DNA of 64,000 bases from NCBI GenBank assembly GCA_019359745.1, contig JAHHGT010000010.1, forward strand, positions 1-64,000. Direction: 5' to 3'. Positions 1-64,000 of the stretch are shown here, one piece after another. A model generated the notes under the pieces. The model was given only the letters and a program-made list of their open reading frames with translations, was not told the DNA's origin and made no database searches. The stretch is from Aphanothece saxicola GSE-SYN-MK-01-06B (lineage in GTDB: Bacteria; Cyanobacteriota; Cyanobacteriia; PCC-6307; Cyanobiaceae). The position numbers and the translations under genes were made by a program. The first letter of the stretch is position 1. Each line of letters starts with the position of its first letter.

Positions 1-582
1 GCGGTGCAGCCCCGGGTGCTGCTGCTCGACGAACCCTTCAGCGCCCTCGATGCCAAGGTGCGCAAGGAACTGCGCGCCTGGCTGCGCAACCTCCACGACG
101 AGATGCACGTCACCACCGTGATCGTCACCCACGACCAGGAGGAGGCCATGGAGGTGGCCGACCGGATCGTGGTCATGAACGAAGGCCGGGTGGAGCAGAT
201 CGGTTCCCCGGCGGAGATCTACGACCATCCCGCCTCCCCGTTCGTGATGAGCTTCGTGGGCGCCGTCAACGAGCTGCCCAGCGGCTCCCTGCCCGTGCGG
301 CGCGATGCGGTCCCGCCGCTGCCGGCGGACGGCCGGATCTTCGTGCGCCCCCACCACGTGCAGGTGCATGCCACCCCCCAGCCGGGCACCGTGCCGGCCC
401 GCCTGCGGCGCCTCACCCACATGGGCCGCGACCTGCAGGCGGAACTGGTGCTCGATACGGAAGAGGTGGTGGTGGCCCAGTTCCCCCGGGAAGAGGTGGA
501 CGTCGCCCATCTGAAGCCCGGCGACCGACTGCATGTGATCAGCCGCCAGGCCCACGCTTTTCAGCCGGACTATTCGATCTGA
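1..582 (+). CDS. cysA: Sulfate/thiosulfate ABC transporter ATPase, 3' part
   Basis: This is the C-terminal 193 residues of the ATP-hydrolysing subunit that energises sulfate import through the inner membrane. The frame is open at base 1, so the Walker A and signature regions lie outside the window. Visible are Walker B with its catalytic glutamate ([12 protein letters not shown]), the switch histidine ([11 protein letters not shown]), and a C-terminal TOBE-like beta domain from about residue 95 ([10 protein letters not shown] onward). The sequence [15 protein letters not shown] is typical of CysA. Two sulfate-binding protein genes lie within 2.2 kb, which supports a sulfate rather than a sugar or polyamine importer. 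The stop codon directly abuts the stop of the convergent small gene downstream. Family assignment is firm; substrate is inferred from family and context. Confidence 0.9.
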
Positions 583-774
583 TCAGTCGATCTGGGCGGC
601 AGCGGCGCGGCGCCGCGGAGGTTCGGAATGAACCTCCGCCAGGCGGGCATCGGCGAGGTACTGGGCCACGGCCAGGGGATCCTGGTGGCGCAGCAGCTCA
701 CCGTTGCGGAAGACGAGGGTGAAGCGCTGGGGCTGGGGCTCATTGAGCCTGGAGCGGAAGTACTGGGCGGCCAT
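583..774 (-). CDS. Small conserved-type hypothetical protein (63 aa)
   Basis: A 63-residue soluble protein starting MAAQYFRSRLNEPQPQ. It has no signal peptide or membrane segment and a basic, arginine-rich C-terminal third. The reading frame fills the space between the convergent cysA stop and the Crp-family gene upstream, and it starts with ATG. The first 40 residues (FTLVFRNGELLRHQDPLAVAQYLADARL) look like a small folded domain rather than random GC-rich translation. I do not recognise a family. It may be co-transcribed with the Crp-family regulator upstream on the same strand (64-base gap), which would place it in sulfur-related control, but that is inference. Confidence 0.55.
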   Translation of the reverse strand: MAAQYFRSRLNEPQPQRFTLVFRNGELLRHQDPLAVAQYLADARLAEVHSEPPRRRAAAAQID

Positions 775-838
775 GGCGGTGGGTGTTGATGAAAAGGATG
801 GTTGTTGAAAACTGTGGGGCTGAAACGCGTCGGCGCGC

Positions 839-1390
839 TCAGGGGATGCTGACCATCAGGTCGGTGTCGCTCACCTGATGCAGCAGGCCGAGGCGCTTGA
901 AATGGTTGAGGGTCTTGGTGACCGTCACCCGGGTGAGGCCGCAGATCTCCCCCAGGGCCTGATGGGTGAGGTTCATGTCCCGAAGAGAGAGGCGGTAGCC
1001 GCGGCTGCTCACCTGCCCGAAGCGGAGGCCGATCCAGCGCAGCAGCCGCAGCAGCCGTGAGTCGGCGCCGCGGACCCGGTTGATTTCGAACAGTTCCTCG
1101 GTGTTGCGGATCTGGTGATGCAGGAAGGCCAGGATCTCGGCCTCACTGGGATGGCCCTGCTCCACCACCACCGTGGAGAGGCACTGGATCTCCACCGGAC
1201 TCAGGGTGGAATAGGCGTTGGTCACCCAGTCACCCGTGCCCCAGAGGCCGAGGGTGAAGGACTCCCCTTCCTCGTCGTGGGAGGCGGTCCGGATGTAGCC
1301 GTCCTGGATCTTCCAGTGCAGCCCATCGGGCAGGACGTCATGGGGCAGGAGCGTGAGGCGGAGGGCCTGGGGTGGGCGTGAGGTGGTCAT
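839..1390 (-). CDS. Crp/Fnr-family transcriptional regulator (CysR/NtcA-like)
   Basis: A 183-residue DNA-binding regulator, shorter than full Crp (about 210-220 aa), with a reduced N-terminal cupin/cNMP-like domain (residues about 10-85, containing GLWGTGDWV) and a long helix leading to a C-terminal winged HTH. The HTH at about residues 143-170 reads LTHQALGEICGLTRVTVTKT. Its recognition helix TRVTVT is nearly that of the cyanobacterial nitrogen regulator NtcA, so it should read an NtcA/Crp-like palindrome. Location next to cysA, an Rrf2 regulator and two sulfate-binding proteins suggests the CysR role, activation of sulfate uptake, known in Synechococcus. The family is certain; the CysR assignment is contextual. 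ATG start; the upstream 176 bases separate it from the Rrf2 gene. Confidence 0.82.
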   Translation of the reverse strand: MTTSRPPQALRLTLLPHDVLPDGLHWKIQDGYIRTASHDEEGESFTLGLWGTGDWVTNAYSTLSPVEIQCLSTVVVEQGHPSEAEILAFLHHQIRNTEELFEINRVRGADSRLLRLLRWIGLRFGQVSSRGYRLSLRDMNLTHQALGEICGLTRVTVTKTLNHFKRLGLLHQVSDTDLMVSIP

Positions 1391-1566
1391 GGCCGCAGGC
1401 GGAAAGCGAAGGGGCAGGGGGGTTCAGGGCAGAGCGGACGGCCAGCCATCGGCTGGCGACAGGCATTCGCCGACAACAGCACATGGGGAGCCTGCGGGGA
1501 CCCCAGCACCATACCTCACATTCCCCATCGGTGATGTGGTCTATTTAACGGTCCGCCTCGGGCCGC

Positions 1567-1998
1567 TCAGATGAAGTACATCGCCTGGGCCTGGGCCAGG
1601 TGATCCCGCTGGTCCAGCAGGTCCTGCAGGGTGGTGCCCGAAAGAATCCCCAGACGGGCCTCCTCCAGTCGCTGCTCCAGCCGGCCCAGCACTTCGAATT
1701 CGGGCGTGGCCCCCTCGCCAGCGGAACGGGGGGGCACATCCCCCTCCAGGCAGCTGACGATGGCGTCGACACGAATCTCCGCCGGCGGCCGGGCCAGTTG
1801 GTAGCCCCCCTTCGGACCGCGGATGCTGCGCAGGATCTGGCCCCGCCTCAAGCTGGCGAGCATCTGCTCCAGATAGCGGTCGGGGATGCCCTGGCGCTGG
1901 GCGATCTCCGCCACCTGCAGCACCCCGCCGCGGGAATGGATGGCGGCCAGCTCGATGAGCGAGACGAGGCCGTAGCCGGTTTTCGCGCTGAAGGCCAA
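1567..1998 (-). CDS. Rrf2-family transcriptional regulator
   Basis: A 143-residue winged-helix regulator. The Rrf2 signature is clear: an N-terminal AKTGYGLVSLIELA helix, the HTH region VAEIAQRQGIPDRYLEQMLA, and the wing RSIRGPKGGYQLARP. I place the start at a TTG at 1998, preceded at good spacing by GGGGA, because the family always begins just before the AKTGY segment. The frame continues open upstream to 2136, but that extension runs through the promoter region of sbpA. Only one cysteine is present (in IVSCLEGDVPP), so it lacks the three-cysteine Fe-S site of IscR and is closer to CymR-type sulfur sensors. It is divergent from sbpA with a 151-base shared spacer, so it may control that gene. 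Confidence 0.85.
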   Translation of the reverse strand: MAFSAKTGYGLVSLIELAAIHSRGGVLQVAEIAQRQGIPDRYLEQMLASLRRGQILRSIRGPKGGYQLARPPAEIRVDAIVSCLEGDVPPRSAGEGATPEFEVLGRLEQRLEEARLGILSGTTLQDLLDQRDHLAQAQAMYFI

Positions 1999-2081
1999 GG
2001 GATTCCCCGGTCGGTTTACGGGGATTGTGGCAGCCACCAGCCACCACCCCCGGGCCAGCCGCCGGCCAGGCGCCTGGGTCG

Positions 2082-2124
2082 TGTAGCCCGCCCTACATCG
2101 CCGCGCCGGCCCGACGGATAGCTT
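2082..2124 (+). promoter_or_regulatory. NtcA/Crp-type activated promoter of sbpA
   Basis: The palindrome TGTAGCCCGCCCTACA (2082-2097) contains an exact GTA-N8-TAC (2083-2096). Exactly 22 bases later comes TAGCTT (2119-2124), which fits the TAN3T -10 box of NtcA-activated class II promoters. The implied transcription start near 2131 lies about 20 bases before the sbpA GTG. The binder could be NtcA or the neighbouring Crp-family regulator, whose recognition helix is nearly the same. The motif and spacing are seen in the sequence; function is inferred. Confidence 0.6.
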
Positions 2125-2149
2125 TCGCCAGTTCACCCATCGGATAACC

Positions 2150-3229
2150 GTGCTTCATTCCGTCTCCTCGCCGGTCCCGCCAGCCGGTCGCCGCCCGTGG
2201 CATCCCGGCCTGGTGGCCGCCCCCCTGGCCGTCGCCGTCGCCCTGGGGGGTTCCGGCACCCTGCTGCCCCTGAACGTCCAGGCCCAGCAACCGGCGAAAA
2301 ACCAGGAACTGCTGCTGGTGTCCTACGCCGTCACCAAGGCGGCTTACGACAGGATCATTCCCCGGTTCACGGCCGACTGGAAGAAGCGGACCGGCCAGAG
2401 CGTCGTCATCCGCACCAGCTACGGCGGCTCCGGTTCCCAGACCCGGGCGGTGATCGACGGCCTGGCGGCCGATGTGGTGGGCCTGGCCCTGGCGGCCGAC
2501 ACTCTCAAGCTCCAGGAGGCGGGCCTGATCCGTCCGGGCTGGGAGAAAGAGAACCCCAACAACAGCATCATCACCAACTCGGTGGTCGCCTTCTTCGTGC
2601 GACCCGGCAACCCGAAGAAGATCCGCAGCTGGAACGATCTCGACAACAAGAATGTGGAGGTGATCACCGCCAATCCCAAGACCTCCGGCGGCGCCCGCTG
2701 GAACGTCCTGGGCCTCTGGGGCTCGGTGACGGAGACCGGCGGCAATGAGGCCAAGGCCCGCGCCTTCGTGACGAACGTGTATCGCAATGTGGACACCCTG
2801 CCGAAGGATGCCCGTGAGGCGACCGACGTTTTCGTAAAACGCAACCAGGGTGATGTGCTGCTCAACTACGAGAACGAGGCGATCCTCGCCAGGAAGAGCG
2901 GCACCTGGAAAACCCCCTACATCGTGCCCACCACCAACATCCTGATCGAGGGGCCGATCGCCGTGGTCGACAAGAACGTGGACCGCAAGGGAACCCGCCG
3001 GGTGGCCGAAGCCTTCGCCAAATACCTTTACAGCGAACCGGCCCAGCGGGCCTTTGCCGAGGAGGGCTTCCGACCCGTCAACGCCAAGGTCAAGGCCGAA
3101 ACGAGATCCCGATTCGCTCCGGTCTCGAAGCTGTTCACCGCCAGGGACTTCGGCGGCTGGGACACCATCAACAAGCGCTTCTTCGGCAAGGGAGGGCTCT
3201 GGGATTCGATCTTCTCCAAGTCCCGCTGA
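2150..3229 (+). CDS. sbpA: Periplasmic sulfate-binding protein
   Basis: A 359-residue solute-binding protein that captures sulfate in the periplasm and delivers it to the CysTWA permease. An extended signal peptide (hydrophobic stretch LVAAPLAVAVALGG, cleavage after about VQAQ) precedes the mature start LLLVSYAVTKAAYDRIIP. Family motifs are present in order: TSYGGSGSQTRAVIDGL, NPKTSGGARWNVLGLWG, GQ/GDVLLNYENEAI and FAEEGFRPVN. The GTG start at 2150 is the only early start compatible with the signal peptide, but the leader is long for the family and the ribosome site is weak. It lies directly downstream of the NtcA/Crp-like promoter. A second copy follows 64 bases later. cysTW are not in the window, and cysA lies nearby. 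Confidence 0.93.
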   Translation: MLHSVSSPVPPAGRRPWHPGLVAAPLAVAVALGGSGTLLPLNVQAQQPAKNQELLLVSYAVTKAAYDRIIPRFTADWKKRTGQSVVIRTSYGGSGSQTRAVIDGLAADVVGLALAADTLKLQEAGLIRPGWEKENPNNSIITNSVVAFFVRPGNPKKIRSWNDLDNKNVEVITANPKTSGGARWNVLGLWGSVTETGGNEAKARAFVTNVYRNVDTLPKDAREATDVFVKRNQGDVLLNYENEAILARKSGTWKTPYIVPTTNILIEGPIAVVDKNVDRKGTRRVAEAFAKYLYSEPAQRAFAEEGFRPVNAKVKAETRSRFAPVSKLFTARDFGGWDTINKRFFGKGGLWDSIFSKSR

Positions 3230-3293
3230 TCCAGGAGCAGCCCCCTGAGCGGGGCGGAACAGGCCGGGGGAGGCGGACCAGGGGGCGCAGGGG

Positions 3294-4421
3294 ATGCTGG
3301 ATAGCCGATCGGGATACCGGTGTATGCTCTGCCGGATTGTCGATCAGAAAACCGTGGTTTCCCGCTTCGCCCGTTCCGCCGCCCCCCTCGCCATCACCGG
3401 CCTCCTGCTGGGGGGCCTGGCCCTCACCGGCTGCCGCCCCCGGCCCGAGGGAGGCGGCAGCAGCGGCGCCGCTGCCGATGCAGGGGGCGCTCCCCAGGAA
3501 CTGCTGCTGGTGAGCTACGCCGTGACCAAGGGGGCCTACGACCGGATCCTGCCCAAGTTCGAAGCCGACTGGAAGGCCAGAACCGGCCAGGCGATTTCCG
3601 TGAAGACCAGCTACGGCGGCTCCGGCTCCCAGACCCGGGCGATCATCGACGGCCTGGATGCCGACGTGGCCACCCTCGCCCTGGCCGGAGACGTGCTCAA
3701 ACTCCAGGAAGCGGGGCTGGTACAACCGGGGTGGGAGAAGGACCTGCCCGGCGACGCGATCATCACCCACTCGGTGGTGGCCTTCGTGACCCGCGACGGC
3801 AACCCCAAAGGGGTCCGGACCTGGGCCGACCTGGCCAAGCCGGGCGTCACCGTGGTGACGGCCAATCCCAAGACCTCCGGTGGCGCCCGCTGGAACTTCC
3901 TGGGGCTTTGGGGCTCGATCAGCCAGACCGGCGGGAACGAAGCCCAGGCCAAGGCCTACGTCAGTTCGGTCTACCGCAACGTGGACAATCTGCCCAAGGA
4001 TGCCCGCGAGGCCAGTGACGTGTTTCTCAAGCGCGGCCAGGGTGACGTGCTGCTCAACTACGAGAACGAGGCGATCCTGGCCAAGCGCAGCGGCGACCTC
4101 AAGACACCCTTCATCGTGCCCGAGGTCAACATCCGCATCGAGGGCCCGGTGACCGTCGTCGACCGCAACGTGGACCGCAAGGGCACCCGCAAGGCCGCCG
4201 AAGCCCTGGCCACCTACCTCCAGAGTGAGACGGCCCAGGAGATCTTCGCCGAGGAGGGCTTCCGTCCGGTCAGCCCGGGGGTCTGGAGCCGGGTGAAGGG
4301 CCGTTTCGCTCCGGTGAAGCAGCTGTTCACGGCCGGCGACTTCGGCGGCTGGAAGCAGATCAACGACACCTTCTTCATCAGGAACGGGGTCTGGGATCAG
4401 CTGTTCAGCAGCTCCCGCTGA
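3294..4421 (+). CDS. Second sulfate-binding protein, lipoprotein form
   Basis: A paralogue of the preceding gene, with the same ordered motifs (LLLVSYAVTKGAYDRILP, TSYGGSGSQTRAIIDGL, NPKTSGGARWNFLGLWG, GDVLLNYENEAILAKR, FAEEGFRPV). Unlike its neighbour it has a lipobox, ITGLLLGGLALTGC, so it should be a lipoprotein tethered to the membrane, with a Gly/Ser/Ala linker before the binding domain. The upstream ATG at 3294 gives 375 residues. ATG at 3324 or GTG at 3354 give more typical signal peptides and are real alternatives. Tandem duplication of sbpA followed by a change of membrane anchoring is the simplest history. It probably feeds the same transporter; a different oxyanion (thiosulfate, chromate) cannot be excluded. 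Confidence 0.9.
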   Translation: MLDSRSGYRCMLCRIVDQKTVVSRFARSAAPLAITGLLLGGLALTGCRPRPEGGGSSGAAADAGGAPQELLLVSYAVTKGAYDRILPKFEADWKARTGQAISVKTSYGGSGSQTRAIIDGLDADVATLALAGDVLKLQEAGLVQPGWEKDLPGDAIITHSVVAFVTRDGNPKGVRTWADLAKPGVTVVTANPKTSGGARWNFLGLWGSISQTGGNEAQAKAYVSSVYRNVDNLPKDAREASDVFLKRGQGDVLLNYENEAILAKRSGDLKTPFIVPEVNIRIEGPVTVVDRNVDRKGTRKAAEALATYLQSETAQEIFAEEGFRPVSPGVWSRVKGRFAPVKQLFTAGDFGGWKQINDTFFIRNGVWDQLFSSSR

Positions 4422-4461
4422 CCCCGGCGGGGAAGATGGGAGCGTCGGTGGACCTTGGGTG

Positions 4462-5265
4462 ATGTGTGAACTGCTGGCCCTCAGCGCCAACACCCCCACC
4501 GACATGCGCTTCTCCTTCCATGGCCTCACCCGCCGGGGGGGCGCCACCGGCTGCCACGGGGACGGCTGGGGGGTGGCCAGCTTCGACCCCGATGGCTGCG
4601 GGGTGCATCTGTACCGGGAGGACGCCCCGGCCGCCTTCTCGCCCATCGCCGCCCAGGTGGCCAGCCTGGATCTGCGATCCCGTTGCTCGATCGCCCACAT
4701 CCGCAAGGCCACCCAGGGGGTGGTCGCCCTGGAGAACTGCCACCCCTTCCATCGCCGCTGGCGCGGGCGCGAATGGGTCTTCGCCCACAACGGCAACCTG
4801 CTGGGGCCCTTGCCGGGCACCCACCTGTTTCGGCCGGAGGGATCCACCGACAGCGAAGTGGCCTTCTGCTGGATCCTGGAGCAGCTGAACGCCGCTGATG
4901 CCGATCCGGAGGATCTGGGCGCCACCTTCGCCATCCTGGTCGAAACCGCGCGACGGCTGGAGCATCAGGGCACCTTCAACTGCCTGATCAGCAACGGCAG
5001 CTGGCTGTTCGCCCACGCCAGCAGCCGCCTGCACCGGATCACACGCCGGTCGCCCTTCGGGCGGGCCACCCTGGCCGATGACGACCTCAGCGTCGACTTC
5101 TCCGAGCTGGCAGGCGTCGACGACGTCGTGACGATCGTCAGCACCGAACCGCTGACCACGGACGAGGAATGGCTGCCGTTGCAGGCGGGGGAGGCCGTGC
5201 TGCTGGTGGACGGAGAGGTGGTGCACCGCCAGCCCCCGGGAGCGCCCATCGCCCCCACCCCTTAG
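4462..5265 (+). CDS. Class II glutamine amidotransferase (YafJ-like)
   Basis: A 267-residue Ntn-hydrolase-fold amidotransferase domain protein that releases ammonia from glutamine. I start it at the second ATG (4462) because that places cysteine immediately after the initiator (MCELLALSANTP), giving the required N-terminal nucleophile. Further family signatures are GCHGDGWGVASF, RCSIAHIRKAT, NCHPF and FAHNGNL, followed by a distal LISNGSWLFAH segment. No synthase domain is attached, so it belongs to the stand-alone YafJ/EgtC-like class, and its acceptor is not evident. It follows the two sulfate-binding genes by 40 bases; ergothioneine-type sulfur chemistry (EgtC) is a tempting link, but no egt gene is present here. 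Its stop overlaps the stop of a possible antisense gene remnant. Confidence 0.85.
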   Translation: MCELLALSANTPTDMRFSFHGLTRRGGATGCHGDGWGVASFDPDGCGVHLYREDAPAAFSPIAAQVASLDLRSRCSIAHIRKATQGVVALENCHPFHRRWRGREWVFAHNGNLLGPLPGTHLFRPEGSTDSEVAFCWILEQLNAADADPEDLGATFAILVETARRLEHQGTFNCLISNGSWLFAHASSRLHRITRRSPFGRATLADDDLSVDFSELAGVDDVVTIVSTEPLTTDEEWLPLQAGEAVLLVDGEVVHRQPPGAPIAPTP

Positions 5266-5399
5266 GCCAGCTGGAAGCCATGGCAGTAGCCCGGGTCGAT
5301 CAGATCCTTCTCCTGCACCAAGGTCGGGCCAAATGTCAGCGAAAGAGGGGCTGGATCATCGATCGAAGAGCCAGCCACAAACCAGACAAAGCGCCGCAA
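5262..5399 (-). pseudogene. Possible C-terminal gene remnant (45 codons)
   Basis: A short minus-strand frame from TTG at 5399 ends in a protein-like C-terminus: RRFVWFVAGSSIDDP, then LTFGPTLVQEKDLIDPGYC and HGFQLA before TAA. The composition (hydrophobic and acidic spacing, little Arg/Pro/Ala bias) is unlike the shadow frames elsewhere in this GC-rich window. It is cut off upstream by an in-frame TGA. I read it as the tail of a decayed gene or a very small peptide gene. It overlaps the small membrane-protein frame on the same strand, so at most one is likely to be translated intact. No family is recognised. Confidence 0.35.
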
Positions 5400-5607
5400 T
5401 CACAACGAACAACTGGGGGGAGAAACCGATCACCTGGCCGACAAGAACACCGGCCAGCATCACCATCCAGGCACGCCAGTTCGACCACGGACTGAAGAAA
5501 GAACCCCCGAGGACGAGCCCCGCCGGCGTCTTCTGAAATTTCCATCCGCCAACTCTTTCTCCGGGCTTTTCGCCGGCGCTTGATGGGGGACGATCGCTTG
5601 CTGCCAT
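5356..5607 (-). CDS. Small predicted membrane protein
   Basis: An 83-residue frame, starting MAASDRPPSSAGEKPGERV, with two hydrophobic segments in its C-terminal half: about residues 46-60 (WRAWMVMLAGVLVGQVIGF) and 64-78 (LFVVIAALCLVCGWLF), ending DR. The pattern of polar N-terminus plus hairpin of two membrane helices is coherent and not expected from a shadow frame. An upstream ATG would add 20 residues. G+C is lower than in flanking genes. The 3' end overlaps the remnant described at 5262-5399. Function unknown. Confidence 0.5.
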   Translation of the reverse strand: MAASDRPPSSAGEKPGERVGGWKFQKTPAGLVLGGSFFSPWSNWRAWMVMLAGVLVGQVIGFSPQLFVVIAALCLVCGWLFDR

Positions 5608-5731
5608 CGCCAATTCTTTCTCTTCATCCTGCGGCCCCATCGAAGGGCGAGATGTAAGTGAGAACACATCCGCTCAGCCACGCCCTGGGACATCCCCCTG
5701 ACTAAGTTGTGACCCTTCGTGGTGCCGGTCG

Positions 5732-7048
5732 GTGCTGAAGGATCCCTACAGCCTCGCCGCGGCCGCCCGCTTCTGGCTGCGGCTGGGGCTGGTCAGCTTC
5801 GGCGGGCCGGCCGGGCAGATCGGGCTATTGCACGCCGAACTGGTGGAGCGCCGGCGCTGGCTGTCGGAGCGGCGTTTCCTGCACGCGCTAAACTACTGCA
5901 TGCTGCTGCCGGGGCCGGAAGCCACCCAGCTGGCCACGTACCTGGGCTGGCTGATGCACGGCCTGGGCGGCGCCCTGATCGCCGGCGGCCTGTTCCTGCT
6001 GCCCTCGGTGGTGGTGCTGCTGAGCCTCTCGGCGATCTATGCCCTCTGGGGCCAGCTGCCGGTGCTGGCGGCGGTGTTCTGGGCGCTCAAACCGGCGGTG
6101 CTCGGGATCGTGCTCCAGGCCGCCTGGCGGCTGGGGCGGCGCACGCTGCACAACCCTGCCCTGGTGCTGATCGCGGCGGCGGCCTGCCTGGCCCTGGCCG
6201 TGGGGCGGGTGCCCTACCCGGCCCTGATCGTCGCCACGGCAGTGGTGGGCTGGATCGGCGGCCGACTGCAGCCGACGCTGTTCCAGGCCCCGTCGCGGGC
6301 CGTCGCCAAGGCAGTGCCTGGAGCCACCCCTCCCGGTGCCGCCCTGCATGGCGACGACACGCCGACTCCCTCCCATGCCCGCTTCCACTGGCGCCGCCTC
6401 GCCCTAACCCTGCTGGGGGGCGGGATGGCCCTCGGCCTGCCCCTGGCCCTGCTGAGCCTGGCAGGCGGCTGGGACGGCCAACTGGCCACCATGGCCCGGT
6501 TCTTCACCAAGGTGGCCCTGCTCAGCTTCGGAGGTGCCTACGCCGTGCTGCCCTACGTGGCCCAGGGGGCGGTGGAGACCTTCGGCTGGCTTGGGGCTGA
6601 TCAGATGGTGGACGGACTGGCCCTGGGGGAGACCACGCCGGGGCCGCTGATCATGGTGGTCGCCTTCGTGGGCTTCATGGGGGGCTGGAACGGCAGCGGC
6701 ACCCTGTCGGCCGGCGTGGTGGCCGCCCTGGTGGTGGTGTGGTTCACCTTCCTTCCCTCCTTCCTGTTCATCCTGGCCGGCGGTCCCCTGGTGGAGGCGA
6801 GCCGCGAGGACCTGCGCATCGGTGCCCCGCTCACCGCCATCACCGCCGCCGTGGTGGGGGTGATCCTGAGCCTGGCGCTCTACCTGGCCGGACCGGCCCT
6901 GGCCCCCACCGGCGGCCTCGATGGCGGCGCCGTGCTGGTGCTGCTGGCGGCGGTGGCGCTGCTGGGACGCGGCCTCGGAGCCCTGCCCGTGATCGGCGCC
7001 GCCACTGCCGTGGGCCTGGGGCGCTGGTGGCTCACGGCGGGGGTTTGA
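5732..7048 (+). CDS. chrA: Chromate-transporter family membrane protein (ChrA/SrpC-like)
   Basis: A 438-residue two-domain CHR-family transporter with about ten membrane helices. The N-terminal half carries the family motif LVSFGGPAGQIGLLHAELVE followed by NYCMLLPGPEATQLATYLGW. The C-terminal half repeats it as LLSFGGAYAVLPYVAQGAVE and LALGETTPGPLIMVVAFVGF. A loop of about 30 polar residues separates the halves. CHR proteins export chromate and, in cyanobacteria, the homologue SrpC is sulfur-regulated; its position next to sulfate-binding genes agrees with an oxyanion role linked to sulfate status. GTG start at 5732 is chosen because it opens directly before LKDPYSLAAAARFWLRLGLV. The physiological substrate is not shown by the sequence. 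Confidence 0.9.
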   Translation: MLKDPYSLAAAARFWLRLGLVSFGGPAGQIGLLHAELVERRRWLSERRFLHALNYCMLLPGPEATQLATYLGWLMHGLGGALIAGGLFLLPSVVVLLSLSAIYALWGQLPVLAAVFWALKPAVLGIVLQAAWRLGRRTLHNPALVLIAAAACLALAVGRVPYPALIVATAVVGWIGGRLQPTLFQAPSRAVAKAVPGATPPGAALHGDDTPTPSHARFHWRRLALTLLGGGMALGLPLALLSLAGGWDGQLATMARFFTKVALLSFGGAYAVLPYVAQGAVETFGWLGADQMVDGLALGETTPGPLIMVVAFVGFMGGWNGSGTLSAGVVAALVVVWFTFLPSFLFILAGGPLVEASREDLRIGAPLTAITAAVVGVILSLALYLAGPALAPTGGLDGGAVLVLLAAVALLGRGLGALPVIGAATAVGLGRWWLTAGV

Positions 7049-7057
7049 GCGGGTCGT

Positions 7058-7345
7058 TCAGGGGATCAACCCGCAGACGAACAGTTTGTCCATCACCGGG
7101 CCGGCGACCTGGTCGATGAAGGTCTGGCGCATCTGGGGATCGTCGTTGAGCATGTCGAGCACGCGCTGTTCCTGGGATCCACGGCGCTCACTGCGGGCGG
7201 CCCAGAGCTGGTCGCAGGTGGATTTCTGATAGCGCTCAATCACCTTCTTGGCCACCAGGTTGACGACCGGGGACTGGGCCTGGGCGGGGATCGCTGCTCC
7301 GAGGAGGACGCCGAGGGCCAGAGCAAGGCGAAGGGGCTGGAGCAT
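7058..7345 (-). CDS. Small exported protein with two cysteines
   Basis: A 95-residue protein with a standard signal peptide (MLQPLRLALALGVLLGAAIP, cleavage after AQAQ) and a mature part of about 68 residues. The mature part has two cysteines (STCDQLWAARS and LFVCGLIP, the latter near the C-terminus), probably a disulfide in the periplasm. The ATG at 7345 is preferred over an upstream TTG. It is convergent with the ChrA-like gene, 9 bases apart. The layout VVNLVAKKVIERYQKSTCDQLW is reminiscent of small conserved cyanobacterial exported proteins, but I cannot name a function. Confidence 0.65.
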   Translation of the reverse strand: MLQPLRLALALGVLLGAAIPAQAQSPVVNLVAKKVIERYQKSTCDQLWAARSERRGSQEQRVLDMLNDDPQMRQTFIDQVAGPVMDKLFVCGLIP

Positions 7346-7399
7346 GGAATGGGGAAGCAACTGATCCGCAGGACTGGAACCTACCTCGAAGCAGACAAC

Positions 7400-8209
7400 T
7401 CAACACTGGATGATGTCCGAGCCGTGATCCTCAGCCTGAAACACCATCCCGGTGTTTCGCCGGATCCAGTTGATCGTCCTGCCCCGCTCTTCCGCCTGGG
7501 GAAACAGACGCATGCTGTTCCAGGCATACCAGGTCAATGGCAACGGCTGCACCCGCCGATGCCCCCTCATGCCGTCATAGAGCATGAAGTCATAGGCATA
7601 GCGATGCTCCTGTCGGGTCAGCCAGTCGTAAAGGGCAAGGCAGCCGGCTCTGCTGAGGGAATAGGCATGGCTGCAGAACACCGGCAGTTGCAAGATGTCG
7701 CAGGCCAAGCGACGGGGACGCGGAAAGGTTGGGAAGGAAGGAATCATTCTGCGGCACTTGGCCAGCACCCGTGCCGCGTTCATGCGAGGCAGGTGCTGGA
7801 ATTCAATCTGAGACCCCATGAACAGCAGCATCCAGTCCGGAGGAGTGGCTTCAAAGAAAGCCTGGGAATGGGACGGCCAGAACGAAGGGAAATGAAGGTC
7901 ATCTTCGAAGATATGAACGACCTCATGGCCGGCGCTGATGGCATGCTCGATCACCGCCAGATGGGACAATAAACAGCCTTGGGCCCCCTGCTTTGTCAGG
8001 AATCCATCCACATCCATCGGCTCACCCAGGTGATGGTGCTCAACCAGTGCCGCCTGATCCTGGGAGATGACATCCACCGCCTCCCAGCGGCGCACATCTG
8101 AGAAGCCCGCCGCCTCCAGCGCCGCAAGGGAGGCACGCAAGCGCTCGGGGCGTCTGGCCAGGTTGATGAGATAGGCCGGACTGGACAAAAACTCCTTCCA
8201 ACCAAGCAT
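7400..8209 (-). CDS. Glycosyltransferase family 25 (LPS-type)
   Basis: A 269-residue enzyme expected to transfer a sugar, classically galactose, onto lipopolysaccharide or capsule in the cytoplasm. Family 25 motifs are in order: AYLINLARRPERLRASL at the N-terminus, ALEAAGF.DVRRWEAVD, GCLLSHLAVIEHAISAG, and the acidic HIFEDDLHF that binds the metal and sugar nucleotide. The ATG at 8209 directly precedes LGWKEFLSSPAYLINL; an upstream extension of 46 codons is open but lacks homology-like sequence. It is divergent from a polysaccharide pyruvyl transferase, so both are probably surface-glycan genes. G+C is visibly lower than in neighbouring core genes, as is common for surface-polysaccharide genes that are exchanged. 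Confidence 0.87.
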   Translation of the reverse strand: MLGWKEFLSSPAYLINLARRPERLRASLAALEAAGFSDVRRWEAVDVISQDQAALVEHHHLGEPMDVDGFLTKQGAQGCLLSHLAVIEHAISAGHEVVHIFEDDLHFPSFWPSHSQAFFEATPPDWMLLFMGSQIEFQHLPRMNAARVLAKCRRMIPSFPTFPRPRRLACDILQLPVFCSHAYSLSRAGCLALYDWLTRQEHRYAYDFMLYDGMRGHRRVQPLPLTWYAWNSMRLFPQAEERGRTINWIRRNTGMVFQAEDHGSDIIQC

Positions 8210-8347
8210 GGACAGGGTTCTTGCGAATCTCTTCCATTGTAAGGCGAGCGGGATTGATGGATCAAAGCGCGTCGCTTTGCTGCACAAGAACTGCGGAAAG
8301 CTGCAGCCGACTGTGCGCACAATGGGTTGCGCCTGAGGAGCCACCAC

Positions 8348-9460
8348 TTGTCACCCACAGCCATGCAGGATCTCGGGGCCCAGATTGACACCATCCTGCT
8401 GCCGCTGATTCCACGCCATCGGCCCATCGCCATCTTCGACTTTCCCGACCACGCCAATGTGGGTGACAGTGCCATCTGGCTCGGAGAAATGGCGTTTCTC
8501 AGGACGCATCGGCTAGGCCCGATCATCTGGATCGACACGCTTTCACGCCAACGGCACTGCCTACCGGAGCTACCTGCCGATTGCCTGATTCTGATCCATG
8601 GAGGCGGCAACCTCGGTGATCTTTGGGAATCGAATCAAAGCTATCGAGAGGCCGTCATCTGGCGCTATTCAGGGCACACGATCATCCAATTTCCCCAGTC
8701 GGTGCTGTTTCAGTCTGCCAGTTCTGAACAGGAATGGATCAGGGTCTGTCGCTCCCACAGCGATCTGCATCTGCTGGTGAGGGATCGGGAAAGCCAGGCG
8801 CGCTGCGGCCATCTGAACGGCACAGGCCTCCACCTCTGCCCGGACATGGCCCTGTATCTCGGCAGTCTGCCGAGACCCTGCGAGCCGTCGACAGAGCTGC
8901 TCTATCTCCTGAGAAGCGATAAAGAAAAAGCAGGCCCCGACGCGCCTCCAACCAAACCCCATCCGTCCGTATCCCAGCGGGTTCAGGACTGGATGGATGA
9001 ACCCGAGTCGCGGCTCCAACAAGAGCTGCATTCGCTGCGCGGACTTCAGGAACGGATCAAGCAACCGGGATCAAGATCGCATCGCATCAGGAATGGACTT
9101 CTTGCCGCTTCGAAGCCGCTTGGACTTTCACATCTTGGCTGGGATCCACTGACTCTCTTCCTCATGATGCGGCAACGCCGTTACACACAGGTCGCCGAAG
9201 AACGGGTCCTGCGGGGTTGCCGGCTCCTCTCCCAAGGCAAGGTGGTGGTCACCGATCGGCTCCATGCCCACCTGCTGTGCGTGATGATGGGGATCCCACA
9301 CATCTACCTCGACAACAGCTACGGAAAGATCTCTTCTTTCTCGCGCACCTGGGAGACGATGGGCCCGGACGCAAGACCCTCCAGCAATCTTGCCGCAGCC
9401 AGCGTGGAAGCCCACCACCTGCTGGAAGGCATGGAGACGGTGGTCGCTCAGCCCGTGTAA
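8348..9460 (+). CDS. Polysaccharide pyruvyl transferase family protein
   Basis: A 370-residue enzyme of the CsaB/PssM class, which adds pyruvate ketals to exopolysaccharide sugars. Diagnostic stretches are IFDFPDHANVGDSAIWLGE near residue 30, CLILIHGGGNLGDLW near 80, TIIQFPQSVLF near 110, a central HLLVRDRESQARC and a distal KVVVTDRLHAHLLCVMMGIP. I place the start at TTG 8348 because GAGGAG lies seven bases upstream; ATG 8363 is an alternative. The final third includes about 60 residues (charged, QQELHSLRGLQERIK) between the two halves of the fold. Acts in the cytoplasm on glycan precursors or at the membrane face; the acceptor is unknown. Confidence 0.86.
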   Translation: MSPTAMQDLGAQIDTILLPLIPRHRPIAIFDFPDHANVGDSAIWLGEMAFLRTHRLGPIIWIDTLSRQRHCLPELPADCLILIHGGGNLGDLWESNQSYREAVIWRYSGHTIIQFPQSVLFQSASSEQEWIRVCRSHSDLHLLVRDRESQARCGHLNGTGLHLCPDMALYLGSLPRPCEPSTELLYLLRSDKEKAGPDAPPTKPHPSVSQRVQDWMDEPESRLQQELHSLRGLQERIKQPGSRSHRIRNGLLAASKPLGLSHLGWDPLTLFLMMRQRRYTQVAEERVLRGCRLLSQGKVVVTDRLHAHLLCVMMGIPHIYLDNSYGKISSFSRTWETMGPDARPSSNLAAASVEAHHLLEGMETVVAQPV

Positions 9461-9514
9461 GCCATCGGCCGCTGCAGGGCCAGGGCATGGGGATCCCTGC
9501 CGCTGGAGACACCC

Positions 9515-11035
9515 TCAGAACACGTCGAGGGAGGCCAGCGATTCCATCGGTTCAGGCTCCGCCTCAGCGTTGTAGGGGGTCAGGACGGCCTCCAGCGTGA
9601 TTCGCTTTTGCATCGCCTGGGTCCGGGAGGACTCGCCGCAACTGCGCGGCGTCGGGAAGATCTTGCCGGGGTTGGCCAGGCCCGCAGGATCAAAGGCCTC
9701 GCGCACCAGCCGCATGGTGGCCAGGTCGTCGGGGGCGAACATCCATGCGAGGTAGCAGCGCTTGTCGCTGCCCACCCCATGCTCGCCGGTGATGCTGCCG
9801 CCGGCCTCGATGCAGAGGCGCAGGATGTCGGCACCCAGCGCCTGCACCCGATCGATCACGCCGGGCTCGTCGGCCCCGTAAAGGATCAGGGGGTGGAGGT
9901 TGCCGTCACCGGCATGGAAGACGTTGGCCACCGGCAGGTCGTAGCGGCGGCTGAGCTCCTCGATCGCCGCCAGCACCGCGGGCAGGGCGCTGCGGGGCAC
10001 GACGCCGTCCTGCACGTAATAGGTGGGGGTGATGCGGCCGACGGCGGCGAAGGCGGACTTGCGGCCCTTCCACAGCAGGGCCCGATCGGCCTCGCTGGAG
10101 GCCCGCCGGATGGTGCGGGCACCGGCCTGGCGGCAGAGCTCACCGGCGATCTCGACGGCCGCCGTCACCTCCCGCTCCTGCCCATCCAGTTCGATCAGCA
10201 GCACCGCGGCGGCGTCGCGGGGGTACTCGTCGCGGCCGAACAGATCGTCGACGGCGTTGATCGTGAAGTTGTCCATGATCTCCATCCCCGCCGGCAGCAC
10301 GCCGGCCGCCGTCACCAGGCGCACCGCCTCACCAGCGGCCTCCATGGCGGTGAAATCGGCCAGGAGCACCGCGACGCTCTGGGGCGCCCGCAGCAGCCGC
10401 AGGGTGATGGCGGTGGCGATGCCAAGGGTGCCTTCGCTGCCGATGAACACCCCGCGCAGATCCAGCTCGGGGGTTTCGGCCAGGCCGCTGCCGAGGGTGG
10501 TGACCGTGCCGTCGGGCAGCACCACCTCCATCTCGAGCACATGGTTGCTGGTCACGCCGTATTTGAGGCAGTGCACCCCACCGGAGTTCTCGGCCACGTT
10601 GCCGCCGATCGAGCAGACCACCTGGCTGGAGGGGTCCGGGGCGTAATAGAAGCCGTCGCCGGCCACCGCCCGGGTGACCCAGCCGTTGATCACCCCGGGC
10701 TGCACGGTGATGCGGCGGTTGGCCAGATCGACATCCAGGATCGAGCGCATGCGGGTGGTGGCGATCACCAGCGCTTCAGTTTCGGCGAGAGCGCCGCCGG
10801 ACAGGCCGGTGCCGCTGCCCCGGGCCACGAAGGGAATGCGTTCGGCATGGCAGAGCCGCAGCACGGCGGCCACCTGCTCGGTGGTTTCCGGCAGCACCAC
10901 CAGGCGGGGCTGGGCCCGGTGCAGGGTGAGGCCGTCGCAGTCGTAGGCCAGCAGCTCCTGGGGCGCCGCCACCACCGCACGGGCTGGAAGCACCCGGCGC
11001 AACCGACGTTCGATGAGGGACCAATCGTGCGTCAC
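9515..11035 (-). CDS. glcD: FAD-linked glycolate/lactate oxidoreductase, GlcD subunit
   Basis: A 506-residue flavoprotein that oxidises glycolate (photorespiration product) or D-lactate. It has an N-terminal FAD-binding PCMH domain (VVLPETTEQVAAVLRLCH, then FVARGSGTGLSGGALAE, the pyrophosphate loop, and GGNVAENSGGVHCLKYG) and a C-terminal FAD-oxidase domain with NVFHAGDGNLHPLILY and GGSITGEHGVGSDKR. A GTG at 11035 is chosen: it precedes THDWSLIERRLRRVLP, and the 41-codon extension upstream would overlap the preceding gene's end. The last 30 residues are acidic and unusual. GlcE and GlcF partners are not nearby. It sits 16 bases behind a five-gene operon for exported proteins on the same strand, so it may be partly read through from it. 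Confidence 0.92.
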   Translation of the reverse strand: MTHDWSLIERRLRRVLPARAVVAAPQELLAYDCDGLTLHRAQPRLVVLPETTEQVAAVLRLCHAERIPFVARGSGTGLSGGALAETEALVIATTRMRSILDVDLANRRITVQPGVINGWVTRAVAGDGFYYAPDPSSQVVCSIGGNVAENSGGVHCLKYGVTSNHVLEMEVVLPDGTVTTLGSGLAETPELDLRGVFIGSEGTLGIATAITLRLLRAPQSVAVLLADFTAMEAAGEAVRLVTAAGVLPAGMEIMDNFTINAVDDLFGRDEYPRDAAAVLLIELDGQEREVTAAVEIAGELCRQAGARTIRRASSEADRALLWKGRKSAFAAVGRITPTYYVQDGVVPRSALPAVLAAIEELSRRYDLPVANVFHAGDGNLHPLILYGADEPGVIDRVQALGADILRLCIEAGGSITGEHGVGSDKRCYLAWMFAPDDLATMRLVREAFDPAGLANPGKIFPTPRSCGESSRTQAMQKRITLEAVLTPYNAEAEPEPMESLASLDVF

Positions 11036-11051
11036 GGGTACGCGATGGGGA

Positions 11052-11663
11052 TCAAGGAACTCCGCCTTGGGCGGGCACCGGGCTATTGCCGACCTTACCG
11101 GGGCCGGTGGCGGCAGGAGGGACCACCACGGAAGACCCAGCGGTGGGGGCGGGCTCAAGCACGCCGAGCTCCTCGCTGAGGGGCCCGAAGAGCTTGAGCA
11201 GGGCCTTTCGGTACTGGGATTCGCTGATCACATCCTCATCCACCAGCTGGCGCAGGTTCTCGATGCGGGCCTTGATCTGGGCGTCCTTGAGCAGGGCGTT
11301 GCAGTCGAAACTCTGGCTTGTCTTCGCCAGCGGTACGTTGATGCTCAGCATGGCCAGCAGGGAGGAGCGATTGCCCACGTTGCTGGCGGCGTTGGGCGCC
11401 AGGATCACTTCATTGGCGGCTCCCCACTGGTCGGGATAGGCACCGGCCGAGAAGGAGAGGCTCGGTACGGAACCACCATCGGAGCTGCAGCGGATGCCGC
11501 CGCCCAGATCGATGGACACCCGGGAGCGCTGCATGTTGCCCTGGCTGGGGCTCAGATAGATCTGGGCACCGGCGGGGGCGCCGGCGACAAGGAGGCAGGT
11601 CCCTGCCCCGGCCAGAGCGAACAGACGCGCAAGGTGAACAATCCAGCGGGAGTGACGCCACAT
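11052..11663 (-). CDS. Exported protein with SHOCT-like C-terminal segment
   Basis: A 203-residue protein with a signal peptide (hydrophobic LARLFALAGAGTCLLVAGA, cleavage near AGAQ) and a mature N-terminal part rich in Ser/Gly beta-like sequence (IYLSPSQGNMQRSRVSIDLG, SLSFSAGAYPDQWGAANE). A charged helical stretch follows (DCNALLKDAQIKARIENLRQ, LVDEDVISESQYRKALLKLF), with the pattern of a SHOCT helix hairpin, and then a Pro/Val/Ala-rich tail. It is the last gene of the coat-U/chaperone operon, and its ATG lies 112 bases inside the preceding gene. Two cysteines in the mature protein may pair. It could be an accessory or outer-membrane assembly factor standing where an usher would be expected; this is inference only. 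Confidence 0.65.
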   Translation of the reverse strand: MWRHSRWIVHLARLFALAGAGTCLLVAGAPAGAQIYLSPSQGNMQRSRVSIDLGGGIRCSSDGGSVPSLSFSAGAYPDQWGAANEVILAPNAASNVGNRSSLLAMLSINVPLAKTSQSFDCNALLKDAQIKARIENLRQLVDEDVISESQYRKALLKLFGPLSEELGVLEPAPTAGSSVVVPPAATGPGKVGNSPVPAQGGVP

Positions 11664-12028
11664 ACGTAAAAGGGGCGGGTGAGAGTCAGGACGCGATAGG
11701 ACACGACACGGGATTGCCCGGGTCCGAGGCGAAAACTGGTGGGCCGCAGATGGATCAGGGTCTCAGATTCAGTTAGCGGCAGGGGCACCAGGCTGGGGGA
11801 TCGGGCCAAGCCACTGCCGATGGCGCCGTAAACCCCCAACCGCAGGCGGATCAGGCGGGGTTCGCTGTTGGCGATCTGGACCAGGCCGCGGCTGCTCCCC
11901 AGGCGCATCGGCCCCAGGGTCAGCGCCAGAGCCGGGGCCTGGTTGGTGAGGAGTAACACCAGCAGAACCAGAGTCTGCCGGGTTGGAGAACGCACGGACC
12001 TCATGGCTGCCACAGCGATCTGTTTCAT
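11552..12028 (-). CDS. Single-domain PapD-like periplasmic chaperone (copy 2)
   Basis: A 158-residue exported protein: signal peptide (LVLLVLLLTNQAPALA) and one immunoglobulin-like domain. The mature N-terminus LTLGPMRLGSSRGLVQIANS matches the first strand of PapD-type chaperones, and LRPTSFRLGPGQSRVVSYRV matches the conserved F1-G1 region that complements a pilin subunit. It then ends YVCGVTPAGLFTLRVCSLWP, where two cysteines 12 residues apart are shared with the paralogue at 12557-13000. PapD-family chaperones are normally about 220-250 residues with two domains; here the second domain is absent. The start overlaps the stop of the upstream subunit gene in ATGA (12025-12028), so translation is coupled. 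Function in folding exported subunits is inferred from family resemblance. Confidence 0.68.
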   Translation of the reverse strand: MKQIAVAAMRSVRSPTRQTLVLLVLLLTNQAPALALTLGPMRLGSSRGLVQIANSEPRLIRLRLGVYGAIGSGLARSPSLVPLPLTESETLIHLRPTSFRLGPGQSRVVSYRVLTLTRPFYVCGVTPAGLFTLRVCSLWPGQGPASLSPAPPPVPRSI

Positions 12029-12537
12029 TGCTCGAAACAGGTGGCGGTGGCCCGGGCGAGGTAGCTGCCAGCCTTGAATCCAGTGGCTGCGGTGAACTTC
12101 ACGTGCACAGGCGTCAGCTGCAGCGTGCCGTCAGCGTTGGGAATGTTGATCTCCGCCGTTGGCGCATAGGCCGACCCGCCGATGCGCACCTCACTGGAGC
12201 TGGGGATCGTGGTCCCACTCAGGGTGGGGGAAGCCACCTGCACCCGGGCCGCCGTTGTGAGATTGCTGTAGGCCGAAAGTTGACCGGGCTGGGGGTTGCC
12301 GAACACATCCAGCGTCACCCGGCCATCGGCGCCCAATTCGGAGGCATCGGAGGAGATGGTGCGGGCGTCGCGGGACACGGCGAGGCTTCCCTGGCTGAGC
12401 ACGAGCGTGCACTGGGGGGTATAAACCAACTCCTGGTACTCGACAGGCTGGGAATTGACGCCTGCGGCACTGGCCAGCCCCCCGCAGAGAAACAGGAGGC
12501 TGGTACAGCCGTGGAAGCAAAACAAACAGTGGTTCAT
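12025..12537 (-). CDS. Spore-coat-U-like exported subunit (copy 2)
   Basis: A 170-residue exported protein with a signal peptide (CTSLLFLCGGLASAAG) and an all-beta mature part. Features shared with the paralogue at 13044-13577 are an early cysteine (TPQCTLVLSQGSLAVSRDAR here), a middle run rich in Thr/Ser/Val, and an ending FTAATGFKAGSYLARATATC, the last strand and terminal cysteine of the coat-protein-U fold. Such subunits are assembled into thin surface fibres by chaperone-usher systems in other bacteria. It lies between the two chaperone-like genes, 19 bases after the first and overlapping the second by 4. The two subunits are only weakly alike, so each chaperone may serve its own subunit. 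Confidence 0.66.
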   Translation of the reverse strand: MNHCLFCFHGCTSLLFLCGGLASAAGVNSQPVEYQELVYTPQCTLVLSQGSLAVSRDARTISSDASELGADGRVTLDVFGNPQPGQLSAYSNLTTAARVQVASPTLSGTTIPSSSEVRIGGSAYAPTAEINIPNADGTLQLTPVHVKFTAATGFKAGSYLARATATCFEQ

Positions 12538-12556
12538 GGCGCCGCTGCGGTTGACC

Positions 12557-13000
12557 TCATCCGGTGGGTGGTTTGGCTGTTGGACCTCGCCAGTAGGAGC
12601 ACACCCGCAAGGTCAGCATTCCAGATGGTGTTTCACCGCAGATGAAAAACGGCTGAAGTGGATCCACAATCCTGTAGTTGATGGCGCGGCTTGAGGACCC
12701 CGCCATCCGCAGTGAGCGCGGCCGGTAGTGGACCACAGCCTGACTTTCTTCCAGGGACATCGGCTGAGCGGCAGGATTGACCTGACCGTTCAGTCGCGAC
12801 ACCTTGTAGACCTGCAACAGCACGCGAATCGAGTCCTGGGAATCATTTCGGACATCAAGGTGACCTGACGTCTTCAGCATCTCCAGAGGCCCCATGGTGA
12901 AGGCCTCGACCCGAAGGGGAACCAACAGGCCGAAAGCCAGGCAGAAAACCAGAAAAGGCGTGCGGCGAGCATGCCTGCTGCCGCACAGGTTGGCTTTCAC
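12557..13000 (-). CDS. Single-domain PapD-like periplasmic chaperone (copy 1)
   Basis: A 147-residue exported protein paralogous to the product of 11552-12028. After the signal peptide (PFLVFCLAFGLLVPLRVEA) the mature chain begins FTMGPLEMLKTSGHLDVRND, a PapD-type first strand, continues IRVLLQVYKVSRLNGQV, and reaches YRPRSLRMAGSSSRAINYRI. It ends FICGETPSGMLTLRVCSYWR with the same C-x12-C pair. Only one Ig-like domain fits in this length. It follows the first coat-U-like subunit by 43 bases and precedes the second by 19. No outer-membrane usher is found on either side. I am confident of the paralogy and export, less so of the chaperone function. Confidence 0.68.
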   Translation of the reverse strand: MKANLCGSRHARRTPFLVFCLAFGLLVPLRVEAFTMGPLEMLKTSGHLDVRNDSQDSIRVLLQVYKVSRLNGQVNPAAQPMSLEESQAVVHYRPRSLRMAGSSSRAINYRIVDPLQPFFICGETPSGMLTLRVCSYWRGPTAKPPTG

Positions 13001-13043
13001 AGAACAACTCCTTCAACGAACGATTCGCCTACCGAAGCGGCGA

Positions 13044-13577
13044 TCAGGTCTCACCTAGACATGTCACCACCACCGTGGCGCTGTAGGCACCACTGGTCCA
13101 GGGAGTGGCTGCGGCAAACGACAGGTTGACTGGCTTGGCGTTGATCGTCGTGGCGTCAACTGCGAATGGAAGCACCAGAGGTGCTGCTGCGCTTGTGCTT
13201 GTGGCAGGTGTCGCACCCTCGACGGCAACCGTGGCCGACGACGTGACGGGGGCACCCGTGCCCCGAGTCGTCAAGTCGACTGGCACCACAAAGTTGAGAC
13301 GGGGCCCTACCAAGCCCCCAATACCTGGAGTGGTGGTACTGGCGGACACCAAGGCCGGCGCACCTCCAGAATTCGCCGTGCTCAGGGTTGTGTAGTTATC
13401 AGTGGCGACGACAGCAAAATCGCCTGATGTGCCCGGAGTGATGGTGCACTGCCCGGTCAATGTTCCCTCAAAGAGAATGTCGGCGGCCTTGGCCGGCTCC
13501 AGACTCAAGAGGATTCCTGATGAAACCATGGCGACCGCAGCCGATGTGGCGACTTTGGCCCAAGTTGATGTATTCAA
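13044..13577 (-). CDS. Spore-coat-U-like exported subunit (copy 1)
   Basis: A 177-residue exported protein and the first gene of the operon. I choose TTG at 13577, preceded by GAGGG, because it directly precedes a signal peptide (VATSAAVAMVSSGILLSLEP, cleavage after AKA). The open frame continues to 13949, but that extension overlaps hemL upstream sequence and is not protein-like. The mature chain starts ADILFEGTLTGQCTITPGTS and ends LSFAAATPWTSGAYSATVVV then TCLGET, the same terminal strand and cysteine as in the 12025-12537 product. It is Thr/Ser/Ala-rich and beta-like throughout. Role: structural subunit of a surface fibre or coat, inferred from resemblance to the coat-U domain. Confidence 0.66.
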   Translation of the reverse strand: MNTSTWAKVATSAAVAMVSSGILLSLEPAKAADILFEGTLTGQCTITPGTSGDFAVVATDNYTTLSTANSGGAPALVSASTTTPGIGGLVGPRLNFVVPVDLTTRGTGAPVTSSATVAVEGATPATSTSAAAPLVLPFAVDATTINAKPVNLSFAAATPWTSGAYSATVVVTCLGET

Positions 13578-13939
13578 TTTTCCCTCAAAAGGTAAGTGGG
13601 ATTCAGGTCCGCGGAGAGGGCATTGGGAGGCTGGTGAGTCACACCAACGTCCTTTTGCCCTTCGGCTCGTCCATGGATCAATCGTACTGAGAAAAGCATG
13701 GTGCCGGAGGGTCCATGGCAACTCTCGGAGTGCTATTTCTTCTCTGCCCATATCTAGGGAAGATTCAACGCATCTGCTCACCAATTTACCTAGCAAACTC
13801 GGCCTATCTTGCGGCCAATGTGCTGCATTCCGATTTCCATGCCCGCCCCAGGCGGGTGGAGGCCACCGTCCGTGGCCCACACCAAGAACTCTGGCCGGGG
13901 CGGCCCAGGCGGTCTGCGCTGGGTCAGGATGGGAAACGA
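13578..13939. other. Divergent intergenic region before hemL and the coat-U operon
   Basis: These 362 bases hold no convincing gene. The stretch about 13700-13830 is distinctly richer in A+T than its surroundings, as expected for promoters facing both ways. I could not pick a single convincing -35/-10 pair. Confidence 0.5.
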
Positions 13940-15291
<1,352 letters not shown>

Positions 15292-15295
<4 letters not shown>

Positions 15296-16491
15296 ACGTC
15301 GGACCTCTCCAGCGGGTCGGAACGGGCCTGCTGTCCCTGGCCCTGCTGCTGGCGGGTTGCGGCACCGATGACACCAACCAGGCCGTGGACGTGGCCGGCG
15401 GGGTACCGGTGGGGGCCGTGCTGGCCCTCACCGGCAACGCCAACGTCTACGGCCAGGACCAGAAGGTCGGCCTGGAGCTGGCCCTCAAGCAGCGCAACGG
15501 CAGCGGCGGCATCAACGGCCGGCCCCTGAAGCTGGCCCTGGAGGACAGCGGCAGCGACGAACCGGGGGCCAATGCGGCCTTCACCCTGCAGATCAACCGG
15601 GGCGTGCTGGCTCTGGTCGGTCCCACCCTCTCCCAGCAGGCCTTCTCCGCCGACCCCATCGCCCAGCGCCGCGGTGTGCCGGTGGTGGCACCCTCCAACA
15701 CCGCCAATGGCATCCCGGAGATCGGTTTCTTCATCAGCCGGGTCTCCGCCCCGAGCTCGGTGATCGCTCCGATGGCCATCGCCCAGGCCCTGAAGATCCA
15801 GCCGGGACTGAAGCGGGCGGCGGTGTTCTATGCCCAGGACGACGCCTACAGCACCGCCGAAACCACCATTTTCCAGGAGGCCCTCAAGGAGAAGGGCCTC
15901 GAGCCGGTCACGGTGCAGCGCTCCCAGCTCAACGACCAGGACTTCCAGAATCAGATCAGTGCGGCCCTGCGCGAAAATCCCGACCTGATCGTGCTGTCCC
16001 TGCAGGCGGTGGACGGGGGCAACCTGATCCGCCAGCTGCGGGAGCTGGGCTACCGGGGCCTGATCGTGGCAGGCAACGGCATGAACACCCCCAACATCTA
16101 CCCGATCTGCCAGAAGTACTGCGACGGGCTGCTGATCGCCCAGGCCTACAGCCCCGAACTGGACACCCCCGCCAACACGGCCTTCCTGAAGGCCTTCCAG
16201 GCCGCCAAGGGCGGCGCCATCCCGCCCCAGCTCACCGCCCAGGCCTACACGGCCCTGCAGGTGATCGGCGAAGCCCTGGTGCGGCTCGACAAACGCCAGC
16301 CCCTGGCCGGCGCCCCCCTGGCGGCGACCCGCCAGCAGCTGATGGAGGAGATCCTGGCCGGCACCTATGCCACGCCCCTGGGGGAGATCCGTTTCACCCC
16401 CGAGGGTGAGGTGATCCAGAGCCAGTTCTTCGTGGCCCAGGTGCGCATGGATCCGGGCGGGCGCAGCGGACGCTTCGCCCTGCTGAAGTAA
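15292..16491 (+). CDS. Amino-acid ABC transporter substrate-binding lipoprotein (NatB/LivJ-like)
   Basis: A 399-residue periplasmic binding protein with a lipobox ([11 protein letters not shown] at about residues 13-23), so it is membrane-anchored. It has the type I fold of Liv/Nat receptors: [71 protein letters not shown], then [16 protein letters not shown] and [20 protein letters not shown]. The GTG start overlaps the hemL stop. The four genes downstream supply two permeases and two ATPases, a complete transporter. In cyanobacteria this layout corresponds to the neutral-amino-acid system NatABCDE; a urea (Urt) role is less likely because urease or urt-type neighbours are absent and the leader is not twin-arginine. 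Confidence 0.88.
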
Positions 16492-16499
16492 GCGCCGGG

Positions 16500-17429
16500 G
16501 TGGACCTGCTCCAGATCCTGGTGAACGGTCTGTCGGTGGGGGCGGTCTATGGGCTGTTCGCCCTGGGCTACACCCTGGTGTTCTCGGTGCTGGGGGTGAT
16601 CAACTTCGCCCATGGGGCCGTGTTCACCCTGGGGGCCTACTTCACCTACCTGCTGATCGGCGGTGCGGTGGGGGCCAACGGATGGCTGGCCGGCGTCCAG
16701 CTGCCCTTCGCCCTGCCTTTCTGGGCTGCCCTGCCCCTGGCGGGCCTGGGGGCGGCCCTGGTGGCCCTGCTGGTGGAGCGGGTGGCCTTCAGGCCCCTGC
16801 GCCGCCGCCGGGCCGATCCGCTGCTGGCCCTGATCACCAGCCTCGGGGCGGGCGTGATCCTGGTGAACCTGATCCAGTTGCTGGTGGGGGCGGAAAGCTA
16901 TGCGATCCCCACCGGCGCCCTCGGCGGCCTGCCGGCCTCGTTCTCCCTGCTGGGCGCCCGGGTGCGCACGGTGCAGGCCCTGCTGCTGGGCATCGCCGTG
17001 GTGCTCCTGGCCCTGCTCACCCTCTGGCTGGAGGGCAGCCGCAACGGCAAGGGGCTGCAGGCGGTGGCCGAAGACCCCGAAACCGCCCAGCTGCTGGGCA
17101 TCGACAGCACGGCGATGGTGCGACTGGCCTTCGGGCTCAGCGGCTTCCTGGCCGGGGTGGCCGGCGGGCTGGTGGGGTTGAGCGTCAGCATCGCCGGCCC
17201 CTACTTCGGCATCGGCTATGGCCTCAAGGGCCTGGCGGTGCTGGTGCTGGGCGGCCTGGGCAGTGTGCCGGGGGCGGTGCTGGGCGGGCTGATCGTCGGC
17301 CTGGCAGAAGCTTTCGTGCCGGCCGACTGGTCGGGTTACAAGGACGCCGTGAGCTACGGCTTCCTGTTCCTGGTGCTGCTGCTGCGGCCCCGGGGGCTGC
17401 TGGGCCGGCCCCTGCCCACCAAGGTGTGA
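16500..17429 (+). CDS. Branched-chain/neutral amino-acid permease (LivH/NatD-like)
   Basis: A 309-residue integral membrane protein with about eight hydrophobic helices, one of the two channel-forming subunits. Family features are LLQILVNGLSVGAVYGLFAL and YTLVFSVLGVINFAHGAVFT at the N-terminus, the EAA-like loop around QAVAEDPETAQLLGIDSTAM that docks the ATPase, and GGLGSVPGAVLGGLIVGLAE near the end. GTG at 16500 is the start, 9 bases after the binding-protein stop, and the next permease begins 6 bases after its stop. Tight spacing and same strand show one operon with hemL upstream. Confidence 0.9.
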   Translation: MDLLQILVNGLSVGAVYGLFALGYTLVFSVLGVINFAHGAVFTLGAYFTYLLIGGAVGANGWLAGVQLPFALPFWAALPLAGLGAALVALLVERVAFRPLRRRRADPLLALITSLGAGVILVNLIQLLVGAESYAIPTGALGGLPASFSLLGARVRTVQALLLGIAVVLLALLTLWLEGSRNGKGLQAVAEDPETAQLLGIDSTAMVRLAFGLSGFLAGVAGGLVGLSVSIAGPYFGIGYGLKGLAVLVLGGLGSVPGAVLGGLIVGLAEAFVPADWSGYKDAVSYGFLFLVLLLRPRGLLGRPLPTKV

Positions 17430-17434
17430 GGGCC

Positions 17435-18346
17435 ATGGACGCCGCCCTGCTCGAACAGATGCTGCTCGGCGCCCTGCTGGCACTCTCTGTGTACCTGCCC
17501 CTGGGCTGCGGCCAGCTGTCGCTGGCCACCCCGGGGTTCTATGCGGTGGGGGGCTATGTGGCGGCCCTGCTCTCCACCGGCGTTGCCGCCTTCGTCGGCA
17601 GCGGCGCCACCTCACCGCTATGGGCCCTGCTGGCGGAGATGGTGCTGGGCGGGATGCTGGCGGGATTGATCGCCCTGGCGATCGGCGGCCCGGTGCTGCG
17701 GCTGCGGGGCATCTACCTGGCCATTGCCACGATCGCCCTGGTGGAGATCCTGCGGGTGCTCAACCTCAACCTGCCCTTCACCGGCGGCGCCATGGGCATC
17801 TTCGGCATCCCCCAGCCCTTCGCGCACGCCGAGGGGTACGTGCTGTTCACCCTGGCGCTGCTGGCCCTGGCCTGCTGGTTGTGCCAGCGGCTGGAGGCCC
17901 TGCGGCTGGGGCGGGCGATGGCCGCCATCCGCGACGACGAACTGGCAGCCGCCAGCGTCGGCATCGACACCCCCCGCACCAAGCTGATCGCCTTCGTGGC
18001 CAGCGCCGTGCTCGCCGGCGTCACCGGAGCACTGGCCGCCCACTTTCTCAATTCCTGGAACGCCCGGGCCGGCAGCTTCGACGCCAGCATCACCACCCTG
18101 GCCTTCGTGGTGTTCGGCGGTTCGCGCTTCTGGCTGGGGCCAGTGATTGGGGGCCTGGCACTCACCGCCCTGCCGGAGCTGCTGCGGCCGGTGGGGGACC
18201 TGCGCCTGATCCTGTTCGGCGCCGTGATCCTGCTCGGACCGCTGTTCTTTCCCCAGGGGCTGGTGACAGCGGAGCGGCTGCGGGCACTGGGCGCCCTGCT
18301 GGGCCGGGGCCGCCACCGGAGCCGTCAGGCGCCGCAGGCCCCATGA
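17435..18346 (+). CDS. Branched-chain/neutral amino-acid permease (LivM/NatC-like)
   Basis: A 303-residue second permease of the amino-acid importer, with 8-9 hydrophobic helices. LivM-type landmarks are LATPGFYAVGGYVAALLSTG, VLRLRGIYLAIATIALVEIL and the ATPase-docking MAAIRDDELAAASVGIDTPR, followed by FVASAVLAGVTGALAAHFLN and VVFGGSRFWLGPVIGGLAL. I start at ATG 17435, 6 bases after the LivH-like stop, because the long open frame extending upstream is a shadow of that gene. Its stop overlaps the ATG of the next ATPase in ATGA (18343-18346). Confidence 0.9.
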   Translation: MDAALLEQMLLGALLALSVYLPLGCGQLSLATPGFYAVGGYVAALLSTGVAAFVGSGATSPLWALLAEMVLGGMLAGLIALAIGGPVLRLRGIYLAIATIALVEILRVLNLNLPFTGGAMGIFGIPQPFAHAEGYVLFTLALLALACWLCQRLEALRLGRAMAAIRDDELAAASVGIDTPRTKLIAFVASAVLAGVTGALAAHFLNSWNARAGSFDASITTLAFVVFGGSRFWLGPVIGGLALTALPELLRPVGDLRLILFGAVILLGPLFFPQGLVTAERLRALGALLGRGRHRSRQAPQAP

Positions 18347-19158
18347 ACCGGAGCCCCGACGCCACCGCCCCGGTGCCCCTGCTGCAGGTGGAGGCGGTCA
18401 GCTGCCGCTTCGGCGGCCTCCTGGCCCTCGATCGGGTGAGCCTGGAGCTGGAGGAGGGGGAGATCTTCGGCCTGATCGGTCCCAACGGCGCCGGCAAGAC
18501 CACCCTGTTCAACGTCATCTCCGGCCTCACCACCCCCAGCGGCGGCCGCTGCCTCTGGCGGGGTGTGCCCACCACGGGCCTGGGGGCCAGCGGCCTCAAC
18601 CGGCTCGGCATCGCCCGCACCTTCCAGAACCTGCGCCTGTTCGAGAGCCTGACGGTGCGCGAGAACGTGCTGGTGGGCCTGCACCACGCCGCCCGCGCCC
18701 CCCTGCTGGGGGCCCTGCTGGGCAACGGCGCCTTCCGCCGCCACCAGGGGCGGCTGGAGGCCCGGGCGATGGAGCTGCTCACCCTGCTGGAGCTGGCGGC
18801 CCTGGCGGAGCAGCGGGCCGGGGATCTGCCCTATGGCGATCGGCGGCGCCTGGAGATCGCCCGGGCCCTGGCGACGGCACCACAGCTGTTGCTGCTGGAT
18901 GAACCCGCCGCCGGCATGAACCCGGCCGAGAAAGACGACCTGCGGCAGCTGATCGGCCGGATCCGCGACCACTTCGCCCTGACGGTGCTGATCATTGAGC
19001 ACCATGTGCCGCTGATGATGCGCCTCTGCGACCGGCTGGCGGTGCTCAACTTCGGCCAACGGATCGCCCTTGGCAGCCCCGCCGAGGTGCGCACCGATCC
19101 GCGGGTGATCGAGGCCTACCTGGGCGGCCAGGGCCAGGCCAGAGGAGAGGGCCGATGA
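18343..19158 (+). CDS. Amino-acid ABC transporter ATPase (LivG-like)
   Basis: A 271-residue nucleotide-binding subunit. Walker A GPNGAGKTTLFNVISGL, Q-loop region GIARTFQNLRLFESLTV, a signature region that is degenerate (LPYGDRRRLEIARAL in place of canonical LSGGQ), Walker B LLLLDEPAAGMNP and the switch histidine LTVLIIEHHVPLMM are all present. The YGDRR variant is usual for LivG/NatA proteins (SYGxQRRLEIARAL), so it is not a defect. ATG 18343 overlaps the upstream permease stop, and the gene overlaps the next ATPase start by 4 bases. It pairs as a heterodimer with the LivF-like ATPase. Confidence 0.92.
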   Translation: MNRSPDATAPVPLLQVEAVSCRFGGLLALDRVSLELEEGEIFGLIGPNGAGKTTLFNVISGLTTPSGGRCLWRGVPTTGLGASGLNRLGIARTFQNLRLFESLTVRENVLVGLHHAARAPLLGALLGNGAFRRHQGRLEARAMELLTLLELAALAEQRAGDLPYGDRRRLEIARALATAPQLLLLDEPAAGMNPAEKDDLRQLIGRIRDHFALTVLIIEHHVPLMMRLCDRLAVLNFGQRIALGSPAEVRTDPRVIEAYLGGQGQARGEGR

Positions 19159-19874
19159 GCGCCCCGCTGCTGGAGCTGCGCCGGCTCACGGTGCGCTACG
19201 GCGCCCTTACTGCCCTGCGGGGCCTGGATCTGCAGGTGCAGGAGGGCGAGCTGGTGACGCTGCTGGGGGCCAACGGCGCCGGCAAGAGCACCACCCTGCG
19301 GGCCATCTCCCGGCTCGTGGGCGCCGCCGCCGGCCAGGTGCTGTGGCGCGGCGCCGACCTGGCGGGGGTGCCCACGCACCGCACGGTGCGCCTCGGCATC
19401 GGCCATTGCCCGGAGGGCCGCCGCGTTCTGGCGCGCCAGACCGTGGCCACCAACCTGGAACTGGGGGCCTGGCTGCGGCGTGACCGGGCCGGCATCGCCA
19501 CCGACCTGGAGCGCTGCTACAATTTGTTCCCCCGCCTGGCGGAACGGCGCCGCCAGCTGGCCGGCAACCTGTCCGGGGGCGAGCAGCAGATGCTGGCGAT
19601 CGCCCGGGCCCTGATGGGCCGGCCCAGCCTGCTGCTGCTGGATGAGCCCAGCCTGGGCCTGGCGCCGAAACTGGTGGCCGAGGTGATGGCCGCCCTGGCG
19701 GCCCTGCATGACGACGGGCTGTCGATGCTGCTGGTGGAGCAGAACGCCACCGCCGCCCTGGAGATCGCCGATCGCGGCGTGGTGCTGGAAAGCGGCAGCA
19801 TCAGCCTGGAAGGCAGCCCCGCCGCCCTGCTGGCCGATGAAGGGCTGCGGGCCTCCTACCTGGGGAGTGGCTAG
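19155..19874 (+). CDS. Amino-acid ABC transporter ATPase (LivF-like)
   Basis: A 239-residue partner ATPase completing the importer. It has Walker A GANGAGKSTTLRAISRL, a canonical signature NLSGGEQQMLAIARALMG, Walker B LLLLDEPSLGLAPK and the LivF-type switch VEQNATAALEIADRGVVLES, in which glutamine replaces the usual histidine, a normal feature of the subfamily. GHCPEGRRVLARQTVATNLE is the LivF hallmark loop. The start overlaps the previous stop (ATGA). The K+ channel gene begins 2 bases after its stop, so it may be co-transcribed. Confidence 0.93.
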   Translation: MSAPLLELRRLTVRYGALTALRGLDLQVQEGELVTLLGANGAGKSTTLRAISRLVGAAAGQVLWRGADLAGVPTHRTVRLGIGHCPEGRRVLARQTVATNLELGAWLRRDRAGIATDLERCYNLFPRLAERRRQLAGNLSGGEQQMLAIARALMGRPSLLLLDEPSLGLAPKLVAEVMAALAALHDDGLSMLLVEQNATAALEIADRGVVLESGSISLEGSPAALLADEGLRASYLGSG

Positions 19875-19876
19875 CC

Positions 19877-20791
19877 ATGCTGCTGGTGGCGCTGCTGCTG
19901 GCCGGACTGGTCCTCCTTGCCCTGGGGCTGGTGCGGTTCGCCGGCCGCCCCTGGCTGGGCCGCACGATCCTCGAGACGGAAACAACCTCCGGCAAGGTCT
20001 TCGACGCCCTGCTGATGCTGGCGATCGCCCTGAGCGTGCTGGCAGTGGTGCTGGAGAGCGATCCGCTGCTGCGGCAGCACTGGTCGGGCACCTTCCTGCG
20101 GCTGGAATGGGCCTTCACCCTGCTGTTCAGCCTCGAATATCTGTTGCGGCTGTTGCTCGTGGCCGAGCCAAGGCGCTATGCGACCAGCTTCTTCGGGCTT
20201 GTGGACCTGCTGGCGATCCTGCCTTCCTACCTGGGCCTGTTGATCGGTGGCGGACAACTGTTCCTCGTGGTGCGGGTGCTGCGGCTGCTGCGGGTGTTCC
20301 GGGTGCTCAAGCTGGGCGCCTATCTGCAGGAGGCGGAACTGCTCTGGAGCGCCCTGATCGCCGCCCGCCGCAAGATCACCGTGTTCCTGCTGGCCATGGT
20401 GACGCTGGTGATCCTGATCGGCGCCTTCATGTATGTGATCGAAGCCGGCAATGACGGCTTCGGCAGCATCCCGGTGGCCATCTACTGGGCCTGCGTCACC
20501 ATCACCACGGTGGGCTACGGCGACGTGGCGCCGGTGACACCCCTGGGGCGCTTCATGGCCTCGGTGGTGATGCTGATCGGCTACAGCATCATCGCCGTGC
20601 CCACCGGCATCCTCAGCGCCGAAATCGGCCTGAAGGTGCTGCGTCCTGCCGAAGCCACGTCCACCGGATCCGGCGAGTTCCAGACCCCACAGCCGGAGGA
20701 TCCGAAGCCGATGATCGTCTGCGGTGCCTGCCTGAAGGACGGGCATGATCCTGATGCCCGCCATTGCAAGTTCTGTGGCGCCGAGCTCTGA
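19877..20791 (+). CDS. Voltage-gated-type K+ channel with C-terminal zinc ribbon
   Basis: A 304-residue six-helix Kv-type channel. S1-S3 lie at about residues 40-125 (with LRLEWAFTLLFSLEYLLRLL). S4 has regularly spaced arginines (VVRVLRLLRVFRVLKLG, about 133-150). The pore helix and selectivity filter are CVTITTVGYGDVAPVTPLGR near residue 210. After S6 and a short linker the chain ends in a small zinc-ribbon pair: MIVCGACLKDGHDPDARHC followed by CKFCGAEL, a CxxC...CxxC arrangement. A zinc ribbon fused to a Kv-type channel is unusual and may sense metal or redox state or mediate assembly. ATG 19877 starts 2 bases after the LivF-like stop, so it probably shares the operon promoter. Confidence 0.9.
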   Translation: MLLVALLLAGLVLLALGLVRFAGRPWLGRTILETETTSGKVFDALLMLAIALSVLAVVLESDPLLRQHWSGTFLRLEWAFTLLFSLEYLLRLLLVAEPRRYATSFFGLVDLLAILPSYLGLLIGGGQLFLVVRVLRLLRVFRVLKLGAYLQEAELLWSALIAARRKITVFLLAMVTLVILIGAFMYVIEAGNDGFGSIPVAIYWACVTITTVGYGDVAPVTPLGRFMASVVMLIGYSIIAVPTGILSAEIGLKVLRPAEATSTGSGEFQTPQPEDPKPMIVCGACLKDGHDPDARHCKFCGAEL

Positions 20792-20806
20792 GTAGGGTCG
20801 CCGGAG

Positions 20807-20831
20807 CTTCTCTCGCCAGAAAGGAGAGAAG
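20807..20831 (+). terminator. Hairpin after the amino-acid transporter/channel operon
   Basis: An 8-base perfect inverted repeat, CTTCTCTC and GAGAGAAG, with a 9-base loop lies 16 bases after the channel stop. No T-run follows, so it may be a weak terminator or an mRNA 3'-stabilising hairpin. Confidence 0.4.
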
Positions 20832-20932
20832 AGGGGCCTGCCCTCAGAATGATGGCTGCTAGGCTATGCGGATATGGTTAACAGCCCATTTTCATTGCAG
20901 TCCGTCCGCCCGCCCATCGCCAGGCCATCTGA

Positions 20933-21442
20933 ATGGCTGGCCTGAACAATCCGCTGACGTCGTGGCTGAAGCGCCGCAGGAGGAAACGAAAGCGAGGCAA
21001 CCCAGCCCGAAGTCAGAGGACCCAGGCTCGACGATCGCGCCCTATGGCCAGGTTCCTGCGGAACCGGCGAACGCGGAACCATGGAAAACAACGCTGGGTC
21101 GTTGCCGTGCTCTGCTGCACCGGCCTCGTCCTTCTCGTCAGCCTCGGACTGCTGGGCAGGTTGGCCTTCTTACCCACTCCGACACCTGAGGTGGCCGTCA
21201 AGGATCGGCGCCCGGAACAACAGGCGGAATGCGAGAAACTTGCCAGCAGCAAACTGCTTCATCCAGACAGTTACAAGCGCGTCAGCCGCTTTGACGAAAC
21301 AGGGGATGACGGGGCGCAACGAACCTTCCAATGGACCTTCACCAGCAAGACCAACAAGGGGAGTACCGGCAAGGGTTCTGTCATCTGCAAGGCCAGTAAC
21401 CATCTGCAGATGGCGACCGTCGAAGTCAGGCAAGTGAACTAG
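20933..21442 (+). CDS. Single-pass membrane protein with very basic N-terminus
   Basis: A 169-residue protein. Residues 1-50 are extremely basic (LKRRRRKRKRGNPARSQRT, then RFLRNRRTRNHGKQRW). One membrane helix follows at about 55-78 (WVVAVLCCTGLVLLVSLGLL). The outside domain of about 85 residues has two cysteines (QQAECEKLASSKLLHPDSYK and SVICKASNHLQMATVEVRQ). The Arg/Lys-rich N-terminus predicts a cytoplasmic N-tail and an exported C-terminal domain. The domain contains a KLLHPDSYKRVSR..TFQWTF pattern seen in small periplasmic conserved domains. Start could also be the methionine at residue 38. G+C is lower than in neighbours. Function unknown. Confidence 0.6.
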   Translation: MAGLNNPLTSWLKRRRRKRKRGNPARSQRTQARRSRPMARFLRNRRTRNHGKQRWVVAVLCCTGLVLLVSLGLLGRLAFLPTPTPEVAVKDRRPEQQAECEKLASSKLLHPDSYKRVSRFDETGDDGAQRTFQWTFTSKTNKGSTGKGSVICKASNHLQMATVEVRQVN

Positions 21443-21859
21443 CCCGTGTGGTGCGTCATCTCAAAGGACGTGCCCATATGGGTGAGCATTGAGCCCGATG
21501 CGAGAGATCAGAAACTGGCGTTTTTCTTGCATCTCCATGACGTTGCCGGGTGAGAACAATGGCACGATGGATTGCATCAAACTATCCCGGTGTTTCGCCC
21601 CTGGACAGGCCTGAGCGGCTGAAACGGAGCCACGGACTTCCGGCAGAGTTCCCGGTTCGACATTCACAGCTGGCCCAGAGTCTTTCGATGGTGTTGTGTG
21701 GGATCCGGTCCTGAACAGGCCCTTTGTCAGAGGGGGAACCTGGAACACCTACGGCGGCGGTGTGCGCAGGCGCTTTGGCGGTGCCCCCTGTGCGGCCTTC
21801 GCCCCGTAGGCACGCGGCCTCTGGTAAGCAGGTGGGAGCCAACGCCACCCGTCAGACCC
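21443..21859. other. Intergenic stretch with no confident gene
   Basis: About 417 bases lie between the small membrane protein and the exonuclease. A plus-strand frame from about 21620 to 21810 gives a partly protein-like stretch (ESFDGVVWDPVLNRPFVRGG, then TWNTYGGG) without a plausible start, possibly a gene fragment. Otherwise I see nothing in it. Confidence 0.35.
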
Positions 21860-22579
21860 ATGGATGAGCCAAGCCGTGGCGCTGCCCTCAGGGCGGTGGG
21901 CTGGACGGAGCAGGACGTCCGTCGCTATGAGCAACTGTCGACGTACCGCAGCCGCTGGGGTGCCGCCAACCTGGGCCGTGACGAGCGGCGCTTTCTGCGC
22001 AGCGCCGAAGCCGCCCTGCCCCAGAAGCAACCATCATCGGCGCCAGTGATCGGCCCTGGCCTGGGGACCATTCCGCAGGGTTGCTTCGTGGCTCTGGATT
22101 TCGAGACGGCGGATCAGGGCCGGGACAGCGCCTGCTCGATCGCCCTGGTGCGGGTGGAGCAGCGAACCATCGTGCACCGCGAGCATCGCTTGATTCGCCC
22201 GCCGCGGCGGACCTTTCTGTTCACCTCCATCCACGGCATCAGCTGGTCTCAGGTGGCCCAGGCACCCACATTCGCTGAACTCTGGCCGCAGCTGGCGGCC
22301 TGTCTGGAGGGGGCGCAATTCATCGCCGCCCACAACGCCAGTTTTGATGCCGGCGTGCTGCGGGCCTGCTGCGAGCAGGCCGGCCTGCGGCCTCCCAGCC
22401 AACCCTTTCTCTGCACAGTCCAGGTGGCCAGACAGGCCTGGAATCTGCGGCCCACCAAATTACCGGATGTGTGCCGCCATCTGGGTCTGCCGCTCCAGCA
22501 TCACGATGCCCTCTCCGATGCCGAAGCCTGCGCCGGCATCGTGCTGGCGGCCAGGGCCAGCAGGAATCCGAAGAACTGA
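21860..22579 (+). CDS. DnaQ-like DEDDh 3'-5' exonuclease
   Basis: A 239-residue protein with a leading segment of about 75 residues (GWTEQDVRRYEQLSTYRSRW) and an exonuclease domain. All DEDDh motifs are visible: Exo I FVALDFETADQ, Exo II FIAAHNASFDAGVLR and Exo III with histidine and aspartate HHDALSDAEAC. It also has the LPDVCRHLGLPLQHHDAL stretch typical of PolIII-epsilon-like exonucleases. It probably degrades or proofreads single-stranded DNA or small RNA. ATG 21860 is preferred over an upstream open extension of 54 codons with no protein character. The 3' end overlaps the tail of the decayed znuB on the opposite strand by 79 bases. Confidence 0.86.
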   Translation: MDEPSRGAALRAVGWTEQDVRRYEQLSTYRSRWGAANLGRDERRFLRSAEAALPQKQPSSAPVIGPGLGTIPQGCFVALDFETADQGRDSACSIALVRVEQRTIVHREHRLIRPPRRTFLFTSIHGISWSQVAQAPTFAELWPQLAACLEGAQFIAAHNASFDAGVLRACCEQAGLRPPSQPFLCTVQVARQAWNLRPTKLPDVCRHLGLPLQHHDALSDAEACAGIVLAARASRNPKN

Positions 22580-22989
22580 ACAATCACCACGCAAGGGCCC
22601 GAGGGCAGGTTGGTGAGGCCAGAACCAAGCAGCCCCACCGCCTTTGTCGACACGGCCACCAACACGGCGAGCAGCAGGATGAAGGCGATCCGGTGCCACT
22701 GGTTGCCGACACCGAAGGCCCCTGCCAGATCGGCATGCAGGGTGACCAGCACCTGGGCGCGCAGGCTCACCAGCAGGGCAAACACCACAGCGAAGGGGAT
22801 CAGCACCAGGGTGGGGTTGAGGCCCAGCAGGGCGGAATGGCCCAGGGCATCGCTGAAGAACGACAACTGGCGCAGCACCGCGAAACTGCCCAGCAGACCG
22901 CCCAGGGTCCCGGTCAGCAAGCCCCCCAGCAGGGCGCGTTGCATGAACGGCTGGCCGATCACCGTGCCGAGCTGGGAGACCTCCGTCAT
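22501..22989 (-). pseudogene. znuB: Internally deleted metal ABC permease (znuB remnant)
   Basis: A 162-codon open frame. It begins like an intact zinc/manganese permease (MQRALLGGLLTGTLGGLLGS, then FAVLRQLSFFSDALGHSALL), then jumps through recognisable pieces with the intervening membrane helices missing: LNPTLVLIPFAVVFALLV, LRAQVLVTLHADLAGAFGV, HRIAFILLLAVLVAVSTKAV and LPSGPCVVIVQFFGFLLALA. Intact ZnuB proteins are about 260-290 residues; about 100 are lost in at least two, probably three, in-frame deletions. The last residues (STMPAQASASERAS) are read antisense to the neighbouring exonuclease gene. It follows znuA and a 12-codon znuC stub, and no ATPase gene remains, so it cannot work as a normal permease. 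The frame has stayed open, suggesting recent or tolerated erosion. Confidence 0.75.
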
Positions 22990-23024
22990 CTGTTCCGCAG
23001 GTTCTCAAGCTCCAGCAAAGTCAT
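22986..23024 (-). pseudogene. znuC: 12-codon stub of the zinc transporter ATPase gene
   Basis: Directly after znuA, sharing its stop (TGATG), is ATG followed by codons for TLLELENLRNR and TGA. This is how ABC ATPases of the ZnuC group begin, and it sits exactly where znuC lies in znuA-znuC-znuB operons. Everything after the first dozen codons is gone. The stub's TGA overlaps the znuB-remnant ATG (ATGA). It is far too short to encode any function beyond possible coupling of translation. Confidence 0.65.
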
Positions 23025-23989
23025 CAGCGGAACGCGCTCACCAGGTCGCTGACATTGCGGGTCATGACCTTGCCGTAGGTGGCCGGGATCCTGGAGGCCT
23101 CTTCGGTGCCGGTTTCGAGGGGATCGAAGACGCTGATGCGGATCCCCAGATCCCCGGCCAGGGCGTTGAAGGAGCGGTTGCCCTCCTGGGGTTCGCTGAG
23201 CAGGGCCCGCAGCTGGCTGCGCTTCACCGTCTCGGCCACCCGGGCCAGATCCGCCGGGGAGGGGTTCTGCTCCGGCACATCCACCAGGTACTCGGCCTTG
23301 AGTCCGTAGCGCTCGGCGACGTAGGGGGCGAAGTCGTGCACCACCACGAAGGTCTTGCCCCGGAACGGGGCCAGCTGCTCGGCGAACGCCTTGTCCAGCT
23401 GGCGCAGCTCGCCGCTGAAGGCGGCGGCATTGCGGCGGTAGCCCTCGGCGCAGGCCGGATCGGCGGCGATCAGGCCATCGCGGATGTTGTCCACCTGCTG
23501 GGCGGCGCGCACCGGATCGAGCCAGATGTGGGGATTGATCGGGCCGTGGTCGTGGCCGTGATCATGGCCATCGGCGTGCTCCCCGGCGGGCTCCGCCGGG
23601 TTCTCCAGGGTGGCGATGCCGCGACTGGAGTCGATCACTTTGAGGGCGGGGTTTTCGGCGCCCTGCACCAGCTTGTCGAGGAACGATTCCATGCCCAGGC
23701 CGTTCTTCACCAACACCCTGGCGTTGCGGATGGCCGCCACATCTCCCGGCCGGGCCTGGAAATCATGGGGGCCGCTGGCGGCGGGGATCAGCGCCGTCAC
23801 ATCGGCGCAGTCGCCGGCCACGGCGCGGGTGAACAGGGTGATCGGCAGGAAGGTGGTCACCACCTTGGGGCGATCGGCGCGGCCGGCCTGGGGTGCTGCC
23901 GACTCCACCGCCGGACGGCAGGCCAGAAGGAGGGCGGACAGACCCACGGCCAGGGCCAGCAGGGGACGACGGGATGGGGGCTGGATCAT
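23024..23989 (-). CDS. znuA: Periplasmic zinc-binding protein of an ABC transporter
   Basis: A 321-residue cluster-9 metal-binding protein. A signal peptide or lipobox (LLALAVGLSALLLAC) precedes VVTTFLPITLFTRAVAGDCA. Metal-site and family landmarks are GPHDFQARPGDV (first histidine), a His-rich flexible loop HADGHDHGHDHGPINPHIWL carrying the second histidine, VVVHDFAPYVAERYGL (third histidine) and a terminal acidic SVFDPLETG. The charged His loop is typical of ZnuA rather than manganese-specific members. ATG 23989 has GGAGG upstream; GTG 24016 is an alternative. A Zur-like box lies upstream. Its permease and ATPase are degenerate downstream, so this receptor may be orphaned, serve another transporter, or act as a zinc store. 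Confidence 0.9.
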   Translation of the reverse strand: MIQPPSRRPLLALAVGLSALLLACRPAVESAAPQAGRADRPKVVTTFLPITLFTRAVAGDCADVTALIPAASGPHDFQARPGDVAAIRNARVLVKNGLGMESFLDKLVQGAENPALKVIDSSRGIATLENPAEPAGEHADGHDHGHDHGPINPHIWLDPVRAAQQVDNIRDGLIAADPACAEGYRRNAAAFSGELRQLDKAFAEQLAPFRGKTFVVVHDFAPYVAERYGLKAEYLVDVPEQNPSPADLARVAETVKRSQLRALLSEPQEGNRSFNALAGDLGIRISVFDPLETGTEEASRIPATYGKVMTRNVSDLVSAFR

Positions 23990-24069
23990 GGGGCAAAACC
24001 TCCGGAACGGGTTCACTGATCCCCTCCGGAGGCCATGGGGCAGGGACCTGGCAAGTCAGAGGGCGGGTT

Positions 24070-24085
24070 TGGGAATCATTATCAA
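24070..24085 (-). promoter_or_regulatory. Zur/Fur-type operator between znuA and ndb
   Basis: On the minus strand the sequence reads TTGATAATGATTCCCA, matching 12 of 15 positions of the cyanobacterial Zur palindrome TGATAATNATTATCA as I remember it. It lies 81 bases before the znuA ATG and 107 before ndb, in the only clearly A+T-rich part of the spacer. Zinc-dependent repression of znuA is the likely role. Confidence 0.55.
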
Positions 24086-24191
24086 TCTAGCAGCCACCGG
24101 ATCTGCGTCCGCACTTCCACGCAAACCGCGTCCTTCACTACCGCCCCGGCATGGCGGGCTGCCTACGGTCATGACGTGAGGATGTGGCGCG

Positions 24192-25676
24192 ATGGCCCCG
24201 GAACGCTTTTTCCTCGAGCTGGATCCGCCCCTGGAGGCCATGCGCGCCTGGCCCCACGTGGTGGTCGTGGGGGGTGGCTTCGCCGGGCTCAAGGCCTGCA
24301 ATGCCCTGGCCGGCAAGCCGGTGCGCGTCACCCTGATCGACAAGCGCAACTTCAACCTCTTCCAGCCCCTGCTGTACCAGGTGGCCTCCGGACTGGTGTC
24401 CGAGGCCGACGTGGCCTCGCCCCTGCGCCAGATGGTGGGGGAGGCCGCCAACATCCAGATCCTGCTGGGCGAGGTGGTCGACATCGACACCGACGCCAAG
24501 GAGGTGGTGTTCAACGACCACCGCTACGGCTACGACCACCTGATCCTGGCCAGCGGTTCGGGCAGCACCTACTTCGGCCATGAGGAATGGCGGCCCCTGG
24601 CGCCGCCGATGAAGATCCTCGAGCACGCCGATGAGATCCGCCGCCGGCTGCTGATGGCCCTCGAAGAAGCCGAGCAGACCCGGGACCCCGAGCGGCGCCG
24701 CTTCCTGCAATCGGTGGTGGTGGTGGGGGCCGGTCCAGCGGGGTGCGAACTAGCGGGCTCCCTGATCGAGCTGATGCACCGCGCCGTGGACCGGGACTTC
24801 AAACAGCTCGATCGCGATCAGTGCCGGGTGATCCTGCTGGATGCGGTGGACCGGGTGCTGCCGGCGATGGCCGCCAACCTGTCTCGGGATGCCGCCGCGT
24901 ACCTGGAGCGGGCCGGCGTCGAGCTGCGCCTGAACACGATGGTGGCGGCGATCGAACCCGGCCGGGTGCTGCTCAAGCTCCCCCCGGACGCCGCCGCTCG
25001 CGAGGCGGACGCCGGCGGCGATGGCCTCGGCGACCTGGAGGCGGCCACGATCTGCTGGACCGCCGGGGTGCGGGCCTCGCGTCTGGGCCGGCTGCTGGCG
25101 GAACGGACCGGCGCCCCCGTCGATCGGGGCGGCCGGCTGCACGTGGAGGCCGACTTCTCGCTGCCGGGTCACCCGGAGATCCGGGCCGTGGGGGATCTGT
25201 GCCACTACGCCCACACCGGCGACGGCCGGGTGCTGCCGGGCATGGCGGGTCCGGCCGTGCAGATGGGCGGCTGGGTGGCCCGCGACATCCTGGCCGGCCT
25301 CGAAGGGCGCCGCAGCGAGCCCTTCCGCTGGTTCGACCTGGGCAGCATGGCCGTGATCGGCCCCTGGTACGCCGTGGCCGATCTGCGCGGGCTGCATGTG
25401 AGCGGACTGGCGGGCTGGGTGCTCTGGGCCCTGGCCCACCTCGCCTTCATCCCCGACACCGAGAACCGCATCGCCCTGTTCAGCAAGTGGATGTGGCAGA
25501 TCGCCACCCGCCAGCGCACGGCCCTGCTGATCACCGGCCGGCCCGACCAGCACATCGGTGTGGATGTGGGCCTGGAGCGGGCCGTGCCGCCAGGGGGCCG
25601 GGATCAGTCGCCGGAGGAGCCTCCCTCCGCCCCCTTGAACCGGTTGATCAGCACCCCCAGGATCACGGCGATGTAG
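24192..25676 (+). CDS. ndb: Type II NADH dehydrogenase (NDH-2)
   Basis: A 494-residue FAD enzyme that transfers electrons from NAD(P)H to quinone without pumping protons. Landmarks are the N-terminal FAD-binding fold VVVVGGGFAGLKACNALAG, NFNLFQPLLYQVASGLVSEA, YDHLILASGSGSTYFG, a second nucleotide fold SVVVVGAGPAGCELAGSL for NADH, the second FAD segment IRAVGDLCHYAHTGDGRVLP, and a C-terminal membrane-associating segment around LAGWVLWALAHLAFIP. The last 20 residues are an extension read through the end of the convergent channel gene (73-base overlap) and look non-conserved. ATG 24192 is 107 bases from the Zur-like box that it may share with znuA. Confidence 0.92.
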   Translation: MAPERFFLELDPPLEAMRAWPHVVVVGGGFAGLKACNALAGKPVRVTLIDKRNFNLFQPLLYQVASGLVSEADVASPLRQMVGEAANIQILLGEVVDIDTDAKEVVFNDHRYGYDHLILASGSGSTYFGHEEWRPLAPPMKILEHADEIRRRLLMALEEAEQTRDPERRRFLQSVVVVGAGPAGCELAGSLIELMHRAVDRDFKQLDRDQCRVILLDAVDRVLPAMAANLSRDAAAYLERAGVELRLNTMVAAIEPGRVLLKLPPDAAAREADAGGDGLGDLEAATICWTAGVRASRLGRLLAERTGAPVDRGGRLHVEADFSLPGHPEIRAVGDLCHYAHTGDGRVLPGMAGPAVQMGGWVARDILAGLEGRRSEPFRWFDLGSMAVIGPWYAVADLRGLHVSGLAGWVLWALAHLAFIPDTENRIALFSKWMWQIATRQRTALLITGRPDQHIGVDVGLERAVPPGGRDQSPEEPPSAPLNRLISTPRITAM

Positions 25677-26371
25677 AGCGGTCCGGCGATCCCCAGCACC
25701 ACGCTGGCCATGCGGGCCGGGGGCCGGGCCGGGGTGATGTCGCCGTAGCCAGTGGTGGTGAGGCTGACGAAGGCGAAATAGTTGATGCGTGCGAAATCCA
25801 GCTCCCAGACGCTGTGGGCGCTCGCCCCCGGATGGGAGCGCACGATGGCGGCCTGGCCGTCGGCGGTGTTGGCCAGGAAGCTGCCGGGCTGGATCGTCTC
25901 CAGCACGCTCAGCACCAGGCCACCACTGAGGCCGAGCAGCAGGTAACCGGCCACCGCCCCGACCACCACCGGACTGGTGGCCCGGGGCTCCCGGCCCAGG
26001 GTCCGCACCAGCCGCACCAGGCTCCAGCCGATGAACAGCGTGGTGATCAGCAGCAGGGGCACCCCGGACAGCCGCCGCGACACGGGGGTCAGCAGCCAGT
26101 ACAGCTGGAGGAAGGGGTTGATGCATCCCAGCGCCAGGAACAGGCGGTCGCTCCAGGAACGCCCGACCCCGCCGGCCAGGCACCCGCTCAGCTCCACGGT
26201 GGTGAGGACCGTGATCAGGAGGTAGCTCACCGATCCGACCAGGCTCAGCGTCCGGGGAAACGCCAGGCTGAGCATCACCATCAGGCAGAGAACCAGCAGC
26301 CGGCGGTAGAAGCGGTGCCGCCGGCGCGCCAGAACGTCCGGCGTCGCCGGCGCTGCCAGGGGTCGGATCAC
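25604..26371 (-). CDS. Ion channel protein with K+ selectivity filter
   Basis: A 255-residue membrane protein with five or six hydrophobic segments. The pore near residue 206 reads FAFVSLTTTGYGDITPARPP with TTGYGD as selectivity filter, followed by an inner helix LGIAGPLYIAVILGVLINRF. The N-terminal four segments contain no arginine-repeated S4, so it is probably not voltage-gated in the Kv manner. This is the common cyanobacterial ion_trans_2-type channel. It is divergent from a small exported protein and convergent, with overlap, with ndb. A second K+ channel lies 5 kb away. Confidence 0.85.
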   Translation of the reverse strand: MIRPLAAPATPDVLARRRHRFYRRLLVLCLMVMLSLAFPRTLSLVGSVSYLLITVLTTVELSGCLAGGVGRSWSDRLFLALGCINPFLQLYWLLTPVSRRLSGVPLLLITTLFIGWSLVRLVRTLGREPRATSPVVVGAVAGYLLLGLSGGLVLSVLETIQPGSFLANTADGQAAIVRSHPGASAHSVWELDFARINYFAFVSLTTTGYGDITPARPPARMASVVLGIAGPLYIAVILGVLINRFKGAEGGSSGD

Positions 26372-26484
26372 GGCGGCGGTGGACTCAGAACCGACAAGGT
26401 AGAACCAGGCTCTGCAGCACCCTGCGGCTCAGAGACGCGGATCTGGTTGGCGGCTTGATACTGGAAACAACCGCAAGGACTCCG

Positions 26485-26865
26485 ATGGCCTTCCGCTTCC
26501 GGCCCGCGACCCGCCTCCTTCCCGCCGCCACTGGGCTGCTGCTGGCGCTGGCCCCCCTGGCCCCGGCCCTGGCCCAGGGCCTCCCCTTCAATGAGATCCG
26601 GGCCCTCAACCTGGCCCGCAACGCGGCCGTGCTCAGCAACGGCGGGCTGACGGTGTACACCCCGGCCAACTGCATGTTCACCACCTCGGCGGCCACCAAC
26701 CCCTGCCTGGTGCGCAGCGACGCCGACGGCTTCGTCTACCGCTTCCTCGGAGGCCCCCCCGGCTGGGAGGCCAAGGGGCTGCCGGCCACCACGGAAACCG
26801 AGATCAAAATCGCCCCGGATGGTCGACGGGTGGTGGCCATCCTGTTCAACGGCCCACCGCGCTAG
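26485..26865 (+). CDS. Small exported protein, function unknown
   Basis: A 126-residue protein with a clear signal peptide (LLPAATGLLLALAPLAPALA, then Q). The mature domain of about 95 residues includes ALNLARNAAVLSNGGLTVYT, two cysteines (PANCMFTTSAATNPCLVRSD) and a terminal VVAILFNGPPR. ATG 26485 is chosen over an upstream start 10 codons earlier because it directly precedes the basic n-region. The spacing of cysteines and the end ILFNGPPR look conserved-like, and similar small secreted proteins occur in picocyanobacteria, but I cannot assign a role. Confidence 0.65.
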   Translation: MAFRFRPATRLLPAATGLLLALAPLAPALAQGLPFNEIRALNLARNAAVLSNGGLTVYTPANCMFTTSAATNPCLVRSDADGFVYRFLGGPPGWEAKGLPATTETEIKIAPDGRRVVAILFNGPPR

Positions 26866-26921
26866 GAGCGGCGGCCGGCCCTGGCAAAGCGGCCTAACCT
26901 CCCAGCAGCCACCCCAAGCCC

Positions 26922-27443
26922 TTGTCCGTCCCCGCTTCCCCCACCCTGCGCTGGGTCACCGCCGGCCTGCTGCTCGTGGCGGCCGTCCTCTGTCTGGCGC
27001 TTCCCTTTGTCTCGGCCACCCTGCTCACCATCGCCCTCGGTGGGGTGTCGGTCGCGGCGGGCGCCTCCCAGCTGCTGCGGCTGACATCGGCCGATGACAC
27101 CCGCAGCAAGGTGTTCCGCGCCATCTCCGGGGTGCTCTACGTGGTGGGCGGCATCGGCCTGGTCGCCTTCCCCGTGGCCAGCACCGTGAGCCTGACCCTG
27201 TTCATCGGCGTCCTGCTGGCCGTCGAGGGGGTGATGGAGCTGGCGGGCGCCGCCGCCGGCGCCGGGCCGGCCCGGGGCCTGGTCCTGCTCGATGGCATCG
27301 TCACCGTTGTGCTCGGGGGAATGCTGATCGCCGAGTGGCCTTCCGACAGCGTCTGGGCGATCGGCACCCTGTTCGGCTTCGGCCTGGCCTTCTCCGCCTT
27401 CAACCTGATCACCGCCACCCCGCCCGCCGCGCCCCAGGGCTGA
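26922..27443 (+). CDS. HdeD-like (DUF308) membrane protein
   Basis: A 173-residue membrane protein with six hydrophobic helices arranged as DUF308 repeats. Each repeat has a Gly-rich stretch followed by LxxG/E: LLVAAVLCLALPFVSATLLT, ISGVLYVVGGIGLVAFPVAS and LLDGIVTVVLGGMLIAEWPS. Spacing and charge distribution match HdeD, an acid-stress-associated family in bacteria; its cyanobacterial role is undefined. A TTG at 26922 is the only start close to the first helix, and no strong ribosome site is visible. It is convergent with ggt, with 3 bases between stops. Confidence 0.75.
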   Translation: MSVPASPTLRWVTAGLLLVAAVLCLALPFVSATLLTIALGGVSVAAGASQLLRLTSADDTRSKVFRAISGVLYVVGGIGLVAFPVASTVSLTLFIGVLLAVEGVMELAGAAAGAGPARGLVLLDGIVTVVLGGMLIAEWPSDSVWAIGTLFGFGLAFSAFNLITATPPAAPQG

Positions 27444-27446
27444 GCT

Positions 27447-29269
27447 TCATTCGGCCACGGCCGGGCCCTCCGCCCGGCGCGGATCCACCGTCCCCAGGCT
27501 GCCGCCACCGTCCAGCACTTCAACGCTGTTGGCGGCCCCCATGGCCGGGGCCTGGCGGACGCTGTGGCCCATCGCCTCCAGCAGGCGGCGGGTGTCGGGG
27601 CTGACCCCTTGCTCCAGATCGATCCGATCGGGCCACAGCTGGCTGTGGATCCGGGGCGCGGCCGCGGCGCTGGCCAGGTTGAGGCCATGCACCATGCGGT
27701 TGAGCAACACCTGCAGCACGGTGGTGATGATGCGGCTGCCGCCGGGGCTGCCGGTGGCGATCCAGGGGCGGCCATCGGGGCGAAACACCAGGGTTGGCGC
27801 CATGGAGCTGAGGGGCCTGCGGCCGGGGGCGATGGCGTTGGCCGCCCCCTGGCGCAGGCCGAAGGCGTTGGCACTGCCGGCTCGGGCGGTGAAGTCGTCC
27901 ATCTCGTTGTTGAGCAGAAAGCCCATCCCCGGCACGCTGATGCCGTTGCCGTAGGGGAAGTTCAAGGTGGTGGTGAGGGCCACCAGGCCGCCCTGCCGGT
28001 CGGCCACCGAGAGATGGGTGGTGTTGAGGCCCTCTCGGCCGGCGGCCGCCTCCAGCGCCGGGGCCGGGGTGTGGCGCTGCCGATCGATGCGGCGACGCAT
28101 GGCATCGAGATGGGCCGGTGACAGCAGCCGTTCCACCGGCACCGGAACCTGCTCCGGATCCCCCAGCAGGGCATTGCGGTCGCGGTAGGCCAGGTTCATG
28201 GCCTCGGCCATGGGATGGAGGCTGGCGGCACTGTTGAGGCCGGTGGCCGCCAGGTCGAAGGGTTCGAGGATCCCCAGCAGCTGCAGCAAGGTGAGCCCCC
28301 CCCCGGGGGGCGGCATGGTGAGCACCGGATGGCCGCGGAACTCCCGCCGCAGCGGCCGCACCAGCCGGGCGCGGTAGGCGCGCAGGTCGCCATGGGTGAT
28401 CAGGCCTCCGCCCCGCTCCATCGCAGCCACCAGGGCGTCGGCCACCGGACCGACGTAGAAGCCCTGCTCCCCCTCGGCGGCGATGCGTCGCAGGGTGGCC
28501 GCCAGCTCGCCCTGGCGCAGCCGCGTACCCGGTGGCGGGGGCGGCAGGAACAGCCGACGCGAGGCGGGGTCGGCCTGCAGGCGCGGGGCGGCGGCGGCCA
28601 GCGAATCGCTCAGCTCACGGCTCACCGGAAAGCCCTGGGCCGCCAGGCGGATCGCCGGCGCCATCACCACCTGCAGGGGCAGGCGGCCGTAGCAGCGCTG
28701 GGCCAGGGCGAGGCCGGCAACGCTGCCGGGCACGGCGGTGCTGAGCAGGCTGCGGGTGGCGCGCTCCCGGTCGACCTGGCCATCGGGGCCCAGGAACAGG
28801 GTGGCCGTGGCCGCGGCCGGGGCCGTTTCGCGGAAGTTCACCGCCACCGCCGTGCCGCCGCCGATGGCCAGCTCGGGCACGGCCGCAGGGTTGACACCGG
28901 GTGCCCCGTCCAGGCAGCCCCGCCCGCGGGCCGGCGAGGGGCCGGGCAGCCAGAGCAACAGGAAGCCGCCGCCGCCCAGGTTCCCGGCCTGGGGCAGGGT
29001 GACCGCCAACGCAAAGGCGGTGGCCACCGCCCCGTCCACGGCGTTGCCCCCCTGGCGCAGGATCGCCGCCCCCGCCGCCGAGGCCAACGGCTCCTGGGCG
29101 GCCACCTGCCCCCGGGCCGACCACTGCGGCCGGAAGCGCTGCTCGCCCTCCAGCAGCACGTTGTTCTCCGGCGGGGCGAGCACGGCTGGTGCCTGGGCCA
29201 GAGCGACCGGCGCGGCCACCGCCCCAGCCAGCAGCAGCACCGCCACCGCGGCCCCCCGGCGAGCGGTGC

Positions 29270-29273
<4 letters not shown>
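27447..29273 (-). CDS. ggt: Gamma-glutamyltransferase
   Basis: A 608-residue periplasmic Ntn-hydrolase that hydrolyses or transfers the gamma-glutamyl group of glutathione. A signal peptide (AAVAVLLLAGAVAAPVALAQ) precedes SAAGAAILRQGGNAVDGAVA and LPQAGNLGGGGFLLLWLPG. The autocleavage site with the catalytic threonine is at GLNTTHLSVADRQGGLVAL, then NNEMDDFTARAGSANAFGL and LSSMAPTLVFRPDGRPWIAT, GSPGGSRIITTVLQVLLN follow, all standard. A GTG at 29273 is chosen because it overlaps the stop of the 5-oxoprolinase gene (GTGA) and precedes the signal peptide; the open frame continuing to 31025 is a shadow. Paired with 5-oxoprolinase, it points to glutathione turnover. Confidence 0.94.
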
Positions 29274-32998
<3,725 letters not shown>

Positions 32999-33415
32999 CG
33001 CGGCAACAGAGAAAGGAAGGGCCTGGGGAGGAGCACTGGGATCTGCGAAAAAAGAGCCATTCCGAAAGGCTGGGGTGGGAGCCAGGCATCAGCCGGCTCC
33101 ATTGTGATGCCGAATACATGCAAGTCGGTTCAGCCGATCAATGCTCCACGGCGCACAAGCCTCCACTGCAGAAGGCGCTCAACGCCTGGCTGTGGCGGAT
33201 CCGGATGGGTCGTCGCCAGGGACAGCAAGCAGGCTGTATGGCGACATGTAAGGCCCGATACATCGAATCCAGCGAAGAGTGTGGGGGCAATTGGGTGATC
33301 GGGTAGGCCAATGAATATAAATGATAATTTTTACTACAGAGTCATCAACACCCAAAGTTTGGTGAAAATGAGGGTTAGGTTCTGGTGAGCAAAAATTTGA
33401 TTTGGCTGAAAGCGC
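32999..33415. other. A+T-rich spacer upstream of the giant exported protein gene
   Basis: A 417-base spacer between divergent genes. The last 110 bases, especially 33308-33345 (TATAAATGATAATTTTTAC), are strikingly A+T-rich for this genome, and the motif resembles a degenerate Fur box (12 of 19 positions by eye) or a -10 region. A 62-codon frame at 33118-33306 looks non-coding. This should hold the promoter for the gene at 33416. Confidence 0.45.
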
Positions 33416-36400
33416 ATGGCTACCTCCTCCTATGCGATCAATTTTAATGGCCTGCTGGCCGAACTTGGGGAGCAGCAGATCTATACCTTTGATGGCACCG
33501 TTGGCGACAGAATCTACTTCGATGCCATTGATGCCGACCCGGTTTTTCAGAACATTACGTACAGCCTGATAGACCCATCGGGTGCCACGATCTATACCAA
33601 CTTTGATCACACCGCCGACAGTGCACCCGGCACCCTCACGGCAACCGGAACCTACCAGATCGTCATCAGGGGTGCTGCCAGCACAACAGGGGATTACAAC
33701 TTCAATCTGTTCAAACTGAACCAGGCCCCGGTGCTGACGCTGGGGACAACCATCAGCGATTCCCTCACCCCAGGCCTTGAGAGCGCGGTCTATCGCTTCA
33801 CCGGGACCAGGGGACAACGTCTGCAGTTTGACAGCCTCCTCGCCCCAGGCACCGCCACCAACTGGAGCCTATGGGGGCCCAACAATCAACAGGTCAACCC
33901 CTTCACCTTCGTTGGGACAGATTTCAGCGTCACCCTTCCCGGCGACGGTGAGTACGTCCTGATCATCGATGGAACGGGTGACGTCGCCAGCCTGAATTAC
34001 AGCTTCCAGGTCAACGACATCAGTGATCCACCACCGGCCTCACCCACGGCTTTCCCCTTCGTTCGCTCCGGGAATGTCGCCGCAGGCACCCCTGTCGATT
34101 TCACCTTCACGGCAGCAGCCGGAACCCTGCTGTACTTCGACAGCCTGGATCAGGACTTTGATGCTGTCAATGTCAACATTCTAGATCCCGGCGGCGCGAC
34201 ACTTTCAACCAACAATGCTGCTTCCAATTTTTCCCAGATTTTGCCACGATCAGGAGCGTACACCGTAAGACTCAGCGGCACAGGAGATTTTAACTTCCGC
34301 CTGCTGGATGTGGCCGCCAATGCCACAGCCCTGACACTGGGATCGGTCGTCACCGAAAACGTTTCCCCCACGCAAGGGACCAGGATCTTCAGCTTCACAG
34401 GCACTGTGGGGCAGCAGCTTTTCTATGATGGCCAGGATCAGGATTTCGACGCCGTTCAGACGTTTCTGATCGGTCCAAGTGGCAACAGGCTTAGCAGCCC
34501 AAACGTCAACGCCTCCAGCGACAGCGACATCATCACCCTGAGTGAATCAGGCACCTACTACCTGGTCCAGGAGTCCACAGGGCAAGCGGCTACGGATTTC
34601 AGCTTCCAGTTGCTTGAAGTTCCTGGGACAGATCTCGCCCTCGATGCGCTGACAAACAGCACACTATCCGCTTTTGAAACCGAGCTTTATCGCTTCAATG
34701 GCACCGCCGGACAAAGGCTTGCCTTTGACAGCCAATCGCCGACGGCATTTGGCGCCAACGTGTTTCTGCGCGGCCCCAATGGTGAGGCCATCACCAGCTG
34801 GAATCTCTCCAGCGATGCTGCATTCACGCTGACACGCACCGGCAACTTCTTTCTTGTCATCGGTAGCACCACTGCCACCAGTTTTCCCTACAGTTTTCAG
34901 CTGGTCACACCCAACACAACCACAACAGACTTGAGCCTGGGAAGTGTGGTCAATGGCACGATCAGCGAGGTGGGCGAGCAAGACATTTACACGTTCACCG
35001 GAGCCGCTGGACAGCGACTGCTCTATGACGCCACGGTCAACAATGGCAACGCCTTGACCGTCACACTCTTGAGCCCATCTGGGGCGGTGGTGGGCAGCAC
35101 GATCAATTCCAACTTCGATGGGAGTCTTGTCACCCTCACCGAAGCAGGCGTCTATCAACTGGTTGTGCAGGGGCAGGTTGGCGGTGGCAACAGTACGGGC
35201 AACTACAACTTCAAGCTGATCGATGCCTCCGCTGCCCCCACGATCGACCTTGATGCCGTCACCACAGGGACCCTGTCCCCTGGGGCGGCGAGCGATTTCT
35301 ATCGCTTCACGGCCGCAGCGGGTCAGCGGCTTGTGTTTGATGCCATCTCCTCAGTATTTACAGCCAATTACCTTGTTTTCGATCAGGGGAACACCCAGAT
35401 TTTCGCTACCAACATCGGCTTTGATAGTGAATTCACAGCTCCGGAAGCCGGAACCTACCTGCTGCAGATCCAAGGCGGCAGCACGGCTCCTGTGAACTAC
35501 AGCTTCCAGCTTGTCAGCCCCACCACCACCAGTACGGCACTGACGCTGAACAGTCCGGTGGCAGGAACAATCACCGAACTGGGCGAGCAAGATATTTACA
35601 CGTTCACGGGAACAGCTGGCCAGCGTCTGATCTACGACGCCACCGCCAACAACGCCAACAATCTGCTCGTCAGCCTGCTCAGCCCCAGCGGAGGCCTGGT
35701 TGTCAGCAACAACGACACCGACTTTGACAACGGACTAATCACCCTCACGGAAACGGGCACCTATCAGTTGATCGTTCGGGGGAACATAGGCGTCGCCAAC
35801 AGCACAGGCAACTACAACTTCAAATTGATCGATGCTTCAGCTGCATCCACGATCAACCTCGATGCCGAAACCACAGGGACCCTGTCTCCAGGGGCGGCAA
35901 GTGATTTCTATCGCTTTACGGCCGCAGCAGGGCAGCGGCTGGTGTTTGATGCCATCACCGGGAGTGGGGCCAACTTCCGTGTCTTTGATCTGGGGAACAC
36001 CCAGATTTTCGGTACCAACATCGGCTTTGATAGTGAATTCACAGTGCCGGAAGCTGGGACCTACCTGCTGCAGATCGAAGGCAATGCCAACGCCGTCACT
36101 CCTGTCAACTACAGCTTCCAGCTGGTCAGCCCCAGCACCACCGTCACGGCGCTGACCCTGACCAGCCCGGTGGCAGGAACGATCAGCGAACTGGGTGAGC
36201 AGGACATCTACACCTTTGCGGGCACAGCGGGCCAGCGACTGATCTACGACACCACGGTCAACAACGGCAACAATTTACTGGTTAGTTTGGTCAGCCCCAG
36301 CGGAGTTGTGGGGGTCAGCAACCACGACACCGACTTTGATGATGGTCTGATCACGCTTACGGAAACGGGCACCTATCAGTTGATTGTTCGGGGGAATGTT

Positions 36401-39400
36401 GGCTCCGCCAACAGCACGGGAAACTACAACTTCAAGCTGATCGACGCCAGCGCAGCCCCACTCATCACGCTGAACTCGGCGATCACCGGAACGCTGACGC
36501 CGGGCGCCGAATCGGACTTCTTCCGCCTCTCAGGAACGGCTGGTCAGCGGCTCAATTTCGACAGCCTCGCCGCTGCAACCGGGGCTTCATGGCTGCTCTA
36601 TGACCCCAGCAACAGCTTCGTGTCAGGGTCCGGGGTGGGAGTGGGCACCGACTTTGTTGCTTTCCTGGAGGAAACAGGCACCTATCTGCTTGAAATCAGA
36701 GGCTCCAGTGCCACCAATGTCAATTACAACTTCAATGTGACGGATGTCAGCGATCCGCTGCCCGCCGCACCCACCACCTTCCCCTTCAGCCAATCGGGAA
36801 CGGTTTCGGCGTCAACGGTTGATTTCACCATCACGGCTGCCGCAGGACAGCTTCTGTACGTCGACAGCCTGGATCCGGACTTTGACAGTGTGTCTCTCTT
36901 TATCCTGGACACAGGCAACTCGAATGCTGCCATTTATGCAAACAGCGCCAGCTTCGATTCATCCGGGCTTGTCCTGCCACGCTCCGGGAACTACACGGTC
37001 AGAGTCACTGGAACGGGTGATTACAACTTTCAGATCCTCGACCTGGCGGCCAGTTCCACCCTGCTGACACTTGGCAGCTCCACCAGTGGGCCCCTCGCGT
37101 CAGCGGCCTCGCGAGCCTATCGCTTCACCGGCAGCGCAGGTCAACGGCTCTACTACGACGCCCTGGAAGCGGATGGCGACAACATCAACGTTGTCCTGTT
37201 ACGCCCTGACGGGACGATTGTTCAGCTGAATCAAAATTCAGAAGCAGACCGGGATTTGTTCACGCTGGCTGATGCAGGAACGTACCACCTTGTGCTCAGA
37301 AACAACTCTGCAGCGGCGGCGGATTTCAACTTCGCCCTCAGAGATGCCGCAGCCGCCACCCCGCTGAGTTTCGATACCGTCACCAATGGCACCCTCAGCC
37401 CCGGCCAGGAAACCGACCTCTATCGCTTCACCGGGACGGCTGGCCAGCGCCTCGGCTTCGACAGCCTGACGGCAGGATTTCCTGCAGCCAACTGGAAGCT
37501 GTACGGTCCGACCAATCAAGTCCTCACGAACCAGAACATCGGCAGTGATGTTGTCATCAACCTGCCAGCCGATGGCACCTATGTTCTGGCGATCACAGGA
37601 TCGAGTGCCCCCAATCTCGATTACAGCTTCAGCCTGGTCACTCCCACCACAACCACCACCGCCCTCAGCTTCAACACCCCCATTGCCAACACGATCAGCG
37701 AGCTGGGCGAGCGCGACATCTACACCTTCACCGGTTCGGCGGGACAACAGCTCTTCTACGACGCCCTCACCAACGACTTTTCCAAAAGTTTCCCCGCACG
37801 CCTGATTGACCCCAGCGGCGACATCGTCTTCAGCCAAGCGCACTCGGGCGACAGGATTTTCACCCTCACTGAAGACGGCACCTATCAGCTGCTGCTGGAA
37901 AGCACCTCCGATTTCTCTCTCGACACGGGCAGCTACAACTTCCAGTTACTGGATCTGGCCGCCGCGACGCCGCTCAGCTTCGATACGGTCACCAACGGCA
38001 CCAGCTCCGGCGGCCGTGAAGCCGACCTCTACCGCTTCACGGGAACGGCCGGCCAGCGCCTTGTCTTTGACAGCCAGACAGCAGCAGGCCCATCAGGCCT
38101 CTGGGTTGTTTACGGACCGACTCTTCAAACCAGCGCAGTCGTTTCGATCAGCGGCGATCAGGAGCTGAACCTGACCGCTGATGGCAGCTACATCCTGGCG
38201 ATTCAGGGTTCCAATGCCACCAGCTTCAACTACAGCTTCAGCCTGGTCACCCCCACCACAACCACCACTGCCCTCAGCCTCAACACTCCCGTGTCCGGCA
38301 CGATCGCCGAGATGGGTGAGCGCGACATTTACACCTTCACAGGCACAGTGGGACAGCGGCTCTTCTACGACGCCCTCACCAACGATTTTTCCAAAAATTT
38401 CCGGGTACGGCTGACCGACCCAAGCGGCGACATCGTTTCTCTCAACCAGCAGCACTATTCCGATTCCAACACCCCCTTCACCCTCACCGAAGCGGGCACC
38501 TATCAACTTGTTCTGGAGAGCACCTCCGCCTTCTCCCTCGACACGGGCAGCTACAGCTTCCAGTTGCTGGATCTGGCCGCCGCGACAGAGCTCAGTTTCG
38601 ATACCGTCACCACCGGCACCCTTGCCCCCGGCCAGGAAACCGACCTCTATCGCTTCACCGGCTCGGCCGGTCAACGCCTTGTCTTCGACAGCCAGACACC
38701 AGGATTCCCTTCGGCCAACTGGGGGCTTTTCGGACCCACCAATCAGTTCCTGACCAACCAGAACATCACCACCGATCTGGAGCTCAATCTCACCGCTGAT
38801 GGCACCTACATCCTGGCCATCGATGGTGCCAGCGCGACCACCATCAACTACAGCTTCAGTCTGATCACCCCAACCACGGCGCTCACCGGTTCCCCCAGCA
38901 TCATCGTCAACGACCGTACAGGCGCCACCAACACACCCATTGCGCTCAACATCGCCGCCAGCTTCGCCAGCAGTGATGCCAACGATCTACGCACCATCCT
39001 GATCTCCGGGGTACCCACAGGGGCCACACTCTCCGCCGGCACCGACAACAACAATGGCACCTGGAGCCTGACCCCCGCCCAACTCACGGGTCTGACCATC
39101 ACGGTCGCCACGGCCGCCAACTTCGCGCTCACCGTGACCGCGACCAGCGCCGAGACCACCGGAGACACGGCCACCACCACGGCGACGTTCTCCGTCATCG
39201 TCAACGTCGCGACCGGCATCACTGTCACGCCAACCTCGGGTCTGGTCACCAGCGAGTCTGGTGGCTCGGCCACGTTCTCGGTGGTTCTCGACAGTCAGCC
39301 CGCGGGCAACGTCACTGTCGGCATCAGCAGTTCCGACACCACGGAGGGAACCCCCAACGTTTCCTCGCTGACGTTCACCCCTGCCAACTGGAATGTCGCC

Positions 39401-42400
39401 CAGACCGTGGTTGTCACGGGCGTCGATGATTCCGTCATCGACGGCACGGTGCCGTACTCCATCATCACCGCGCCGGCAACGAGCAGCGACCCCAACTACA
39501 ACGGCCTCAATGCCGCCGATGTCTCGCTCACCAACACCGACAACGATACGGCGGGTGTCACGGTTTCGCCTACCGGTGGTTTGATCACCACGGAAGCGGG
39601 GGGGACGGCCGGCTTCAACGTTCGTCTCACCAGCCAGCCCACGGCCAATGTCAGCATCAGCCTGAGCAGTTCCGACACCACGGAAGGCACCGTCAGCACC
39701 ACCTCCCTCACCTTTACGCCGGCCAACTGGAATGTGTTCCAGTTCGTCACCGTCACGGGCGTCGATGATGCCGTGGTGGATGGCAGCGTCGCCTACACGA
39801 TTTTCACCGGTGCCACCAGCAGCACCGATAGCAACTTCAACGGACTTGCCGTTGCCGATGTCAGTGTCACCAACCTCGACAACGACGCCGCTTCCTTCTC
39901 CATCAACGATGTCTCCATCGTGGAAGGCAACGCCGGCACCTCATTGGCCGTCTTCACCGTCACGCTCAGCAACGCCGTCGCTGGTGGGGCGTCCGTCTCC
40001 TACGCCACCGCCAACGGCACCGCCACCGCCGGCTCCGACTACGTCGCCACTTCCGGCACGCTCAACTTCACTGGCAACGCCGGTGAAACCAAGACTGTTT
40101 CGGTCACCATCAACGGCGACACCACCGTTGAGCCCAACGAATCCTTCTTCCTCAACCTCTCCGCTCCCACCAACAGCGTCACCCTCGCCGACTCCCAGGG
40201 TCTCGGCACCATCACCAACGATGACGCCGCGCCCCTGCCTGTGGTCACCCTGGCCGTCTCCCCCGCCAGTGTTCTGGAGGACGGCGCAGCCAACCTCATC
40301 TATACCTTCACCCGCACAGGCGCCACCACCAATCCCCTCACCGTCAACTACTCCATCGGAGGCAGCGCCAGCATTAACAGCGATTTCGGCCAGATCGCCT
40401 CCTTCGTCACCTTCGCAGCCGGCTCCGCCACAGCCACCGTCACTGTTGATCCCACACCAGACACCGTCCTCGAGATTGACGAAACCGTCTCCCTCACGAT
40501 TCTGGCCAACGCCGCCTACACCATTGGCACCCCCGGACCCGTCGCCGGCACCATCACCAACGACGACGCCGCCATCTTCTCCGTCAGCGATGTGTCGATT
40601 GTGGAAGGAGATTCCGGCACCTCGCTCGCCGTCTTCACCGTCACCCTCAGCAATGCTATCGCCGGTGGGGCTGCCGTCAGCTACATCACCGGCAACAACA
40701 CCGCGATTGCCGGCTCCGACTTTGTCCCTACTGGCGGCACCCTCAACTTCACCGGAAACGCCGGGGAAACCAAGACTGTCTCCGTCACCATCAACGGCGA
40801 CACCGTTGTTGAGCCGGATGAGTCCTTCTTCCTCTTCCTCGGCTACCCAACCTCCGGCACCACTGGGATCACCTTCGTTACCGGCAACATCCTCAACGAT
40901 GATGCCGCTCCATTGCCCGTTGTCTCCCTGGCGGTGTCTCCCAGCAGCGTGCTGGAAAACGGAGCAACGAACCTCATCCATACCTTCTCCCGCACCGGCG
41001 ACACTACCAATCCCCTCACCGTCAATTACACCGTCGGCGGCACCGCCACGGGCGGGAGCGATTACACCGCCATCCTCTCCTCTGTCACCTTTGCCGCCGG
41101 CGCTGCCACGGCCACCGTCACTGTCGATCCCAGCGCCGATTCCGTCCTCGAGCCCGACGAAACCGTCAGCCTCACCCTGCTCGCCAACGCGACCTACACC
41201 ATCGGCACCCCCGGACCCGTCACCGGCACCATCACCAATGACGACGCCGCCTCCTTCTCCATCAACGATGTCTCGATCGTGGAAGGCAACGCCGGTACTT
41301 CCCTCGCCGTCTTCACCGTCACCCTCAGCAACGCCGTCGCCGGGGGGGCTTCCGTTTCCTTTGCCACCGCCAATGGCACCGCCACCGCTGGCTCCGACTA
41401 CGTCGCCACTTCCGGCACCCTGAACTTCACGGGCAACGCCGGTGAAACCAAGACTGTCTCGGTCACCATCAACGGCGACACCACCGTCGAGCCCAACGAA
41501 TCCTTCTTCCTCAACCTCTCCGCTCCCACCAACGGCGTCACCCTCGCCGACTCCCAGGGAGCCGGCACCATCCTCAATGACGATGCCGCACCGGTGGCCA
41601 TCACGACGACACCTGCGTTTGCCGTTCGGTCGACGAATGCCAACACATCATTCATTGACCCCAATCCGTTCGGACTGACGGAGGTGGATGACGCTAGCCC
41701 CACATTTGTGGACATCGATGGCGATGGTGACCTCGACGCTTTCATCGGAAATAGTGCCGGGGATACCCTCTTCTTCCTCAATACTGCCGCTGCTGGCAGT
41801 GTTAGCCCCACCTTCGCTGCCCCTCTCACCAACCCCTTCGGCCTTCTGAATGTAGGTTCCTCCTCAAGACCCAGCTTCGTCGACATTGACGGAGATGGTG
41901 ATCTCGATGCTCTAATTGGCAACCTCAACGGCCAAATCCAGTTCTTCCGCAACACGGCGACTCCCGGGAGCGCCATCCCAGCCTTCAGCTTGGAATCCAT
42001 CAACCCATTTGGTCTTCCTGATGTGGGTTTCGATGCGAGTCCCACCTTCGTCGATATCGATGGAGATGCTGATCTCGATGCCTTCATCGGAGACCGCGGA
42101 GGATTCCTTGCATTCTTCCGTAATACGGCTCCTGCTGGTAGCAGCACTCCGTCCTTTGCTCCTGCGATTGATCTGTTTGGTGGCGATCTGGGCAGTGACA
42201 CGAGTCCTGAGCTGGTGGACATCGATGGTGATGGCGATCTTGATGCCTTTGTCGGCACACGTCTTGGCGATATTCTTTACTTCCAGAACACCGCACCCGC
42301 TGGCAGCACAACGCCAATCTTCGCTGCGCCCATCATTGACCCCTTTGGCTATACTCAACTTTCACGAGATGGAAGTGCAATCATCCGATTGGTCGATATC

Positions 42401-44599
42401 GATGGCGATGGTGATCTGGATGCATTTACAGGCTTTTCCAACGGCGAAATCGCCTTCTTCCGCAACACCGCACCTGTCCTTGGCCTCAACAGCACCAATG
42501 CCAATGGCACGTACACCGTCGGCGACATCATCACCCTCACGGTGACGTTCTCCGAAATCGTTGATGTCACTGGCAGCCCTCAGCTGCAGCTGGAAACTGG
42601 AACCACTGATCGCTTCGCCACCTTCACGGGCGGCTCCGGCACAAACACCCTGACGTTCTCGTACACCGTTCAGTCAGGCGATAGTTCCCCTGATCTGGAT
42701 GCCCTTAGTGCCTCCGCCCTGACACTGAATGGCGGCACCATCCAGGATGTCGATGGAAATAATGCCATTCTCACTCTCGCTGCTCCTGGTTCTCCGGCAT
42801 CCCTAGCTGCGAAGAAGAACCTGGTCATCGATACGTCCAATGCTGTCGTGTTGCCAACGATCTCGCTCTCGCTGACCCCAAGTTCTGTTCTTGAGAACGG
42901 ACCCACCAACCTCGTCTACACCTTCACCCGCACCGGAGACACCGCCAGCTCTCTGCTGGTCAACTATTCCATCGGCGGCACCGCCACCAACGGCAGCGAC
43001 TACGGCCTGATCGGCAGCAGTGTCACCTTTGCCGCCGGCGCTGCCACCGCCACCGTCACTGTCGATCCCACAGCCGATTCCGTCCTCGAGCCCGACGAAA
43101 CCGTCAGCCTCACCCTCCTCGCCAACGCGGCCTACACCATCGGCACCGCCGCACCCGTCACCGGCACCATCACCAATGACGACGCCGCTTCCTTCTCCAT
43201 CAACGATGTCTCCATCGTGGAAGGCAACGCCGGCACCTCATTGGCCGTCTTCACCGTCACGCTCAGCAATGCCGTTGCCGGGGGGGCGTCCGTCTCCTAC
43301 GCCACCGCCAATGGCACCGCCACCGCCGGCTCCGACTACGTCGCCACTTCCGGCACGCTCAACTTCACAGGCAACGCCGGTGAAACCAAGACTGTCTCGG
43401 TCACCATCAACGGCGACACCACCGTCGAGCCCAACGAGTCCTTCTTCCTCAACCTCTCCGCTCCAACCAACGGCGTCACCCTCGCCGATTCCCAGGGCGC
43501 CGGCACCATCCTCAATGACGATGCCGCTCCCCTGCCCGTCATCTCCCTGGCCGTCTCGCCAGCCAGCGTCATCGAGAACGGCGTCGCGAACCTCGTCTAC
43601 ACCTTCACCCGCACCGGAGACACCGCCAGCTCTCTGCTGGTCAACTATTCCATCGGCGGCACCGCCACCAACGGCAGCGACTACGGCCTGATCGGCAGCA
43701 GTGTCACCTTTGCCGCCGGCGCTGCCACCGCCACCGTCACTGTCGATCCCACAGCCGATTCCGTCCTCGAGCCCGACGAAACCGTCAGCCTCACCCTCCT
43801 CGCCAACGCGGCCTACACCATCGGCACCGCCGCACCCGTCACCGGCACCATCACCAATGACGACGCCGCTTCCTTCTCCATCAACGATGTCTCCATCGTG
43901 GAAGGCAACGCCGGCACCTCATTGGCCGTCTTCACCGTCACGCTCAGCAATGCCGTTGCCGGGGGGGCGTCCGTCTCCTACGCCACCGCCAATGGCACCG
44001 CCACCGCCGGCTCCGACTACGTCGCCACTTCCGGCACGCTCAACTTCACAGGCAACGCCGGTGAAACCAAGACTGTCTCGGTCACCATCAACGGCGACAC
44101 CACCGTCGAGCCCAACGAGTCCTTCTTCCTCAACCTCTCCGCTCCAACCAACGGCGTCACCCTCGCCGATTCCCAGGGCGCCGGCACCATCACCAACGAC
44201 GACTTGGGACGGGTGATCACAGGAACCCGGAACAGGGATTCTTTGGTGGGAACCGATGGCGACGATGTGATCACCGGACTCCAGGGGGCCGACACGGTCC
44301 GGGGCAACGGCGGAGCCGATCGGTTCGTCTACACGAGCATCGTCGATGCCGGCGACACGATCATCGACTTCAACAGGGCCGAGGGCGACAAGGTCGACCT
44401 CGTGGGGGCCCTGGCCAGCGTCGGCTACGGAGGAACCACTCCAATCAGCGATGGCTATCTGAAATTTGTGGCCATTGGCAGCGACACGATGCTGCAGATC
44501 GATCCCGATGGCTCGGGCCTGGCCGCTGCCCGCAACTTCATCCTGTTCAAGAACGTCTCGCTGGCCACCCTCAGCAACCCGGACAATTTCATTGTCTGA
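33416..44599 (+). CDS. Giant secreted repeat protein: PPC, Calx-beta, FG-GAP, RTX end
   Basis: A 3727-residue protein with no N-terminal signal peptide and an RTX C-terminus, so probably a type I secretion substrate at the cell surface. By residue, about 18 PPC-like beta domains run from 1 to about 1820, each with a YRFTGTAGQRLVFD-type core. A bacterial Ig-like segment spans about 1820-1935. Two repeats with SLTFTPANWNV span 1935-2160. Calx-beta-like repeats of two alternating kinds (SFSINDVSIVEGNAGTSLAV and SLAVSPASVLENG) span 2160-2725. Five FG-GAP/VCBS-like repeats with FVDIDGDGDLDAFIG, putative calcium loops, span 2725-3020. An Ig-like YTVGDIITLTVTFSE segment spans 3020-3147. More Calx-beta repeats span 3147-3600. 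The end (DGDDVITGLQGADTV, NGGADRFVY) is hemolysin-type. No secretion genes are in the window. Likely adhesion, motility or surface-layer role; G+C is visibly lower than in neighbours. Confidence 0.88.
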   Translation: MATSSYAINFNGLLAELGEQQIYTFDGTVGDRIYFDAIDADPVFQNITYSLIDPSGATIYTNFDHTADSAPGTLTATGTYQIVIRGAASTTGDYNFNLFKLNQAPVLTLGTTISDSLTPGLESAVYRFTGTRGQRLQFDSLLAPGTATNWSLWGPNNQQVNPFTFVGTDFSVTLPGDGEYVLIIDGTGDVASLNYSFQVNDISDPPPASPTAFPFVRSGNVAAGTPVDFTFTAAAGTLLYFDSLDQDFDAVNVNILDPGGATLSTNNAASNFSQILPRSGAYTVRLSGTGDFNFRLLDVAANATALTLGSVVTENVSPTQGTRIFSFTGTVGQQLFYDGQDQDFDAVQTFLIGPSGNRLSSPNVNASSDSDIITLSESGTYYLVQESTGQAATDFSFQLLEVPGTDLALDALTNSTLSAFETELYRFNGTAGQRLAFDSQSPTAFGANVFLRGPNGEAITSWNLSSDAAFTLTRTGNFFLVIGSTTATSFPYSFQLVTPNTTTTDLSLGSVVNGTISEVGEQDIYTFTGAAGQRLLYDATVNNGNALTVTLLSPSGAVVGSTINSNFDGSLVTLTEAGVYQLVVQGQVGGGNSTGNYNFKLIDASAAPTIDLDAVTTGTLSPGAASDFYRFTAAAGQRLVFDAISSVFTANYLVFDQGNTQIFATNIGFDSEFTAPEAGTYLLQIQGGSTAPVNYSFQLVSPTTTSTALTLNSPVAGTITELGEQDIYTFTGTAGQRLIYDATANNANNLLVSLLSPSGGLVVSNNDTDFDNGLITLTETGTYQLIVRGNIGVANSTGNYNFKLIDASAASTINLDAETTGTLSPGAASDFYRFTAAAGQRLVFDAITGSGANFRVFDLGNTQIFGTNIGFDSEFTVPEAGTYLLQIEGNANAVTPVNYSFQLVSPSTTVTALTLTSPVAGTISELGEQDIYTFAGTAGQRLIYDTTVNNGNNLLVSLVSPSGVVGVSNHDTDFDDGLITLTETGTYQLIVRGNVGSANSTGNYNFKLIDASAAPLITLNSAITGTLTPGAESDFFRLSGTAGQRLNFDSLAAATGASWLLYDPSNSFVSGSGVGVGTDFVAFLEETGTYLLEIRGSSATNVNYNFNVTDVSDPLPAAPTTFPFSQSGTVSASTVDFTITAAAGQLLYVDSLDPDFDSVSLFILDTGNSNAAIYANSASFDSSGLVLPRSGNYTVRVTGTGDYNFQILDLAASSTLLTLGSSTSGPLASAASRAYRFTGSAGQRLYYDALEADGDNINVVLLRPDGTIVQLNQNSEADRDLFTLADAGTYHLVLRNNSAAAADFNFALRDAAAATPLSFDTVTNGTLSPGQETDLYRFTGTAGQRLGFDSLTAGFPAANWKLYGPTNQVLTNQNIGSDVVINLPADGTYVLAITGSSAPNLDYSFSLVTPTTTTTALSFNTPIANTISELGERDIYTFTGSAGQQLFYDALTNDFSKSFPARLIDPSGDIVFSQAHSGDRIFTLTEDGTYQLLLESTSDFSLDTGSYNFQLLDLAAATPLSFDTVTNGTSSGGREADLYRFTGTAGQRLVFDSQTAAGPSGLWVVYGPTLQTSAVVSISGDQELNLTADGSYILAIQGSNATSFNYSFSLVTPTTTTTALSLNTPVSGTIAEMGERDIYTFTGTVGQRLFYDALTNDFSKNFRVRLTDPSGDIVSLNQQHYSDSNTPFTLTEAGTYQLVLESTSAFSLDTGSYSFQLLDLAAATELSFDTVTTGTLAPGQETDLYRFTGSAGQRLVFDSQTPGFPSANWGLFGPTNQFLTNQNITTDLELNLTADGTYILAIDGASATTINYSFSLITPTTALTGSPSIIVNDRTGATNTPIALNIAASFASSDANDLRTILISGVPTGATLSAGTDNNNGTWSLTPAQLTGLTITVATAANFALTVTATSAETTGDTATTTATFSVIVNVATGITVTPTSGLVTSESGGSATFSVVLDSQPAGNVTVGISSSDTTEGTPNVSSLTFTPANWNVAQTVVVTGVDDSVIDGTVPYSIITAPATSSDPNYNGLNAADVSLTNTDNDTAGVTVSPTGGLITTEAGGTAGFNVRLTSQPTANVSISLSSSDTTEGTVSTTSLTFTPANWNVFQFVTVTGVDDAVVDGSVAYTIFTGATSSTDSNFNGLAVADVSVTNLDNDAASFSINDVSIVEGNAGTSLAVFTVTLSNAVAGGASVSYATANGTATAGSDYVATSGTLNFTGNAGETKTVSVTINGDTTVEPNESFFLNLSAPTNSVTLADSQGLGTITNDDAAPLPVVTLAVSPASVLEDGAANLIYTFTRTGATTNPLTVNYSIGGSASINSDFGQIASFVTFAAGSATATVTVDPTPDTVLEIDETVSLTILANAAYTIGTPGPVAGTITNDDAAIFSVSDVSIVEGDSGTSLAVFTVTLSNAIAGGAAVSYITGNNTAIAGSDFVPTGGTLNFTGNAGETKTVSVTINGDTVVEPDESFFLFLGYPTSGTTGITFVTGNILNDDAAPLPVVSLAVSPSSVLENGATNLIHTFSRTGDTTNPLTVNYTVGGTATGGSDYTAILSSVTFAAGAATATVTVDPSADSVLEPDETVSLTLLANATYTIGTPGPVTGTITNDDAASFSINDVSIVEGNAGTSLAVFTVTLSNAVAGGASVSFATANGTATAGSDYVATSGTLNFTGNAGETKTVSVTINGDTTVEPNESFFLNLSAPTNGVTLADSQGAGTILNDDAAPVAITTTPAFAVRSTNANTSFIDPNPFGLTEVDDASPTFVDIDGDGDLDAFIGNSAGDTLFFLNTAAAGSVSPTFAAPLTNPFGLLNVGSSSRPSFVDIDGDGDLDALIGNLNGQIQFFRNTATPGSAIPAFSLESINPFGLPDVGFDASPTFVDIDGDADLDAFIGDRGGFLAFFRNTAPAGSSTPSFAPAIDLFGGDLGSDTSPELVDIDGDGDLDAFVGTRLGDILYFQNTAPAGSTTPIFAAPIIDPFGYTQLSRDGSAIIRLVDIDGDGDLDAFTGFSNGEIAFFRNTAPVLGLNSTNANGTYTVGDIITLTVTFSEIVDVTGSPQLQLETGTTDRFATFTGGSGTNTLTFSYTVQSGDSSPDLDALSASALTLNGGTIQDVDGNNAILTLAAPGSPASLAAKKNLVIDTSNAVVLPTISLSLTPSSVLENGPTNLVYTFTRTGDTASSLLVNYSIGGTATNGSDYGLIGSSVTFAAGAATATVTVDPTADSVLEPDETVSLTLLANAAYTIGTAAPVTGTITNDDAASFSINDVSIVEGNAGTSLAVFTVTLSNAVAGGASVSYATANGTATAGSDYVATSGTLNFTGNAGETKTVSVTINGDTTVEPNESFFLNLSAPTNGVTLADSQGAGTILNDDAAPLPVISLAVSPASVIENGVANLVYTFTRTGDTASSLLVNYSIGGTATNGSDYGLIGSSVTFAAGAATATVTVDPTADSVLEPDETVSLTLLANAAYTIGTAAPVTGTITNDDAASFSINDVSIVEGNAGTSLAVFTVTLSNAVAGGASVSYATANGTATAGSDYVATSGTLNFTGNAGETKTVSVTINGDTTVEPNESFFLNLSAPTNGVTLADSQGAGTITNDDLGRVITGTRNRDSLVGTDGDDVITGLQGADTVRGNGGADRFVYTSIVDAGDTIIDFNRAEGDKVDLVGALASVGYGGTTPISDGYLKFVAIGSDTMLQIDPDGSGLAAARNFILFKNVSLATLSNPDNFIV
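42908..43510 (+). repeat. 603-bp perfect direct repeat inside the giant gene, copy 1
   Basis: This 603-base (201-codon) block recurs at 43589-44191, with a 681-base period and no mismatch that I could find by eye. It encodes one complete pair of Calx-beta-like repeats (SIGGTATNGSDYGLIG... to ...LADSQGAGTI). The identity at silent positions implies a recent duplication or ongoing gene conversion. Confidence 0.85.
43589..44191 (+). repeat. 603-bp perfect direct repeat inside the giant gene, copy 2
   Basis: Second copy of the block at 42908-43510, offset by 681 bases (227 codons). The copies diverge just outside both ends: c versus g before, ctcaat versus accaac after. Shorter, slightly diverged relatives of the second half occur at about 39890-40215 and 41255-41575. 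Confidence 0.85.
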
Positions 44600-44720
44600 A
44601 CGTTCTGACCATGGCCTGGAGCCTGACGCTGAACTAAACGTCGGATGAGCCAGACTTGAGCTAAGATGAGAGACATCTGAGTTGATGCCCCTTCTCGGAC
44701 CAGCCCCGTTGTCCCCTCCC

Positions 44721-45278
44721 ATGACCAGCCTCCTCCCCAAACTTGTCTTGACGACGGCAGGACTCACACTCAGCGTGGCGCTTGTCCAGCCTGCCCCGCT
44801 TAAGGCGGCGGTCGTGGGCTACACCTTCGACGTCCTGATTGACTCGGGTCCCCTGCAGCCCAACAGCTATTCCGGCAGCTTCTCCTACGACACCCAGACA
44901 TTCAGTCTCACCGACTTTTCGTTTCTGTTTCAGGGCACGCCATACGACGAGAACGATGATCCGAACGCTTCTGTCCTGTTCGACAATGGTGTCTTTCTAG
45001 GTCTGGAGTATTCGGTCAACACCCTGCCTGCCTTCTCCTTTGTGCCTGGTTTCTTTGATGTCGGAGAGGCCTTTTTCGCCTACGACCTGGAGGCCAGCGG
45101 CGGACAGGGTGGCGCGGGAAGTCTTGCGTTCACAAGGGTCCTGAATCCGGAGACGTCAGCTGTTCCAGGGCCCCTTCCCCTGCTGGGGGCCGCCGCCTGC
45201 TTCGGCTACAGCCGCAGGCTGAAGAAGCGGATCAACGGCAGGACCCCTTCCCCGACGATCGGCAGCGACCCCGACTGA
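44721..45278 (+). CDS. Exported protein with PEP-CTERM-like C-terminal tail
   Basis: A 185-residue protein: signal peptide (LLPKLVLTTAGLTLSVALVQ, cleavage near LKA), a beta-rich body rich in Phe, Asp and Ser (YTFDVLIDSGPLQPNSYSGS, FSYDTQTFSLTDFSFLFQG) and a C-terminal sorting-like tail VPGPLPLLGAAACFGYSRR. The tail combines a VPGPLP motif, a short hydrophobic helix and a basic end (RRLKKRI), the cyanobacterial form of PEP-CTERM signals. About 20 extra residues follow the basic cluster. ATG 44721 is preferred because it directly precedes the signal peptide; ATG 44685 is possible. It lies 121 bases downstream of the giant gene, same strand. An adhesive or surface role is likely; no exosortase is in the window. 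Confidence 0.75.
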   Translation: MTSLLPKLVLTTAGLTLSVALVQPAPLKAAVVGYTFDVLIDSGPLQPNSYSGSFSYDTQTFSLTDFSFLFQGTPYDENDDPNASVLFDNGVFLGLEYSVNTLPAFSFVPGFFDVGEAFFAYDLEASGGQGGAGSLAFTRVLNPETSAVPGPLPLLGAAACFGYSRRLKKRINGRTPSPTIGSDPD

Positions 45279-45413
45279 TCGGGGCTGGCGGCAGCTGCCC
45301 TCTGAGCCCAGCAGCACGGCATCCCATCTGCAGCAATTGTGAAGTTGCAGCCGATCAGACCGTATGGATCGGGGCATCAGAGAACAATGATAGTGAATTA
45401 CGAGTAAGCCGCA

Positions 45414-46085
45414 ATGGAGCGGGTCAGCCTTCACAGGTCTGCCGCGGTCGTCCTTGGGGTTGTCGCGGGCGTCCTGTTGGTGCCGCCACCAGCGTTCGCG
45501 GTGGATCTGGTCTTCATCTTCGATGGCTTGAGCGGCACCTTCCGCGGACTTGAGGCCGGGACCCCCACCAGTTCTCCGCCTGCGGCCGTCGAAATGAATT
45601 TTGCTTCGTCATCAGGTTCTCCCAAGGGGCGCTACGAAAAGGCGCCACGGTGCCTGCTGCCGGACTGCGGCTACATCTCTGTGACCGCCAACGGATCCGC
45701 CTTCATTGCTCCAACCGTCTTCCATGGCCATAACGAAGGCTGGCAACTGCTGATCAGCTCCGTTCCAAAAACTGCTCTTGGCGCCACACCCTGGGAGCTC
45801 AGCGGGTTGCTCCTCTACTGCCCAGGTTTTGAGCTGGCCGGCGATATTGAAGAATGCCCGCCTCCGGGTCCAGGTACCGAGTCGAGATCCGGATGGCTCA
45901 CACCGCCCCCGCACGCCGACCCGGGCGACCCAGGCGAGCCCACCGTGCCTGGCCCACTCCCCTGGCTTGGTCTCGCCGCCGCCTTCGGGTTCAGCCGCCG
46001 GCTGAGGGCCAGGATCCGCGGCCCCTTCAGCGGTAGTTCTCAAACTGCAGGGGCACTTCCAGGTCCTCCGCCCGCAGCAGGGTGA
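45414..46085 (+). CDS. Second exported protein with PEP-CTERM-like tail
   Basis: A 223-residue protein with a signal peptide (AAVVLGVVAGVLLVPPPAFA) and a body unlike the preceding gene's product (VDLVFIFDGLSGTFRGLEAG, then two cysteine-containing stretches APRCLLPDCGYISV and LLYCPGFELAGDIEECPPP). It shares the same C-terminal tail VPGPLPWLGLAAAFGFSRRL followed by RARIRG. The chain continues 23 residues past the basic cluster, overlapping the end of yajQ on the other strand by 59 bases, so the extension is probably not conserved. A Gly/Pro/Asp-rich linker precedes the tail. It is probably co-sorted with the neighbouring product. Confidence 0.75.
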   Translation: MERVSLHRSAAVVLGVVAGVLLVPPPAFAVDLVFIFDGLSGTFRGLEAGTPTSSPPAAVEMNFASSSGSPKGRYEKAPRCLLPDCGYISVTANGSAFIAPTVFHGHNEGWQLLISSVPKTALGATPWELSGLLLYCPGFELAGDIEECPPPGPGTESRSGWLTPPPHADPGDPGEPTVPGPLPWLGLAAAFGFSRRLRARIRGPFSGSSQTAGALPGPPPAAG

Positions 46086-46518
46086 TCACCTGCTGCAGAT
46101 CGTCCTTGTTCTTGCCGGTGACGCGCAGGCTCTCGCCCTGGATCGCCACGGTCACCTTCTTGATCTGATCCCGCACCAGCTTGCTGAGCTTCTTGGCCAG
46201 CTCCTGGCTGAGGCCCTTGCGCAGCTTCACCACCTGCTTGACCCGATTGCCGCCCACGGGCTCGGGGGTCTGCAGGTCGAAGATCTTCAGGGACAGGTTG
46301 CGCTTGGTGGCCTTCTGGCGCAGCACGTCCATCACCGCGTCGAGGGTCATGTCGCTGGCGGTGGTGATCGTGAGGCTGGCCTCCTCCACGTCGATCTCGG
46401 TGTTGGAGTCCTTGAGGTCGTAGCGCTGGCCCACCTCGCGGCGCACCTGGTCGACGGCGTTCACCAGCTCCTGGCGGTCGAAGTCGGAGACGACATCGAA
46501 GGAATAGCTGTCGGCCAT
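46027..46518 (-). CDS. YajQ-family nucleotide-binding protein
   Basis: A 163-residue cytoplasmic protein of the YajQ family, members of which bind cyclic di-GMP or GTP in some bacteria and affect gene expression. The N-terminus SYSFDVVSDFDRQELVNAVD, the central RYDLKDSNTEIDVEEASLTI, TTASDMTLDAVMDVLRQKAT, KRNLSLKIFDLQTPEPVGGN and the end LQQVITLLRAEDLEVPLQFE, NYR are all family hallmarks, and the length is exact. ATG 46518 is the clear start. It is convergent with the second PEP-CTERM-like gene and divergent from the MAPEG gene 59 bases away. Confidence 0.94.
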   Translation of the reverse strand: MADSYSFDVVSDFDRQELVNAVDQVRREVGQRYDLKDSNTEIDVEEASLTITTASDMTLDAVMDVLRQKATKRNLSLKIFDLQTPEPVGGNRVKQVVKLRKGLSQELAKKLSKLVRDQIKKVTVAIQGESLRVTGKNKDDLQQVITLLRAEDLEVPLQFENYR

Positions 46519-46577
46519 GGGGCGGGCGAAGGCAAGTCAGCGCCAGCCTAGAAAAGAGACCTAGCCGCCCCCTCCCG

Positions 46578-47066
46578 ATGACCTTCTCCCTGCCCGGCTC
46601 CCTTCTGGCGGCCAGCATCGCCCTGCCGGTGCTGCCGGCGGCGGCGGGCGGCCCCTTCGCCTGGTCGCTGGTGCTCTCGGGTGCCGTGGTGGTGCTCAGC
46701 CTGATCCCCCTGGGGGCCGCCCGCTCCCAGGCCGATTTCCAACCCTCCGACCTGGCGGCGCCCCGGGCGATGTTCGAGCGGCTGCCGGCCTGGGGCAAGC
46801 GGGCCAACTGGGCCCACCAGAACAGCTTCGAGGCCTTCACCCTGCACGCGCCGGCCTGCCTGCTGTGCCTGGTGATGGCCCCGGCGGTGGTGGCAGCCTC
46901 CCCCTGGCTGGCGCTGGCGGCCTGGCTGCACCCGCTGCTGCGCCTGGGCTACCTGGCGGCTTACGTGGCCAACATCCCGCCCGTGCGCAGCCTCTGCTGG
47001 GCCGGCGGGATTCTCTGCACCGCCCTGCTCTACAGCGAAGGCCTGCGGGCGGTGCTGCGCAGCTGA
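46578..47066 (+). CDS. MAPEG-family membrane protein
   Basis: A 162-residue protein with four hydrophobic helices, the size of MAPEG proteins (glutathione-dependent or eicosanoid-like membrane enzymes). The signature lies after the first helix pair: KRANWAHQNSFEAFTLHAPA, then LHPLLRLGYLAAYVANIPPV and RSLCWAGGILCTALLYSE. In cyanobacteria the substrate is unknown. It ends one base before the stop of the convergent SPFH gene. Glutathione turnover genes (ggt, 5-oxoprolinase) are in the same window but 17 kb away. Confidence 0.85.
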   Translation: MTFSLPGSLLAASIALPVLPAAAGGPFAWSLVLSGAVVVLSLIPLGAARSQADFQPSDLAAPRAMFERLPAWGKRANWAHQNSFEAFTLHAPACLLCLVMAPAVVAASPWLALAAWLHPLLRLGYLAAYVANIPPVRSLCWAGGILCTALLYSEGLRAVLRS

Positions 47067-47067
47067 G

Positions 47068-47982
47068 TCAGCTGCCGCCCTTCTCCTGCAGCCCCTTGAG
47101 GGCCGCCAGCAACGAGGCAGGGCTCTGGGGATCCACCATCAGCACCGATCCCCCGTGGGCGGCGGCCATCTGCTGGCCCATGGCCATCCAGTCCTTGGCG
47201 AGCAGCAACCGCAGACCTTCGGCCGCCGCCGGATGGGCCTCGATCACGGCCGCCAGCTGGGTGGCCGACTCGGCCCGTGCCTTGGCCAGCAGCAACTGTT
47301 GCTTGGCCTGGGCATCGGCATCGAGCAGGACGGCCTCCTGCTTGGCCTTGGCATCCAGCACCAGGGCCTCGGCCCGGCCGCGGGCCGCATTCACCTGGGA
47401 TTCCCGCTCCCCCTCGGAGCGCAGGATCGCCGCCCGCTTCTCCCGCTCGGCGGTCATCTGCTGCTCCATCGCCTGCTGCACCCCCTGGGAAGGCTGGATG
47501 TCGCGCAGTTCCACCCGGGTCACCTTCACCCCCCAGGGATCGGTGGCCTGATCGAGTTCCTTGAGCAGGGTTTCGTTGACCTCGCTGCGGGTGGTGAAGG
47601 TCTGGTCGAGGTCGAGCTTGCCCATCTCGGCCCGGATCTGGGTGAGCACCAGGTTGACCATGGCCGCCTGCAGGTTGTCGACGCCGTAGTAGGCGCGGGA
47701 ATGCTCCAGCAGCTGCCAGTACACCACCGCATCCACCTCGATCGAGACGTTGTCGCGGGTGATGCACTGCTGGGGGGGGATGTCGAGCACCCGCTCCTTG
47801 AGGGATTCGTGGCTCACCACCCGCTCCAGGCCGGGGATCACCAGGGAGAGGCCGGGGCGCAGTTCGCGGTCGTACTTGCCGAGGCGCTCCACCAGCATCG
47901 AGCGGCTGCTGCTGGTGACCTTGACGCCGCTGATGCCCAGGCCGGCAAGTACCACCAGCACCGGAATGATGAGCGCTTCCAT
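47068..47982 (-). CDS. SPFH/Band 7 (stomatin-like) membrane protein
   Basis: A 304-residue protein with one N-terminal membrane anchor (LIIPVLVVLAGLGISGVKVT) and a stomatin domain. Features are LVERLGKYDRELRPGLSLVI, PPQQCITRDNVSIEVDAVVY, WQLLEHSRAYYGVDNLQAAM, TRSEVNETLLKELDQATDP, WGVKVTRVELRDIQPSQGVQ, QAMEQQMTAEREKRAAILRS, and a long Ala/Glu/Lys helical tail that oligomerises. It probably forms membrane rings controlling proteases or membrane order. Divergent from it, 100 bases away, is an NfeD-type protein, its classic functional partner. Confidence 0.92.
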   Translation of the reverse strand: MEALIIPVLVVLAGLGISGVKVTSSSRSMLVERLGKYDRELRPGLSLVIPGLERVVSHESLKERVLDIPPQQCITRDNVSIEVDAVVYWQLLEHSRAYYGVDNLQAAMVNLVLTQIRAEMGKLDLDQTFTTRSEVNETLLKELDQATDPWGVKVTRVELRDIQPSQGVQQAMEQQMTAEREKRAAILRSEGERESQVNAARGRAEALVLDAKAKQEAVLLDADAQAKQQLLLAKARAESATQLAAVIEAHPAAAEGLRLLLAKDWMAMGQQMAAAHGGSVLMVDPQSPASLLAALKGLQEKGGS

Positions 47983-48082
47983 GCAGGCTTCTTCACTGGC
48001 GCCACGCTAGGCAGGATGGGAGCGAAGGCCAACGCTGCCGTTGCTTTCGTTGTTCTGGCCACCACCCCTTCGCCCCCTGCCG

Positions 48083-48532
48083 ATGCCCGCACCCCCGATC
48101 CTCTGGCTGGCCTTGGCGGGGGTGCTGCTGCTGCTGGAGCTGGTGGGCGCCGACGCGGACGGCCTGCTGCTGGTGGGCGCGGTGGCCGCCCTGCTGCTCA
48201 CGCTGGTGGCCGTCCTGGTGCCGGTGGTGCCGCCCCTGGTCCAGGTGCTGCTGTTCGGCGCCCTGGTGGGGGCCGGCTACGGCTGGATGCGGCGCTGGTC
48301 GGCGGGGCGCCAGGCGCGGACGATCCCCCCCGGCGCCCGGGCAGAGCTGGCGGAGGTGACCACGGCGTTTGATGCGAATGGCGATGGCCGCGTGCGCTGG
48401 CAGGGTCAGAGCTGGGCCGCCCAGAACCTGGCCCCGGATCAGCTCCTGCCCCCCGGCACCCAGGTGACCGTGATGGGGCGGGAGGGAACGCGGCTGCAGG
48501 TGCTGCCGCGCCAGGACGCCTTGCCGAGTTAG
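48083..48532 (+). CDS. NfeD-like membrane protein
   Basis: A 149-residue protein: two to three N-terminal helices (WLALAGVLLLLELVGADADG, LLLVGAVAALLLTLVAVLVP, LVQVLLFGALVGAGYGWM) and a C-terminal OB-fold of about 60 residues (RVRWQGQSWAAQNLAPDQLL, GTQVTVMGREGTRLQVLP), the layout of short NfeD proteins. NfeD partners SPFH proteins, and here the SPFH gene is divergent 100 bases away. ATG 48083 is chosen because it opens just before the first helix; an upstream start adds 14 Pro-rich residues. Confidence 0.82.
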   Translation: MPAPPILWLALAGVLLLLELVGADADGLLLVGAVAALLLTLVAVLVPVVPPLVQVLLFGALVGAGYGWMRRWSAGRQARTIPPGARAELAEVTTAFDANGDGRVRWQGQSWAAQNLAPDQLLPPGTQVTVMGREGTRLQVLPRQDALPS

Positions 48533-48543
48533 GGCCTGCTGGG

Positions 48544-49056
48544 TCAGTCGAAGAACATCAGGCTGACCACCTTGCCCATGTCCTCGGCGGTGCGGCAGCT
48601 GGAGAGCAGCGTTTCGCTGTCGTGGAAGGCGTAGCAGATCAGCTGGTCGCAGCGGTTGATGATCTCCTGGTTGCAGAGGCTGCTGGCCATCGGCAGGGGC
48701 AGCTCATCGTTCTCCGGCTTTTCCACCAGGTGCAGCACCCGCTCCAGCTGGCTGCGGGATTCGCTGGGCTGGCGCTCCAGGCTCTGGGGCAGCAGCACGG
48801 TGAGCCGGGCCGGATCCACCTCCAGCACGCTGCGGATCACGGCGGCGTTGACACCCTGGGCACCGGAGGTGATCAGGTTGTGGCCCTCCTGGGCCAGGGA
48901 GCGGGCCACCAGCTCCACCAGATGGATCGACACCACCGGCACATGGCGGCTGCCGAGGAAAGCGATTCTGCGTTTGCCCCGGTCCTGGAGCATGGCCAGC
49001 TCCTGGGCGAGCGTATCGATCCGGTCCAGGGCCGGAAGATCTAGGGACCGGGTCAC
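48544..49056 (-). CDS. SLOG/DprA-like Rossmann-fold protein
   Basis: A 170-residue protein with the nucleotide- or ligand-binding Rossmann pattern of the SLOG superfamily: RRIAFLGSRHVPVVSIHLVE (first strand and loop), LAQEGHNLITSGAQGVNAAV (GGG-like ST/SG loop) and LTVLLPQSLERQPSESRSQL, then CNQEIINRCDQLICYAFHDS. It lacks the extra domains of DprA, so although databases sometimes label it a DNA-recombination mediator, the function is uncertain. It is well formed, ATG-started and lies between nfeD and the DRTGG-type gene, 39 bases downstream of the latter on the same strand. Confidence 0.72.
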   Translation of the reverse strand: MTRSLDLPALDRIDTLAQELAMLQDRGKRRIAFLGSRHVPVVSIHLVELVARSLAQEGHNLITSGAQGVNAAVIRSVLEVDPARLTVLLPQSLERQPSESRSQLERVLHLVEKPENDELPLPMASSLCNQEIINRCDQLICYAFHDSETLLSSCRTAEDMGKVVSLMFFD

Positions 49057-49095
49057 CCGTTATCGACAACCAACGACCTGAAACTAGCAGCGCCC

Positions 49096-50202
49096 TCAGG
49101 CATGGACCGCCAGGCGCAGCCGGCCGAACAGCCGTTCGAAGTGGCAGTTCTCCTCCACCAGGCGGATCGCATAGGTGGCCTTCACCGCTTCATGCAGGCG
49201 CACATGGCCGATGGCGGCATCAATCACCTCCACGGTGGTGAGGGTGTCGTGGTCGACCTTGAGCACGGGCACCTCCAGTTCCTCGGCCCGGCTGATCAGC
49301 TGGGGCAGGGGTTCACCGGCTCCCGTCAGGATCAGGCACTGGGTGGAGGCCTCGAGGGCCGCCAGCTGGATGTCGGTGCGGTCGGCGCCGGTGACCACGG
49401 CCATGTTGCGGCGGCGGCGGAAGAACTCCATCGCCGAGTTGACGTTCATGGCGCCGATCGAGAGGGTCTCCACCAGCAGGTCGAGGCCGTCGTGGCAGCA
49501 GAGCACGGTGGCCTCGAGGCGGCGGGCCAGCTCCTCCACCGTGACACTGCGCAGCAGGGGGCTGCGGGGCATGACGCCCAGCACCGGGATGCCCAGCCGC
49601 TCCAGGGCCGGCTGCACCGCCTCCCGCACCTCCGGCACCATGTCGGGCAGCACGGCGTTGAGCACCACACCCGCCAGCAGATCGCCCAGCTGGCGGCGCG
49701 CCTCCAGCAGGGCATCGACACTGCGGCTGTCGCTCCAGGGATGCACCAGCAGCACCGGCGCCTGCAGGGCGTGGGCCAGCTGCACCAGGCCCAGGCCGTA
49801 GAGCTGGCCTTCGCTGAGGCTGCCGGCCCCTTCGAGCAGCACCAGGCGATCGGCGTCGTCGTGAATGCGCCGCTGCAGCAGCGTCAGGCCTTCGCCGGGG
49901 GTCAGGTCCCCCGCCAGCAGGCGTTCCCGGGCCGCCGCCGGTTCGTGTACGTGCAGTGACGGGATCAGCTGGTCCTGGGACAGACCGAGGGTGTCACCGA
50001 TGAAGCGGACATCGGGATCGAGCAGGGGATGGCCCGGCGCCGCATCGGGGAAGGCATCCAGCGGATCGTCCATGCAGGTGACCAGCGGCTTGCCGAAGGC
50101 AAGGGGCACGCCCCCGCGTGCGAGCTGGCGGCCGAGACCGAGCACCACCGCCGACTTGCCGCTGAAGGGTTCACAGGAGCCGATCAGCAGGGGGATGGAC
50201 AT
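49096..50202 (-). CDS. P-loop/DRTGG domain protein (Pta N-terminal-like)
   Basis: A 368-residue protein resembling the N-terminal half of long phosphotransacetylases and BioD-type NTPases. It starts MSIPLLIGSCEPFSGKSAVV, a P-loop (SCEPFSGKSA) for nucleotide binding. RLVLLEGAGSLSEGQLYGLG is a switch-like stretch, followed by VLLVHPWSDSRSVDALLEAR and LLAGVVLNAVLPDMVPEVRE. The second half is a DRTGG domain (GAMNVNSAMEFFRRRRNMAV, VTGADRTDIQLAALEASTQC). No catalytic acetyltransferase domain follows. ATG 50202 is chosen since the longer open frame is a shadow of the divergent SDR gene. Likely a regulatory NTPase; the exact role in cyanobacteria is unknown. Confidence 0.78.
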   Translation of the reverse strand: MSIPLLIGSCEPFSGKSAVVLGLGRQLARGGVPLAFGKPLVTCMDDPLDAFPDAAPGHPLLDPDVRFIGDTLGLSQDQLIPSLHVHEPAAARERLLAGDLTPGEGLTLLQRRIHDDADRLVLLEGAGSLSEGQLYGLGLVQLAHALQAPVLLVHPWSDSRSVDALLEARRQLGDLLAGVVLNAVLPDMVPEVREAVQPALERLGIPVLGVMPRSPLLRSVTVEELARRLEATVLCCHDGLDLLVETLSIGAMNVNSAMEFFRRRRNMAVVTGADRTDIQLAALEASTQCLILTGAGEPLPQLISRAEELEVPVLKVDHDTLTTVEVIDAAIGHVRLHEAVKATYAIRLVEENCHFERLFGRLRLAVHA

Positions 50203-50265
50203 GGGTTGACCTCGCCGGGTCCTGCAGGTGCCGGGCAATCTAGGCAGCACGTCCACCAGAGGCCG

Positions 50266-50982
50266 ATGCCGGACCCGTCGACCGAACCGCTCACCGTGGC
50301 CATCACCGGGGCCAGCGGCGCCCTGGGCCAGGCCCTGCTGCGCCGCTTCCACGGCCGCGGCGCCCAGCTGATCGCCCTCTGCCACAGCAGCGCCCCGTTG
50401 CAGCTGGCCGGCCCGGACGGGCAGCCGATCCCCCTGCGCCAGGTGCACTGGCAGGTGGGCCAGGAGGCGGCCCTGGAGCCCCTGCTGGAGCAGGTGGACG
50501 TGCTGGTGATCAACCACGGCATCAATGTCCATGGCGACTGCAGCGCCGAGGCCACCGGCTGCTCGCTGGAGGTGAACGCCCTGAGCGCCTGGCGGCTGCT
50601 GGAGCTGTTCGCCGTGGTGGCGCAGCGACGGGTGGGTCGCCGGCGGGCGGAGGTGTGGGTGAACACCTCGGAAGCGGAGATCCAGCCGGCCGTGAGCCCC
50701 CTCTATGAGATCAGCAAGCGGCTGCTGGGCCAGCTGCTCAGCCTGCGGGCCGCGGACCTGGCGCCAAGCCTGCGGCTGCGGCGGCTGGTGCTGGGACCCT
50801 TCCGCTCCGATCTGAACCCCGTGGGGGTGATGGGGGCCGACTGGGTGGCCGGCCAGATCCTGCGGCAGGCCGACTGGAACTGCAGCCTGATCATCGTGAC
50901 GCCGAACCCGCTGACCTACGTACTGATGCCGCTGGCCACCCTGGGGCGCTGGGCGTACGTGGGCCTGCTGCGGCGGCCGTGA
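50266..50982 (+). CDS. Short-chain dehydrogenase-type NAD(P)-binding protein
   Basis: A 238-residue Rossmann-fold oxidoreductase-like protein. The dinucleotide loop is VAITGASGALGQALLRRFHG, followed by DVLVINHGINVHGD (NNAG-like) and a catalytic-type YEISK (S..YxxxK: NTSEAEIQPAVSPLYEISKR). A hydrophobic C-terminal segment (TYVLMPLATLGRWAYVGLL) suggests membrane contact, as in the cyanobacterial proteins annotated as sterol-desaturase/SDR. ATG 50266 is selected by the frame opening just before the fold. It is divergent from the DRTGG gene by 63 bases. Substrate unknown. Confidence 0.8.
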   Translation: MPDPSTEPLTVAITGASGALGQALLRRFHGRGAQLIALCHSSAPLQLAGPDGQPIPLRQVHWQVGQEAALEPLLEQVDVLVINHGINVHGDCSAEATGCSLEVNALSAWRLLELFAVVAQRRVGRRRAEVWVNTSEAEIQPAVSPLYEISKRLLGQLLSLRAADLAPSLRLRRLVLGPFRSDLNPVGVMGADWVAGQILRQADWNCSLIIVTPNPLTYVLMPLATLGRWAYVGLLRRP

Positions 50983-51003
50983 GGGCGGCAGGGTTGGCCG
51001 GGC

Positions 51004-51864
51004 CTAGAAATCGCGGTCGGTGAGGATGTCGCAGCCGTCGGAGGTGACGACGATCGTGTGCTCCCACTGGGCCGAGAGGCTGCCGTCCACCGTCACCACG
51101 GTCCAGCGGTCCTTGAGGGTGCGGCAGCCCTTGCTGCCGGCATTGAGGATCGGCTCCACCGCCAGGGTCATGCCGGCTCGCAGCTGCATGTTGGGAAGAT
51201 CCCGGGTGCGGTAGTTGAACACCGAAGGCTCCTCGTGCAGGTTGCGGCCGACGCCGTGGCCCGTGTAGTCCTCGACGATGGCGTAGCCGTTGGCCTCGAC
51301 GTGGTCCTGAACCGCGCCGGCCAGCTCCAGCAGGGTGCTGCCGGCCCTGACCGTGGCCAGGCCCTGCATCAGGGATTCCTGGGCGACGCGGCTGAGGCGG
51401 CGGGCCTCCTCGGGCACGCCCTCACCGACGCAGAGGGTGACGCAGCTGTCGCCGTGGAAGCCCTCGAAGTAGGCGCCGGTGTCGATCTTGACCAGGTCGC
51501 CCGCCTTGATCACCCGTTTGGCACTGGGGATGCCGTGCACCACTTCGTTGTTGATGCTGGCGCAGATGCAGGCGGGAAACCCGTGGTAGCCCTTGAAGCT
51601 GGGCGTGGCCCCCATGGCGCGGATGCGGGTTTCGGCGTGGCGGTCGAGGTCGCCGGTGGTCATGCCCGGGGCGGCCATGTCGATGATCTCCCGCAGCACC
51701 GTGGCCACGATGCGGCTGGCCTGGCGCATGATCGCGATCTCCCGCGCCGATTTCACCTCGACACCGCGGCGGCCCTTCTGGATGCGGGGGCCGGCCTGGG
51801 TGAGAGGGGTGCCGCCGCCCTTGACGCCGTTGGTGCTGGCCAGCAGATCGGCGAACAGGTTCAT
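51004..51864 (-). CDS. map: Methionine aminopeptidase
   Basis: A 286-residue type I metalloprotease that removes the initiator methionine. The N-terminal extension of about 25 residues is followed by GVEVKSAREIAIMRQASRIV, GYHGFPACICASINNEVVHG, metal ligands D, D in VKIDTGAYFEGFHGDSCVTL, H in DYTGHGVGRNLHEEPSVFNY, and E in MTLAVEPILN and SAQWEHTIVV. All five expected ligands are seen. ATG 51864 is chosen; a longer open frame upstream reaches across the PepSY-like gene and is not coding. Essential housekeeping function. Confidence 0.95.
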   Translation of the reverse strand: MNLFADLLASTNGVKGGGTPLTQAGPRIQKGRRGVEVKSAREIAIMRQASRIVATVLREIIDMAAPGMTTGDLDRHAETRIRAMGATPSFKGYHGFPACICASINNEVVHGIPSAKRVIKAGDLVKIDTGAYFEGFHGDSCVTLCVGEGVPEEARRLSRVAQESLMQGLATVRAGSTLLELAGAVQDHVEANGYAIVEDYTGHGVGRNLHEEPSVFNYRTRDLPNMQLRAGMTLAVEPILNAGSKGCRTLKDRWTVVTVDGSLSAQWEHTIVVTSDGCDILTDRDF

Positions 51865-51926
51865 GCGGTGGGAGTCGGGCCTGACAATCAAGTTATCAAT
51901 GGCGTCCCTCCCGCCGTCGGTTCCCC

Positions 51927-52289
51927 GTGACCAACCCCACCCCGGCCGCACCCCCACGACCCGCCACACCCTCCTGGGGCGTCCGCCTGCGGCAGGCCCA
52001 TGCCTGGATGGCGCCGCTGGTGCTCGCCCCCCTGCTGCTCTCGGCCGTCACGGGGGTGGGGTACCGGTTGCTGCGCGACTGGGGCGGGCTGAGCCGGGAC
52101 CAGGTCCATCCGCTGATGGTGTTGCACGAGGGCGAATGGCTCCAGGGATGGGTGGGTGAGGTGGGCGAGACGCTTTACGTGCTGCTCAATGGCCTGGGGC
52201 TGCTGTGGATGCTCATCACCGGAGGCTTCATGGCCTGGGAGCGGTTGCTGCGGAGCTGGCGGCGGCATGGGGGGAAGGGGGTCACCTGA
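51927..52289 (+). CDS. PepSY-type small membrane protein
   Basis: A 120-residue protein with two membrane helices (APLVLAPLLLSAVTGVGYRL near 29-48 and LLNGLGLLWMLITGGFMAW near 87-105) separated by a short periplasmic loop (VHPLMVLHEGEWLQGWVGEV). The WMAPLVLAPLLLSAVTGVGY stretch followed by a VHPLMVLHEG histidine-bearing loop resembles the helix-PepSY-helix arrangement of small cyanobacterial PepSY proteins, shortened here. The start is a GTG at 51927 with a Pro-rich leader (TNPTPAAPPRPATPS). It is followed 42 bases later by rplS on the same strand. Confidence 0.7.
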   Translation: MTNPTPAAPPRPATPSWGVRLRQAHAWMAPLVLAPLLLSAVTGVGYRLLRDWGGLSRDQVHPLMVLHEGEWLQGWVGEVGETLYVLLNGLGLLWMLITGGFMAWERLLRSWRRHGGKGVT

Positions 52290-52331
52290 GGCGGTAAGGT
52301 GTTGGTTTGGCCTGGCGCTCCGAGAACAGGG

Positions 52332-52826
52332 ATGGCAACCGAGATCGATCCGTCCACGGAAGTGGACCCACAAACCCCAGACGCGGAGCCCCAGTCGGTG
52401 GAAGCGGAAACTGTGACTGAAACCGTGACGGCCACGGCCGCGACGTCGGTGAAGGTGACCACCGGCAAGCTCAGCGCCCGGGCCCTGATCGACGAGTTCG
52501 AGGCGGCCCAGCTGAAGAGCGACCTGCCCGAGATCTACGTGGGCGACACCGTCAAGGTGGGCGTGCGGATCCGGGAAGGCAACAAGGAGCGGGTCCAGCC
52601 CTACGAGGGCGTGGTGATCGCCAAGCGCCACGGCGGTCTCAACCAGACCATCACCGTGCGCCGGATTTTCCAGGGCATCGGCGTGGAGCGGGTGTTCATG
52701 CTGCACAGCCCCCAGGTCGCCTCCGTGAAGGTGGAGCGGCGCGGTAAGGTGCGTCGGGCGAAGCTCTTCTATCTGCGTGACCGGGTGGGTAAAGCCACTC
52801 GCGTCAAACAGCGCTTCGATCGCTGA
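52332..52826 (+). CDS. rplS: 50S ribosomal protein L19
   Basis: A 164-residue L19 with a cyanobacterial acidic N-terminal extension of about 45 residues ([20 protein letters not shown]) before the conserved body: [100 protein letters not shown]19 sits at the interface of the ribosomal subunits. The ATG at 52332 opens the extension. It is followed by the tRNA-Trp gene. Confidence 0.97.
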
Positions 52827-52892
52827 AGCCTGGTTTCTCGGGATTTCATTGCCCGCGTTTCCCTTTCACGCTTTCCAGGGACCATCGGCCTT

Positions 52893-52965
52893 GCGCCGTT
52901 AGTTCAGTTGGTAGAACGCAGGTCTCCAAAACCTGATGTCGGGGGTTCAAGTCCTCCACGGCGCG
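52893..52965 (+). tRNA. trnW: tRNA-Trp (CCA)
   Basis: The acceptor stem gcgccgt pairs with acggcgc (52958-52964), the discriminator is g, the D-arm is agttcagttggtagaac, the anticodon loop CTCCAAA carries CCA, and the T-arm is gggggttcaagtcctcc. CCA is not encoded. It lies between rplS and the small SH3-like gene. Confidence 0.97.
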
Positions 52966-53001
52966 TTCGATGGTCCCATTTGTAGTCTCGTGGTTCCGGA
53001 C

Positions 53002-53190
53002 ATGGAGTTGGATCTACAGCCCGGTGATGTGGTCAAGGTGCTGGAATCAGCGGCCCTTGGCTGGGTTCGGGCCCGGGTGATCCGGGTCAAATCCGGAGGT
53101 CGGGTCGTGGTTCAGAGCGACCAGGGGCGGGAATTCACCGCCCGGGGCAACCAGGTGCGCCTGATTGAACCCGCCGGCTTCCGTCCCTGA
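53002..53190 (+). CDS. Small SH3/KOW-like protein (62 aa)
   Basis: A 62-residue all-beta protein, MELDLQPGDVVKVLESAALG, then WVRARVIRVKSGGRVVVQSD and ARGNQVRLIE. The GD-V-V and R-V-x-x-V-x-x-GG pattern resembles small SH3-like barrels. ATG 53002 is chosen as the first methionine before the barrel; upstream in-frame codons run into the tRNA. A stem-loop terminator follows at 53236-53260. The position between trnW and trnD/gltX, with good protein character, indicates a real gene. Function unknown; no confident family. Confidence 0.6.
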   Translation: MELDLQPGDVVKVLESAALGWVRARVIRVKSGGRVVVQSDQGREFTARGNQVRLIEPAGFRP

Positions 53191-53235
53191 AGGCCAGGGC
53201 GTTCCGGCGCCCGCGCCTCTCGTAAGAGCCATTCG

Positions 53236-53260
53236 CCCCGTGCCCTGCACGGGGCTTTTT
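53236..53260 (+). terminator. Rho-independent terminator
   Basis: A perfect 7-base stem CCCCGTG/CACGGGG with a 5-base loop (CCCTG) is followed by C and five T residues. It ends the rplS-trnW-small gene run. Confidence 0.85.
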
Positions 53261-53425
53261 GTGTGGCCGATCGCCGCCCTGACCCCACCAGCCGGCGTTG
53301 ACAGGAGGCGTTGACGGTGGGACGGGTGACGATGGATACTTCCTTGGTCGGCGTCCTCGCCGTCGCGATCGCCCATCGGCGCCGGATCCACCCCTCGGGG
53401 CGATTCGAGCCTCGAAAGTCGGTCT

Positions 53426-53499
53426 GGGACTGTAGTTCAATCGGTTAGAGCACCGCCCTGTCACGGCGGAAGTTGCGGGTTCGAGCCCCGTCAGTCCCG
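53426..53499 (+). tRNA. trnD: tRNA-Asp (GTC)
   Basis: The acceptor stem gggactg pairs with cagtccc (53492-53498) and the discriminator is g. The anticodon stem-loop ccgccctGTCacggcgg shows GTC, and the T-arm is gcgggttcgagccccgt. It lies 24 bases upstream of gltX. Confidence 0.97.
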
Positions 53500-53523
53500 T
53501 TCTCACCATCTGGAGCCGCTTCC

Positions 53524-54966
53524 GTGCCCGCAACGGTTCCCGTACGCGTTCGGCTGGCCCCCAGCCCCACCGGCACCCTGCACATCGGCACCGCCCGCAC
53601 GGCGGTGTTCAACTGGCTGTTCGCCCGCCACCTGGGGGGCGCCTTCCTGCTCCGGATCGAGGACACCGACCGGGAACGTTCCAAGCCGGAATTCACCGAG
53701 AACATCCTCGATGGTCTGCGCTGGCTGGGCCTGACCTGGGACGAGGAGCCGGTGGTGCAGAGCGCACGCATCGAGGCCCACCGGGAAGCCATCAAGCAGC
53801 TGCTCGAGAGCGGCCATGCCTACCGCTGCTTCGCCAGCGACGCCGAGCTGGCGGCGATGCGGGAGCGCCAGCAGGCCGAGGGCCGGGCGCCCCGCTACGA
53901 CAACCTGCACCGCGACCTCAGCCCCGAGCAGCAGCAGGCCTACATCGCCGAGGGCCGCGAGGCGGTGGTCCGCTTCCGCATCGACGACGGCGCCACGATC
54001 ACCTGGAACGACCTGGTGCGGGGCGAGATGCGCTGGGCGGGCAGCGACCTGGGCGGCGACATGGTGATCGCACGCCGGGCGCCCGCCGATGCCATCGGGG
54101 ACCCGCTCTACAACCTGGTGGTGGTGGTGGACGACGCCGCCATGGCCATCAGCCACGTGATCCGGGGCGAGGACCACATCGCCAACACCGGCAAGCAGCT
54201 GCTGCTCTACGCCGCCCTGGGGCTGACGCCGCCGGTGTTCGCCCACACCCCGCTGATCCTCAACCAGGAGGGCCGCAAGCTCTCCAAGCGTGATGGCGTC
54301 ACTTCGGTGGGCGACTTCCGCGCCATGGGGTACACCGCCGAGGCCCTGGTCAACTACATGACCCTGCTGGGCTGGTCGCCGCCGGAGGGCATCGGTGAGC
54401 GTTTCAGTCTCGAGCAGGCGGCGGCGGTGTTCTCGTTTGAGCGGGTGAACCGGGCCGGGGCGCGCTTCGACTGGGACAAGCTCAACTGGCTCAACGCCCA
54501 GGTGCTGCATGGCCTGGCCCCCGACGATCTGCGCCAGCGGCTGCTGCCCCTCTGGCAGGCGCGGGGCTGGGGCGAGGGCACCGCAGCCGACGGCGCCTGG
54601 CAGGAGGATCTCTGCGCCCTGCTGGGGCCCTCGCTCAGCCTGCTGGCGGACGGGGTCGACCAGGCCGCCCCTTTCTTCACGACGCCGGAGCCGGACGAAG
54701 CCGCCCTGGCGCTGCGGGCCGACGCCGGCAGCCGCGCCGCCCTCACCGCCCTGCTGGAGCGGCTGCCGGAGGGGCCGGTCGACGTCGAGACCGCCCAGGG
54801 GCTGCTGGCGGAGGCCGCCACGGCCGCCGGCGTCAAGAAGGGGGTGCTGATGAAGGGCCTGCGGGCCGCCCTGCTGGGCAGCCTCAAGGGCCCTGACCTG
54901 CTCACCACCTGGCTGCTGCTGCACCGGCTGGGCAGTGACCGGGAGCGGATCACCGCCGCCCTTTGA
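53524..54966 (+). CDS. gltX: Glutamyl-tRNA synthetase
   Basis: A 480-residue class I synthetase that charges tRNA-Glu, whose product also feeds the C5 tetrapyrrole route begun by hemL in this window. The HIGH motif is in [20 protein letters not shown], followed by [60 protein letters not shown] and the KMSKS equivalent GRKLSKRDG. The C-terminal helical anticodon-binding domain ends [21 protein letters not shown] at 53524 is the start: it precedes [16 protein letters not shown] and upstream codons lie in the tRNA-Asp gene. Length and motifs are complete. Confidence 0.97.
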
Positions 54967-54990
54967 AGATCAGCCCTGTGAGCCTCAGCC

Positions 54991-55233
54991 TCAGTCGTCG
55001 AGGGCGCCGTAGATCGGCTCCACCCGGATCGCCTGGACGCTGCCGGCCCGCAGCACGAGGAATTCGCTGGTCAGGTCGCTGATCGGCACGTTGACGAAGG
55101 CGTCGAGGGCCGCCGCGTTCAGCACCCCGCCGTACCAGGCCTGGAAGTCTTCGAGGGTGTTGAAGTGCACCTCCTGGTGGTGGCCGCCGATCAGGAACAG
55201 GTGGATGGCGTAGCGGCGGGGGGTGCGGGCCAT
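54991..55233 (-). CDS. Conserved-type small hypothetical protein (80 aa)
   Basis: An 80-residue soluble protein, MARTPRRYAIHLFLIGGHHQ, EVHFNTLEDFQAWYGGVLNA, AALDAFVNVPISDLTSEFLV, LRAGSVQAIRVEPIYGALDD. The balanced composition and alternating strand/helix pattern look like a real compact alpha/beta protein. The ATG lies 43 bases inside the upstream DUF1643 gene, same strand, different frame, a common type of overlap here. No known function; proteins of this shape are widespread in picocyanobacteria, to my recollection. Confidence 0.7.
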   Translation of the reverse strand: MARTPRRYAIHLFLIGGHHQEVHFNTLEDFQAWYGGVLNAAALDAFVNVPISDLTSEFLVLRAGSVQAIRVEPIYGALDD

Positions 55234-55769
55234 GGAGCAGCGGCTGCGGCTGAACGCCCACAGGATGGCCCATAGGGCCGCAACAGGCTCGCCGCCGGTT
55301 GGTAGAGGGGATGGAGCGGGGCGCCGGAGGCGGTGAGGCCGAGACACACCAGCCGAGGCTGGTGGGGGACCAGCAGCTCCAGCACCCGGGCGTCCTGACC
55401 CAGCCGGCGGCCGCCGTTGCCCCAGCCCAGCCAGATCAGAGGCGGCGGCGCTCCGGCCCCGGCCCCGGCCCGCAGGCGCCGCCGCAGCCAGGCCCCGTTG
55501 GCGGCGCCCACCGGATCGTCGCTGTGGGCCAGGGCGGCCGGGCTCGGGCTGATGCGGGCGAAGAGGTTGAGCACCTCCAGGCCGCCGTACCCCCAGGCGG
55601 CGGCAAAGGCCATCAGCCGCCGCAGGGTGGGGTCGTCCTGGCGGTGGTCGGCGCGGGAGGGGTTGAGGCCGATGAACAGCAGCCGGCTCCCCTCCGGCTG
55701 CCACACCCGCTCGAGCCACCAGCGGTACTGGCGGCAGCGGCTGAAGGCGGCCCGGCCGGTGGCGGTCAC
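55191..55769 (-). CDS. DUF1643-family protein
   Basis: A 192-residue soluble protein with the DUF1643 pattern: YRWWLERVWQPEGSRLLFIG, LNPSRADHRQDDPTLRRLMA, FAAAWGYGGLEVLNLFARIS, then PPPLIWLGWGNGGRRLGQDA and PRLVCLGLTASGAPLHPLY. The GLNPSxAD and NLF motifs are diagnostic. The final 25 residues (SAAAAAPWPAPPAATPSTCS) are low-complexity and overlap the start of the downstream gene. The start is at 55769, divergent from polA by 62 bases. The family's biochemical role is undefined; the fold resembles uracil-DNA-glycosylase-like proteins. Confidence 0.8.
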   Translation of the reverse strand: MTATGRAAFSRCRQYRWWLERVWQPEGSRLLFIGLNPSRADHRQDDPTLRRLMAFAAAWGYGGLEVLNLFARISPSPAALAHSDDPVGAANGAWLRRRLRAGAGAGAPPPLIWLGWGNGGRRLGQDARVLELLVPHQPRLVCLGLTASGAPLHPLYQPAASLLRPYGPSCGRSAAAAAPWPAPPAATPSTCS

Positions 55770-55831
55770 GGCGCTGTCGGGCCGCCGGATGGCAGGCTGT
55801 GGCGATCAGCGGGCAGATCCCAGGGACGGCC

Positions 55832-58753
55832 ATGGAGCGGGACAAGCCCCTGTTGCTGCTGGTGGACGGCCACTCCCTGGCCTTCCGCAGCTTCTATGCC
55901 TTCGCCAAGGGCGGTGAGGGGGGACTGGCCACGAAGGACGGGGTGCCGACCAGCGTCACCTACGGCTTCCTCAAGGCCCTGCTCGACAACTGCAAGGGGC
56001 TGGCGCCCCAGGGCGTGGTGATCGCCTTCGACACGGCCGAACCCACCTTCCGCCATGAGGCGGATGCCGCCTACAAGGCCCACCGGGAGGTGGCACCGGA
56101 GCAGTTCTTCGCCGACCTGGCCAACCTGCAGGCCATCCTCAAGGACTGCCTCGACCTGCCCCTGTCGATGGCGCCGGGCTACGAGGCCGACGACGTGCTC
56201 GGCACCCTGGCCAACCGGGCCGCGGGCGAGGGCTGGCGCGTGCGGATCCTCTCCGGCGACCGCGACCTGTTCCAGCTGGTGGACGACGCGCGCGACATCA
56301 GCGTGCTGTACATGGGTGGCGGCCCGTACGCCAAGAACAGCGGCCCGACCCAGATCCGCCGGGCCCAGGTGATCGAGAAGCTGGGGGTGCCGCCGGAGGG
56401 GGTGGTGGACCTCAAGGCCCTCACCGGCGACAGCTCCGACAACATCCCCGGGGTCAAGGGGGTGGGGCCCAAGACGGCCCTGACCCTGCTCAAGGCCCAC
56501 GGCGACCTCGACGGCATCTACGCCGCCCTTGATCAGCAGAAGGGGGCGCTGAAAACCAAGCTGGAAACGGATCGGGAGAACGCCTTCCGCTCCCGCATGC
56601 TGGCGGAGATCCTGGTGCAGATTCCCCTGCCCGAGGAGCCCCGCCTGTGCCTGGGGCGGGTGGACAGCGAGGGGCTGGGGGCGCGGCTGGCCGAGCTGGA
56701 GCTGTTCAGTCTGGTGAAGCAGACCGAGGGCTTCGCCCGGCTGTTCTCGGCGGAACCACCCGAGCCCACCGCCAAACCCGCCGCCGCCGCCCCTGCCGGC
56801 GAACCGGCGGCGCCGGAGGCCCCCGAGAGCCCCGAGGCCGAAGGCGGCCTGCCCGCCCTGCGGCCGGAGCTGGTGACCACCCCCGAGGCCCTGGCCGCCC
56901 TGGTCGAGCGGCTGCTGGCCTGCACCGATCCGGCGGCGCCGGTGGCCCTCGACACCGAGACCACCTCGCTCAATCCCTTCAAGGCGGAGCTGGTGGGGAT
57001 CGGCGTCTGCTGGGGGGAGGGGCTGGCGGATCTGGCCTACGTGCCCATCGGCCACCACAGCCCGCCGGCCGCCGATCTGCTCAGCACGCCGCCACCCGCG
57101 CCGGTGCAGCTGCCCCTGGACGCGGTGCTGCTGGCCCTGGGGCCCTGGCTGGCCAGCGCCAGCCACCCGAAGGCGCTTCAGAACGCCAAGTACGACCGCC
57201 TGATCCTGCTGCGCCATGGGCTGCCCCTGGCCGGTGTGGTGATGGACACCCTGCTGGCGGACTACCTGCGGGATGCCAACGACAAGCATGGCCTGGAGGC
57301 GATGGCGGAGCGCGAATTCGGCTTCCAGCCCACCGCCTACGGCGATCTGGTGGCCAAGGGGCAGAACTTCGCCGACGTGCCGATCGAGGCGGCGGCCCTC
57401 TATTGCGCCATGGACGTGCACCTCACCCGGCGCCTGGGGGCGCTGCTGGCGGAGCAGCTGGCGGCGATGGGGCCGGAGTTGCCGGTGCTGCTGCAACAGG
57501 TGGAGCTGCCCCTGGAGCCGGTGCTGGCCCAGATGGAGGCCACCGGCATCCGCATCGATGTGCCCTACCTCAAGGAGCTGGCCGAGGAGCTGAGCAGCAC
57601 CCTGGTGCGGCTGGAGCGGGAGGCCCAGGACGCGGCGGGGGTGGACTTCAACCTGGCCTCCCCGAAGCAACTGGGGGAACTGCTGTTCGACACCCTGGGG
57701 CTCGACCGCAAGAAGTCGCGGCGCACCAAGACCGGCTGGAGCACCGACGCGGCGGTGCTGGAGAAGCTGGAGGACGACCATGCCGTGGTGAAGCTGGTGC
57801 TGGAGCACCGCACGCTCAGCAAGCTGCTGAGCACCTATGTGGAGGCCCTACCGGCGCTGGTGGAACCGGAGACCGGGCGGGTGCACACGGATTTCAACCA
57901 GGCGGTGACCGCCACCGGGCGGCTGTCGAGCAGCAACCCCAACCTGCAGAACATCCCCATCCGCACCGAGTTCAGCCGCCGCATCCGCAAGGCCTTCCTG
58001 CCCCAGGAGGGCTGGCGGATGATCAGCGCCGACTACTCCCAGATCGAGCTGCGCATCCTCACCCACCTCTCGGGCGAACCGGTGCTGGTGCAGGCCTACA
58101 ACGAGGGCGACGACGTCCACGCCCTGACGGCCCGGCTGCTGCTGGAAACCGACACGGTGACGCCGGAGGAACGGCGGCTGGGCAAGACGATCAACTTCGG
58201 GGTGATCTACGGCATGGGGGCCCAGCGGCTGGCGAGGGAAACCGGCATGGGCCAGGCCCGGGCCAAGGAGTTCCTGAGCCTGTACAAGCAGCGCTACCCA
58301 AGGGTGTTCCTGTACCTGGAGCTGCAGGAGCGGCTGGCCCTCAGCCGCGGTTATGTGGAAACGATCCTGGGGCGGCGGCGGCCGTTCCACTTCGACCCCG
58401 GCGGCCTGGGGCGGCTGCGGGGCAAGGACCCGCTGGAGATCGACCTGGAGGTGGCCCGCCGCGGCGGGATGGAGGCCCAGCAGCTGCGGGCGGCCGCCAA
58501 TGCCCCGATCCAGGGGTCGAGTGCCGACATCATCAAGCTGGCGATGGTGAGCCTGCAGCACGCGCTCACGGCGGCGGGCCTGCCGGCGCGCCTGCTGCTG
58601 CAGGTGCACGACGAACTGGTGCTGGAGGCGGCGCCGGAGGCACTCGAGGAGGTGCGGGAGCTGACCCGGCGCACCATGGAGCAGGCGGTGCAGCTGACGG
58701 TGCCGCTGGCGGTGGACACCGGGGTCGGCCCCAACTGGATGGAGGCGAAATAG
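55832..58753 (+). CDS. polA: DNA polymerase I
   Basis: A 973-residue repair and Okazaki-processing polymerase with three domains. The 5'-3' exonuclease occupies about 1-300 (PLLLLVDGHSLAFRSFYAFA, YEADDVLGTLANRAAGEGWR, LTGDSSDNIPGVKGVGPKTA). The 3'-5' proofreading domain spans about 355-570 with intact motifs VALDTETTSLNPF, the mid aspartate in LQNAKYDRLILLRHG and YCAMDVHLTRRLG. The polymerase runs from about 590 to the end with NQAVTATGRLSSSNPNLQNI, MISADYSQIELRILTHLSGE, KTINFGVIYGMGAQRLAR and LLLQVHDELVLEA. A Pro/Ala/Glu-rich linker of about 50 residues joins the first two. ATG 55832 opens the first strand. All catalytic residues seem present. Confidence 0.97.
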   Translation: MERDKPLLLLVDGHSLAFRSFYAFAKGGEGGLATKDGVPTSVTYGFLKALLDNCKGLAPQGVVIAFDTAEPTFRHEADAAYKAHREVAPEQFFADLANLQAILKDCLDLPLSMAPGYEADDVLGTLANRAAGEGWRVRILSGDRDLFQLVDDARDISVLYMGGGPYAKNSGPTQIRRAQVIEKLGVPPEGVVDLKALTGDSSDNIPGVKGVGPKTALTLLKAHGDLDGIYAALDQQKGALKTKLETDRENAFRSRMLAEILVQIPLPEEPRLCLGRVDSEGLGARLAELELFSLVKQTEGFARLFSAEPPEPTAKPAAAAPAGEPAAPEAPESPEAEGGLPALRPELVTTPEALAALVERLLACTDPAAPVALDTETTSLNPFKAELVGIGVCWGEGLADLAYVPIGHHSPPAADLLSTPPPAPVQLPLDAVLLALGPWLASASHPKALQNAKYDRLILLRHGLPLAGVVMDTLLADYLRDANDKHGLEAMAEREFGFQPTAYGDLVAKGQNFADVPIEAAALYCAMDVHLTRRLGALLAEQLAAMGPELPVLLQQVELPLEPVLAQMEATGIRIDVPYLKELAEELSSTLVRLEREAQDAAGVDFNLASPKQLGELLFDTLGLDRKKSRRTKTGWSTDAAVLEKLEDDHAVVKLVLEHRTLSKLLSTYVEALPALVEPETGRVHTDFNQAVTATGRLSSSNPNLQNIPIRTEFSRRIRKAFLPQEGWRMISADYSQIELRILTHLSGEPVLVQAYNEGDDVHALTARLLLETDTVTPEERRLGKTINFGVIYGMGAQRLARETGMGQARAKEFLSLYKQRYPRVFLYLELQERLALSRGYVETILGRRRPFHFDPGGLGRLRGKDPLEIDLEVARRGGMEAQQLRAAANAPIQGSSADIIKLAMVSLQHALTAAGLPARLLLQVHDELVLEAAPEALEEVRELTRRTMEQAVQLTVPLAVDTGVGPNWMEAK

Positions 58754-58796
58754 CCGCGCGAAGGTAGGCTGCGCCTGAGCTTTTCCCCCGCCATCG

Positions 58797-59696
58797 ATGC
58801 CTGAACCGGTGCGGGTGCTGCTGACCGGCCGCCACGGCCAGCTGGGCCAGGCCCTGGTGGCCTCGGTGCCGGCCGGCGTGGAGCTGATTGCCACGGGCCG
58901 GGACGCGCTGGATCTGGCCGATGCGGCCGCCTGCCGCTCGGCGGTGGAGCAGCACCGACCCGACTGGGTGCTGAATGCCGGCGCCTACACGGCGGTGGAC
59001 CGGGCCGAGTCGGAACCGGCGCTGGCCGAGGCGGTGAACGCCGGCGCCCCCGGGGCCTTCGCCGAAGCCCTGGCCGGCGGCGGCGGGCGGCTGCTGCAGG
59101 TGAGCACCGATTTCGTCTTCGACGGTGAGCAGGGCCATCCCTACGCCCCGGATCAGGCCCTGGCGCCCCTGGGGGTCTACGGAGCCACCAAAGCCGAAGG
59201 CGAACGGCGGGCGGCGGCCGCCCTGCCAGAGGAGCGCCTGTGCCTGCTGCGCACCAGCTGGGTGTACGGGCCGGTGGGTGGCAATTTCTGCCTGACGATG
59301 CTGCGGCTGCACCGGGCCAAGGCCGCCGCCGGCGAAGCCCTGGGGGTGGTGGCCGACCAGGTGGGCTGCCCCACGGCCACGGCCGGGCTGGCGGCCGCCT
59401 GCTGGCGGGTGATCGAGGGAGGCATCAGCGGGCGGCACCACTGGAGCGACTGCGGCGCCGCCAGCTGGTACGACTTCGCCGTGGCGATCGGCGCCCAGGC
59501 GGCGGCGCGGGGGCTGATCGACGCCCCGGCCCGGGTGAAACCGATCACCACCGCCGACTACCCCACCCCGGCCCGGCGTCCCGCCTATTCGCTTCTGGAG
59601 ACCAGCACCACCCGCCATGCGCTGGATCTGGAGGGCCAGCACTGGCAGGCCGCCCTGGCCGAGGTGCTGGCGCAGATCCCCCTGCCCCCGGCCTGA
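58797..59696 (+). CDS. rfbD: dTDP-4-dehydrorhamnose reductase
   Basis: A 299-residue SDR enzyme for the last step of dTDP-L-rhamnose synthesis, supplying rhamnose for surface polysaccharide. The N-terminal VRVLLTGRHGQLGQALVASV is the NADPH loop. NAGAYTAVDRAESEPALAEA, VSTDFVFDGEQGHPYAPDQA, LGVYGATKAEGE (catalytic Y..K), RTSWVYGPVGGNF and ADQVGCPTAT are standard RmlD features. ATG 58797 has a leader of a few residues. It is followed 30 bases later by rfbB, so the two act in one operon, but rfbA and rfbC are not within the window. Confidence 0.94.
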   Translation: MPEPVRVLLTGRHGQLGQALVASVPAGVELIATGRDALDLADAAACRSAVEQHRPDWVLNAGAYTAVDRAESEPALAEAVNAGAPGAFAEALAGGGGRLLQVSTDFVFDGEQGHPYAPDQALAPLGVYGATKAEGERRAAAALPEERLCLLRTSWVYGPVGGNFCLTMLRLHRAKAAAGEALGVVADQVGCPTATAGLAAACWRVIEGGISGRHHWSDCGAASWYDFAVAIGAQAAARGLIDAPARVKPITTADYPTPARRPAYSLLETSTTRHALDLEGQHWQAALAEVLAQIPLPPA

Positions 59697-59726
59697 CCCC
59701 TTTCTTTGTCGTTTCGCCCCACCCCG

Positions 59727-60872
59727 ATGCTCCCCAACCACCCCCTCGACCTGCCGGTGCTGCTCGCCGGCCGTCGCCGCATCCTGGTGACGGGGGGGGC
59801 GGGTTTCATCGGCGGGGCGCTGGTGCGGCGGCTGCTGCGGGACAGCACCGTGACGGTGTTCAACCTCGACAAGATGGGCTACGCCAGCGATCTGCTGGGC
59901 GTGTACAACACCCTGGCGGAGCTGGGTGAGGCGGCCGAGCGCTCCGACGGCCCGCGTCACCGCCTGCTGCAGGTGGATCTGGCCGACGGGGAGGCGGTGG
60001 CGGCGGCGGTGCGGCAGGCCGATCCGGATCTGGTGCTGCACCTGGCGGCCGAAAGCCACGTCGACCGCTCGATCGACGATCCGGGCGCCTTCCTGGTGAG
60101 CAACGTGATGGGCACCTACAACCTGCTGCAGGCGGTGCGGAGCCACTGGGAGGGGCTGGCGCCGAAACGGCGGGAGCAGTTCCGCTTCCACCACATCAGC
60201 ACCGACGAGGTGTTCGGCTCGCTGGGGGCCACGGGCCGGTTCTCGGAAACCACCCCCTACGACCCGCGCAGTCCCTACTCGGCCAGCAAGGCGGGCAGCG
60301 ACCACCTGGTGCAGGCCTGGCACCACACCTACGGGCTGCCGGTGGTGCTGACCAACTGCAGCAACAACTACGGCCCCTGGCAGTTCCCCGAGAAGCTGAT
60401 CCCTGTGGTGATCCTCAAGGCCGCCGCCGGCGAGCCGATTCCGCTGTACGGCGATGGCGCCAATGTGCGCGACTGGCTGTACGTGGAGGACCACGTGGAG
60501 GCGCTGCTGCTGGCCGCCACCAGCGGCGAGATAGGGCGCAGCTACTGCGTCGGCGGCCATGGGGAGCGCACCAACAAGCAGGTGGTGCAGGCCATCTGCG
60601 CCCTGATGGACGAGCTGCGGCCCGCCGGCTCCCCCCACGCCGGCCTGATCACGCCGGTGGCCGACCGACCGGGCCACGACCGGCGCTACGCCATCGACCC
60701 GGAGCGGATCAGCACCGAGCTGGGCTGGCAGCCCCGCCACGACTTCAACCAGGGGCTGCGGGAAACGGTGCAGTGGTACCTGGCTCACGGCGACTGGTGC
60801 ACCAACGTGCGCAGCCGGGCCGGCTACGGCGGCGGCCGCCTGGGCCAGGCCACAGCGGGGTCAGGGCATTGA
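59727..60872 (+). CDS. rfbB: dTDP-glucose 4,6-dehydratase
   Basis: A 381-residue SDR enzyme catalysing the second step of dTDP-rhamnose synthesis. The NAD loop [60 protein letters not shown], the [20 protein letters not shown] catalytic tyrosine and lysine, and [20 protein letters not shown] are all present, and the end [16 protein letters not shown] is typical. ATG 59727 is preferred over TTG 59706. Its stop overlaps the TTG start of cysS (TTGA), so the genes are translationally coupled. Confidence 0.95.
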
Positions 60873-62344
60873 CCCTGCGGCTCACCAACACCCTCAGCCG
60901 CCGCTGCGAGACCTTCGAGCCGCAGGTGCCCGGGCAGGTGTCGATCTACTGCTGCGGCGTCACGGTCTACGACCTGTGCCACCTGGGCCATGCCCGCAGC
61001 TACATCGTCTGGGACGTGCTGCGGCGCTATCTGCTGTGGAGCGGCTATGCCGTCACCTTCGTGCAGAACTTCACCGACATCGACGACAAGATCCTCAAGC
61101 GGGCCGAGGAGGAAGGCAGCTCGATGGCCGTGGTGAGCGAGCGCAACATCGCCGCCTTCGAAGCCGACATGGCCGCCCTGCACATCCTTCCCCCCGACCG
61201 GATGCCGCGGGCCACCCGCAGCCTGGAGGCGATCCGGCAGCTGATCGGCGAACTGGAGGCCAAGGGGGCGGCCTATTCGGCCGATGGCGATGTGTACTTC
61301 GCCGTGAGGCGCCAGGCCGACTACGGCAAGCTCAGCGGCCGCACCCTGGAGGAGCAGCAGGAGGGGGCCAGCGGCCGCACCAACGAAGCGGAGGAGGCCC
61401 GCAAGCGCCATCCTTTTGATTTCGCCCTGTGGAAAGGGGCCAAACCCGGTGAACCCAGCTTCCCCTCACCCTGGGGGCCGGGCCGGCCGGGGTGGCACAT
61501 CGAATGCTCGGCGATGGTGCGCGAGGAGCTGGGCACCACGATCGACATCCACCTGGGCGGCGCCGACCTGATCTTTCCGCACCACGAGAACGAGATCGCC
61601 CAGTCGGAGGCGGCCAGCGGCAAGCCCCTGGCCCGCTACTGGCTGCACAACGGCATGGTGAACGTGGGCGGCGAGAAGATGTCCAAATCGCTGGGCAACT
61701 TCACCACGATCCGGGCGCTGCTGGAAAGCGGCGTCAGCCCGATGACGCTGCGGCTGTTCGTGCTGCAGGCCCACTACCGCAAGCCCCTGGATTTCACCGC
61801 CGAGGCCCTGGCGGCGGCCGCCACGGGCTGGAAGGGGCTGGATGCCGCCTTTGGTCTGGGCGAGCGCCACGGGGCGGCCCTGGGCTGGGGAACCGAGCCA
61901 GCGGCCGAACCCAACGAGGCGCTGATCGAAGCCCGCGGCCGCTTCGCCGCCGCCATGGACGACGACCTCAACACCTCGGCGGCCGTGGCGGTGCTGTTCG
62001 AGCTGGCCCGGCCGCTGCGGGCCCTGGCCAACCGGCTGGAGCGGGGCGACAGCGAAACCGAGGCCGCCGGCGAGGCGGCGGCGCTGGAACCCCGCTGGCA
62101 GCTGCTGAACGAACTGGCCGGGGTGCTGGGGCTGGCGGCGGAGACGGCCACCGAGCCCGCGGCGGAAGCGGCGGACGGGGCGGCGATCCAGGAACGGATC
62201 GAGGCGCGCCGGGCCGCCAAGGCCGCGAAGGATTTCGCCACCGCCGACCGCCTTCGGGCCGAGCTGGCCGCCGAGGGCATCGAGCTGATCGACCGGCCGG
62301 GCGGTGTGACCGATTGGGTGCGCACTAATCTGCGCATCAACTGA
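60869..62344 (+). CDS. cysS: Cysteinyl-tRNA synthetase
   Basis: A 491-residue class I synthetase. It shows the zinc ligand and HIGH motif in [20 protein letters not shown], then the distal zinc residues [14 protein letters not shown] and [19 protein letters not shown] as [20 protein letters not shown], and the DALR-type C-terminal helix bundle with [20 protein letters not shown] and [12 protein letters not shown] use TTG at 60869 as start; it overlaps the rfbB stop and gives the standard N-terminus [17 protein letters not shown]. Length and motifs are complete. Confidence 0.95.
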
Positions 62345-62472
62345 GGCGGCGCCCATGCGCACCACCATGGAGCAGGGGCTTGATGGAGAACCCCCAGCCC
62401 AGCGCCCGCCACGATCGGCTGCCACGCTGCCCCGAATGGACGGGCCCTTGCCCATTCCAGAGGAACAGCTGA

Positions 62473-62800
62473 GCAATTCAGGGCTGTTCAGCCTGATGGC
62501 ACCATGACCAGCCAGCAGCAGGCCACGCGCACCACACCCAGGCCATTCACTACTGGGAATCCGAGGCTTGTACGCGCTCGTCTGCGACCTTCAGCTGCCT
62601 TCGAAGCACTGCACCGATGCCTACCTGGCAGCCCTGGCGATGTCGAACGGCTGGCGGTTGGCTGTCCCTTTCGTGAGTCACCACTCCACCCGCTCAGGAC
62701 AACGACTGCAACCCACGAAAATGGATGAAACCCTGTACCAGGTCACCGCTGGATTTCACCAGCGAAGCCCCGGCGACATCACCGACTGGGTGCGGAGCTG
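62473..62800 (+). pseudogene. Frameshifted PIN-domain (VapC-type) toxin remnant
   Basis: Between cysS and the HEPN/MNT pair, translated fragments in different frames look like a VapC ribonuclease: GLFSLMAP, then in another frame GHAHHTQAIHYWESEA (the PIN-domain helix after the first acidic strand), then in a third LPSKHCTDAYLAALAMSNGW (the conserved TDAYLAALA acidic motif) followed by RLAVPF. Frame changes and stops break the chain, and the first catalytic aspartate and middle region are not seen. Upstream, ATG at 62355 opens a 50-codon frame beginning MRTTM, like the start of some antitoxins, but it degenerates. A decayed toxin-antitoxin locus is the best reading. Confidence 0.5.
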
Positions 62801-63043
62801 ATGGACCTGATGGGCGAGCAGGACATCCGCTGGCAGCAGAGATTCTCGAATTACTTCAGGGCACTGGAGCCATTGCTCGGTTCACGGGATACGTTGAAGA
62901 AAGTGTTCCGTCTGGGCCTGATCCAGGACGGCGAAGCCTGGATGCTGATGATTCAGGACCGCAATCTCACCAGCCACACCTACAACCGCTCCACAGGGTT
63001 GCGGGCTTCTCTGGAAACGATGCTGCCGAAGTCGCCGCCATGA
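62801..63043 (+). CDS. Truncated HEPN-domain protein (HI0074/HepT-like)
   Basis: An 80-residue protein resembling HEPN nucleotidyltransferase partners of about 135-145 residues, with an internal gap. It begins GEQDIRWQQRFSNYFRALEP (helix 1), jumps directly to LLGSRDTLKKVFRLGLIQDG and EAWMLMIQDRNLTSHTYNRS, the last containing the HEPN ribonuclease motif R-x4-H (RNLTSH), and ends early. About 45 residues normally found after helix 1 are absent, as is the final helix. The frame is open throughout. ATG 62801 is the start, and the stop overlaps the MNT gene's ATG (ATGA). Whether a shortened HEPN unit can fold or be toxic is doubtful; it may be an inactivated toxin kept with its antitoxin. Confidence 0.7.
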   Translation: MDLMGEQDIRWQQRFSNYFRALEPLLGSRDTLKKVFRLGLIQDGEAWMLMIQDRNLTSHTYNRSTGLRASLETMLPKSPP

Positions 63044-63375
63044 GCGCAGAGCCCGCCACCACACCGATGGGATCGATCCCCGGCATCCCTGAGCGGACCC
63101 AGCAGCGGCTGCAGCAGGTGTTCGATACCCAGGACCACCTGGAGGCCGTGTGGCTGTTCGGCTCCCGGGCGATGGGACGCCACCGGGAGGGATCGGACAT
63201 CGACCTCTGTCTGGAGGGTCCGGAGCTCAGCCATCGCGACCGGCTGCTGCTGATGGCGGCGATCGATGAGCTGCTGCTGCCCTGGCAGGTGGATGTGGCC
63301 TTGCGCCGGGAGATTTCGGCTGATCTGGAGGCCCATCTGCAGCGTGTCGGCCGTTGCCTCTGGAAGCGGGGCTGA
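63040..63375 (+). CDS. MNT-type minimal nucleotidyltransferase
   Basis: A 111-residue protein with the minimal nucleotidyltransferase fold used by MntA antitoxins, which modify HEPN toxins by adding AMP. The signature GS-x10-D-x-D is intact: WLFGSRAMGRHREGSDIDLC, and the third acidic residue is in PWQVDVALRR. The leader MSAEPATTPMGSIPGIPERT precedes the domain. ATG 63040 overlaps the HEPN stop by 4 bases. The catalytic set is complete although its partner is internally deleted. Next is a glycosyltransferase 4 bases downstream. Confidence 0.85.
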   Translation: MSAEPATTPMGSIPGIPERTQQRLQQVFDTQDHLEAVWLFGSRAMGRHREGSDIDLCLEGPELSHRDRLLLMAAIDELLLPWQVDVALRREISADLEAHLQRVGRCLWKRG

Positions 63376-63379
63376 GGCG

Positions 63380-64000
63380 ATGGCGACCGTCTCGGTGGTG
63401 ATCCAGTTCTTCGAGGACTTCGACTTCATCGAGCGGGTGGTGGAGCGGCTTGCCTGGGTGGACGAGATCGTCGTCAACGACGGGCCGTTCACCTACACGC
63501 GGGAGCTGCTGGAGCCCCTGGTGGGGCGGGATCTGGATCAGCCCTCACAGCGGGCGGCCAGCCTGTTCGCCCTGCTCGCCCGGCGGCTGGGGGTGCCGAT
63601 CCACTACCACCACGGCGTGTTCGCAGGCGAGCGGGAGAAGCGGATCCACGGCTACGGGCTGGCGACCGGCGATGTGGTGCTGTCGGTGGATGCCGATGAG
63701 CTGCTGCTGCTGGATCGGGACGCGGTGGAGCACTTCTGGGCCAGCGCGGCGCTGGTGGCCAGCTTTGATTGCGTCAATTTCACCTACTTGAACCTGGTGT
63801 GCGGCAAGGCGGGCAGCCCGCTGGTGGCCCGCAAACCGTTCGCCTTCAAGCGAGCGGCGATCACGGCCAAGCACCACCTGGATTACCTGTGGCTGGTGGG
63901 GGTGGAGCAGGCGGCGGTGGCCTCCGGCGACTTCCTGCCGGAGGCCCTCTGCGGCGGCGCCCACCTCACCACGGTGCGCAGCGCCTACGGGGCCAGCATC
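63380..64000 (+). CDS. Glycosyltransferase-like protein, 5' part
   Basis: The first 207 residues of a protein continuing past the window. It starts ATVSVVIQFFEDFDFIERVV, a GT2-like N-terminal strand, followed by WVDEIVVNDGPFTYTRELLE, a stretch YHHGVFAGEREKRIHGYGLA and the metal/nucleotide motif VVLSVDADELLLLDRDAVEH (DADE), then FDCVNFTYLNLVCGKAG and GDFLPEALCGGAHLTTVRSA. The overall layout is of family 2-type transferases of the cyanobacterial surface-glycan group. ATG 63380 opens 4 bases after the MNT stop. The sugar donor is unknown. Confidence 0.8.
   Translation, partial: MATVSVVIQFFEDFDFIERVVERLAWVDEIVVNDGPFTYTRELLEPLVGRDLDQPSQRAASLFALLARRLGVPIHYHHGVFAGEREKRIHGYGLATGDVVLSVDADELLLLDRDAVEHFWASAALVASFDCVNFTYLNLVCGKAGSPLVARKPFAFKRAAITAKHHLDYLWLVGVEQAAVASGDFLPEALCGGAHLTTVRSAYGASI

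Follow-up and report, generated by a model that had tools for sequence, protein, structure and literature searches.

Classical chaperone-usher chaperones comprise two Ig domains over about 230 residues, and assembly by the pathway is thought to require both a two-domain chaperone of this type and an usher. In the cyanobacterium Synechocystis sp. PCC 6803, the CccS/CccP pair (slr1667/slr1668) combines an SCPU subunit with a PapD_N chaperone and has no linked usher (PMC4390875; PMC6755745). Export of CccS is reported to depend on the chaperone CccP, and an unlinked usher, Slr0019, has been proposed to serve the pair (PMC4390875). CccS/CccP is the closest described system to the gene cassette analyzed here, which resembles it in being a cyanobacterial subunit-chaperone pair with a secreted subunit (judged, for the cassette, from signal peptides) and with no usher linked to the locus. 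The cassette differs from CccS/CccP in that its proteins lack SCPU and PapD_N Pfam matches, its chaperone has one domain and no usher was found for it. Further, no equivalent of the last cassette gene, here termed gene5, is described for CccS/CccP, whose proposed usher is encoded elsewhere in the genome.

The window, i.e. the whole 64,000-nucleotide stretch of Aphanothece saxicola DNA that was analyzed, contains at 11052-13577 (minus strand) five ORFs that open in the order sub1, chapA, sub2, chapB and gene5, as an earlier note on this DNA had proposed for five same-strand genes. The first, sub1 (13044..13577, minus strand), encodes, as judged from its ORF and translation, a secreted subunit-like protein of 177 residues with two cysteines; its start codon is TTG, with GAGGG lying upstream. 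It is followed by chapA (12557..13000, minus strand), which has a GTG start and encodes a one-domain PapD-like chaperone of 147 residues with a C-x12-C pair, assigned by its alignment with chapB, and by sub2 (12025..12537, minus strand), which encodes a secreted pilin-like subunit of 170 residues with two cysteines and a predicted FimA-like fold. A second one-domain PapD-like chaperone, of 158 residues, again with a C-x12-C pair and assigned on its predicted fold, is encoded by chapB (11552..12028, minus strand), and the last gene, gene5 (11052..11663, minus strand), encodes a secreted protein of 203 residues with two conserved cysteines and a proline-rich end. The sub2 and chapB ORFs overlap by 4 nt, with the chapB start lying within ATGA, and the 3' end of chapB and the 5' end of gene5 overlap by 112 nt in different frames (11552..11663, minus strand), such that one stretch of DNA encodes both the last strand of the chaperone and the signal peptide of gene5. 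An overlap of the chaperone and gene5 ORFs, of 70-130 nt when each ORF is taken to begin at its first start codon, is present in 33 of the 36 cassettes that have both genes (including the window and loci L016, L022, L023 and L036). All five products bear apparent signal peptides, as read by eye. None of the five proteins, and none of the relatives tried, could be placed above cut-off in a Pfam, NCBIfam or PHROGs family, and sequence-profile searches of the PDB returned nothing meaningful; weak PDB profile matches between the gene5 tail and cytochrome bc1 subunit 6 were disregarded.

The five-gene arrangement is not random. In Aphanothece cf. minutissima CCALA 015 all five genes recur with their order unchanged, flanked as in the window by a gene for a glcD-like FAD oxidase and by hemL (both named by eye), and a three-gene core is distributed far more widely. 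Between the two genomes sub2, chapB and gene5 are 73%, 73% and 81% identical, respectively, with pN/pS values of 0.32-0.40. These three genes are under purifying selection, because of which the possibility that the operon is a degraded remnant was rejected. The more diverged sub1 and chapA have 29% and 36% identity with their positional homologues in CCALA 015.

The core of the cassette consists of three genes (subunit, one-domain chaperone and gene5), and the five-gene form is lineage-specific. A gene5 profile matched 41 of the 400 genomes of the family, representing 11 of its 59 genera, together with one further cassette genome in another family (G228). The chaperone gene lies beside 36, and the subunit gene beside 32, of 38 distinct gene5 copies, a count that takes in a few near-duplicate loci and in which some missing genes reflect contig ends; for 32 of these copies the subunit gene, the chaperone gene and gene5 follow one another in that order on a single strand, with gene5 being the last gene throughout the conserved cassettes. 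In the chaperone tree, the chapA and chapB sequences of the two five-gene genomes cluster in one supported group, together with a single long-branch row. The tree is consistent with the subunit-chaperone pair having been duplicated locally in tandem, an event from which the five-gene form may have arisen, with long branches blurring the detail. Two further matches were rejected as cassettes, one (L026) being to the SHOCT tail of an unrelated protein and the other (L003) a chance match. Phage carriage was dropped as an explanation, no relative of the cassette having been found in the viral contigs searched. The system had been suggested to be picocyanobacterial and possibly undescribed; the cassette is widespread in picocyanobacteria and unannotated, and is apparently undescribed in the searchable literature, no description having been found in the open literature, which our search covered incompletely.

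Structure prediction gave chaperone-like and pilin-like, rather than unrelated, folds for chapB and sub2. The AlphaFold2 model of chapB, built with ten relatives, has a core pLDDT of over 90 and holds a single domain, at the end of which the chapA and chapB ORFs stop (147 and 158 residues including the signal peptide), in agreement with the proposal of one-domain chaperones of about 150 residues; all 33 members of the chaperone family are of this one-domain size. In a Foldseek search of the PDB, nearly all of the 44 matches to chapB at E ≤ 0.001 were chaperone-usher chaperones, with Caf1M, CsuC and EcpB in the top rows at 8-17% identity. Structural alignment with VIA-align covered only the first domain of chaperone-usher chaperones (Z 8.4-10.3); MSP and ASH domains scored nearly as high (Z 8.4-9.0). 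The sequence comparisons point in the same direction. The chaperone profile built on mature domains matches a PapD_N chaperone of two domains that is encoded in a cyanobacterial usher operon, and hhalign of the one-domain family with sixteen such two-domain cyanobacterial chaperones gave 84.8%, compared with 0.1% for subunit and gene5 controls. A class-wide profile search recovered the same PapD_N protein, together with three further proteins of two domains from subunit/usher-like operons. Pfam made no PapD_N call for these three proteins, and its PapD_N model did not match chapA or chapB themselves. hhalign values of 64-77% against E. coli chaperones were inflated by signal peptides and were set aside as main evidence; the mature domains alone gave 12%, with shuffled sequences giving 0.4%. 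Overall, chapB is predicted to correspond to the N-terminal domain of a PapD-type chaperone. The homologous chaperone links the cassette to cyanobacterial chaperone-usher operons of the SCPU type (L089, G223), but the latter differ in having a two-domain chaperone of about 250-300 residues, a linked usher and an SCPU-family subunit.

Exactly two cysteines are present in the mature part of every one of the 33 chaperones, with an arginine two residues past the second in 23 of them. The C-x12-C pair described as invariant in the earlier note is found in both chapA and chapB, but is not a family-wide property, since the spacing is 12-13 residues in the group that includes the window and 22-28 in other groups. 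In the chapB model the pair is placed near the last two strands. A disulfide between the F1 and G1 strands is the hallmark of the FGL chaperones (PMC4133393), and by analogy the cassette cysteines may form its equivalent. The cassette chaperone thus resembles FGL/archaic chaperones, such as Caf1M and CsuC, in the fold of the N-terminal Ig domain and, presumably, in having a cysteine pair where the F1-G1 disulfide is expected, but differs from them in lacking a second domain and an usher and in its very low identity.

The suggestion that the subunits are coat-U-like was not borne out. PF05229 (SCPU/spore coat U) matches neither sub1 nor sub2, although a true cyanobacterial SCPU protein scores 1e-32 with it, and hhalign of the subunits with cyanobacterial coat-U proteins gave 0.2-0.3%; a coat-U identity was rejected on this basis. 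Instead, the AlphaFold2 model of sub2 (pLDDT 79.2, pTM 0.73) is FimA-like: the six best Foldseek rows (E 7.5e-4) are FimA structures, two of them titled self-complemented, and FimA leads the VIA-align results (Z 7.3, model residues 28-170). We thus assign sub2, with moderate confidence, as a pilin with a predicted FimA-like fold. The likeness to the type 1 pilin FimA extends to an N-terminal extension and to the first cysteine, both of which are in register in the hhalign alignment of the sub2 family with E. coli pilins, and to a glycine 14 residues from the C terminus, which is present in sub2 and most of its relatives. Unlike in FimA, the second cysteine of sub2 is on the last strand, and there is no significant sequence homology, hhalign of the sub2 family with E. 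coli pilins giving 1.6%, with shuffles at 0.1%; as a yardstick, E. coli pilins gave 10.9% and 0.8% with two sets of cyanobacterial usher-operon subunits.

The product of gene5 had been described as SHOCT-like, a resemblance that stands only in weak form: its tail is probably helical and SHOCT-like, but PF09851 (SHOCT) did not match the window protein, and the best relative, at E 0.06, was below cut-off. A separate observation concerns a 308-residue secreted protein from another cyanobacterial family (L032:1048-1974), which adjoins small secreted ORFs and shares with gene5 the motif around 'LNVPLGG...C' (E 1.1e-4 over 54 positions). It may be distantly related to gene5 and belong to a different surface-protein cluster.

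As the earlier note had stated, there is no usher at the locus, and PF00577 detected none in the genome; a two-domain chaperone was likewise found neither at the locus nor, by profile search, elsewhere in the genome. Across the 42 cassette genomes, several of which are single contigs, none had a PF00577 usher over cut-off; a sub-threshold usher match at L076 (G723), aligning over 66 positions of the profile within a frame of 2,934 residues, was rejected. The same profile found ushers in 39 of 242 genomes of the class, so cyanobacterial ushers are detectable by it. Because the two-domain chaperone and the usher, both defining features, are absent, we have not classified the cassette as a member of the chaperone-usher systems. 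In other cyanobacteria, subunit/chaperone operons encode a divergent usher-like protein without a PF00577 match; a profile of this protein, the positive control for which was recovered, gave no match in the 25 cassette genomes tested. In these operons (L117:3104-7753, L118:6944-11977 and L119:1-2784), subunits containing cysteines are encoded with a two-domain PapD-like protein and the usher-like protein. The usher-like protein, of 877-1037 residues, has a C-terminal CarboxypepD_reg domain and a weak CooC_C match, and the operons are a second chaperone-usher-like system that is missed by the standard model.

On balance, we consider it probable that the operon is an expanded form of the three-gene cassette, and that the cassette is related to chaperone-usher assembly but reduced and without an usher, a single Ig domain with a conserved cysteine pair shielding the pilin-like subunit in the periplasm. 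By this mechanism, all of the cassette products would cross the inner membrane by Sec via their signal peptides. The single Ig domain of the chaperone, its fold being predicted, would then hold the subunit in the periplasm by donor-strand complementation, the cysteine pair probably locking its presumed F1-G1 hairpin as in FGL chaperones. Since the subunit has a FimA-like N-terminal extension, it could subsequently polymerise by donor-strand exchange or complement itself. Absence of the second chaperone domain is observed together with absence of the usher, and the two losses may be causally linked. At the weakest step, gene5 would be the likeliest cassette protein to act as anchor, terminator or outlet partner. 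A fuller version, i.e. an usher-independent fibre or coat route in which a one-domain FGL-like chaperone passes pilins to gene5 as terminator, anchor or oligomeric outlet with no usher barrel, is put forward only tentatively, and we regard it as rather doubtful in that complete form.

Alternatively, it may be that the subunit is not polymerised into fibres at all, but complements itself via its N-terminal extension to give an envelope or secreted protein that is a monomer or small oligomer, with the one-domain protein being no more than a folding escort. The sub2 model aligns best, from residue 28 on, with FimA monomers, several of which are titled self-complemented, and no usher or assembly platform is present in the searched genomes; however, predictions of pilin monomers are expected to fold back anyway, such that the model cannot separate a self-complemented from a polymerising state, and the presence of a dedicated chaperone and of an extra subunit-chaperone pair suggests more than a monomer. 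We consider this reading unlikely. It appears less likely still that the system is not usherless, with the subunits being exported by an unlinked, divergent outer-membrane gate or by a shared channel of another type. The unlinked Slr0019 proposed for CccS/CccP provides a precedent (PMC4390875), as does the usher-like protein of other cyanobacteria that is invisible to PF00577, and a still more divergent gate could be present and have been missed; nonetheless, no gate was revealed by PF00577 (42 genomes) or by the profile of the divergent usher-like protein (25 cassette genomes), single-contig genomes included.

The similarity of chapB to MSP and ASH domains (Z 8.4-9.0), and the weak resemblance of one related two-domain protein to the WxL-interacting domain, raise the question of whether the one-domain protein is a chaperone, or whether it is a PapD/MSP/ASH superfamily member with a structural or adaptor role, joining the subunit and gene5 in a small complex. 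The overwhelming predominance of chaperones in the top chapB Foldseek rows, the reach of the family profile to true PapD_N proteins of usher operons and the position of the chaperone gene directly 3' of a pilin-like gene all argue against the latter, which we regard as improbable. If the preferred reading, that of a reduced and usherless relative of chaperone-usher assembly, is correct, a natural half-chaperone operating without an usher would show which parts of the chaperone-usher pathway are dispensable. The cassette would also be a candidate surface system for picocyanobacteria, the surface appendages of which are little known.

Two side observations may be added. In two relatives from the same family (L023:2044-3030 and L024:298-1311), the gene after the cassette resembles, by eye, an AraC-type regulator, hinting at possible regulation. 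Within the window, positions 34000-46000 have a G+C content of 0.57-0.62 and a GC skew down to -0.29, compared with a G+C content of about 0.62-0.75 over the rest.
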